Shown here in pieces: positions 1 through 36,501 of a stretch of DNA of 36,501 nt. Position 1 is the first letter of the stretch. The number at the start of each line of letters is the position of its first letter. The notes beneath the pieces are model-generated. The model was not told where the DNA came from. It saw nothing but the letters and a program-made list of their open reading frames with translations, and made no database searches. The position numbers were made by a program, and so were the translations under genes. Origin of the DNA: Microcaldota archaeon (GTDB lineage Archaea > Micrarchaeota > Micrarchaeia > Micrarchaeales > Micrarchaeaceae); assembly GCA_021827525.1 (NCBI GenBank), contig JAKAVJ010000004.1, positions 1 to 36,501 on the forward strand, written 5' to 3'.

Positions 1-954
1 GCGCATACCCTTGGCATAGGCATAATAGAGGATGGGAAAGTCATTGCCAACGTCAAGCGCATGTATCCGATATCGGACAAAGGCATGATACCCATGCGCG
101 TAGCAGATTTCCACGTCAGGGGAGTCAGAAAGCTTCTGCGAGAGGCGTTTTCAACAGCAGGCATGGACATAGAAGATATAGAGGCAATAGGGTATACGAT
201 GGGCCCCGGGATAGGGCCGTGCCTGAGCGTGGGCAACATAACAGCAAAGACGCTAGCTTCTAAGTACCACATCAAGATATATCCTGTGAACCATGCAATA
301 GCGCACATAGAAATAGCAAAGCACCTCAACAAATTCAGCGATCCGTTGGCCCTGTATGTGAGCGGCGGCAACTCGCAGATATTGGGGATTACTGATGAAC
401 CATTCAAGCATTATCGCGTATATGGGGAGACGTTCGACATAGGTGTAGGCAACATGCTCGACAACTTCGCAAGGGCGGCAGGTCTGAAGCCCGCGTGGGG
501 ATCCAGCGTAGCAAAGCTCGCCATCGGAGGGCGTTACATTCCTATGCCCTATACCGTAAAGGGAATGGATTTCGCGTTTACTGGGTTGCAGACAAAAGCA
601 GTAGGCATGCTGAAAGGCAGCAGCCCGCGTGACGTGGCGTTCTCATTGCAGGAAACAGCATTCTCAATGCTTTGCGAGGCAACAGAAAGGGCTCTCGCCC
701 TTCTCGGCAAGAAATCGCTGCTCGTCTGCGGCGGGGTTGCACAGAGCCAGAGACTCAAGGAAATGCTGCAGCACGTCGCCGACTCGCAAGGAGCCAGGTT
801 CGGCTTCGCGCCTGACCAGTACAATGCCGACAACGGGGCAATGATAGCGCTCGTTGCCGAGAAGATGCTCAGATCGGAGAAGCGCAGCTACAGCATTGAG
901 GATTGCGGAGTCAGGCAGGATTACAGGGCGGACGGCGTCGAGATAACGTGGTGA
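1..954 (+). CDS. kae1: Kae1/TsaD/Qri7 family tRNA N6-threonylcarbamoyltransferase (5' partial)
   Basis: Transfers the threonylcarbamoyl group to A37 of ANN-decoding tRNAs as the catalytic subunit of the KEOPS complex. The reading frame is open from base 1 (AHTLGIGI...), so the ORF-track ATG at 61 is internal and the true start lies upstream of the window. Visible family motifs are the metal-binding HAIAHIE, the nucleotide-binding YVSGGNSQIL, GVGNMLDNFAR, FAFTGLQTKA, GGVAQSQRLKEML and DNGAMIA near the C-terminus. At least 317 residues are present, close to the usual archaeal length of about 325-335. The stop lies 4 bp before the bud32 start. In many archaea Kae1 and Bud32 are fused; here they are adjacent separate ORFs. 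Identity is very secure. Confidence 0.96.
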   Translation, partial: AHTLGIGIIEDGKVIANVKRMYPISDKGMIPMRVADFHVRGVRKLLREAFSTAGMDIEDIEAIGYTMGPGIGPCLSVGNITAKTLASKYHIKIYPVNHAIAHIEIAKHLNKFSDPLALYVSGGNSQILGITDEPFKHYRVYGETFDIGVGNMLDNFARAAGLKPAWGSSVAKLAIGGRYIPMPYTVKGMDFAFTGLQTKAVGMLKGSSPRDVAFSLQETAFSMLCEATERALALLGKKSLLVCGGVAQSQRLKEMLQHVADSQGARFGFAPDQYNADNGAMIALVAEKMLRSEKRSYSIEDCGVRQDYRADGVEITW

Positions 955-958
955 ACAT

Positions 959-1564
959 ATGGCAACGAAGCTCATAGCCAAGGGTGCGGAAGCAGAGGTC
1001 TACAAGACAAGCGCCTTCGGCACAGACGCCATACTAAAGGACAGGAAACCCAAGGCATACAGGATAAGGGAACTTGACGAAGGCATAAGGTCTGCAAGGA
1101 CCAGAAGCGAGGCCAAGGCAACGTCCATTGCGGATTCTATAGGGGTAAGGGTGCCAAACATTCTTTTTGTGAAGCGCTACCAGCTGTTCATAACATACAT
1201 AGAGGGCTCGCAGATGAGTGCCCTAATGCAGCAGGGCAGGAGGATTAGCAAGGGTTTGCTGATGCAAGTGGGCAAATATCTAGGCATGCTGCACAATGCA
1301 GGCATTGCCCACGGCGATTTCACGCCTGCCAACATACTGATCGATTCCAAAGGCGAGCCCTGGGTTATAGACTTCGGCCTATCTTCCATATCGGATTCCA
1401 TAGAGGAAAAGGCTCTAGATCTTCTCCTGATGAAAAGGTCAATAGATAGGGCAAGCTACGCCTATTTCATCGAGGGCTATTCAAGCAAAGCCCATGCATG
1501 CAAGATTGTGCTCACGCGCCTGTCAGAAATAGAGAAAAGAGGAAGATATAACGAGCGGTCTTAG
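959..1564 (+). CDS. bud32: Bud32/PRPK family KEOPS atypical kinase/ATPase
   Basis: Small RIO-like atypical kinase that acts as the ATPase partner of Kae1 in KEOPS. The 201-residue protein begins with the glycine-poor nucleotide loop KGAEAEVYKT, followed by the ILKDRKPKAYR segment holding the ATP-binding Lys, the catalytic loop HGDFTPANIL and the metal-binding DFGLSS. It ends in a basic tail (KRGRYNERS), as in other Bud32 proteins. It begins 4 bp after kae1 and is surely co-transcribed with it. Its last 4 bases overlap the end of the convergent zinc-finger membrane protein gene. Length and motifs are complete, so it is expected to be functional. Confidence 0.96.
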   Translation: MATKLIAKGAEAEVYKTSAFGTDAILKDRKPKAYRIRELDEGIRSARTRSEAKATSIADSIGVRVPNILFVKRYQLFITYIEGSQMSALMQQGRRISKGLLMQVGKYLGMLHNAGIAHGDFTPANILIDSKGEPWVIDFGLSSISDSIEEKALDLLLMKRSIDRASYAYFIEGYSSKAHACKIVLTRLSEIEKRGRYNERS

Positions 1565-2622
1565 AACCTCCCTGCATTGGGGAATTCTATAGGGGCCTCA
1601 GCATCGTTTGCTTTCAGCTCCTTTCTCAGCTCCTCGGCGCTCGGCTGGTATATTACCCTCGAGTATATCAGTATGGCGAGCCCGGCTAGCATTATTGCAG
1701 CACCAGCTAGCGCATAGATTTCATGCGCATCAACAAACACGTAAAGGAAGAATATGCTTGTAAGCACATTAGATGAGAGGCCCAGCCATGTGCTCTTCTT
1801 TGAGCCAACGAATATCATCACCCCTGCTATGAAGCAGAAGAAGGCCAGGAGTATACCCAGTATTGCCGCTGCGTATGCGAATGTCGCATTTGATATGAAT
1901 GTGAAGAACCCTACCCTCTGCGCGAACGTTATCGCTTCCGCAAGGCTGTTGCCACCGAACAGGAGCACTATGACCATCGGCGCCATGAATATTATGCCTG
2001 AAACTATGTTGAGGTTGAGCGGCAGCTTCCTTATCCCGCTCAGCGATTCCTGCTCTGCCCCTGCCTTATCTATATCCTCAAGGCAGTAGTAGTTGCCGTT
2101 GCTCTCCACAAGGTCCTCGAAGCAAAACGGCCTATGGCAGTAATGGCATATTGCATACGCTGATCTCCACGGGTGCCACACGCAGTACATGCCTTCGGCC
2201 GCCTCCCTCTCCTCGCGCTCGCTCTTCGTGACCCTTTTTTCCTTGTCGCCCATCAGGCTTTCTGTTTCAGAAGCGCCTAATATATTTCCCAGTGCCGCCT
2301 CTACTTGCGTATAGCCCTCCGATGGCGGCACATAGGTCTCTTTGGCAACCTCTCCTATCCTCTCTTCTATCGGCGCAGCTGCTTGCTGCGCATTGTCAAT
2401 CTGCTGAAGTGCCGGGCCTCCAGAAGCTGCAGGAGCCCCTCCTATTTGCTGGTACCTGTACTCGTTGCCCGATTCTGCATGCGGCTCAGTTACTGTCTTG
2501 CCTTCGACCTGTTGGACAGGCGCTGCCTCATTCTGCATGCTGACAAATCCCGACGACTTGAACTCGCCCTTCTCTATTCTTTCCCTGAATATGAGCAAAT
2601 CCGTATCGGGATTTATCGTCAT
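1561..2622 (-). CDS. B-box-like zinc-finger polytopic membrane protein
   Basis: Unrecognised 353-residue protein. The first 130 residues are hydrophilic, rich in Glu, Gln and Ala, and probably disordered. A zinc-binding segment follows (CVWHPWRSAYAICHYC, then FCFEDL and CLED) that resembles the B-box-type finger found in front of membrane segments in many prokaryotic proteins. After it come about four hydrophobic helices (SGIIFMAPMVIVLLFGG, a long ATFAYAAAILGILLAFFCF segment, SNVLTSIFFLYVFV and ALAGAAIMLAGLAILIYS) and a short cytosolic tail. The start codon overlaps the stop of the eS26 gene (ATGA), so the two are translationally coupled. A membrane-protein assembly or quality-control role is possible but not shown by the sequence. 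Confidence 0.85.
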   Translation of the reverse strand: MTINPDTDLLIFRERIEKGEFKSSGFVSMQNEAAPVQQVEGKTVTEPHAESGNEYRYQQIGGAPAASGGPALQQIDNAQQAAAPIEERIGEVAKETYVPPSEGYTQVEAALGNILGASETESLMGDKEKRVTKSEREEREAAEGMYCVWHPWRSAYAICHYCHRPFCFEDLVESNGNYYCLEDIDKAGAEQESLSGIRKLPLNLNIVSGIIFMAPMVIVLLFGGNSLAEAITFAQRVGFFTFISNATFAYAAAILGILLAFFCFIAGVMIFVGSKKSTWLGLSSNVLTSIFFLYVFVDAHEIYALAGAAIMLAGLAILIYSRVIYQPSAEELRKELKANDAEAPIEFPNAGRF

Positions 2623-2855
2623 CAGACCAACTTCTTGGAGCGCTCTATTGCTTGCCTCTTCTTCTGCTCGAATATGCCCCTATGCTTTGCGCAGCTTATG
2701 CAATAATATACCTTCATCTTCTCGAAGAACCTAACATCATTAGCATTCTTGAGCTCGGTGTTGAACCTCACCGCCTTTTCAAAGGCAACCGCTTTGTTCC
2801 TTGGTATCTTCCTGCCGCACGATTCGCATATGACTATAGTCTCTTTTCCTCTCAA
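2622..2855 (-). CDS. rps26e: Small ribosomal subunit protein eS26
   Basis: Short (77 aa) zinc-binding ribosomal protein. The motif CESCGRKIPRNKAV and the later YYCISCAKHRGI match the paired CxxC elements of eukaryotic and archaeal eS26 (CTNCARCVPKDKAI and HYCVSCAIHSK in animals), with the same spacing. In eukaryotes eS26 sits at the mRNA exit channel near the 16S/18S 3' end. The start is a TTG, supported by the Shine-Dalgarno AGAGGTG 5 nt upstream; no ATG lies nearby in frame. The N-terminal basic extension of eukaryotic eS26 is missing. It is the first gene of a two-gene operon with the zinc-finger membrane protein and is divergent from the RpiB-like gene across 63 bp. Confidence 0.85.
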   Translation of the reverse strand: MRGKETIVICESCGRKIPRNKAVAFEKAVRFNTELKNANDVRFFEKMKVYYCISCAKHRGIFEQKKRQAIERSKKLV

Positions 2856-2918
2856 ATAAACACCTCTTATCTATTAACATCAAAAGGATTAATAATTATA
2901 ACTGCTAATTTACGCACT

Positions 2919-3464
2919 ATGAAGGTGTTTATAGTAAGCGATAGCAAGAGGAACGGGATAGCGCTTGCAAACATGGTGAATGCCAGCGGCAACATCGGCA
3001 TAATAAGCGAAAGCGACGTGAGCGAGCCCCAGCAGATAGTGTCGGAACTTGAGTCGCACAAGGATTCGTTCAGGCTCGCATTCGTTGTTACGGATAAGCC
3101 CATATATACCTGCACAGAAGTGAACAAGTCAGATAAGATGCGTGCAGCAGTGTGCAGCAATCCGCGAGATGTCGAGGAGGCGAAAGAGGCGCTTGCAAAC
3201 GTCATAGTGCTGAGGAATTCTTCGTTCCAGAAGATGGACATAGGCAGCATAATCAGTGCGAGCACAGGTAAGGACATCCCGCAGCTGGAAGGGTCGCAGG
3301 ACAGCCTATCATCGAAGCGCAAGCCCCAGAAGGCTCAGAAGAAGCAGAAAGCCGATGAAGATGAGGACGAAGAGGATAGCGATTACAAGGGCGACCAGAA
3401 AGCCAAGCAGAAGGGGAAAGGCATATTTGGCAAGCTCAAGGACTCGTTGGGCATAGACGAGTAA
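2919..3464 (+). CDS. Degenerate RpiB/LacAB-like protein with charged C-terminal tail
   Basis: The 181-residue protein starts at the ATG at 2919, after an AT-rich promoter; the ORF-track start at 2652 runs antisense through eS26. The N-terminus MKVFIVSD and the segment VNKSDKMRAAVCSNPRDVEEAKEA...ANVIVLRNSS align with the ribose-5-phosphate isomerase B pattern (ANKxxGIRAALCxDxxxAxxARxHNDANVLxLG). The phosphate-binding SDHAG is SDSKR here, and the catalytic CGTG loop appears as TDKP, so isomerase activity is unlikely. Residues from about 125 on form a Lys/Glu/Asp-rich linker (DEDEDEEDSDYKGD) ending in a possible amphipathic helix (GIFGKLKDSLGIDE). Fold assignment is inference from motifs; function is unknown. 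Confidence 0.7.
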   Translation: MKVFIVSDSKRNGIALANMVNASGNIGIISESDVSEPQQIVSELESHKDSFRLAFVVTDKPIYTCTEVNKSDKMRAAVCSNPRDVEEAKEALANVIVLRNSSFQKMDIGSIISASTGKDIPQLEGSQDSLSSKRKPQKAQKKQKADEDEDEEDSDYKGDQKAKQKGKGIFGKLKDSLGIDE

Positions 3465-3498
3465 TCCAAGGCCTGACGTGCAAATGTGTGGTAATCAA

Positions 3499-3852
3499 AT
3501 GAAGACCGCAAACTGCAGCGACCTGATGAAGCTATCGATACCTGCCATCAGGTACGCGCTTGCAAAAGGCCTCTCAGAAAAGTATGGCATGGACCAATCG
3601 CGCATAGCGCTCTCGCTCGGCATAACTCAGGCAGCTGTAAACAAGTACCTGTCTGACAAATGCTCCGCCAACATATCAAAGCTCGGAAAAGCGGCATATG
3701 CCGATGGCATAGTTGGCAATAGCATGCTGGATGCGGCTTCCGGCGCAGACACGAAGAAGCTCAATGGGATGATAGACCGCGCAGCTTCGGGCAAAGCAAT
3801 GATAAACCTGATGAGCAAGAAGCTTGGCATAAAAGTGGCTTTACTTGCATGA
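3499..3852 (+). CDS. Archaeal HTH transcriptional regulator (COG2522-like)
   Basis: A 117-residue helix-turn-helix protein. The pattern IPAIRYALAKGLSEKYGMDQSRIALSLGITQAAVNKYLSDK is characteristic of a widespread archaeal predicted regulator in which the chain opens with xxPAIRxxLAxxL and an XRE-like HTH follows. The C-terminal half is an alpha-helical region that may mediate dimerisation. The ORF track begins at a GTG at 3478, but the ATG at 3499 has GGTAATC just upstream, the same element that precedes glyS, and matches family lengths better. The stop codon lies inside the first unit of a 22-bp tandem repeat in front of glyS, so autoregulation or control of glyS is possible. Confidence 0.8.
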   Translation: MKTANCSDLMKLSIPAIRYALAKGLSEKYGMDQSRIALSLGITQAAVNKYLSDKCSANISKLGKAAYADGIVGNSMLDAASGADTKKLNGMIDRAASGKAMINLMSKKLGIKVALLA

Positions 3853-3886
3853 ATTATACAACATACTTGCATGAATTATACAACAT
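3843..3886 (+). repeat. Perfect 22-bp tandem duplication upstream of glyS
   Basis: Two exact head-to-tail copies of a 22-bp unit beginning ACTTGCATGAATTATACAAC occupy 3843-3864 and 3865-3886. The first copy contains the stop codon of the HTH gene, and the second ends 9 bp before the glyS start. Each copy carries a TATA-like AATTATA core and a TTGCATGA segment. It may be a duplicated promoter element or operator. Confidence 0.95.
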
Positions 3887-3895
3887 GGTAATCGG

Positions 3896-5392
3896 ATGAT
3901 GAAGAAAGAAGGCATAGACGCGCTGGTTAACCTGTGCTCCAGGCGCGGCATACTGCTGCCGTCTTACGAGATATATGGCGAGCTGGCGGGATTCTATGAC
4001 TACGGGCCGATAGGGGTTTCCATAAGGCACAGGATAGAGGGCCTTTGGAGGGACATGTTCATAACAGGCATGGGCAACATGGAGGTGTTTACGTCAATAA
4101 TAGGGCCAAGCATCATGTTCGAGGCGAGCGGCCACCTAAGCACGTTTACCGATCCGATATCCAAATGCGAGAAATGCGGTACTACGTACAGGGTTGACAA
4201 GCTTCTGCAGGCATATTATGAGGGCATCGGGGATACGAAGAAGGCCAACGGAGTGCTGAAGATGGGCATAGAGGATCTCGACAAAGCCCTCAGGGAGAGC
4301 GGGATAAAGTGCGAGAAATGCGGCGGCAACCTTGGCCGCGTAGTCAACTTCAACCTGATGATGGGAACGGATATAGGTCCATTGGGCAATGTCAAGGGCT
4401 TTCTGAGGCCAGAGACGGCGCAGGGAATATTCACCGACTTCAAGAGGCTTGCCAGGGCGTACGGCATAAAGCTCCCTATGGGCATAGGCCAGGTGGGCAA
4501 GGCCTTCAGGAATGAAATATCGCCTAGGAAGATACTGATACGCATGAGGGAGTTCTCGCAGATGGAGCTCGAGTTCTTCTTCGACCCTGGGGATAAGGCT
4601 CTTTATATAGACGGCTCAGAAATAAAGGATGCTGATCTGTCCAGGGAGGTAAACTTCCTGTCTCGCGATGTGCAGGAAGGCGGCAGCCAGGATTGCAGGA
4701 AGGCAAAGATAAGCGAACTCATAGCTTCGGGTCTTGTGCCAAACACGCTGATGGGGTACTTGCTGCAGAACGAGGGCGATTTCCTGAGCTCGCTAGGCAT
4801 AGCGGAAGACAAGATAAGGTACAGGCAGCCGATGAATGAAGAGCTGCCTCACTATTCCAAGGGCAACATTGACGTAGAAGTTCTAATGGGCAACGACTAC
4901 GAAGAGGTCATAGGCAACGCATACAGGACAGATTTCGACCTGCAGAACCACCAGAAATACTCCAAGGAAGACATGTCCATAGTCAATGGCGACAGCAAAG
5001 TAGTCCCGCATGTCGTTGAAGCGAGTTTCGGCTTGGACAGGCTGTTCTGGGCCGTGATGAGCAACTCCATCTATCATGACGATAAGCGCGGCTGGGACGT
5101 CCTGCTCCTGAGCAAGAAAGTAGCGCCTTACGATTATGCAGTGTTCCCATTGCAGAAGGACGACAAGATAATGTCGAAGGCGAAGGAGATTGATTCAAGG
5201 CTAAAGTCGATGAAGCTCTCTACACTTTTCGGCCAAAGCGGCAGCATAGGCAAGAGGTATGCAAGGGCCGACGAGATAGGCATACCGAACGCGATAACTG
5301 TCGACTATCAGACGCTAGAAGACGATACTGTGACAGTCAGGAATATAAATGATGCCGGCCAAATAAGGATCAAAGTAGGTGATATAAAGTGA
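3896..5392 (+). CDS. glyS: Glycyl-tRNA synthetase (archaeal/eukaryotic alpha2 type)
   Basis: Class II synthetase that charges tRNA-Gly. The 498-residue protein shows the N-terminal RRGILLPSYEIYGELAGFYDYGPIG block, motif-1 region sequence GPSIMFEASGHLSTFTDP, two CxxC pairs (CEKCGTTYR near residue 91 and CEKCGGNLG near 139) that can hold zinc, FRPETAQGIF, motif 2 FRNEISPR near residue 204, REFSQMELEFFF, and motif 3 (EASFGLDRLF, near residue 380), followed by an anticodon-binding domain. It is shorter than many archaeal GlyRS (about 570 aa). The start ATG (doubled, ATGATG) is preceded by GGTAATC and lies 9 bp after the 22-bp repeat. Its stop overlaps the GTG start of ogg1, giving an operon glyS-ogg1-translin. 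Confidence 0.96.
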   Translation: MMKKEGIDALVNLCSRRGILLPSYEIYGELAGFYDYGPIGVSIRHRIEGLWRDMFITGMGNMEVFTSIIGPSIMFEASGHLSTFTDPISKCEKCGTTYRVDKLLQAYYEGIGDTKKANGVLKMGIEDLDKALRESGIKCEKCGGNLGRVVNFNLMMGTDIGPLGNVKGFLRPETAQGIFTDFKRLARAYGIKLPMGIGQVGKAFRNEISPRKILIRMREFSQMELEFFFDPGDKALYIDGSEIKDADLSREVNFLSRDVQEGGSQDCRKAKISELIASGLVPNTLMGYLLQNEGDFLSSLGIAEDKIRYRQPMNEELPHYSKGNIDVEVLMGNDYEEVIGNAYRTDFDLQNHQKYSKEDMSIVNGDSKVVPHVVEASFGLDRLFWAVMSNSIYHDDKRGWDVLLLSKKVAPYDYAVFPLQKDDKIMSKAKEIDSRLKSMKLSTLFGQSGSIGKRYARADEIGIPNAITVDYQTLEDDTVTVRNINDAGQIRIKVGDIK

Positions 5393-6297
5393 CGTTTGAA
5401 AGTATGCATGTGCGCGAGTTCGAAGTCAAGGACTTCAGCCTGAAGCATACTTTCGAGAGCGCGCAGCCGATAACATTCTACGGCGACTATGACGAGCGAA
5501 CTAACAGCCTGGTCTATGCCGAAGGCGTGCACGTCATAAACGTGATGCACAGGCAGGCAGATGCGAAAAGCAGGCGCAGCCGCGTCGCCGTAGCCAGCAA
5601 GGACATAGGGTATGCCGAAAGGCATTTCAAAGAGCGGTTCAGAATCAACGACAACCTTGATCGGATATACGGAGAAATCGATACTGATAAATTCATGCAC
5701 GAATCTATAGCGAAATACAGAGGCATGCGCCTGACAGTGAACGACCCGTGGGAGACCACTGCGCTATTCATAATATCGCAGTTCAACAATGTAAAGCGCA
5801 TACGCTTCATAGCCAAGAACCTGATTGAGAGGTTTGGCACGCCAATAAGGGACGAGATGGACAATGTCATAGCAAAATCATTCCCGACAAGCGCAGAGAT
5901 TGCACGCGCAGATAGATCAGATCTGTTTGCGTGCGGAACAGGCTTCAGGGACAAGTACCTGAAGTCGGCGGCGGAGTTCTGTACTTACAACCTCGACTTG
6001 GACTCGCTGAGGTCCAAGGCCTATCCGGAGATAAAGGAGAGCTTAATGGAGATAAGCGGAGTCGGGGACAAGGTGGCGGATTGCATAGCGCTTATGGGGT
6101 ATGGCAAGACGGAGGCATGCCCGATAGACGTGTGGATGAAACGCATACTTGAGAACGTATATTTCAAAGGCAAGAAGCAGAGAATAAGCAAGCTGCATGA
6201 ATTTGCAGAGAAACGCTGGGGCAGATATGCAGGATATGCGCAGCAGTACCTTTTCTGGAACGGAAGGAGCAGTCTTGTAGGCAGGGCGAAACAATGA
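5389..6297 (+). CDS. ogg1: 8-oxoguanine DNA glycosylase/AP lyase, OGG1 type
   Basis: Base-excision repair enzyme that removes 8-oxoguanine. It contains the helix-hairpin-helix-GPD signature MEISGVGDKVADCIALMGYG with the catalytic Lys (GVGDKVAD, about residue 227) and the catalytic Asp (CPIDVWMKRIL, about residue 247), very like eukaryotic OGG1 (GVGTKVADC...VPVDVH). The N-terminal region resembles the OGG N-terminal beta domain. The GTG start is preferred: AGGTGAT lies 5 nt upstream and the codon overlaps the glyS stop (GTGA). An ATG at 5404 is the alternative. Its stop overlaps the translin start (ATGA). At 302 residues it is complete. Confidence 0.93.
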   Translation: MTFESMHVREFEVKDFSLKHTFESAQPITFYGDYDERTNSLVYAEGVHVINVMHRQADAKSRRSRVAVASKDIGYAERHFKERFRINDNLDRIYGEIDTDKFMHESIAKYRGMRLTVNDPWETTALFIISQFNNVKRIRFIAKNLIERFGTPIRDEMDNVIAKSFPTSAEIARADRSDLFACGTGFRDKYLKSAAEFCTYNLDLDSLRSKAYPEIKESLMEISGVGDKVADCIALMGYGKTEACPIDVWMKRILENVYFKGKKQRISKLHEFAEKRWGRYAGYAQQYLFWNGRSSLVGRAKQ

Positions 6298-6875
6298 GAG
6301 GAAGCACAGACATGAAGGAGGAGATTGAATCCATAGAAGCGGAGCTGGAGAAGAAGCAGAGAGTGCTCGACAAGATCAACGAGCTATCCAGGGATTCAAT
6401 CAGGTATTGCGCCAAGGCAATAAACATGATGCACAACCGCAAATTTGACGAGGCGGCATCTCTGCTCGCGCGGTCCAAGGCGCTGATATCGGATATCAAG
6501 CGCATTACCAGCGACGGCAACCTCCTGCTGATGCCCTCGCAGGAATTTGCCGAGGCGAGCGTTCTTTATGATATCACCAAGGATGCCGAGCAGCATAGCA
6601 TGCCGAGCTATAAGGAGCTGGGGATAAGCCCTGAAGCATACCTGCTTGGCATAATGGATGTTGTCGGCGAACTAAAGAGGGAGATACTCGATTCGCTTAG
6701 GGCCGGCGAGGTTGAGAGGGCGAAGTCGCACCTGACACTCATGGAAGGCATATACGATGCGACCAGGGCCATACGCTTTCCGGAATCAGTGCTCCCGGGA
6801 TTCAGGAAGAAGCAGGACGTAGCGAGGATACAGCTCGAGAACGCAGGCAGCGATATATTGAGGTTCACGAAATAA
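6294..6875 (+). CDS. Translin family protein
   Basis: A 193-residue all-helical protein of the translin/TRAX family, which binds single-stranded RNA or DNA as ring-shaped oligomers. Family landmarks are SRDSIRYCAKAIN, the conserved QEFAEASVLYDI, YLLGIMDVVGELKREILDSLRAG, and the C-terminal IYDATRAIRFPESVLPGFRKKQDVARIQLE. The N-terminal 30 residues are predicted coiled coil. The ATG at 6294 overlaps the ogg1 stop; an in-frame ATG at 6312 preceded by GAGAGGAAG is an alternative. It is the third gene of the glyS-ogg1-translin operon. In archaea a nucleic-acid-binding role is established for a few members, but the physiological target is unknown. Confidence 0.92.
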   Translation: MRGSTDMKEEIESIEAELEKKQRVLDKINELSRDSIRYCAKAINMMHNRKFDEAASLLARSKALISDIKRITSDGNLLLMPSQEFAEASVLYDITKDAEQHSMPSYKELGISPEAYLLGIMDVVGELKREILDSLRAGEVERAKSHLTLMEGIYDATRAIRFPESVLPGFRKKQDVARIQLENAGSDILRFTK

Positions 6876-6949
6876 TATCAATGCGGTAAATGCATCTTTG
6901 GTGTGATGCACGCATGAATGATTACGGAATTGCGCTTGTAGGTGGATAG

Positions 6950-8284
6950 ATGTACCATTACAAATCGCAGGGTTATAGCAGTTTGAGGGTGGACGGCGAA
7001 GGATTGGTGGAGCAGGCGAAGGACGCGACAAAATACCTGATAGGGCAGGTTTCTGACAACGGTTTCGTCTCGGCATCAGCAGACTACGGCTGGTACAAGC
7101 CGCACTGGTTTCGCGACTCCAGCTTCATTGCCATGTCGTTGTTGGGCGCCTCATCGATTCTCAGCAGCAAGGACGTAGAAACAGCCGCATCAGCAAAGGC
7201 TGCAGCCGACCGCATAATAAGGTTTAATATCAATGCAGTGGAAAAGTATATGCCGTCATTGCGCTCTTCCCTTAACATACCCTTTGAGGACAGGGACCGC
7301 TTCCAATCCATGCGCGTTCACATGCCAGCAAGAGTGGACCCAAGTGCCAACCTGTTCAAGGGCAGGGTTGGCAATACTGAAATAGACGATACCAACAATG
7401 ACTGGAACAAGTGGTTAATACAGTATGATACTCTTCCTCTTATACTTCTGTCGCTGGAGAGGAAAAGCATGCTGTTCGGGCTTGATATTAACGAGAAGGA
7501 TTTCATATCGAGGAATGCGGAAGGCATTGCAAGGTACCTGGGGAAGGTGTACCTCACCCCATCCAGCGATGCATGGGAAGTCGATATGGAATACCTGCAT
7601 TCGTACGACATAGCTGCCATATATAAAGCAAAAGAGATACTCAAAAGGTTCAGCGTTGACGGTACGATAGGTATTTCAGCGGCAGAGATAGAGCGCATAT
7701 TCAATTCGCTATACAATGGCGGCATGCAGCAGGCTATGAGAGACATGGTAAAGGATGGCGTGCTCTACAGCAGGCGCATGCCCTTCTCCGAACCGGATAC
7801 AGCGGCAGGCGTGGATTTTGAGGAAATGTTCATATTCACAAGGTTTGGCATAACCGACAGGGAGCTGGGCGCCGGTGTAGAGCGCAGGACAATGGCAGAG
7901 ATAGAGCGCAAGCTGTTCAACGGGCATGACATAGCAGTCAGAAATCTCCACGACACATATTTCTGCGGAGGGCGCTGGCTCATAAGCGGATATGAAAAGG
8001 CGATATACTTGCACAGGCTTGGCGCGCATGCAGAAGCCGAAGAGAAGGTCAAGAGGATCAATAACAGGTACTCGGAAGGCATGCCTGAGCAGGTGATAGA
8101 AGATCCAGCTACAGGTATAGACGAAGGCAATTACCTTGCCCTAAACGGCGGCAGGACAATACAGAGGCTCAACTGGTCCTATGCATCGATGATAGATTCG
8201 GTCGTGGAGCTCAGCGATGTTTTCGGCTGCCCTCCTGCCTCCTCGGCCATCAGCAAATACATGCGCTTCAAGAGATGCAGCTGA
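6950..8284 (+). CDS. Glycoside hydrolase family 15-like (glucoamylase-type) protein
   Basis: A 444-residue (alpha/alpha)6-barrel type protein. GH15-like landmarks are YGWYKPHWFRDSSF (compare YVWPRDAAF in glucoamylases), QYDTLPLIL, the acidic SSDAWEVDMEYLHS block, a FCGGRWLISGYEKAIYLHRLG segment, PEQVIEDPATG with the probable second catalytic Glu, and LNWSYASMI near the end. There is no signal peptide, so it should act in the cytosol, perhaps on glycogen-like or trehalose-type glucosides. The start has GGTGGAT immediately upstream. A short in-frame run (6914-6949) before it ends in TAG and is not counted. A hairpin (6891-6910) lies in the gap after translin. Confidence 0.82.
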   Translation: MYHYKSQGYSSLRVDGEGLVEQAKDATKYLIGQVSDNGFVSASADYGWYKPHWFRDSSFIAMSLLGASSILSSKDVETAASAKAAADRIIRFNINAVEKYMPSLRSSLNIPFEDRDRFQSMRVHMPARVDPSANLFKGRVGNTEIDDTNNDWNKWLIQYDTLPLILLSLERKSMLFGLDINEKDFISRNAEGIARYLGKVYLTPSSDAWEVDMEYLHSYDIAAIYKAKEILKRFSVDGTIGISAAEIERIFNSLYNGGMQQAMRDMVKDGVLYSRRMPFSEPDTAAGVDFEEMFIFTRFGITDRELGAGVERRTMAEIERKLFNGHDIAVRNLHDTYFCGGRWLISGYEKAIYLHRLGAHAEAEEKVKRINNRYSEGMPEQVIEDPATGIDEGNYLALNGGRTIQRLNWSYASMIDSVVELSDVFGCPPASSAISKYMRFKRCS

Positions 8285-8322
8285 CAAGTACGCCGTGATG
8301 CATGCAGCATTCGCCCCTGCAG

Positions 8323-9426
8323 TCATTCTGCCTTGTCCTTGCTGAATAGGTCGTCGAGGTCGAGGTCTGACTTGCTGCCGAAGCTCTTGATATCCCTCTT
8401 GAGGCCCGCCTCGGTATACTCCGGAAATTCCACCCCGCTTACAACAAGCATGATCCTTACTGCATCCTTCTGCAGCTCCTCGTCTATCCTAGCCCCCCAT
8501 TTCAGGAGCGCATCCTCGCTTATCCTGCTTGCGACTTCCTGGAATATGCCTTCCGCCTCGCGCAGGGTTAGGTTTGCGCCACCCACAATGTTGACCAGCG
8601 CCTTCTTGGCTGTCGAAAGGTCGACATCGAGCAGCGGGCTCTTCAGTGCGTTTTCCAGCGCTACCATCGCCCTTCCCGTGCCGTCGGTGGCGTTGAACCC
8701 CTCTCCCGTGCCTATTACTGCGTAGCCAGAATCCTTTATGACTGTCTTGAGGTCTGCGAAGTCTATGTTTACCAGCCCTGGCTTGGTTACCATCTCCACA
8801 ATGCCTTTCGTGGCATTGGCGAGTATCTCATCAGATACCCTGAATGCCATGTTGAGCGGAAGGTCCGGCGCCACTGTGAGCAGCTTGTCATTATGTATTA
8901 TTATCGTAGTGTCGGCCACCTTCCTTATTTTTGCGAGGCCTTCCAGCGCGTTTCTCATCCTTGTAGTTCCCTCGCTCGAGAATGGCAGCGTCACTATTGC
9001 GACAGTGAGCGCTCCAGCCTCCTTGGCCTCGTGCGCTATCGTCGCTATTGATCCCGTGCCTGTGCCCCCTCCCAAGCCGCATGTCACAAACACCATGTTG
9101 GCGTCGCCGAGCATGTGCCTTATTGCATCCTTGCTTTCGAGCGCCGCCTCTTCTCCTACTTTCACATCGCTGCCTGCTCCGAGACCGCGGGTGACCTTCT
9201 TTCCCAGGAGGAGCTTGCGCTCGGCCTTCGTCTTGACCAGGTGCGGCGCATCAGTGTTCATCGCTGTCAGCACTGCGCCATCCACCTTTATCTCGCTCAG
9301 CCTGTTTATTGTGTTGCTGCCGCTGCCTCCTGTGCCTACAACATATATCTTCGGCTTTGCGGTCTCTATGAATCTAAGTATCTCCTCATCGTCCGCGCTC
9401 AACGCATTATCAGGCACGCTTTCCAT
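8323..9426 (-). CDS. ftsZ: Cell division GTPase FtsZ
   Basis: Tubulin-like GTPase that forms the division ring. The protein shows the N-terminal nucleotide loop KIYVVGTGGSGSNTINRL, the tubulin signature GLGGGTGTGS, the NxDxP-type loop (AMNTDAPHL), the T7 synergy-loop region VNIDFADLKTVI and a short acidic tail (DLDLDDLFSKDKAE) in place of the bacterial C-terminal peptide. The ORF-track start is a TTG at 9453, but the ATG at 9426 has GTGAT three nt upstream, the same geometry as other genes here, giving 367 residues. It is convergent with the GH15-like gene and divergent from deoxyhypusine synthase across about 200 bp of AT-rich promoter DNA. I cannot tell FtsZ1 from FtsZ2. Confidence 0.96.
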   Translation of the reverse strand: MESVPDNALSADDEEILRFIETAKPKIYVVGTGGSGSNTINRLSEIKVDGAVLTAMNTDAPHLVKTKAERKLLLGKKVTRGLGAGSDVKVGEEAALESKDAIRHMLGDANMVFVTCGLGGGTGTGSIATIAHEAKEAGALTVAIVTLPFSSEGTTRMRNALEGLAKIRKVADTTIIIHNDKLLTVAPDLPLNMAFRVSDEILANATKGIVEMVTKPGLVNIDFADLKTVIKDSGYAVIGTGEGFNATDGTGRAMVALENALKSPLLDVDLSTAKKALVNIVGGANLTLREAEGIFQEVASRISEDALLKWGARIDEELQKDAVRIMLVVSGVEFPEYTEAGLKRDIKSFGSKSDLDLDDLFSKDKAE

Positions 9427-9625
9427 CAAATCACTGCTACAAAATATGTTCAAATATCTGGTTCAATATTGTTCACTCAATAATTTTAAGCTTTGTCAAA
9501 ATATCCCCAAATACTGTACATAAAAGTATTGGAGCGCAAGGCATAATAAAACTGCATATGATAAACAGCTGTCGTAATCAATAATGCATTGCGAATGCTT
9601 CATGATTCATATACCGGTGTTAGCG

Positions 9626-10591
9626 ATGGCAGACCAATCCGCGAAGAATATAAAGGACAAGATGCTGAAGCAAGGAGTCAAGGACATAAGGATAAAGAAG
9701 GGCATGAAAGTAGAAGAGCTCATAGAATCGATGTCGAAGATGGGCGGCTTCTCTGGCCAGAACATGGTAAACGGCATAGAAATAATAGGCAGCATGCTCA
9801 AGGACAAAGGTTCGTTCAACTTTCTCTCGTTCCCCGCTGACATAGTCGCTACAGGCCTGCGCGGTGTTCTTGCCGGGATGGTAAAGCACTTCGACGCCAT
9901 AATAACTACGTGCGGCACATTGGACCACGACATAGCGCGCGCGTTCAAGGGCAAGTACAGTGTTGGGGCTTTCGAGGCCGACGATGCTCGTTTGCACCAG
10001 CTCGGCATATACAGGCTCGGCAACGTATTCATAGAGAACAAGGAGTACGGACTCAAGCTCGAGGATTCATTCAACGAGATAATGGGCAAGATATACAGCG
10101 CCAAGGGGCATAAGACGGAGTACAGCCCTACTGAGCTTCTAAGCGAATTCGGCAAGTACATGACAGATGAAAATTCGATACTGCGCCAGGCTTACCTGCA
10201 CAAGGTCCCAGTGTTCGTACCCGGCATAGTGGACGGCGCCTTCGGCACGCAGCTTGCAATCTTCTCGCAGGATCACGATTTCAAGATGAACCTGCTAAAG
10301 GACGAGCTTCTTCTTAGTGACATATCATTCGATCACAAGGTTACCGGCGCCCTGATGATGGGAGGAGGGATAAGCAAGCACCATGTAATATGGTGGAACC
10401 AATTCAAAGGCGGCCTTGATTATGCCGTATACATAACGACAGCGACGCAGTTCGACGGCAGCCTGTCAGGGGCAAGGCTTACGGAAGCGGTCTCATGGGG
10501 CAAGATAAAGGAGAAGGCGAAATACGTGACGATTGACGGCGATGTCACTATAATACTGCCTGTGATGGCTGCAGCATTGGGTCTTTCGTGA
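9626..10591 (+). CDS. dys: Deoxyhypusine synthase
   Basis: Transfers the aminobutyl group of spermidine to a lysine of aIF5A with NAD as cofactor. The chain has FLSFPADIVATGLRGVL, ITTCGTLDHDIAR, VFVPGIVDGAFGTQ, the catalytic-lysine block MMGGGISKHHVIWWN and DYAVYITTATQFDGSLSGARLTEAVSWGKI. These are diagnostic, and the Lys in SKHH matches the enzyme-intermediate lysine of the human enzyme. I prefer the ATG at 9626 (321 residues) to the ORF-track ATG at 9584, because GGTG sits 6 nt upstream and the extra 14 residues are not family-like. The aIF5A gene is not in the window. Its stop lies 8 bp from the convergent beta-CASP gene. Confidence 0.95.
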   Translation: MADQSAKNIKDKMLKQGVKDIRIKKGMKVEELIESMSKMGGFSGQNMVNGIEIIGSMLKDKGSFNFLSFPADIVATGLRGVLAGMVKHFDAIITTCGTLDHDIARAFKGKYSVGAFEADDARLHQLGIYRLGNVFIENKEYGLKLEDSFNEIMGKIYSAKGHKTEYSPTELLSEFGKYMTDENSILRQAYLHKVPVFVPGIVDGAFGTQLAIFSQDHDFKMNLLKDELLLSDISFDHKVTGALMMGGGISKHHVIWWNQFKGGLDYAVYITTATQFDGSLSGARLTEAVSWGKIKEKAKYVTIDGDVTIILPVMAAALGLS

Positions 10592-10598
10592 CGATCGT

Positions 10599-11855
10599 CT
10601 ATCCACTGAATTCTAGGGTGTCTCCTATCTTGGGCGCGTAGGCATCGAACCCTTCGCCGCGCAGCTCTTCGGCTAGCTGCTTGGTCCTCTCTGCATCGCC
10701 GTGCACGCATACAACCGCATTGGGCGAGCTTTCGCGCACGAACCTGTGGAGGTCGGAGTTGCCCGCATGCGCCGAGAAATCGTATACGCTGACTGGCGTG
10801 CTTATCCTGAGCTTCTTCTTGTCTATAGTGACTATCCCTGTATCGACGAGGTTCCTGCCGTTGGTGCCTTCGACCTGGTATCCTGTTATGAATATCTTCG
10901 AGTAGTTGTTGAGCCTAGTCAGATAGCTTAACACAGGCCCTCCGTTCAGCATGCCTGCAGTTGTGAGCACTACTGATGGGCTGTTAAATACCTCTTTCCT
11001 CGCCCTGACATCGTCTATCCAATTCGCTGTCCTGATACCTTCGGAAAGCAGTTCGGGGTGGCTTATGAAGTCCTTGTGCTTTGCTACTATCTTCGTCGCC
11101 GCTCTGCACATGCCGTCCACATATGTGATATCTGCGAGGCCGTTCTTGTAGAGTATTGACAGCAATTCTTGGCTCCTGCCAACCGCAAAAGATGGTATTA
11201 GTGCAGTTCCGCCATCGTCAAGCACGCTCCTTATCTCTTCTACAAAGCGTTTTATCAAAGCATCTCTGTCCGGATGCTCTTTTGACTCGTATGTTGACTC
11301 CATTATGAGAAGGTCGCTCTTTACTATCTCTGCGCCGTCGTGCAGGGTTTGCGGGCCGAGCTTGAAGTCACCTGTATACACCACTCTTTTGTAGTCCTTT
11401 GCCTTGCTCCTCTCGAGTAGCGTTATCGCGCTGCCGCATATGTGTCCCGCATCGAACAGTTCAATGTCGTAGTCGCCGAATGCAAATCTCTTATGGTATC
11501 TCGACGGTACGTACTTGTTGTTGAACATATTGACCTGCCTCTTGTAATAGCCTAAATTGGTGTGCTGCTTCTTCGCTACATTTATTGCATCGTCAAGCAG
11601 CAGTGTGGAAAGCTCAAGCGTAGGTTCAGTACCGAACGCAGGCACATGCATGCTCTCATATAGTGCTGGAGCATATCCACTATGGTCGAGGTGGGCATGG
11701 CTGAGCACCAGCGCGTCTATCTTCGGCATTCCTACGGGATACTCGTTCTTGTGGTCTATCTTTATGCCGTAGTCGAACATCACCGATCTATCATCCTTCA
11801 TCAGTATGGAGGACCTTCCGACTTCCCTGGCTCCTCCAAAGAATTTAAGCTGCAT
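10599..11855 (-). CDS. Metallo-beta-lactamase/beta-CASP ribonuclease, aCPSF2-like
   Basis: A 418-residue RNA-processing nuclease with a beta-CASP insert. Motif 2 is SHAHLDHSG. Further metal ligands are in FDAGHICGSA and YTGDFKLG, with LIMESTYESKEH, PSFAVGRSQELL, the beta-CASP motif region TTAGMLNGGPVL, and the C-terminal DFSAHAGNSDLHRFV and CVHGDAERT. No N-terminal KH domains are present, so it belongs with the KH-less archaeal CPSF homologues (aCPSF2) and not with the transcription-termination factor aCPSF1. Likely substrates are RNA 3' ends. It is divergent from the membrane-anchored winged-helix gene. Confidence 0.9.
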   Translation of the reverse strand: MQLKFFGGAREVGRSSILMKDDRSVMFDYGIKIDHKNEYPVGMPKIDALVLSHAHLDHSGYAPALYESMHVPAFGTEPTLELSTLLLDDAINVAKKQHTNLGYYKRQVNMFNNKYVPSRYHKRFAFGDYDIELFDAGHICGSAITLLERSKAKDYKRVVYTGDFKLGPQTLHDGAEIVKSDLLIMESTYESKEHPDRDALIKRFVEEIRSVLDDGGTALIPSFAVGRSQELLSILYKNGLADITYVDGMCRAATKIVAKHKDFISHPELLSEGIRTANWIDDVRARKEVFNSPSVVLTTAGMLNGGPVLSYLTRLNNYSKIFITGYQVEGTNGRNLVDTGIVTIDKKKLRISTPVSVYDFSAHAGNSDLHRFVRESSPNAVVCVHGDAERTKQLAEELRGEGFDAYAPKIGDTLEFSG

Positions 11856-11925
11856 ATATTTTCCTCTGTGCGCAAAAAGAGATCATCTTATTATTGCATA
11901 TGTCCCATAATAAGTTTTTTTGACA

Positions 11926-11936
11926 ATATATATAAA
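11926..11936 (+). promoter_or_regulatory. TATA box for the tandem winged-helix gene
   Basis: ATATATATAAA lies 35-45 bp upstream of the preferred ATG at 11971. With archaeal TATA-to-start spacing of about 25 bp, transcription would begin near 11955-11960, just ahead of the GGTG at 11962. This argues against the ORF-track start at 11920, which would lie upstream of the TATA box. Confidence 0.65.
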
Positions 11937-11970
11937 CATTCTTATCGATATCACTTTATGCGGTGCTTGC

Positions 11971-12744
11971 ATGGCTGACGAACCAAATTTCATAGACCTT
12001 TTTGCATTGACAAAGATAACCCCGCAGACGGTGGTGGAGAAATTCGGCACATCGATAAACTCGTCGTTTTTCGATGCATCAAACATACTTGGAGGCCTCA
12101 AGATAAAGGGGCTGATAGATTTTACCACGGTGTTCGGTGGCCAGAACTCGATTGCGATAACAGACCTAGGGCACAAGCTCCTTGATGAGGCAACGGCAAA
12201 GGTGAACCTTCCGCTGGACCATCTGGACATAGCGATACTCGTGCAGCTCTCTGGAGGCAAGAGGTCCCTCAACGACCTGACAAACACGTTAAACATCATG
12301 CCAAAGGACCTTTCGATGCACCTCTATAAGATGATGCAGCAGGGATTCCTTTCTGCAGAATTCAGAAACGGGGTACTTAACCTCATGCTGTCTGAAAAGG
12401 GTTTCATGCAGGCCAAGGCCGGTCTTCCTACGGCGCAGCCGCAGCCAGCTCCTCAGCCAGTCGGACCGCAGGGACTGCAGCAGGCAGGCATCCAGAACCA
12501 GCCGACAATGCCACAGCAGGCGCAGCCGGTCCATGCAGCGCCCCAGCAAAATATCCAATATGCCGCTGCGCAGCCGCCACCTGCCGAAGCAACTGCGATG
12601 CAGCAGCAACCGCAAGGCAACGTGGAAGAGATGGCGCAGCAGCTGCAGCAGTCAAAGAAAAGCCGCAAGGGCATCACTGCTGTCGTGGTAATCATAATAG
12701 TGATTATAGCAGTGCTGCTGCTTTACATGTTAAAGCTCATATAA
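11971..12744 (+). CDS. Tandem winged-helix protein with Pro/Gln-rich linker and C-terminal membrane anchor
   Basis: A 257-residue protein of unknown function. Residues 1-75 and 80-145 look like two winged-helix domains: each has a recognition-helix region followed by a wing ending in a conserved pattern (IAITDLGHKLLDEA, LMLSEKGFMQAKA). About residues 148-225 are strongly Pro/Gln/Ala-rich. A basic patch (SKKSRKG) then precedes a C-terminal hydrophobic helix (VVVIIIVIIAVLLLYM), giving a tail-anchored topology with the DNA-binding domains in the cytosol. The ATG at 11971 is preferred because it has GGTG 5 nt upstream and lies after the TATA box. It is followed 19 bp later by the acyl-CoA synthetase operon, so it could regulate that operon, but this is only positional inference. 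Confidence 0.8.
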   Translation: MADEPNFIDLFALTKITPQTVVEKFGTSINSSFFDASNILGGLKIKGLIDFTTVFGGQNSIAITDLGHKLLDEATAKVNLPLDHLDIAILVQLSGGKRSLNDLTNTLNIMPKDLSMHLYKMMQQGFLSAEFRNGVLNLMLSEKGFMQAKAGLPTAQPQPAPQPVGPQGLQQAGIQNQPTMPQQAQPVHAAPQQNIQYAAAQPPPAEATAMQQQPQGNVEEMAQQLQQSKKSRKGITAVVVIIIVIIAVLLLYMLKLI

Positions 12745-12763
12745 GAGCACACATAGGGATTGA

Positions 12764-13381
12764 ATGGCGGGATTGGTAGAATATATGGAAGCCTACAGGC
12801 TAATGAAAAAATACGGGATAAAGACAGTGCAGAGCGCGTATGTTTCGAGCGCGGCGCAGGCAATCAAGTTTGCAGCAGGCGAGCCAATAGTGCTCAAGGC
12901 GATATCAGGCAAGGCGCTGCACAAGACAAAGAGCGGCCTTGTAGAGCTGAACCTCACAGGGGACAGCCAGATATCGGCAGCTTTCACACACCTGACGAAG
13001 GCTGCAGAAAAGTACAAGCCGTATAAGATACTCGCGCAGCACATGGTGCCCCAAGGAATAGAAGTGATAATGGGCGGAAGGGAGGACGCGCAGTTCGGCA
13101 AGCTGATACTGTTCGGCTTAGGCGGAATATACGTGGAGACATTCAAGGATGTGTCTATAAGGGTGTGCCCGATAAGGAAGACCGATGCCCAGTCAATGCT
13201 TGACGACCTCAAGTCAAAGAGCATAATAGCTAAGGATGCGAAGAGCGCTTCGATGCTCGAAGAGCTTCTGATGAAAGTATCAAGGATGCTCGTAGAGAAC
13301 GACATCAAGGAGTTGGACCTGAACCCGCTGATACTGCATGACGGCACATACGATGCCGTGGACCTGAGAATCCTGAAATAG
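12764..13381 (+). CDS. acdB: ADP-forming acetyl/acyl-CoA synthetase, beta subunit (ATP-grasp)
   Basis: Small subunit of the archaeal ADP-forming acyl-CoA synthetase, which turns acyl-CoA, ADP and phosphate into acid, CoA and ATP. The 205 residues form an ATP-grasp domain: EYMEAYRLMKKYGI at the start, PIVLKAISGKALHKTKSG with nucleotide-binding lysines, GIEVIMGGREDAQFGKLILFGLGGIYVE, the conserved RVCPI, and the terminal ELDLNPLIL. It is slightly shorter than typical (about 230 aa), mainly at the N-terminus. Its stop is 8 bp before the alpha-subunit start, in the usual split beta-alpha arrangement. Confidence 0.93.
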   Translation: MAGLVEYMEAYRLMKKYGIKTVQSAYVSSAAQAIKFAAGEPIVLKAISGKALHKTKSGLVELNLTGDSQISAAFTHLTKAAEKYKPYKILAQHMVPQGIEVIMGGREDAQFGKLILFGLGGIYVETFKDVSIRVCPIRKTDAQSMLDDLKSKSIIAKDAKSASMLEELLMKVSRMLVENDIKELDLNPLILHDGTYDAVDLRILK

Positions 13382-13389
13382 GTGATTTA

Positions 13390-14799
13390 TTGGACAAGAA
13401 GAACGAATCTTACAAGGTAAAAAGCTTCGAGTACATGATGCACCCGAAGAGCGTTGCGATAATAGGCGCGTCGAACAACCCTGACAAGGTCGGCCACGTG
13501 ATACTGCAGAACTACCTCGATGTCGGCTATTCCGGGAAGCTCTACCCAATAAACATAAATGCTAACGGCAGCATAATGGGGCTCAGGTCATACAAGAGCG
13601 TCCTGGATGTCAAGAGCGACATAGACCTTGCCGTGGTAGCTATACCTGCGCAGCTCGTGCCCAAGGCACTAGAAGAATGCGGCAGGGCGAAGGTAAAGAC
13701 CACGATAATAGTAAGCGGCGGGTTCGCTGAGGTCGGTGAAGTCGATCTGCAGGATAAGCTCCTAGAGATAGCAAAAAGGTACAAGTTCACCATATTGGGC
13801 CCCAACTGCCTTGGAGTAATGGATCCAAAGTCGCGCGTCGATACGCTGTTCTTGCCTACATATAAGATAGACAGACCCAGGATAGGCGGAGTGAGCTTTG
13901 CGTCGCAGAGTGGCGCAGTCGGCAGCTCTGTACTCGACATGATAGCGCACGAGGGATTTGGCCTATCAAAATTCATATCATACGGCAATGCGATTGACCT
14001 GGATGAAGTGGATATACTAGACTATCTAGCGAAGGACAAGGAAACAAAGGTCATAGTGTTCTATATGGAAGGCGTGAAGCGCGGCAAGGATTTCATAGAG
14101 GTTGCAAAGAGGGCCACGCTGGAGAAGCCAGTCATAGTGATAAAGGGAGGCACTACGGAAGCCGGCGCAACGGCTGCGCATTCGCACACCGCATCGCTTG
14201 CCGGCAACTATGAAGCCTACGAGGCCGTGTTCAAGCAGTTCGGCATAATCAAGGCCGAGAGCCTGGACGACCTGCTGAACTTCTCTAAGATATTTGACAC
14301 GCAGCCGCTTGCCAAGGGCAACCGCGTCGCGATAATAACCAACGGAGGAGGCACAGGCGTGCTGGCAACGGATTCCCTATACAACAACAACCTGGTCCTG
14401 CCGCAGCTTTCGAAGGACTCAAGCACCAAGCTGCGTGCAGCGATGCCTCCTATAGTAAACATACGCCTGCCGCTGGATATGGCCGGAGACGCTGACGACA
14501 AGAGGTTCAACGTAGCCCTCGATGTGATAGGCAACGACCCCAACGTAGATGCTATAATGGCTATAGTGCTTTTCCAGACGCCAGGAGCGGACTCGAGGGT
14601 GGCGGCGAGCATAATGCACCACGGCGCCACGATAAACAAGCCCATAGTGGTGGTCAGCCCCGGAGGCAACTATACGCAGGCGCATGTGAATATGATGGAG
14701 AGCTCCGGCATACCTGTATATACGTCGCCAGAGAGTGCTGCAAGGGCGCTCGATGCGCTGGTTAAATATTCCAGATACAAGCTTGCAAGGGGTAGATGA
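13390..14799 (+). CDS. acdA: ADP-forming acetyl/acyl-CoA synthetase, alpha subunit
   Basis: Large subunit with the CoA-binding Rossmann domain (HPKSVAIIGASNNPDKVGHVILQN), the succinyl-CoA ligase-like domain (GPNCLGVMDP, SFASQSGAVGSSVLDM) and the phosphohistidine site in HSHTASLAGNYEAYEAVF, matching the catalytic His region of Pyrococcus ACD. The 469-residue length is standard. The start is a TTG with AGGTGAT three nt upstream, overlapping the acdB stop region; the ATG at 13435 would remove part of the N-terminus. It is followed 1 bp later by the aminotransferase gene, so the three form one operon for substrate-level ATP synthesis from amino-acid-derived acyl-CoA. Confidence 0.95.
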   Translation: MDKKNESYKVKSFEYMMHPKSVAIIGASNNPDKVGHVILQNYLDVGYSGKLYPININANGSIMGLRSYKSVLDVKSDIDLAVVAIPAQLVPKALEECGRAKVKTTIIVSGGFAEVGEVDLQDKLLEIAKRYKFTILGPNCLGVMDPKSRVDTLFLPTYKIDRPRIGGVSFASQSGAVGSSVLDMIAHEGFGLSKFISYGNAIDLDEVDILDYLAKDKETKVIVFYMEGVKRGKDFIEVAKRATLEKPVIVIKGGTTEAGATAAHSHTASLAGNYEAYEAVFKQFGIIKAESLDDLLNFSKIFDTQPLAKGNRVAIITNGGGTGVLATDSLYNNNLVLPQLSKDSSTKLRAAMPPIVNIRLPLDMAGDADDKRFNVALDVIGNDPNVDAIMAIVLFQTPGADSRVAASIMHHGATINKPIVVVSPGGNYTQAHVNMMESSGIPVYTSPESAARALDALVKYSRYKLARGR

Positions 14800-14800
14800 A

Positions 14801-16129
14801 ATGGTAAAGATAGGAGACAGGACTAGACGCGTAATCGCCAGGGACAAGAAGGTATTCCTGACAACCACAAGAGAGGTTTATCCATTTGTTGCTGATCACG
14901 GAAACGGCGATTTCGTTTACGACTTCGAAGGCAACAAGTTCCTCGATTTCTCCAGCTTCATATCGGTGTACAACCTAGGCGTCAATGGCACTCCCGAGAT
15001 CAGGAAGGCCGTCATAGAGCAGGCAGGCAAGCTGATGCATTCGGCGTTCACCGATTATTATGCCGAGCTTCCTGTCGAGTTCGCTGAGAACCTGTTGAAG
15101 CTAATGCCTTCGGGCTTCGGGAAGATGTTCCTCTCCAACTCCGGGACCGAAGCGAACGAAGCAGCGATAAAATTCTCAAAGCTCTTCACGGATAGGCAAT
15201 ACTTGATGGCTTTCTACAATGCTTTCCACGGAAGGAGCACAGGATCGCTTGCACTGACCGCGTCGAAGACCGTGCAGCGCGAGCATTTCGGCCCGTTTTC
15301 AGATACCGTCCATGTGCCATATGCCTACTGCTACCGCTGCCCGCTGAAGCAGACATACCCTGATTGCGGATTTGCATGCATAGATTACATAAAGAAATAT
15401 CCGCTGAGCAAGGAGGTATCCGGTAAGGAAATCGCCGCATTTGTCTTCGAGCCGATACAGGGCGAAGGAGGGTATGTGGTGCCGCCCATGGACTACTTCA
15501 AGGAGATAAAGAAGCTCGCGGACGACTACGGCATGCTGCTCATAGACGACGAGGTGCAGGCCGGCTATATGCGCACTGGCAAGTTCCTCGCACTCGACAA
15601 CTTCGGCATAAAAGCCGACATATACACGATGGCGAAGGCTGTTGGAGGGGGCATGCCGCTAGGCGTTACAGTTACGAGCACATCGCTTGGCGACATACCG
15701 TCTGGCAGCCACGCCACGACATTCGGCGGCAACCTGGTATCGATAGCGGCAGCTAATGCTTCGATAAAGTACATACTCAGCAACAAGCAGAAGATCAGCA
15801 GGGAAGTAGTGCAGAAAGGCGCGCTCATGATGAAGAGGCTCGTGCAGATGAAGGAGGATTACGAGATAATAGGCGATGTCAGGGGCATAGGGCTGATGAT
15901 TGGCGTAGAGCTCGTAAAGGACAAAAAGTCAAAGGTGCCTGCGGTCAAGGAACGCGAAGGCATACTGAACAACCTGTTCCAGAGCGGAATGCTGGTTCTC
16001 CCTGCCGGCGAGTCATCCATACGCCTTATACCTCCATTGACGATAAGCTACGAGAACCTGGAGAAAGGCATGGACCTGTTCGAAAGCGCGATCGCGAAAG
16101 CATCAAAGCGGAACGGCATGCCGCGCTGA
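14801..16129 (+). CDS. Class III PLP-dependent aminotransferase (GABA/ornithine aminotransferase or amino-acid racemase-like)
   Basis: Fold-type I PLP enzyme of 442 residues. Landmarks are FLSNSGTEANEAAIK, AFYNAFHGRSTGSLALT, FEPIQGEGGYVVPP, LLIDDEVQAGYMRTG with the PLP-ring Asp, and the Schiff-base lysine in TMAKAVGGGMPLG. The cysteine-rich insert YAYCYRCPLKQTYPDCGFACIDYI is typical of the Thermococcales group that includes ornithine delta-aminotransferase and branched-chain amino-acid racemases, so the substrate cannot be fixed from sequence. The ORF track begins inside acdA; the ATG at 14801, one base after the acdA stop, is preferred. Proline dehydrogenase is encoded convergently next door, which would fit a role in proline/ornithine metabolism. 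Confidence 0.9.
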   Translation: MVKIGDRTRRVIARDKKVFLTTTREVYPFVADHGNGDFVYDFEGNKFLDFSSFISVYNLGVNGTPEIRKAVIEQAGKLMHSAFTDYYAELPVEFAENLLKLMPSGFGKMFLSNSGTEANEAAIKFSKLFTDRQYLMAFYNAFHGRSTGSLALTASKTVQREHFGPFSDTVHVPYAYCYRCPLKQTYPDCGFACIDYIKKYPLSKEVSGKEIAAFVFEPIQGEGGYVVPPMDYFKEIKKLADDYGMLLIDDEVQAGYMRTGKFLALDNFGIKADIYTMAKAVGGGMPLGVTVTSTSLGDIPSGSHATTFGGNLVSIAAANASIKYILSNKQKISREVVQKGALMMKRLVQMKEDYEIIGDVRGIGLMIGVELVKDKKSKVPAVKEREGILNNLFQSGMLVLPAGESSIRLIPPLTISYENLEKGMDLFESAIAKASKRNGMPR

Positions 16130-16149
16130 ATGCGTCAACGGCAGGTCAG

Positions 16150-17043
16150 CTAGGCATCGATACTCTGCCTCTTCATAAGCGACCTTAGTATTAGGGACGT
16201 GTGGCCCGCCTCTGTTAGCCTCCTGTATGAATATGCAACCCAATCCGGGCCGAAAGGCACGTAGATATTCATGTCTTCGCCTGACCCAGCCAATCTCACC
16301 GCCTCCCTGTTCATTATGCCTTTCAGCATGCCCAGCATCGCCCGCTTTTTGCTCCTTTTCTCAAGGCGCATCGCTTTGCTTATCATGTTCATGTCATGTG
16401 TTGCAATCATGAAAGCGCTTGCATGCCCGAAAAGGTAGTCCATCATGCTGCTATAGTGCTTTGTGACCTCGGCACGCGACTGGAACGCTATATCGCGCGG
16501 TTCGGTGTATGCGCCTTTCACCAGCCTTATAATGCCTCCGTCCCCGACGATCCGCTTCTCATCATCCATGCTCCTCCTGAGGTACGATTGTATGCATATG
16601 CCCGTATTGCCATATTTGATTGAGCGCCTGTAGAGCTCTATAGTACTGTCCACGGTATCGTGCTCCTCCATGTCCAGCCATACGAATATCCCATTCTTCT
16701 TGGCAGCCCTTGTGATTTTCAGGTAGTTGCGTTCCAATTCCTTCTCGCTCACGAGCAGGCCTAGCTGCGACGGCTTTACAGAGAGCGAAGCGCTGAGCCT
16801 CATTCCTGAGATACTGTTAATCAGGTACATATAGTTGGATACGGTGCTGTCTATCTTTGCCTTGGACCTGTAGGCTTCGCCCAAATTGTTCAGGATAGCC
16901 TTTATGCCCCTGCTGTTGAAAGCCTTTGCATCTTTGAGCGCGTCGTCCGCACGCGTGCCTGCAATCCATCTGCCTGCGACAAGTCTTGCCGCAGCCCTGC
17001 TCAGCATGCTATCCAATCTCTCACAATGTAGTATCAGAGACAA
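16150..17043 (-). CDS. Proline dehydrogenase (PRODH, FAD-dependent)
   Basis: Oxidises proline to pyrroline-5-carboxylate with FAD in a TIM barrel. The diagnostic sequences are AARLVAGRWIAGTRADDAL, LSVKPSQLGLLVSE, VWLDMEEHDTVDSTIELYRR, GIIRLVKGAYTEP, IATHD and the C-terminal YVPFGPDWVAYSYRRLTE, which carries the substrate-binding Arg pair (YRR). It is a stand-alone protein of 297 residues, not a PutA fusion, and no P5C dehydrogenase is in the window. The start is a TTG at 17043 with AGGTATT upstream; an ATG at 17007 would cut into the conserved N-terminal helix. It is the last gene of a four-gene minus-strand operon and converges with the aminotransferase. Confidence 0.93.
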   Translation of the reverse strand: MSLILHCERLDSMLSRAAARLVAGRWIAGTRADDALKDAKAFNSRGIKAILNNLGEAYRSKAKIDSTVSNYMYLINSISGMRLSASLSVKPSQLGLLVSEKELERNYLKITRAAKKNGIFVWLDMEEHDTVDSTIELYRRSIKYGNTGICIQSYLRRSMDDEKRIVGDGGIIRLVKGAYTEPRDIAFQSRAEVTKHYSSMMDYLFGHASAFMIATHDMNMISKAMRLEKRSKKRAMLGMLKGIMNREAVRLAGSGEDMNIYVPFGPDWVAYSYRRLTEAGHTSLILRSLMKRQSIDA

Positions 17044-17068
17044 GGAATAATACCTTTTCTAAAAAGCG

Positions 17069-17674
17069 TTAGATGCTGAAAAGGGCATGGGAGAGAATAG
17101 GCAGGTAGAATACTATAAGATATGTCAGCGGCAGAGATACAAGGAAGGCGAGTGCGACCTGCCTGATTGTATGGTGGTGGAGCATTATCCTGGAGTAACC
17201 CACAAAAGCAGCGATTATGAGCGTAATTGCAAAAGGCACAGCGCCCAGCACGTACAGTATCGCGATGCTCGGCCCGCTTATATCCCACACATGTATACTG
17301 ACCTTGTCAAAAAAGGTATTAATCAGGAAAGCCGCTATGGCATTGATGAAGTATGCGAGCATAAGCGTGCTTATTATGTACGGGGCTCCAAGCGCCCTAA
17401 GCACCAGAAACCCTATCAGGAATGAGGTCATGCTCACATAGAATATCGAATCCCTCTTCCTCCTCTGTGTGACAAATATATCGGTACCCGCTTTCCTTAT
17501 GTACGCAGCGGTGTATGCAATCTCCACGACTGCAGCGAACAGTATTGACACGGCGAGTTCGGCAATTGTCATGCCCTTTACGTATGCGAACAGCACGATG
17601 AAGAAGTAGAGAGGCGATACTTGCGGCACCATTATTAGCGATACAAACCTATAGACTTTTGTGAAAGTTGCCAT
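17069..17674 (-). CDS. PAP2-superfamily-like polytopic membrane protein
   Basis: A 201-residue protein with about six hydrophobic segments. The stretch DKVSIHVWDISGPS followed, after a helix, by YSRIMLHHHTIRQVALAF resembles the PAP2-like membrane phosphatases whose motifs read KxSxHxxxxxG and (S/A)RxxxxxHTxxQVxxG. The basic FVTQRRKRDS segment could be the upstream phosphate-binding motif. If active it would dephosphorylate a lipid pyrophosphate or phosphate such as an isoprenoid carrier. The match is partial, so activity is uncertain. It lies 15 bp after the upstream unknown gene and 25 bp before proline dehydrogenase. Confidence 0.65.
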   Translation of the reverse strand: MATFTKVYRFVSLIMVPQVSPLYFFIVLFAYVKGMTIAELAVSILFAAVVEIAYTAAYIRKAGTDIFVTQRRKRDSIFYVSMTSFLIGFLVLRALGAPYIISTLMLAYFINAIAAFLINTFFDKVSIHVWDISGPSIAILYVLGAVPFAITLIIAAFVGYSRIMLHHHTIRQVALAFLVSLPLTYLIVFYLPILSHALFSI

Positions 17675-17689
17675 CGCAATGTCCCGCCT

Positions 17690-18148
17690 TCACTTATTGC
17701 CTTGTTCGGCAATGAGCGCATTCACGTGGTCGAGCAGCTCAGTGACGAAAGTTTTTGCCTTTTCACCATTTTCCTTCGTGTGTGCCGGCCAGTAAAACAC
17801 TACCTCATTTCCGAGGGTATTCGGCGTTACAGGCAATAAGGAATAACGGCCGTCGAGCATCTGCTTGAAATTAATGTTTGCATATGCTTCGGAGAATTTT
17901 GCTGGAGCAACGCCAAATGCCCGTGTAAACCTGCTTTTGTTAAGGAACCCAACGAACTCCAGCGCTTCGCCTTCGTCGCTGGCAATGCGCTCCAAATCAT
18001 TTGAGAGCCTCCTTAGTATCTGTGCTCTTTTATCTCCTGTAGGCGTAGTGCTCCGCAACAGCGGTGCAAGCTTCTTCTGCATCTTTATGCAATCAAAGAC
18101 TGTGGAAATACTTGCTTCCTGCATTTCAGCTTTCTGTCCAGTTTCCAT
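17690..18148 (-). CDS. Hypothetical soluble protein, 152 aa
   Basis: I do not recognise this protein. It is soluble and largely helical at the N-terminus (DCIKMQKKLAPLLRS, RAQILRRLSNDLERIASDEG), followed by a probable beta region around YSLLPVTPNTLGNEVVFYWP and a C-terminal helix. There are no membrane segments, and the only cysteine in the mature region is in STVFDCIK. The ORF-track start is a GTG at 18157, but the ATG at 18148 has AGGTG 7 nt upstream and is preferred. It is the second gene of the operon leading to the PAP2-like protein and proline dehydrogenase, with gaps under 30 bp on both sides. Confidence 0.75.
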   Translation of the reverse strand: METGQKAEMQEASISTVFDCIKMQKKLAPLLRSTTPTGDKRAQILRRLSNDLERIASDEGEALEFVGFLNKSRFTRAFGVAPAKFSEAYANINFKQMLDGRYSLLPVTPNTLGNEVVFYWPAHTKENGEKAKTFVTELLDHVNALIAEQGNK

Positions 18149-18175
18149 GTTACACACCTAAACATCATTACCTAT

Positions 18176-18868
18176 TCATACGGTCCTCTTTTTCAACGGC
18201 AGATTAAGGGCAGTGAGTGTTTTGGTAAGTATCTCCTTGTACGTGTCTATATAACCTGCTGTGAGCCCCAGCTCCTTCTCGAGCCTGTCTAGTTCTACGA
18301 GTGCGATATTCAATAGCACACTGCGTGTATCAACCTCCTTCTCATCTCTCCTGCCCATCCTAATGATATAAGGGCTGTCCTTCACGCTTTTCAGGGAACC
18401 GATGGCTGCTCTCCGAAGGTCCATTTGCTCATCATACCGCTTGTCGGGTGTAAGCCCAGAAAGGGCAATGATGTACCTTTGCGCCTTGTCCTTATACAGA
18501 GCGCTCGAGTCTGCCTTCGAATAGGTATGCACAAGATTCAGTGTTGCAGACAGCTCTTTATATAAAGCGAATAGCTCATAATAGTTCCTCGATATATAAG
18601 ACAGCTCATTGTTGACCCTATCAACCAATAGCTCGGTATCCTTGGGCACATCCTTAAAGAGCACCTCAAAGCGGATTCCTGCCCTAGACAGTACGGCCTT
18701 TATGTCTTCAGGCTTATCGCCAGCCTCGAATCGCCGCGTATATTCATCAAGAAGCATATTGCGAAACATGTTGAGTGCTGAATCTACTGCCACCGCTTCG
18801 ATCGGGTCATGGTTCTTCATATTCCCAATCCCTGCGGATTTGTGTTCGGATCTTGCCATAATGGTCAT
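18176..18868 (-). CDS. Hypothetical helical protein, 230 aa
   Basis: Unrecognised protein with high helical and charged content (DEYTRRFEAGDKPEDIKAVLSR, VDRVNNELSYISRNYYELFALYKELSA, LVELDRLEKELGLTAG), no signal peptide and no membrane segment. The pattern suggests a helical bundle or coiled-coil protein. Starts at 18868 or at a second ATG three codons later (MARSEHKS) are both possible. A TATA-like TATATAT lies about 25-30 bp upstream on the minus strand, so the transcript may have a very short leader. It is first in the four-gene operon ending in proline dehydrogenase and divergent from the ABC transporter operon. Confidence 0.75.
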   Translation of the reverse strand: MTIMARSEHKSAGIGNMKNHDPIEAVAVDSALNMFRNMLLDEYTRRFEAGDKPEDIKAVLSRAGIRFEVLFKDVPKDTELLVDRVNNELSYISRNYYELFALYKELSATLNLVHTYSKADSSALYKDKAQRYIIALSGLTPDKRYDEQMDLRRAAIGSLKSVKDSPYIIRMGRRDEKEVDTRSVLLNIALVELDRLEKELGLTAGYIDTYKEILTKTLTALNLPLKKRTV

Positions 18869-18975
18869 CTACGATCTGAAAAGCACATATATACCTATAT
18901 TTCCAAATATTTATAGGTAAGCGATAAAGCCCATGTCACATGTGAATCCATCGGATGCTGCCCAGGGCGATAATA

Positions 18976-19881
18976 ATGGCAGAAATAGAGGTAAACAACA
19001 TAGTGAAGCGTTTTGGCAGGGTAACTGCGCTATACAAGGTCAGCATGAAGGCCGGAAAGGGCATAAACATGGTGCTGGGCCCGAATGGTGCCGGTAAAAG
19101 CACGCTTCTAAGGTGCATAGCCGGCTTGTACAAGCCAGACGAAGGCAGCATAAGTGTTCTTGGCCGCAACCCCTATTACGATGATGCGGTAAGGAAGGGC
19201 GTATCACTAATATCGGACAACTACGGTCTCTACGATTACTTGGGCGTCCTCGACAACCTCAAATTCTTCGGCAGGCTGTATGGCCTCAGCGACAGCGAGA
19301 TAAGCTCTCGTGCACAGCGCCTGCTGAAGGAGTTCGACGCAAAGGAATATGCAGATAGGAAGGTTTACACGCTCAGCCGCGGAACAAAGCAGAAGGTTGC
19401 AATATGCAGGGCGATGCTCAGCGACCCGGAGGTAATGCTTCTTGACGAACCTACTGCATTCCTCGATGCCGCCTCTGCCGAGGAGCTTCGGGGAACTCTG
19501 CGCAGCATGGCAAGAGCCACTACCATGATATACGTAACGCAGAAGATAGACGAGGTAGAGAGGATGCAGGGCAGCATAACCGTTCTCAGGAAAGGCAGGA
19601 TAGCTGGCAGCACGGATCTTGAAAACATATACAGGAGCGTGTTCCCAGGGATGACGGTCAGGGTTAAGTTCGCGAAGCCTGTAAGCAAAGAACTGCTGTC
19701 AGGCATGAAGGGCATAAGGGCCGATTCCGCGAACGCGCAGAGCATAAGCATGAAGGTCAAGGGCTACAAGGACATAAATTCTATACTAAAGGCGCTGATG
19801 GACAGAGGCGCAGCCATAATAAGCGTTTCGTATGAGGAGCCTACCGTGGAGGATCTCATTAATGGTGGTCGCATTGGATAG
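18976..19881 (+). CDS. ABC transporter ATP-binding protein
   Basis: ATPase subunit of an ABC-2 type exporter. It has Walker A GPNGAGKST, a Q-loop region around SLISDNYGLYDYL, Walker B VMLLDEPTAFLDAAS and an H-loop position occupied by the VTQK segment. The signature motif is LSRGTKQKV, the LSxGxxQ form common in drug-export and gliding-type ATPases. A C-terminal extension of about 90 residues (from FPGMTVRVKF) resembles the DrrA/NatA accessory domain. The ATG at 18976 gives a family-like N-terminus (MAEIEVNNIVKRFG); the ATG at 18955 would add seven residues. A TATA-like AAATATTTATAGG at about 18905 precedes it. The permease starts within its last 20 bases. Confidence 0.92.
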   Translation: MAEIEVNNIVKRFGRVTALYKVSMKAGKGINMVLGPNGAGKSTLLRCIAGLYKPDEGSISVLGRNPYYDDAVRKGVSLISDNYGLYDYLGVLDNLKFFGRLYGLSDSEISSRAQRLLKEFDAKEYADRKVYTLSRGTKQKVAICRAMLSDPEVMLLDEPTAFLDAASAEELRGTLRSMARATTMIYVTQKIDEVERMQGSITVLRKGRIAGSTDLENIYRSVFPGMTVRVKFAKPVSKELLSGMKGIRADSANAQSISMKVKGYKDINSILKALMDRGAAIISVSYEEPTVEDLINGGRIG

Positions 19882-20656
19882 CAGAAACGTGTTCGCAGTA
19901 GCAGCCAAGGACATAAAGGAAACCTTCAGCAGCATATCAATATACGGCCCAATGATGGGCATACCCCTGTTCTTCTCCATAGTGCTCCCAATACTGACCA
20001 TATACGTGACTATGTATGCTGCTCCATCAATAGCTGTAAAGCTTGCACTGCTCCCCGTAGCCAACCTGCCCGCCAACACCCTGAACAAGGTTTCATTCAT
20101 GAGCTTCTTCTCCCTAAATGTCCTCGGGCCGATATTCCTCACGATACCTATACTTACCGCAACGGTGATAGCCGCAGACAGCTTTTCCGGCGAGAAGGAG
20201 AGAAAGACATCAGAAGCCCTCCTCTCCACACCAATAAGCAAGTCCGAGCTGCTGACTGGAAAAATACTGGCGTCTCTGATACCTACAATACTTCTTACGG
20301 TGGGCGTGTTCGCAATATACGGCTCTATAATAGACATACTGTCGCACGGCTCATTCGGCGTCTATATACTGCCAAATGCCGAGTGGCTCCTCATGCTGGC
20401 ATCTTCGCCGTTCTTCGCCGCCGCTGCGATAGGGGTGGTAGTAATAATATCTGCGCACGTGCGCGGCGTAAAGGAGGCGCAGCAGATAAGCTCTCTGCTT
20501 GTGCTTCCTGTAATACTGCTGCCATTCGCAGCAATAACAGGCTTTGCGGACATAAACGTATCGTTCTTCGAGTACTTGATACTTGCCCTGGTGCTGATAG
20601 ACATAGCCGTGATAGCACTCAGCGTCAGGAGCTTCAGAAAGGAAGCTATATTATGA
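19862..20656 (+). CDS. ABC-2 type transporter permease
   Basis: Membrane partner of the upstream ATPase. It has about six transmembrane helices (for example GIPLFFSIVLPILTIYVTMY, LGPIFLTIPILTATVIAADS, SLIPTILLTVGVFAIYG, ISSLLVLPVILLPFAAITGF and LILALVLIDIAVIALSV). The cytosolic coupling segment FSGEKERKTSEALLSTPISKSELLTGKI is the hallmark of NatB-like ABC-2 permeases. The ATG at 19862 is chosen over the ORF-track ATG at 19832 because homologues begin shortly before NVFAVAAKDIKE; it overlaps the ATPase gene by 20 bp. The substrate cannot be read from sequence; ions, drugs or lipids are all possible. Confidence 0.9.
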   Translation: MVVALDSRNVFAVAAKDIKETFSSISIYGPMMGIPLFFSIVLPILTIYVTMYAAPSIAVKLALLPVANLPANTLNKVSFMSFFSLNVLGPIFLTIPILTATVIAADSFSGEKERKTSEALLSTPISKSELLTGKILASLIPTILLTVGVFAIYGSIIDILSHGSFGVYILPNAEWLLMLASSPFFAAAAIGVVVIISAHVRGVKEAQQISSLLVLPVILLPFAAITGFADINVSFFEYLILALVLIDIAVIALSVRSFRKEAIL

Positions 20657-20684
20657 TTAGATGGCATATGTGAAGGTGAGATAA

Positions 20685-21098
20685 ATGAGATTCATGGCCT
20701 GGCACGTGGATTATTTCAAGGCAGTACCGAAGGATGAAGGGAGGTCGCCCCTTCTTGAGAAAGGCTCGCCGCTGAGCGTAGGCGAATCGCTCCTGGTGTT
20801 CATAAGCTTTGAGAAGGGCGACATGGCGAAGAGCGTCGACATAATAGACAGGGCCGTGCTAGAAATATCAAACATAACGGCGCAGATAAAGGTCTCGACC
20901 ATAGTGCTGAACCCGTTTGCGCATCTATTCGGCGATCTTGCCAGCCCCAGTGACGCGAGCATGCTGCTAAACGACCTGTATAGCAAGCTGAAGGACAGGG
21001 GATATGCTGTACACAAGCTCGCATTCGGAATGTTCTACGAGATAGAGCTGAAGGCTAAAGGGCACAAGCTTGCCAGGATTTCAAGGTCCATAACCTGA
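20685..21098 (+). CDS. Stand-alone archaeal threonyl-tRNA synthetase editing domain (DTD-like)
   Basis: The 137-residue protein aligns over its whole length with the N-terminal editing domain of archaeal ThrRS: the start MRFMAWHVDYFKAV, ESLLVFISFEKGD, STIVLNPFAHLFGDLASPSDASMLLNDL, DRGYAVHKLAFGMFYEI and KGHKLARISRSI. That domain has a D-aminoacyl-tRNA deacylase fold and removes serine from Ser-tRNA-Thr. Here no catalytic domain follows, so it is a trans-editing factor or a split ThrRS, as known in some Crenarchaeota. The conserved Lys of FGWYKxF in the family appears replaced (FGMFYE), which may weaken or change activity. AAGGTGAGATAA gives a strong Shine-Dalgarno. It lies 28 bp after the ABC permease. 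Confidence 0.88.
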   Translation: MRFMAWHVDYFKAVPKDEGRSPLLEKGSPLSVGESLLVFISFEKGDMAKSVDIIDRAVLEISNITAQIKVSTIVLNPFAHLFGDLASPSDASMLLNDLYSKLKDRGYAVHKLAFGMFYEIELKAKGHKLARISRSIT

Positions 21099-21112
21099 TG
21101 TGGTGTCGAAGC

Positions 21113-22063
21113 CTATTTTGTTAGCACTTTGCAACCGTCCTTCTCTACGAGCATGGATACTTCAGCCTGCGAGACCAGCCCTTTGCTCACCTCTATTAAT
21201 GTCGGGTAGGGCTCTAGCGCGCCGCTCCTGACCAATTCCTGTATCGCTGCATACAAGCCAAACTTTGAAGGTATTATGTTGGACAGCCATCTCGCGGCGA
21301 ACGGCTCTGACGGATATTTGCTGGATATTTCGGCAAGCACCTGCCTCGCCCCCTGCGATCTCACTCCGGCCTCTCCATTGAACGAATATATCTCGCAAGT
21401 ATCGCCTTCTGTTATCATCCCCCTGCCTGTGGTGGCGAACGGCTCTATCGCTATCACCTTGCCCTCCTCGAGCTCGTCATCGCTGCCGTTGTCGTAATTC
21501 GGTATGAAGAGGTCAGCATGCAGGTCGTGCCTCCCTACTCCGTGCCCCCCTAGGTTCATTACCGGGCTGAAGCCCATGGACTTTATGGTCCTCTCTATCT
21601 CCTTCCCTATGTCCCGAACCTTTGCCCCGGCCCTGACCATGCTCACAGCATTTTCCAGGGCGTTGTTTGAAGCTTCTACGAGGTCCTGGTTCTCACCTGA
21701 GAAATCGACCGTGAGCGCGCAGTCGCCCAAAAGGCCATCCCTGGCAGCGCCGAAGTCTATCTTCATTACGTCCTTCTCCCCTATGGTCCTCTCATCCATG
21801 AGCGACGGCGTGTAATGCGCAGCCTCTACGTTAACCGACAGGTTTATAGGGAACGCTATATCGAATCCACTGTCCCTGACGAACTTCTCAACGCCATCGG
21901 CCAGCTCTACCAGTTTCATTCCTGGCTTGGCCATTTCCTTCGCCTTGTCTATCGCCCTGAAAGATATCGCTCCTACCTCCTCTATGGTCTTGATATCCTC
22001 CTCGTTCAGCCTCTCTTCTTCTCCTTCCATTCTATCCCTTTTGATCTTCACTTCCCACTGCAT
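21113..22063 (-). CDS. map: Methionine aminopeptidase, type II
   Basis: Removes N-terminal methionine from nascent proteins. The five metal ligands are visible: Asp in MKIDFGA, Asp in GDCALTVDF, His in NLGGHGVGRHDLH, Glu in IAIEPFAT and Glu in VSQAEVSMLV. The FPINLSVNVEAAHYTP substrate pocket and the roughly 60-residue helical insert (ARQVLAEISSKYPSEPFAARW) mark the archaeal/eukaryotic type II enzyme. Length is 316 residues, with a slightly long, charged N-terminus; an ATG at 22030 is an alternative start, but GTGAT lies 6 nt before the one chosen. The gene starts 7 bp after polB and is probably co-transcribed with it. Confidence 0.95.
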   Translation of the reverse strand: MQWEVKIKRDRMEGEEERLNEEDIKTIEEVGAISFRAIDKAKEMAKPGMKLVELADGVEKFVRDSGFDIAFPINLSVNVEAAHYTPSLMDERTIGEKDVMKIDFGAARDGLLGDCALTVDFSGENQDLVEASNNALENAVSMVRAGAKVRDIGKEIERTIKSMGFSPVMNLGGHGVGRHDLHADLFIPNYDNGSDDELEEGKVIAIEPFATTGRGMITEGDTCEIYSFNGEAGVRSQGARQVLAEISSKYPSEPFAARWLSNIIPSKFGLYAAIQELVRSGALEPYPTLIEVSKGLVSQAEVSMLVEKDGCKVLTK

Positions 22064-22070
22064 TGCTGCA

Positions 22071-24551
22071 TCACAGTTTCTTCTGCTTGCCCAGGTTCTT
22101 CAGCTCATCCTCGTTGTAGTTTAGCTCCTTAAGTATCTTCATCACTGCGGGCATCACCTGGCTGTTGATATAATAGTCCGCATCATAGTCCTTGGCCATC
22201 TCTTCAAGCTCTGCCTTGTCCGATACGGAGCCTCCATGCGAAGTTATCACATAGCTTATCACGGCATGCTCGACCTCGTCCTTGCTCTTCACACCAGCCT
22301 CGACGGCCTTCTTGGCGGCAGAAAGCTCCGGCGATTTTGAGTCATACTTGTCTATGCTCTTCCTGAGCTGTGTGCTTATCGCGAGCTCGCCCAGCGGCAC
22401 GGTGCCGGACCGCAGGCGCTGTACCACCTCCTTAACTATGTTGGCGGCTTTCTCGGCGCTGCCCTCCTTGAGTATCGCTTCGAGCACGTTCCTCTGCGTG
22501 TCCCTGGCTATCCTCGACCAGTCCCTCCTCACAAGCTCGAATCCCCTTATCTTTATCCTGCCTGATGTGCTCAGCATCGCGTATTTCTTCTTCGCGCCAG
22601 CCGGATCCTTCTCATGTTTCTTGCCGACGAACACGGCCCTGACGAAAAAGTCCTCCAGCTCCAGCTCCATTGCCCCCGGGAGCGAGGCGTTGAAAGCTCT
22701 CATGAAAGCCAATGCCTCCTCATCTGTCTTGTTGCCTAGCAGCACCACTATCGAATCAGTATCGCCATATATGACTTTCAGGCCCGCCTTCTCAGCCTCC
22801 TCTATCGTCTTGGCTATGTACTGCCTGCCCCATGCCGTGACGCTGGACGCGCAGTCCCTCGAATACCATCTCGACCTGGCGTAGCCAAGATACCCATAGA
22901 ATGAATTGGCCGTTATCTTAAGCGCCTGCGACCTTGACCCGAGGAAGATGTTGTTCGGGTCCTTCTTGTATGCCTTCTTTACCTCCTTCCTCTGGTTGAT
23001 GAGCAGTTCGAGTATCATCGGGCTTATGCCTTTCCTATTCTTGTCGAACCTTGCGCCAGTTGGGGATTCGAAATAGTCCTTGCAATCGGTGCACAGCGTA
23101 GAGGGGTCTATGTTATGAGATATTATTATCGATGGATACAGCCCACGGAAGTCGAATATGGCCAAGTGCTCATATATGCCCGGGTCTGGCGTCTTTACAT
23201 ATGCGCCTATTATCGGATTCTTCAGCCTGTCCTCTATCTCATATTCGGACGGTTTGTTGGGTATGACTTCGTTGTAGCGCCTGGCGTAGCGCATAAGGAG
23301 GTATTCTACGAGCTGGCCTGTTGTCGAAACAGACACATCGCTCAATACATTCCCGGTAGTCCTTGACAGTTCTATCATGATAGGCATGAATGTGTTGTAG
23401 ACTTTCATGAGCGCATACGAATCGTTGAGGTTGTACTCTGCAAGCAGCTCCAGGTCTTCAATGCTGCCGTCCCAGAGCTTCCATATGCTCTTTTTCTCCA
23501 CGCTGATCTTCTTGTCATCAGATATGGCCTCGTAGACATTTTTCAAGGTGTAGCTGTTGAGCTTGAGCAGGTGCTCTGCCGCGCCTACCACCGATACGAA
23601 CTTTATCACCAGGTACATATCGACATGCACCCTTCCTCCTATCTTTACCTTGTCGACAAGGCCGTGCCTCTCTATCCTGGTATCGCCATAGCCGCGGCTT
23701 AGGTTGAAGTCGATGCCCAAGGCCTTCGCCCTCGCTATCATGTACCTTATGTCGAAATTCGCTGAATTGTATCCGGATATTACATCAATGTCATGCTGGT
23801 TGACTATTTCCACGAAACGGTTTATCAGCGCGGTTTCGTCCTTCACGACCTCCACGAAAGGCCTATCTATCTTCTTGAATGTGATGACCCCCTCGCCTTC
23901 CTTCCCTCCTGATACATACTTGTAGCTCAGCATTATGATTGGGTCGACATTCTCCCTAGGCACTTCGAGCGGGTTGTAGACCTCGATGTCGAACCAGAGC
24001 GTGTTGAGATTGAGTTCGCCTATCTCGTTCAGGAAGCTCATTCCGTTAAGCTTGATATAATCCGGGGTTTTGGAGGCTGAGAAGCGGTACACATGCAGCG
24101 GCGTCACATCCTTGTCTATGCCATACCTTCTCGAGAAAGGTATGTCGTACTCGTAGCATTTGCCGTACCTCATCATGTAGCTGCTGAATTTCGGGATGTC
24201 GGATGGCGTTTCCATATACACTCTGAAAAGCTTGGTTGGCCTGCCGAAGAAGCTTTTCTCATCTTCCTCCACTTTCACAGGCGTTATCTTTCTACCCATA
24301 TCGTTTGTGCTCATCTTGAGTATGCTGTCGCTATCCGCCTCGCCTGAAGGCACGAAATAGAAATAGGGCTTGAAGTCGTCATCCATCAGGTCGTAGGTCT
24401 TCCCGTCCAACCCTTTTACCGTTACTCTTATCACTACCTTACCGTTTATCGCGGCGTAGTCTATATCAAGTATTACTCCTTCGATCGACATGCTGCCTTG
24501 CGGTTCGGCATCTTTTTCTACGGTTGCAGCACTAGCGGAAGTCCTCGACAT
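22071..24551 (-). CDS. polB: Family B DNA polymerase (PolB)
   Basis: Replicative or repair polymerase with proofreading. The exonuclease motifs are visible as LWFDIEVYNP (about residue 184), GYNSANFDIRYM and YNLNDSYALMKVY. The polymerase motifs are A, FDFRGLYPSIIISHNIDP (about 464), B, LKITANSFYGYLGYARSRWY, and C, IYGDTDSIVV (about 594), followed by the thumb (GRIKIRGFELVRRDWSRIARDTQ). At 826 residues it is slightly longer than euryarchaeal PolB1-type enzymes (about 775), mainly because of the N-terminal 25 residues and the C-terminus. No inteins are seen. A TATA-like TATAAATAG lies about 35-45 bp upstream on the minus strand. Map follows 7 bp downstream; the unknown 85-aa gene is divergent. 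Confidence 0.97.
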   Translation of the reverse strand: MSRTSASAATVEKDAEPQGSMSIEGVILDIDYAAINGKVVIRVTVKGLDGKTYDLMDDDFKPYFYFVPSGEADSDSILKMSTNDMGRKITPVKVEEDEKSFFGRPTKLFRVYMETPSDIPKFSSYMMRYGKCYEYDIPFSRRYGIDKDVTPLHVYRFSASKTPDYIKLNGMSFLNEIGELNLNTLWFDIEVYNPLEVPRENVDPIIMLSYKYVSGGKEGEGVITFKKIDRPFVEVVKDETALINRFVEIVNQHDIDVISGYNSANFDIRYMIARAKALGIDFNLSRGYGDTRIERHGLVDKVKIGGRVHVDMYLVIKFVSVVGAAEHLLKLNSYTLKNVYEAISDDKKISVEKKSIWKLWDGSIEDLELLAEYNLNDSYALMKVYNTFMPIMIELSRTTGNVLSDVSVSTTGQLVEYLLMRYARRYNEVIPNKPSEYEIEDRLKNPIIGAYVKTPDPGIYEHLAIFDFRGLYPSIIISHNIDPSTLCTDCKDYFESPTGARFDKNRKGISPMILELLINQRKEVKKAYKKDPNNIFLGSRSQALKITANSFYGYLGYARSRWYSRDCASSVTAWGRQYIAKTIEEAEKAGLKVIYGDTDSIVVLLGNKTDEEALAFMRAFNASLPGAMELELEDFFVRAVFVGKKHEKDPAGAKKKYAMLSTSGRIKIRGFELVRRDWSRIARDTQRNVLEAILKEGSAEKAANIVKEVVQRLRSGTVPLGELAISTQLRKSIDKYDSKSPELSAAKKAVEAGVKSKDEVEHAVISYVITSHGGSVSDKAELEEMAKDYDADYYINSQVMPAVMKILKELNYNEDELKNLGKQKKL

Positions 24552-24645
24552 GAAACCTAATATATATCTCCATAAAAGATTAATATAGCTATTTATATCA
24601 GAAGGCTGCCATCTTGATTGATAACTTAAATTTTCGGTGCGTCAT

Positions 24646-24903
24646 ATGATAAGTGCTATAGTTGCATCTTTGGATAAGGACAATCTGCTGATATCTCCGA
24701 CTACTGCCGAAGATCTGGAGTCGCTGAAGGGCAGGCGCATAAGGTACGTAGATTCAAGCGACAGGATTTGGCCGGGCAAGATAGTCGGCATAGATGGCGA
24801 ATTCCTCGTTGTAGCCTTCGACAAATTCCCCAGCGGCCTGGGCCAAGGGCAGCTGATAGACATACTCGAGGACAACGAAGACATAAACTACCTGGAAAAG
24901 TGA
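24646..24903 (+). CDS. Small conserved-looking protein, 85 aa, probable beta-barrel
   Basis: Not recognised. The sequence (for example RRIRYVDSSDRIWPGKIVGIDGEFLVVAFDK) has alternating hydrophobic strands, glycine turns and an acidic C-terminus, which suggests a small beta-barrel such as an SH3- or Gar1-like fold. The ORF-track start is a GTG at 24637; the ATG at 24646 has GGTG 6 nt upstream and is preferred. It shares an 85-bp divergent promoter region with polB. A nucleic-acid-associated role is possible from fold and position but is only a guess. Confidence 0.7.
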   Translation: MISAIVASLDKDNLLISPTTAEDLESLKGRRIRYVDSSDRIWPGKIVGIDGEFLVVAFDKFPSGLGQGQLIDILEDNEDINYLEK

Positions 24904-24931
24904 ATTGCGTCTAGTTATTGTATCTTGCGGT

Positions 24932-25756
24932 TCACGGCGAGCTGACAAAATTTGCCGTTATTGTTCCGTTCGAGCTTACCGTCATGTTGGTGTACTGGGA
25001 TGCAGACGATAATGTAATGTTGCTTGTGCTCCAACTGGAGAATGCATAGCCTGCCGGAGGCACAGCATATACCTGGTACTTGCCCGGCAGCTCGAGTACG
25101 CGCGTATTGTTCGGGTATATAACGCCATTAAGTGACATATGGCCTGTGCTTGGGCTGTCATAGAGCGTGATGCTATGTATGTTTATGTCCGCGCTGAGGA
25201 AATCCTCCTCTGATGTGCCTGTGGATTTGTAAACTGCAGCGCTGCATGAGCTGATCGAGTCCGAGCCGCATATGCCATAATCTATCTCAAAAGAGTCGGT
25301 CAGCAGAGAGCCGAGCGGAGGAGCAATGCTACCGCTTATTGCGGCTTTGCACAGTATCAGCGAGCCCTGCGGCGCCAGGGCCGGCGTGCAGTTGCCCGTC
25401 CATGTAGCTGTGCCGGAAACGCCAAGGCCGGTTGTTGTGGCCGTAAACGAGTTGCTAGGCATGTATATCGGCGCGCCCAAGTTATTGCTGAAAAGCACGA
25501 TATACTCTATGGGGCGGGTTGATGTAGCAGCAGTGGCTATGGCCTCGTCACATGGGAGCGCAGGCTCTATGTTGCATGATGATTGTATATAGGAAGAGGC
25601 TGGCTTGGAGAACGAAAGCACAAATATCATCGAAACGAACAACGCTATTATGAGCATCGCCCATGAGTATGTTATGAGCATCTCTACCGCCGATTGCTGC
25701 CTCAAGCGCGGCTGGCCTGCAAGAGAATGCCGCAACCCATGCAATATCTGCTCCAT
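24932..25756 (-). CDS. Pilin-like surface protein with class III-type signal and C-terminal InlB-like repeat
   Basis: The 274-residue protein begins with a basic leader, then RQQSAVEMLITYSWAMLIIALFVSMIFVL, the same QSAxExLxTYxWAxLI core as the pilin-like genes at 35721 and 36440. A prepilin peptidase would cut before the QSA. The remainder is secreted, Ser/Thr-rich, with two apparent Cys pairs (CNIEPALPC and CGSDSISSC). The C-terminal 70 residues (PPAGYAFSSWSTSNITL...NGTITANF) match the divergent InlB B-repeat type found in surface adhesins. Five N-glycosylation sequons are visible. The ORF-track start is a TTG; the ATG at 25756 is preferred. It is divergent from a glycosyltransferase. Confidence 0.82.
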   Translation of the reverse strand: MEQILHGLRHSLAGQPRLRQQSAVEMLITYSWAMLIIALFVSMIFVLSFSKPASSYIQSSCNIEPALPCDEAIATAATSTRPIEYIVLFSNNLGAPIYMPSNSFTATTTGLGVSGTATWTGNCTPALAPQGSLILCKAAISGSIAPPLGSLLTDSFEIDYGICGSDSISSCSAAVYKSTGTSEEDFLSADINIHSITLYDSPSTGHMSLNGVIYPNNTRVLELPGKYQVYAVPPAGYAFSSWSTSNITLSSASQYTNMTVSSNGTITANFVSSP

Positions 25757-25863
25757 ACTACAACACTTTATTAAATTAATCAATCTTACACAATAATAAT
25801 ATTTGCTGCGCTATGCATATAGCATAATGCGTGGATGCACCCAATTTTTACCCCGGTGCCGAT

Positions 25864-26565
25864 ATGGTCAAGATTAGCATAATAGTACCTGCCTTGAACG
25901 AAGGCAAATACATAAAGAATACGCTAGAATCGCTCTCCAAGCAGAGCTTCAGCGACTTCGAGGTAATAGTGGTGGACGGAGGCAGCACTGACGGCACATG
26001 CAAAGTGGCGCAGAACTATGCAAGGATAGTCAAGCAGTCAAAGAAGGGCATAAGCTTGGCGCGCAACACTGGCGCTGCACACGCGAAGGGCGAGATATTG
26101 TTCTTCACTGACGCCGATACTGTCATAGGCAAAGACACATTGCGCAACATCTACACCCTTTTCAGGGACAAGAGCGTAGCAGTCGCTACCGGCCCAATAC
26201 TGCCTAAGGAAAAGGTAGGCTTAGCGGTCAGGATGCTTTATGCATTCAATTACAGGTCCTTGGTGAAATTCTCAATGCTCATAGGCAAACCATCGTTCAT
26301 TGGCTCCAACATAGCTATTAGGCGCAGCACGTTCAAGTGCATACATGGGTTCAACATATCATACCTCACATATGAGGATTGCGACATGACGATGCGTGCA
26401 GGCCGAGAAGGCCGCGCCGTGTACAATGATGGGATAAAGGTATACAGCAGCGCGAGGAGGGTTGTAAAATGGGGCATTGCGAAATATCTTGCGTTCACGA
26501 TACCGAACATGCTGAATTTTTATTTTCGTGACAGTCCGTCTAAATATTATGAGCCGATAAGGTAA
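25864..26565 (+). CDS. Family 2 glycosyltransferase
   Basis: GT-A fold transferase of 233 residues. The N-terminus ISIIVPALNEGKYIKNTLESL is the standard GT2 nucleotide-sugar start. Asp residues sit in VVDGGSTDGT, the DxD metal site in FFTDADT and the catalytic-base region in YEDCDMTMRAG. The C-terminal segment GIAKYLAFTIPNMLNFYF is hydrophobic and may lie on the membrane. The ORF-track start is a GTG at 25831; the ATG at 25864 has GGTG seven nt upstream and gives a family-like start. Divergent pairing with the sequon-rich pilin-like gene would fit a role in glycan or glycolipid assembly, but acceptor and donor are unknown. Confidence 0.92.
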   Translation: MVKISIIVPALNEGKYIKNTLESLSKQSFSDFEVIVVDGGSTDGTCKVAQNYARIVKQSKKGISLARNTGAAHAKGEILFFTDADTVIGKDTLRNIYTLFRDKSVAVATGPILPKEKVGLAVRMLYAFNYRSLVKFSMLIGKPSFIGSNIAIRRSTFKCIHGFNISYLTYEDCDMTMRAGREGRAVYNDGIKVYSSARRVVKWGIAKYLAFTIPNMLNFYFRDSPSKYYEPIR

Positions 26566-26582
26566 AACCGCCATAAAAGGTT

Positions 26583-26591
26583 ATTTATATT
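26583..26591 (+). promoter_or_regulatory. TATA box for ssb
   Basis: TATTTATATTT-like sequence (26582-26592) lies about 60 bp upstream of the ssb ATG. With archaeal spacing this gives a leader of roughly 35 nt that would contain the GGTG at 26639. Confidence 0.5.
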
Positions 26592-26648
26592 TTGCTGTCA
26601 AAAGTTTCTTTTAATAGGCAGAATCCAAATTCTACTAAGGTGTATAAA

Positions 26649-27026
26649 ATGAAAATAAGTGAACTCAAAGCCGGAGCAAGCAACGTGACCATTCAGGCTA
26701 AAGTAGTAAAGAAAGATGACCCGAGGGAAGTAGTTACCAAATATGGCAAGAGGCTGAGCGTTGCAAACATAACGCTTGAGGACGATTCAGGCACAATACC
26801 TATGTCATTGTGGGGCAACGACATAAGCAAGGTCAGCGAAGGAGATACAATAGAGATAGTGAACGGGTATGTGAACGAATTTAGGGGTTCGCCGCAACTG
26901 TCCACAGGCAAGTTCGGCAAGATAAATGTGATAGAAAAAGGCAGCGGTTCGGAAGAGGAGCTCGGCGAGACTGAGGCGTACGATTCAGCGGAAGAGCTCC
27001 CTGGAGACTCAACGGAAGACGAATAA
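26649..27026 (+). CDS. ssb: Single OB-fold single-stranded DNA-binding protein (crenarchaeal SSB type)
   Basis: A 125-residue protein with one OB fold followed by an acidic, disordered tail, the same architecture as Sulfolobus SSB. The match includes ISELKAGASNVTIQAKVV, VANITLEDDSGTIPMSLWGND, KVSEGDTIEIVNGYVNEFRGSPQLSTGKFGKI, and a tail rich in Glu and Asp (SEEELGETEAYDSAEELPGD). It should coat single-stranded DNA in replication and repair, with the acidic tail recruiting partners. The ATG at 26649 has GGTG 6 nt upstream; the ORF-track start at 26592 would lie beside the TATA box. A strong hairpin follows the gene. Confidence 0.88.
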   Translation: MKISELKAGASNVTIQAKVVKKDDPREVVTKYGKRLSVANITLEDDSGTIPMSLWGNDISKVSEGDTIEIVNGYVNEFRGSPQLSTGKFGKINVIEKGSGSEEELGETEAYDSAEELPGDSTEDE

Positions 27027-27035
27027 ACTACCAGA

Positions 27036-27080
27036 TCTTTTTAGGCAAGGCGACTGGCCAAGTGCCAGTCGCTCTAAACC
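27036..27080 (+). terminator. Hairpin terminator-like element after ssb
   Basis: A perfect 9-bp stem GCGACTGGC (27050-27058) pairs with GCCAGTCGC (27064-27072) across a 5-nt loop. TTTTT at 27038-27042 precedes the stem, and CCCTTTT follows it. It lies between the convergent ssb and DUF929 genes and could terminate the ssb transcript or stabilise its 3' end. Confidence 0.65.
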
Positions 27081-27114
27081 CTTTTCCTCAAATGTGCCAT
27101 ATATCAAATGGCGG

Positions 27115-27963
27115 TCATATCTCTGATTCGTAGTTCTTGACGTATGGCTCCTTGCACACGCTGGCGTTGTTGTTAATTGCATGGCATATCTGCGCAGTCA
27201 TAACGTCCGCAGCGCCTACTATGCCCTGCGATATGCCTGTGTTCGGGTTCTTCAAATCGCCTATTATGGTGCTCCAGTTATCGCCCTTGAGCAGCAGCGG
27301 CTCAGCCATCGCCCCTATCTCAATAGAGTAGTTGCCGTAATCTACTATCGGTATTGAGTAATTTGGTGATCCCGTATATTTCTCCGAGTAGAAGACCACG
27401 ACATTGTTATATTGGGACGGCACGGTCTGCAAGGGCTCATAATTGTTTATCGTGCTATTGAATATGTTCTTCGCTATCTCAAAAGCCGTGAAGTTTATCA
27501 CTTTGCTGGAATAGTGCGAGTTGTAGAACGTGAATGTAGGCGTATAAGGTGCATAATCGACCGCGCTAGATGTCATATAGTGCAGCTCTGTGAAGTTGCC
27601 GAAGCGCATCAGTGCCAATATAAGGCTCCATCTGGTGACTGCGCAGAAAGGGCAGTAATCCGCGCCTACATAAAGCACCATCGGCTTTCCATTGGCGCCT
27701 ACGAGCGGCTTGTTGTTATTCGTAATGAATGGAAGTGCTCCTTTAGGCCCTACTGGCACCGTTCCTATACCTATGTTATTCGCAAGAGAGACATTCTGCG
27801 CTATGCTATGTAGCTGCGATAGCACCGCATTGCTAGTCATGACATTGTCATATCTAGCTAGCCAACTAAAGTTCTCTAAAGAATTGAAATAGTATGCAGT
27901 CGCAGCAAGAACAACTGCAGCCAATATTATCACAGCAAGGTATTTCGATCTCTTGTCCATCAA
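27115..27963 (-). CDS. DUF929 family membrane-anchored thioredoxin-like protein
   Basis: The 282-residue protein has an N-terminal signal anchor ([19 protein letters not shown]) and an extracytoplasmic domain. The signature [30 protein letters not shown] contains a CxxC thioredoxin-type site and closely follows the DUF929 pattern seen in Sulfolobales and Thermoplasmata. It probably works in disulfide formation or thiol redox outside the cell. Two C-terminal cysteines (AQICHAI and ASVCKEP) could form a structural bond. Nine N-x-S/T sequons are visible, so heavy N-glycosylation is expected. The ATG at 27963 (doubled) is the start. It faces ssb convergently across a hairpin. Confidence 0.87.
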
Positions 27964-28072
27964 ACCACAGCTTTTTCAAAGTAGCCAAGCATTACTATAT
28001 ATTCGAAACAAAAGGGCTAAATACCATAGCTGATAAAGCTATACGTGATGGTTCTAAGCTACGATTAGTTAT

Positions 28073-28209
28073 GGGGTTGTAGCGTAATTTGGCAGCGCAG
28101 CAGGCTCCAGATGTTTATTGTTTTGAAATGAGCTCACGCGATGATTAGGATCTGGAAATACGAACCATGAAGTTACCTGCTGATCTGGGTTCAAATCCCA
28201 GCAACCCCA
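28073..28209 (+). tRNA. trnW: tRNA-Trp(CCA) with about 64-nt intron at 37/38
   Basis: Acceptor GGGGTTG (28073-28079) pairs with CAACCCC (28202-28208), with discriminator A at 28209. The D stem is GCGT/GCGC, and the anticodon stem GCAGG (28100-28104) pairs with CCTGC (28176-28180) once the intron is removed. The T arm is CTGGG-TTCAAAT-CCCAG. The loop reads CTCCAGA with anticodon CCA at 28107-28109. The intron is about 28111-28174, the usual archaeal position. Inside it ATCTGGA (28150-28156) is complementary to TCCAGAT across the anticodon and 5' junction. A canonical bulge-helix-bulge is only partly formed. CCA is not encoded. Confidence 0.92.
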
Positions 28210-28210
28210 A
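28195..28210 (+). repeat. att-like direct repeat, copy in the tRNA-Trp 3' end
   Basis: ATCCCAGCAACCCCAA covers the end of the T arm, the 3' acceptor strand and the discriminator base. It is repeated with one mismatch at 28833-28848. The GNAT gene lies between the two copies, as expected for an element that integrated at a tRNA 3' end. Confidence 0.7.
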
Positions 28211-28259
28211 ACGATGTAATGGTAGAATTGAAGATATTAATAAAGATTGTAGATACAAA

Positions 28260-28763
28260 CTATAGCTTTTTCTCGAAGACTATGAAATAGTCCCTAGTAC
28301 TAAATTTCTTCCTAAGAAAGCTCAATTTGGCTTCTTCTGAGATTTTTATCCTAGTCCGTCCATTTTTATTCTTGATTACTAGCTTCGTTGGTTGCCATCC
28401 ATTCTTTGCATAAAATTTTTCTACTTTGGGGTCTTTGGCAGACCCAGCTGTCAACGTATGCTGCCCCTTGCTCCTTACTTCATTTTCAAACGCACTAAGC
28501 AGTTTAGATCCTATCCCCTTTCTTGCATATCCCTTAGCTAAATCAACGCCAATTCCCCTCAAGTATAGTGATCCATCTCGTAGAGTACCTGGATAGGCTA
28601 TGCCTACCAATTCTTTCCCTTTAAATGCACAGAGATATAACCGCGGATATTTTTTAAAATTCTTCAGAAAAATATCAAAGCTCTCTTTATCCAGATATAC
28701 CTGTTGCATATTATAGAACTCTAAAAGTTCGCTACGCTTTATTGATCGTATTTCCACGGCCAT
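28260..28763 (-). CDS. GNAT-family N-acetyltransferase
   Basis: The 167-residue protein has the GNAT core: a beta strand YLRGIGVDLAKGYARKGIGSKLLSAFE holding the acetyl-CoA pyrophosphate loop (RKGIGS), then KVEKFYAKNGWQP as motif B. The substrate is unknown; small molecules, proteins or aminoacyl-tRNA are all possible. The gene is clearly more AT-rich and less biased in codon use than its neighbours, and lies between a tRNA 3' end and an imperfect copy of it. These are signs of recent acquisition. It is transcribed towards the tRNA and is divergent from a small ribbon-helix-helix-like gene 160 bp away. Confidence 0.88.
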   Translation of the reverse strand: MAVEIRSIKRSELLEFYNMQQVYLDKESFDIFLKNFKKYPRLYLCAFKGKELVGIAYPGTLRDGSLYLRGIGVDLAKGYARKGIGSKLLSAFENEVRSKGQHTLTAGSAKDPKVEKFYAKNGWQPTKLVIKNKNGRTRIKISEEAKLSFLRKKFSTRDYFIVFEKKL

Positions 28764-28832
28764 ATTATCGCTGTGCTAAATATCAATATATATTCGAATT
28801 CTTTAAGTTTCCAATTCCTATGTTACCTATAT

Positions 28833-28848
28833 ATCCCAGCAACCTCAA
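28833..28848 (+). repeat. att-like direct repeat, distal copy of the tRNA-Trp 3' end
   Basis: ATCCCAGCAACCTCAA matches the tRNA-Trp 3' end in 15 of 16 positions, in the same orientation, 638 bp downstream. No tRNA structure surrounds it, so it is not a second gene. It marks the probable far boundary of an inserted segment. Confidence 0.7.
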
Positions 28849-28925
28849 CTTATCCTATCAATTGCGCTAAATGGCAATGCAACTAAAACATAGCCCTAAG
28901 TTTCAAGATAATATTATTATCTATT

Positions 28926-29186
28926 ATGTGCCAATTATATGATGATTATACGTATACAACAATTCAAATAACTAAGCAGACTAGGGATAAATTGAATAGA
29001 TTAAAGCCCTATAAAAGGCTGACATACGAAGAGCCGATATCAGCACTAGTAGATCTGATTCCTGAAGGTGACGACGAAGGCAAATACAACCCAGACTTTA
29101 GAATGTCTATACTGCACAGTCTCTTAGATACGGTCCACGGTCGCGTATACACAACCAATGCGGTTAAAAAGCAGCTAAGATTATAG
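28926..29186 (+). CDS. Small ribbon-helix-helix/antitoxin-like protein
   Basis: An 86-residue protein. The pattern TTIQITKQTRDKLNRLKPYKRLTYEEPISALVDLIPEGDDEGKY resembles archaeal VapB/RelB-type antitoxin-like proteins, in which TIQVSxxTRxxLxxLK precedes a YDEVIxxLL helix and a DEGxY linker. The C-terminal block SLLDTVHGRVYTTNAVKKQLRL fits the usual RGxxYxxxEVKxxLxL ending. No toxin gene follows: the next gene, 150 bp away, is DUF72. The gene is AT-rich like the neighbouring GNAT gene. It is either an orphan antitoxin-like regulator or a partner of a distant gene. Confidence 0.7.
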   Translation: MCQLYDDYTYTTIQITKQTRDKLNRLKPYKRLTYEEPISALVDLIPEGDDEGKYNPDFRMSILHSLLDTVHGRVYTTNAVKKQLRL

Positions 29187-29335
29187 ATCAACTTTCGAAG
29201 TGCAATCATGGTCAGGACGCTTGGTCACAGAAAAAATATTTATGATAACCTCTGATAGCTTCAAATTTCGGTAGCTAATTATGGCGGTCAAAGAAAATAG
29301 CAAGCAATTTATCTTTTGCATTGCTATCCCTCATT

Positions 29336-30037
29336 ATGGAGATGTTCGTCGGCACATCTGGGTGGATGTACGGCTGGAACAAAGGCGGTACTCTTGACTG
29401 GTACGTCGAAAACTCAGGGCTTAACGCAATAGAGCTCAATGCGAGCTTCTACAGGTTTCCGTTCACGAACCAGGTGAAGCATTGGGCTGAAAAGGGAAAG
29501 GGCCTTGCATGGTCCATAAAGGTCAACCGGCTGATAACGCACCAGTACAAGCTTAGCAAAAACTGCTGGCCTGCTATGGAGAAGTTCCTGAGCCTATTCA
29601 AGCCTCTTGAAGGCAGCATACGCTACTACCTCTTCCAATTGCCGCCCTTCCTGACACCGAACATTTTAGACAATGTGGAATCCCTCCTTAAAGAGTTTGA
29701 CATTGCTGACAGATTCGCCATCGAGCCGCGCTCTCCGAGCTGGTTCAATGAAGAGACATTCAAGAGGATTCGCGGGCTTGGCATAACATTCGTGAGCATA
29801 GACTCGCCAATTGGCGTAATAATAAAAAAGACGAACGATTCGATATACCTGAGGATGCACGGGCGGAAGTCCTGGTACAGCTACAATTACAGCAGCAAGG
29901 AGCTTGCAGCGGCAATCGGCAGCATAAGAAAAGAACGCCCCAAAAGCGCATACGTATTCTTCAACAACAACCATGACATGCTTGGTAATGCGAGAATGAT
30001 GAAGAAACTGTCGAATAGTTCAAGCGCTAGGAGATAG
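29336..30037 (+). CDS. DUF72/YecE-like TIM-barrel protein
   Basis: The 233-residue protein has DUF72 landmarks: FVGTSGWMYGWNKGG near the start, LNAIELNASFYRFP, WSIKVNRLITHQYKL, YYLFQLPPFL, RFAIEPRSPSW and, near the end, YLRMHGRKSWYSYNYS and AYVFFNNN. The biochemical role of this widespread family is not established; related members are linked to DNA repair or UV response only by association. I use the ATG at 29336; another at 29342 is possible, and the ORF-track TTG at 29321 is less likely. The last 18 bp overlap the convergent pop5 gene. Confidence 0.92.
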   Translation: MEMFVGTSGWMYGWNKGGTLDWYVENSGLNAIELNASFYRFPFTNQVKHWAEKGKGLAWSIKVNRLITHQYKLSKNCWPAMEKFLSLFKPLEGSIRYYLFQLPPFLTPNILDNVESLLKEFDIADRFAIEPRSPSWFNEETFKRIRGLGITFVSIDSPIGVIIKKTNDSIYLRMHGRKSWYSYNYSSKELAAAIGSIRKERPKSAYVFFNNNHDMLGNARMMKKLSNSSSARR

Positions 30038-30343
30038 CGCCTTGCCGCTTTTGCCCTCTGCAAGCAGCGCCCTTATAGTGCCTGATGCCTTGATTGTATA
30101 GAACGCAACAGGGCTCTTCTCCATGCTCTTTATGAATGTCAGTGCTAGAACGAGCTTGCTGAACCCCTCGAGGCTGCACTTGATCAATACGCTGTTGCCC
30201 TTCGCTGATATTATCTTCGGGTTTACGTTGCTGTACTCAGCGCTCCCTATAGTGTAGAAGAGCTGGTTGTAGAGCTTGTTCTCCATGCCCTCCATGCTCG
30301 CTGTCGATTCTACAAGAATATATCTATGCTTTTCCCTCATCAT
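30020..30343 (-). CDS. rnp2: RNase P protein component 2 (Pop5)
   Basis: Pop5-like subunit that, with Rpp30, stabilises the RNase P RNA catalytic domain for tRNA 5'-end maturation. The 107 residues show RYILVESTASMEG, a central helix KLYNQLFYTIGSAEYSNVNPKIIS, and LVLALTFIKSMEKSPVAFYTIKASGTIRAL, the conserved xSGTIR ending of the family. It is the third gene in the orc1-rpp30-pop5 operon, 6 bp after rpp30. Two ATGs (30343 and 30340) are possible. The pairing with an Rpp30-like gene supports both assignments. Confidence 0.88.
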   Translation of the reverse strand: MMREKHRYILVESTASMEGMENKLYNQLFYTIGSAEYSNVNPKIISAKGNSVLIKCSLEGFSKLVLALTFIKSMEKSPVAFYTIKASGTIRALLAEGKSGKALSPSA

Positions 30344-30349
30344 GCAGCA

Positions 30350-30877
30350 TCATCGCTTTCTCAATATGCTCCCTATGGCGTTCATGCCCGTGCGCGCATA
30401 TGCCTCTTCGACTCCAAGCGCTTTCGCAAGCTCGATAATCTGGACGTACGAATTGAGGTACAGCTGCGACCTTGCCATGCTTGCGAAATAAACCTCCATG
30501 CCGCTCTTCCTTGCCAGCCTTATGAAGCGCTCCGCCCTGTACATCCTCTTTGAGCGTTCAATATAGCTGGCTTCAAGTATGCTTGACAGCGGTATTATAA
30601 GCTTGGTATCAAGGTCCTTTATTATAGCCATGAGCTTCCTGTCTATGAAGAAATCCGACATGGAAAGCACCGCACCGTTGCGCGCTTCCTTGAGCAATCT
30701 TGTCTTGTCGCTTCCATAGGCAATGAAGACATCGCCCTTGACCCGCGGCACTGTTTTTGAGTCGACATCCACATATTGTATGTCTGAACCTAGCCTGAAT
30801 ATGCTTTCAAATCCCAAACGCTTCGCAAACCCCGGATCGATGTCAAATCCGCCGAATGCAATATCATAGTACTTCAT
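30350..30877 (-). CDS. rnp3: RNase P protein component 3 (Rpp30-like, TIM barrel)
   Basis: The 175-residue protein is a compact, diverged Rpp30: YYDIAFGGFDIDPGFAKRLGF, DVFIAYGSDKTRLLKEA, IIPLSSILEAS, RAERFIRLARKSGMEVYFASMARSQLYLNSYVQIIELAKALGVEEAYA and the terminal GSILRKR. The order of strands and helices and the RxxxxxxxLxxLAxxLG-type helix fit Rpp30, and the Pop5 gene is directly downstream. It is shorter than typical (about 210 aa). Its start abuts the orc1 stop. The assignment rests partly on context. Confidence 0.72.
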   Translation of the reverse strand: MKYYDIAFGGFDIDPGFAKRLGFESIFRLGSDIQYVDVDSKTVPRVKGDVFIAYGSDKTRLLKEARNGAVLSMSDFFIDRKLMAIIKDLDTKLIIPLSSILEASYIERSKRMYRAERFIRLARKSGMEVYFASMARSQLYLNSYVQIIELAKALGVEEAYARTGMNAIGSILRKR

Positions 30878-32095
30878 TCAATCATTCTGGGGTTCCTTCG
30901 CGTCAGGCATACCGAAGATGTCCTTCTCCAGTATCATTTTTGTCCTCTGCGCAGGATAGAGCAGCTTTATGAGCTTCGTATGGCCCCTTATCCCCCTGCC
31001 GGACTCGTAGGCCGCGATGAGGCCCTGCATCTCAAGCTCGTAAAGGTATTTTCTGTACCACCTTTCGCCCTTGGGCTCTTTGTGTATGCTCTCGCTTATG
31101 GACTTGTAGCGGTTATACACCTCGCCGCTGAATAGATAGGTATCAACCCCGTCAGAAAGCTTCTTGTATGAGCCGCCTCCCTGGGTCAGCAGCGCTATCG
31201 AGTATAAGACAAGCTTCTGGTGCTCCGGCAGCGTCGATACAACATCATATACAACATCGTCCTCAGCCATCTTCGCAGCCTTCTGTGCGTACTCGATCTC
31301 TACCTTATCCTTGCTGGCGTCTTCGCTGAGCTCGCCGGCCCGCGACATTATCTTCAGTGCGAGCCTCGCATCGCCGCTCTCCCTTGTAGCCGAAGCTGCT
31401 ATGAATCTCAGAACTTCGTCGCTTATTGCGTTCTTCTTGAAGCCAATCACGGCCCTATCGCTGAGTATCTCATAGAGCTCATTGGCATTATAATTCGAGA
31501 ATACAATCTCAGATTCATACAGCGACGACAAGCTCCTGGGGTCAAGGTAGTCCTTGAAAGAAACCTTGTTCGATATGCCTATCATCGTTACCCCTCCTGC
31601 CTTTATGTCGCTGTTTATCCTTGTGAGCGTGTATATAAGATCGTCGAGGTCCTTGACCACGTCTATCTCGTCCAATACGGCTACGAGTATCTTGTTGTCC
31701 TCCTCTATCCAGCTCCTAAGCTTCTCGTAGAGCTCTACTGCCCCATACCCTCTCTTCGCATATGTCGGCATATGGTCGGATATTATCTTGTTAAGGACCC
31801 TGTAGCGCGAATTGTAGACCCTGCAGTTTATATAGGATATCTGCGCCCTCGTGTTCGGTATGTTCTTGACCTCTTCTATGACATACCTGACGCACGACGT
31901 CTTCCCTACTCCTGTCTTGCCGTATATGAACAGGTTTCTTCCGCGCTCCCCTTTGAGCGCAGGCGCAATTGCGCGCTCTATATTGCCTATCTCCTTCTGC
32001 CTGCCTATGAGCTTCCTTGGGACGTAATGAGGCGATAGCACCTCCCTATTGGCGAATATTTTAGATTCTACTAAAAGGTCGCTAAGTGTCTGCAT
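30878..32095 (-). CDS. orc1/cdc6: Orc1/Cdc6 replication initiator
   Basis: AAA+ initiator that binds origins and loads MCM. The 405 residues show the N-terminal YVPRKLIGRQKEIGNIERAI, Walker A FIYGKTGVGKTSCVRYV (about residue 56-72), Walker B VAVLDEIDVVKDLDDLIYTL, sensor 1 MIGISNKVSF and sensor 2 SGDARLALKIMSRAGELS, then a C-terminal winged-helix domain (around LPEHQKLVLYSIALL to the end). The upstream region contains a TATA-like TTTATATTTC about 35 bp before the ATG. I see no clear origin recognition boxes in the 80 bp before the gene. It heads an operon with the two RNase P protein genes. Confidence 0.95.
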   Translation of the reverse strand: MQTLSDLLVESKIFANREVLSPHYVPRKLIGRQKEIGNIERAIAPALKGERGRNLFIYGKTGVGKTSCVRYVIEEVKNIPNTRAQISYINCRVYNSRYRVLNKIISDHMPTYAKRGYGAVELYEKLRSWIEEDNKILVAVLDEIDVVKDLDDLIYTLTRINSDIKAGGVTMIGISNKVSFKDYLDPRSLSSLYESEIVFSNYNANELYEILSDRAVIGFKKNAISDEVLRFIAASATRESGDARLALKIMSRAGELSEDASKDKVEIEYAQKAAKMAEDDVVYDVVSTLPEHQKLVLYSIALLTQGGGSYKKLSDGVDTYLFSGEVYNRYKSISESIHKEPKGERWYRKYLYELEMQGLIAAYESGRGIRGHTKLIKLLYPAQRTKMILEKDIFGMPDAKEPQND

Positions 32096-32175
32096 CTTAC
32101 CCCCAATCTTACTTTATGTATGGTAAAAAAGAAATATAAAACCAAAGTTTTCTTTTATTGAACGCCGCATCATAG

Positions 32176-32508
32176 TCAATTTATGAGTTTCCTGTCCTTG
32201 AGCCTGCCTATGTCCATCAGGCTATACCTCCATACTATATCGCCCTTCTCATCGCCCTGCACTGCCCACGGCTTAACAAGCACCACGTCGTTGACCTTTA
32301 TCCAGAACTTCCTGCGGTACCTCCCCGGTATTGAGCATGTGCGCTCCTTGTTGTCTGTGCACATGACCACGAACCTGCTCGCCCCAGATATCTTCGTCAC
32401 TCTCCCAAGAACTTCGTTGTCCCTAGGCACCATCAGTGCGCTCTCTACTACCTCTCCGGGCTTTTTCGGCTTTCCGCCGCTTTGGCCATAACCTCTATTG
32501 TAACCTAT
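32176..32508 (-). CDS. eif1A: Translation initiation factor aIF1A, probable AUA start
   Basis: OB-fold factor that helps scanning and start selection on the small subunit. The core NEVLGRVTKISGASRFVVMCTDNKERTCSIPGRYRRKFWIKVNDVVLVKPWAVQGDEKGDIVWRYS is unmistakable. The ORF track starts at the ATG at 32433, but the same frame is open for 25 more codons and encodes a family-like Gly/Lys-rich tail (GYGQSGGKPKKPGEVVES) that precedes the VPRDNEVLG block in other aIF1A proteins. No ATG, GTG or TTG lies in that stretch. GGTGAT at 32512-32517 is placed 3 nt before an in-frame AUA (32506-32508), the spacing used by other genes here. I list the longer form (110 aa); the ATG form is 85 aa. Confidence 0.82.
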   Translation of the reverse strand: MGYNRGYGQSGGKPKKPGEVVESALMVPRDNEVLGRVTKISGASRFVVMCTDNKERTCSIPGRYRRKFWIKVNDVVLVKPWAVQGDEKGDIVWRYSLMDIGRLKDRKLIN

Positions 32509-32511
32509 GCA

Positions 32512-32517
32512 ATCACC
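32512..32517 (-). promoter_or_regulatory. Shine-Dalgarno GGTGAT that points to an AUA start
   Basis: On the minus strand GGTGAT directly follows the aIF2-beta stop and is followed by TGC ATA GGT in the aIF1A frame. It is 79 nt from the first ATG, far too distant to serve it. GTGAT or GGTGAT also lies 3 nt before the acdA TTG, the ftsZ ATG and the glutamate dehydrogenase ATG. Confidence 0.6.
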
Positions 32518-32520
32518 CTA

Positions 32521-32940
32521 TCAGTAGCTCTTGACACCGTATCTCGCTCCGCACGCCTCGCAGATGAGGTACATCATTCCCCTCCCTGCTGCCTCGAGAT
32601 GCGTATCGGGCTTGTGGCACTCCCTGCATATCACATATATCTCGAAATACCTCTTTATCCTCTTGTCGAGCTCGCCGTTCGAAAACTTTCCGCTTATTAC
32701 CATGCGCTGATCCTCGACGCTTACCGGCACTGCCAGCTCCTTGCTCACGTACTTCGCTATCTCCGACGGCTTCCTCCTTGCCTTGTCGGCAATGGCGTTT
32801 ATGTTGCGCACTATGGTCTTAGTCCCCTGCACGAACGAGTCTACGGTAGGTATTACGAAGTCCTCCTTCGATGCAGAGAGCTCTGGAGCCAACGAATACG
32901 CCCTGTCCAAGAGTTTAGTATATTCTTCATCTTTCATCAA
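32521..32940 (-). CDS. eif2B: Translation initiation factor aIF2 beta subunit
   Basis: Beta subunit of the trimeric factor that delivers initiator tRNA. The 139 residues have the N-terminal YTKLLDRAYSLAPEL helix, the central domain (FVIPTVDSFVQGTKTIVRNINAIADKARRKPSEIAKYVSKEL) and the C-terminal zinc ribbon CRECHKPDTHL...CEACGARYGVKSY with four cysteines. Two ATGs (32940 and 32937) are possible, preceded by AGGAAGA. A TATA-like TTTTATATC lies about 100 bp upstream. aIF1A follows 12-14 bp after the stop, an operon coupling two start-selection factors. Confidence 0.94.
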   Translation of the reverse strand: MMKDEEYTKLLDRAYSLAPELSASKEDFVIPTVDSFVQGTKTIVRNINAIADKARRKPSEIAKYVSKELAVPVSVEDQRMVISGKFSNGELDKRIKRYFEIYVICRECHKPDTHLEAAGRGMMYLICEACGARYGVKSY

Positions 32941-33111
32941 ATCTTCCTTTTGCGCCGCCCATTATTGCGCCTGCAATATATCGAGCAGCAATTGAACAGC
33001 AAGAATGTGCTGCACCGTTAATGCTTCATCAGACAAGATATAAAAGAATATTGCAAAATCCACTCATGTGGCGCGTCGCGCAATTCTAGCAGCATTTAGC
33101 TCAGTCTTGAT

Positions 33112-33122
33112 AAAATATTTAT
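33112..33122 (+). promoter_or_regulatory. TATA box for SRP RNA
   Basis: AAAATATTTAT is about 25 bp upstream of 33140, where helix 1 of the SRP RNA would begin. The position fits the archaeal TATA-to-start distance. Confidence 0.6.
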
Positions 33123-33130
33123 GTATTGGC

Positions 33131-33148
33131 TGCCAATAGCTATTGGCA
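33131..33148. repeat. 18-bp perfect palindrome at the SRP RNA 5' end
   Basis: TGCCAATAGCTATTGGCA is identical to its own reverse complement. It lies just downstream of the TATA box and overlaps the probable transcription start and the first bases of the SRP RNA helix 1 strand. Confidence 0.85.
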
Positions 33149-33406
33149 GATAGGCCGGGGAGCTAAGGGTTCTCCATCCGCAAATCCCTTTTGGCGGGCC
33201 AATGCCAGCGAAGTGTTATGTCGCTATATGGAGCCCATGCTTAGGTGCTGACGTCTTGCCCTATTTGATGGCTTTATATGCGAACCAGGCCAGGCCGGAA
33301 GGAGCAACCTTAAGCACGTAAAAGCCATGCTTATAGGATACAGGACCGAGCTGATGCATGGCAAACCCCATATGGCTTCTTAGCGCGGAGCTGGCTTCTG
33401 CCATGG
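33140..33406 (+). ncRNA. ffs: Signal recognition particle RNA (7S RNA)
   Basis: RNA scaffold of SRP, binding SRP54 and SRP19. The SRP54-binding helix 8 is plain: CCAGGCCGGAAGGAGCAACC with its GGAA tetraloop and asymmetric loop (33285-33309). The ends form helix 1: TGGCAGA (33144-33150) pairs with TCTGCCA (33397-33403), followed inward by GGCC against GGCT. The 5' part has an Alu-domain-like GC-rich region (GGCCGGGGAGCTAAGGG) expected for archaeal RNA. Total length of about 267 nt fits archaeal SRP RNA, though ends are estimated from pairing. tRNA-Ser follows 55 bp downstream. Confidence 0.9.
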
Positions 33407-33459
33407 CCATGCGCACACAATAAGCATTTATTATAGTTGATTAGAAATTATTAGAGCGC

Positions 33460-33543
33460 GCCGGGGTCGCCTAGAGGTAGGGCGGCAGCCTGCTAAGCTG
33501 TTTAGTCGAAAGGCTTCCGTGGGTTCGAATCCCACCCCCGGCG
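33460..33543 (+). tRNA. trnS: tRNA-Ser(GCU)
   Basis: Class II tRNA without intron. Acceptor GCCGGGG pairs with CCCCGGC, with discriminator G at 33543, as serine tRNAs require. The anticodon stem GCAGC/GCTGT encloses CTGCTAA with anticodon GCT at 33492-33494. A long variable arm (AGTC-GAAA-GGCT) is present, and the T arm is GTGGG-TTCGAAT-CCCAC. CCA is not encoded. Confidence 0.94.
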
Positions 33544-33629
33544 TATTGTCAATCATGCGCAAGCATGCACGCGGCTGGAGCTGCATCAGCGCAAAGAAAA
33601 AGAAATCATGTGCGCTTCTTAGACACAAT

Positions 33630-34097
33630 TCACTGTGTTTTCCTCCTTATGTCTGTGAATCTGACATCAAACATCTCGGTGTCCATCTTTAGCCTCATGC
33701 TGATTATGTCCCTAGCTTCGCTTTCATCGAAACCGGCATTGACGAGGCACCTTTTGATTGATGCCCTGCCCTTGCTTTCGGTAAGCACACCAGGTTTTAT
33801 CTTGCTGCTCAGGAGCAGTTCCACAATGGCTATTTCATGTTCGAAGAAATAATAGATGCCGCCCTTGAAATCATCTACAAATAGCCTGTCATTGCTATGC
33901 CCAAGGCTGATCGCAGTGCCACCCAGCTTTATCACGCGCATGTATCCTTCCTTGCTGAGCTGCTTTATCTCCCGCCTCATCTGCGCATTCATGCCCTCCA
34001 CATTCCTGTACAGCACGTTGCTCACAGTGTAAGGGCGTATCGCTTCATCCCAAGAGCTTATCACATTCTTCTTCTCGATTTCGAGATTTGTTGCCAT
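33630..34097 (-). CDS. Hypothetical protein, 155 aa
   Basis: Not recognised. The N-terminal half has a possible winged-helix look (NAQMRREIKQLSKEGYMRVIKLGGTAISLG), followed by strands (DRLFVDDFKGGIYYFF) and helical segments (EIAIVELLLSSK, ASIKRCLVNAGFDESEARDIISMRL). There is no signal peptide or membrane segment. The ATG at 34097 has GGTGATT 4 nt upstream; the ORF-track TTG at 34103 is less likely. An inverted repeat (GATAGAA/TTCTATC, 34109-34134) lies around the promoter start region. It is a single-gene transcript between tRNA-Ser and glutamate dehydrogenase, and could be a regulator, but that is not shown. Confidence 0.72.
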   Translation of the reverse strand: MATNLEIEKKNVISSWDEAIRPYTVSNVLYRNVEGMNAQMRREIKQLSKEGYMRVIKLGGTAISLGHSNDRLFVDDFKGGIYYFFEHEIAIVELLLSSKIKPGVLTESKGRASIKRCLVNAGFDESEARDIISMRLKMDTEMFDVRFTDIRRKTQ

Positions 34098-34108
34098 TAG
34101 CAATCACC

Positions 34109-34134
34109 GATAGAATTGTATTTATTCTTCTATC
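34109..34134. promoter_or_regulatory. Inverted repeat in the promoter of the 155-aa gene
   Basis: GATAGAA (34109-34115) and TTCTATC (34128-34134) form 7-bp arms 12 bp apart. A TATA-like ATTTATAT on the minus strand (34139-34146) lies just upstream, so the repeat would span the transcription start, a common place for an archaeal repressor site. Confidence 0.4.
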
Positions 34135-34184
34135 AAAGATATAAATAGTTGCCGCAATATCTTTTTACGGCTATCCTGCATTAA

Positions 34185-34215
34185 TGAGAAAAAGCATAGG
34201 GCAACGGCCCTATGC
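34185..34215 (-). terminator. Hairpin-plus-T-run terminator of glutamate dehydrogenase
   Basis: A 9-bp perfect stem GCATAGGGC (34194-34202) and GCCCTATGC (34207-34215) encloses a 4-nt loop. On the minus strand it lies 9 nt after the gdhA stop and is followed at once by TTTTTCTCATTAA. The form is that of an intrinsic terminator. Confidence 0.75.
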
Positions 34216-34223
34216 GCTTGGAA

Positions 34224-35489
34224 TCAGTACCAGCCCCGTGCCTTCATTGTCTTCGCTACCCTATCTACTGCTATTATATACGCTGCTGTCCTGGGTGATA
34301 TCTTGGTACCCTTGCCTTCGTACTGGCTCTTTGTGTTCATCGTGTCAACGAACGACTTCGTTATTATTTTGTCAAGCTTAGAGTACACATCGTCAGCGCT
34401 CCAGTAGTAGCCGCCTATGTTCTGCACCCACTCGAAGTACGAGCCTATGACACCTCCGCTGTTAACTAGGAAGTCGGGCATGTCAAGCACTCCCTTCTCA
34501 TACAATATCTGGTCCGCCTCCGGCGTCACAGGTCCGTTGGCCAATTCGAGCACCAGCTTCGCCTTTATCTTGTCTGCGTTGTCGGCGCGTATCTGGTTCT
34601 CTATTGCTGACGGTATGAGTATATCGACATCCGATTCAAGCAGCTGCTCATTGGTCATCTTCGTGCCCCCTTCATAGTTCATCACGCTTCCCGTTTCATC
34701 TTTTGCCTTCTGCAGCTTAGCGAGGTCCAAGCCTTTCGGGTCGTAAGTTGCGCCCTTCGAATCGCTTATTGCAACCACGTTGGCGCCGAACAGCTTCTTT
34801 GAAAGCGTATATGCGTACATGCCTGCGTTGCCGAATCCCTGCACTGCTATCTTCGCCTTCTTCAGGTCTATGCCGAGCTTCTTAGCGGCTTCGCGCATCA
34901 CGAACATGCCTCCCATGGCTGTGGAATCGCTCCTTCCTTCGCTGCCCCACACCTCCAACGGTTTGCCTGTTATCATGCCGAATTCCTCCCTCCTCCTTAT
35001 GTTTGAATATTCATCGTACATCCATGCCATTATCTGCGGGTTGGTGTAGACATCGGGAGCAGGCACATCGAGCTCAGGCCCTACGAATTCGTATATCGCC
35101 CTTATATAGCCCCTTGAAAGCTGCTCTAATTCTTGCGCATTCATCTCCTTCGGGTTGCATATTATGCCTCCCTTCGCGCCTCCGAAAGGCAGGTTGGCCA
35201 GCGATACCTTCCATGTCATCCACGACGCGAGCGCCTTTACCGTGTCTATAGTCTCTTCCGGGTGGAACCTTATGCCTCCTTTGGCAGGGCCTCTAGCAGT
35301 GTTGTGGTGCACCCTGAATCCAGTGAACACCTTCGTTGTTCCGTCATGCATCCTTACCGGTATGTTTACGATGAGAGTTCTCATGGGCTCGCGAAGTATC
35401 TGATGTGCCTGCTCATCCAGTTTCATTATCTCTGCAGCCTTGTCCAGCTGCTCCTGCGCTATCCTGAAAGGGTTCAATTCTTCTGCCAT
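34224..35489 (-). CDS. gdhA: Glutamate dehydrogenase
   Basis: Interconverts glutamate and 2-oxoglutarate plus ammonia. The 421-residue length equals that of hyperthermophile archaeal enzymes. The substrate region [14 protein letters not shown], the catalytic-lysine block [31 protein letters not shown], the dinucleotide-binding [18 protein letters not shown] and the C-terminal [23 protein letters not shown] are all present. The ORF-track start at 35567 is too far upstream; the ATG at 35489 has GGTGAT 3 nt upstream and gives a family-like N-terminus ([18 protein letters not shown]). Preference for NAD or NADP cannot be fixed. A strong hairpin terminator follows the gene. Confidence 0.96.
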
Positions 35490-35681
35490 TTTATCACCTA
35501 ATAGATCAAGCATGCACCGATGTGCAAATCTTACAAAATAAGAAATGCAGCAATAATTATTAAACATTCACGCATTGCTGCATATACCAGCTTCCGCCGC
35601 GCAACTGCATACATATCCAACACTACAGTGACAGAATGCAAACATGAAAACCTATATATTAAACATATCAAGGCGGAACTA

Positions 35682-35688
35682 TTTTAAA
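35682..35688 (+). promoter_or_regulatory. TATA-like box of the first pilin gene
   Basis: TTTTAAA lies 33 nt before the ATG. The second pilin copy has the same heptamer (36400-36406) 34 nt before its ATG, although the rest of the upstream sequence differs. The predicted start is close to the GTGATT Shine-Dalgarno, so the leader is very short. Confidence 0.5.
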
Positions 35689-35720
35689 TCTTATATGCTC
35701 TATTATCTGTAGTGATTAAC

Positions 35721-36278
35721 ATGTTTGGGAAAGGAAAACAGAGGCGGCATGCTCTGAAACTTCAGAGCGCTATGGAATACCTGATGACATACGGCTGGGC
35801 AATACTGATAATAGCGGTTGTGCTCGGAGCTCTGTTCTCATTGGGTGTGTTTGGGAACCTTCTAGGAAACCACTGCGTAACAACGCCAGGATGGTCATGC
35901 GTATCAGCAACGCTGGCTACGAACGGCATACTAACAATGGATATAGGCCAGGCAACAGGCACTGCAATTACTCCGAAATACGCTGCTTGCGCATCAACTG
36001 CTGGTTCTAATGGATATCCAGCATTTGGAGATATTGGTGTAAATGGGATAGATCAGGGTACTGTATCCTTCAGCACTGGTACCGGAGCTATACAAAACGG
36101 TCAGGCATTCACATTGACAGTACCATGCTATACAGGTGCTCCAGGAACGGCTGCAACATCCAATTTCACCTTGGGCCAGGCCTTCACGGGCTTTGTATGG
36201 CTAAACTACACAGTAGCAGGTAGCTCTACGGCTGTTGTTGCACAAATAACAACCTCTTTGACCGAAAAGGCATCTTGA
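35721..36278 (+). CDS. Pilin/archaellin-like secreted protein with class III-type signal
   Basis: The 185-residue protein starts with a basic leader (MFGKGKQRRHALK) followed by LQSAMEYLMTYGWAILIIAVVLGALFSLGVF, the type IV pilin-like N-terminal helix processed before QSA by prepilin peptidase. The mature domain is Ser/Thr/Gly/Ala-rich with few charges, has cysteine pairs (NHCVTTPGWSC, YAAC, VPCYTG) that could form disulfides, and has two sequons (SNFT, LNYT). The ATG at 35721 has GTGATT upstream; the ORF-track GTG at 35712 is part of that Shine-Dalgarno. It is the first of at least two tandem copies. A hairpin terminator follows. Confidence 0.85.
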   Translation: MFGKGKQRRHALKLQSAMEYLMTYGWAILIIAVVLGALFSLGVFGNLLGNHCVTTPGWSCVSATLATNGILTMDIGQATGTAITPKYAACASTAGSNGYPAFGDIGVNGIDQGTVSFSTGTGAIQNGQAFTLTVPCYTGAPGTAATSNFTLGQAFTGFVWLNYTVAGSSTAVVAQITTSLTEKAS

Positions 36279-36301
36279 TCCCGGCAATACTGAATTTTGA
36301 C

Positions 36302-36337
36302 GGAAGGCATTTGCCTTCCTCTTCTTTTTGTTTTTAT
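36302..36337 (+). terminator. Hairpin-plus-T-run terminator between pilin copies
   Basis: GGAAGGC (36302-36308) and GCCTTCC (36313-36319) form a stem with a 4-nt loop (an eighth A-T pair is possible), followed by TCTTCTTTTTGTTTTT. It begins 23 bp after the pilin stop and has the form of an intrinsic terminator. Confidence 0.75.
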
Positions 36338-36439
36338 AATATCCAGCAAATCCGCTTTTTATGTATTATATATACTTGCAGTTTGCAATACTAGAAAGCT
36401 TTTAAAGGTTTATTGCATATACTTTTCATAGTGATTAAC

Positions 36440-36501
36440 ATGTTTGGGAAAGGAAAACAGGGGCGGCATGCTCTGAAACTTCAGAGCGCTATGGAATACC
36501 T
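36440..36501 (+). CDS. Second tandem pilin-like gene (3' cut by window end)
   Basis: Only 62 bases are present. The 73 bp from 36429 to the window end repeat 35710-35782 with a single change (A at 35742 to G at 36461), which turns an Arg in the leader into Gly. The leader and QSAMEYL start are otherwise the same, and GTGATT again precedes the ATG. The upstream sequence apart from the TTTTAAA box differs, so the duplicated unit starts close to the Shine-Dalgarno or has been kept alike by conversion. Confidence 0.88.
   Translation, partial: MFGKGKQGRHALKLQSAMEY

Follow-up and report, generated by a model that had tools for sequence, protein, structure and literature searches.

The aIF1A gene described here most probably starts at an AUA codon through near-cognate initiation anchored by a Shine-Dalgarno (SD) motif, and it appears to be one case of a trait of the Micrarchaeaceae that also concerns TBP, RNase HII, Rrp4, an AbrB-like gene and others; we assign this reading a probability of roughly 0.86. 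At the level of sequence the comparison establishes an open frame, selection on the N-terminal tail, conserved position and spacing of the start, and a genome-wide enrichment of such codons. From this we infer that initiation takes place at AUA and inserts methionine.

According to a review from 2021, non-canonical initiation had not yet been demonstrated in archaea (PMC8211752), and in the open literature, the coverage of which is incomplete, we found no relevant earlier report of such start codons in Micrarchaeota or in archaea. A set of near-cognate starts placed 5 nt after GGTG would be new for archaea, in the sense of not previously demonstrated. Starts at ACG and AUA that are conserved in essential genes would rank as strong candidates for non-canonical initiation in this domain, and they would correct the gene models of Micrarchaeaceae, as standard pipelines disallow ACG. 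The family would also offer a natural system to study how aIF1 and aIF1A set start-codon stringency, and the prediction is checkable in the cultured A_DKE co-culture.

The aIF1A locus

The window, i.e. the whole stretch of 36,501 nt which was analysed, belongs to the genome labelled G000. The features of the locus are as follows.

32176..32508, minus strand: aIF1A coding sequence, 110 codons plus stop (PF01176, E 2.7e-21; NF003084)
32506..32508, minus strand: inferred AUA start codon of aIF1A, in frame, identical in G001 and G002
32512..32517, minus strand: Shine-Dalgarno motif GGTGAT; its GGTG ends 5 nt upstream of AUA, at the genome-wide spacing peak
32518..32520, minus strand: TAG stop in frame upstream of aIF1A, read from the sequence; TAA in G001 and G002
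32434..32505, minus strand: N-terminal tail GYNRGYGQSGGKPKKPGEVVESAL, rich in Gly, Lys and Arg; dN/dS 0.028 against 0.035 for the core
32431..32433, minus strand: first in-frame ATG, the rival start; kept only within the genus, and its use would lose the whole tail
32521..32937, minus strand: aIF2-beta, directly upstream of aIF1A in the same operon arrangement (PF01873, E 1.6e-29)

The order on the minus strand is thus TAG (32520-32518), GGT GAT TGC ATA (32508-32506) and, further downstream, ATG (32433-32431). A preliminary description of this DNA had reported an aIF1A frame that remains open over the 25 codons ahead of the first ATG. This agrees with the sequence, where neither the 25 codons from ATA to ATG nor the frame back to the upstream stop contains ATG, GTG or TTG. 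The Gly/Lys-rich tail with a GEVVES segment (GEIVES in the sister species), the GGTGAT 3 nt ahead of the in-frame AUA, and the location directly after aIF2-beta were likewise found as described, the interval between the aIF2-beta stop and the AUA being 12 nt. That the same geometry is common to other genes holds in a looser form: GGTG lies 5 nt upstream at several genes of the window, but the exact arrangement of GGTGAT, 3 nt and ATG occurs there only once.

The protein belongs to aIF1A by an OB-fold domain match above the curated cut-offs (PF01176, 75.4 bits against 30.2; NF003084, 102.2 against 91). It has an eIF1A-type basic tail of 25 residues under purifying selection ahead of the OB fold, which is part of the protein only with the AUA start. 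The duplex between GGTGAT and the anti-SD in the aIF1A leader has an energy of -10.9 kcal/mol, and GGTG is found before ATG most commonly at exactly 5 nt in G000 (41 of 465 ATG genes). The motif alone is weak evidence: the window contains two copies of GGTGATNNNATA, where 0.32 would be expected.

Coding evidence for the tail

Two genomes, G001 (JAJZZN TL2-1.bin30) and G002 (JAJYTM DX2.bin12), represent separate species of the same genus as G000. In both, GGTGAT TGC ATA GGT TAC is unchanged and GGTGATTGCATA is kept. The preliminary description had proposed purifying selection on the upstream codons and conservation of the non-AUG codon in relatives as signs of a genuine start, and both are seen. 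Between G000 and G001 the 25 codons differ by seven synonymous and one nonsynonymous change, which gives a dN/dS of 0.028 for the tail and 0.035 for the core (P for at most one nonsynonymous change in eight = 1.6e-4). The codon at the start position is ATA in the three congeneric species and ATA or ATT in genomes of nine genera. The GGTGAT-ATA arrangement is therefore more than chance, because it is conserved in the sister species despite the eight changes between the tails of G000 and G001. In G027, which belongs to another genus, the alignment begins at the residue following its ATG, and this is the residue following ATA in G000; therefore the AUA of G000 occupies the position of a start codon. 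Judged by these comparisons it is very likely that translation of aIF1A starts at AUA 32508 and not at ATG 32433. The AUA start first proposed from this DNA alone is strongly supported by selection on the tail, by the sister species, by the homologous ATG in other genera and by the recurrence in nine genera.

A start at ATG 32433, with the 25 upstream codons as an untranslated leader, would be the choice of a gene caller, since this is the first canonical start. However, the supposed leader shows the evolution of a coding region (dN/dS 0.03), the ATG is specific for the lineage and its use would drop a basic tail that relatives starting at ATG possess, and no properly spaced SD precedes it, which makes this alternative very improbable. 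The chance that a sequencing or assembly error masks a canonical codon is practically negligible. G000 is indeed an incomplete MAG (69% complete), but ATA is found in three MAGs with differing synonymous changes, and ACG is found at TBP in the complete genome of the cultured strain A_DKE. As the cause of the whole pattern, such an error is already refuted by these sequences.

Start codons of aIF1A in the Micrarchaeaceae

We read aIF1A starts at 109 distinct loci. Seventy-three of the genomes are Micrarchaeaceae (f1), including the cultured Ca. Micrarchaeum harzensis A_DKE (NZ_CP060530.1, G031). ATA or ATT stands at the aIF1A start position in 17 of these 73 genomes, distributed over nine of 26 genera, while their relatives have ATG; a canonical start codon, ATG or other, is present in 56, and ATG is the state of most members of the family. 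The near-cognate codons are located 5 or 6 nt downstream of the SD core, and the SD in register is of the GGTG, GTGAT or TGAT type. In ten of the 17 cases (g1, g11, g14, g19, g20) the tail is free of canonical codons. The other seven are not strict in this sense, and in G003, G018, G101 and G008 there is a TTG nearby, which lacks a properly spaced SD.

Three genera comprise both states. G012 has ATA, with TGA in frame immediately upstream, and its sister G035 has ATG; within one genus G095 has ATA against ATG in G016 and G094, and within another G020, G090 and G093 have ATA against ATG in G092. Such swaps between ATG and ATA are seen inside g15 and g19, and ATT is used in g14. On a tree of aIF1A and aIF2-beta at least eight changes of the start state are needed, all of them within one fully supported clade. 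Outside the Micrarchaeaceae none of 35 loci from relatives has a near-cognate aIF1A start, and ATG, TTG or GTG is used instead.

Pairing with the anti-SD is stronger for the near-cognate aIF1A genes (mean -8.3 kcal/mol) than for those with ATG (mean -4.9 kcal/mol, p 3e-7), which is what compensation would predict. There is some bias in these means, since the SD had helped to select the near-cognate candidates, and the rows are also related.

Genome-wide census of positions after GGTG

The census comprised about 553 of 561 kb of G000, 312 kb of G018, 78 kb of G020 and about 750 kb of A_DKE (in the copy of the latter genome used here the 32 kb of G031:C1:480001-512000 read as N). Genes were our own calls based on codon usage, and the positions counted lie 5 nt after GGTG and at least eight codons ahead of the first canonical codon of the gene. 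At this spacing ATA, ATT, ATC or ACG is found at 16 of 32 positions against a null expectation of 8.8% (p=2e-9), some homologous genes being tallied more than once across genomes. For ACG alone the numbers are 6 of 32 against 0.8% (p 2e-7). The codons ATA, ATT, ATC and ACG, enriched as a group, are all one base off AUG, and AAG and AGG do not occur at any of the 32 positions. No comparable enrichment was found at the other spacings from 1 to 15 nt, the next lowest p being 0.016 at spacing 14. A control census of G039 from the sister family was noisy, with GC-rich antisense frames, and is therefore not proof of absence outside the Micrarchaeaceae. ATC follows GGTGAT at G000:C2:6095 (plus strand) and G031:C1:248109 (plus strand), 58 and 108 codons, respectively, before the first canonical codon.

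TBP with its ACG is the best-conserved member of this putative start set. The arrangement of GGTG, 5 nt and ACG is present in about 31 of 39 Micrarchaeaceae genomes, with ATA in one. An in-frame stop lies immediately upstream of the ACG in seven genomes, and twelve have no in-frame canonical codon ahead of the TBP fold; among these is A_DKE, in which the frame upstream of the fold is free of ATG, GTG and TTG. The TBP genes of the sister family use ATG, with a single TTG. RNase HII has ATA with GGTG at 5 nt and a stop immediately upstream in G018, G101, G034, G011, G104 and G071, and ATA without a canonical alternative in G000, G001 and G002. Further members are Rrp4 at ATA, identified by profile search, and an AbrB-like gene at ATC, the name of which is derived from its sequence only. 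In A_DKE an exosome gene resembling Rrp42 is a further candidate, at ACG.

RNA editing could also yield AUG, from ACG by C-to-U and from AUA by A-to-I conversion, and in chloroplasts C-to-U editing does make start codons from ACG (noted in PMC9845219). Such editing would leave the AUU of the g14 aIF1A and the AUC starts unexplained and would require two chemistries, so that it is hardly credible here.

Proposed mechanism and regulation

We propose that the 30S subunit would be held through SD pairing of GGTGAT, by which the near-cognate triplet would come to lie in the P site at the spacing preferred in this lineage, and that the ordinary CAU initiator tRNA would accept the codon despite one mismatch. 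More speculatively, such a weak start may keep the output of these genes low or make it dependent on start-codon stringency via the level of aIF1 and aIF1A; regulation of this kind would be plausible.

An unusual initiator tRNA was considered as a cause and none was seen, the initiator tRNA having the CAU anticodon and the GGG/CCC anticodon stem of an ordinary one. Loss of the fidelity factor aIF1 was rejected as well, as the SUI1 family is present in 34 of 36 genomes. Archaeal aIF1 discriminates against non-canonical starts jointly with aIF1A (PMC6237735, PMC8211752), and R31, Y32 and K34 of its basic loop matter in P. abyssi (PMC6237735). Loop 1 of aIF1 (L354-L383) reads mostly KAKF[DN]K in Micrarchaeaceae and KKFRK in most of the sister family, and the aIF1 proteins of Micrarchaeaceae tend to lower PF01253 scores. 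The loop difference does not amount to evidence for lower fidelity; we take it as a lead to what might relax the choice of start codon. One could speculate further that a relaxed start rule, possibly due to changes in aIF1, applies to the whole lineage, and that ACG on TBP and AUA or AUU on aIF1A and RNase HII let stringency tune the transcription and translation machinery together, as a eukaryote-like near-cognate code anchored by the SD; this wider proposal is tentative and we consider it rather doubtful.

In bacteria infC, the gene of IF3, has an AUU start with autocontrol, the defining feature of which is feedback of the factor level on its own synthesis, abolished by mutation of the start to AUG. 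The aIF1A gene resembles it in having a rare non-AUG start on the gene of an initiation factor active in start selection, and differs in being archaeal, in using AUA or AUU compensated by the SD, in having ATG in close relatives and in sharing such starts with genes outside translation. The preliminary description had suggested an infC-type logic, in which AUA would act as a sensor through which initiation-factor activity sets aIF1A synthesis. This is compatible with SD-anchored near-cognate initiation. In its favour, comparative evidence places a non-AUG start on the gene of a start-selection factor, the feature recurs in nine genera, and aIF1 and aIF1A cooperate in start selection (PMC6237735). 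On the other hand, the rare codon is neither reserved to this gene nor stably kept, given the near-cognate starts of TBP, RNase HII and Rrp4 and the 56 of 73 Micrarchaeaceae genomes with a canonical aIF1A codon, and those family members in which aIF1 was read have ATG as the start of this gene. Moreover, basic residues of the yeast eIF1A tail promote suboptimal start codons, including near-cognate ones (PMC5756025), and the sign of any feedback may therefore be opposite to that of IF3. As aIF1A shares its AUA with other genes, the infC-like proposal is only partly supported: the non-AUG start stands, its specificity does not, and we regard such autoregulation as unlikely. Autoregulation of aIF1A only was rejected as the main explanation, as the census contains other near-cognate genes.

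Comparison with other systems

The closest functional analogues would be the AUU of infC and the eIF1 genes with poor start context. In eukaryotes eIF1, eIF5 and BZW are autoregulated through a poor start context, and near-cognate initiation is known. The Micrarchaeaceae starts share with these the one-mismatch codons ACG, AUA, AUU and AUC as well as the homologous aIF1/aIF1A/aIF2 machinery; they differ in that no long-range scanning is involved and a Shine-Dalgarno motif 5 nt away fixes the position. Archaeal GUG and UUG starts are similar as weaker codons with SD-dependent initiation, but they are standard and annotated, whereas ACG is outside NCBI table 11, and standard gene finders would therefore miss it. 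Chloroplasts possess conserved non-AUG starts on particular genes (PMC9845219), and this evolutionary conservation is the likeness to the Micrarchaeaceae; the chloroplast system is organellar and of bacterial type, the ACG and AUA of Micrarchaeaceae are archaeal.

Additional observations on ACG starts and TBP

G039 of the sister family appears to have ACG starts on a uS4-like gene (G039:C1:363489, plus strand; context GGTGTTTGA-ACG) and on a gene resembling the PolD large subunit (G039:C1:308952, minus strand; context GGTGAGTGA-ACG), both named by sequence resemblance. Isolated ACG starts are therefore not limited to Micrarchaeaceae. The ACG of uS4 is not a conserved feature, as a pattern search of 164 genomes of the order found it in G039 only.

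Two TBP loci deviate from ACG. L156 (G080) has ATA in its place, with TAA immediately upstream, and L171 (G092) has GCG 5 nt after GGTG where relatives have ACG, and no canonical start in frame; the GCG could be either an even weaker start or a sign of a different gene structure. The TBP of this order appears to have a single PF00352 repeat and 115 aa, against the usual two repeats (L100:1127-1471, minus strand; G000:C8:16240-16533; family loci L144-L173). Most Micrarchaeaceae genomes harbour two such single-repeat TBP genes, which are 47% identical in G000, and the sequences suggest a half-TBP that acts as a heterodimer or homodimer.
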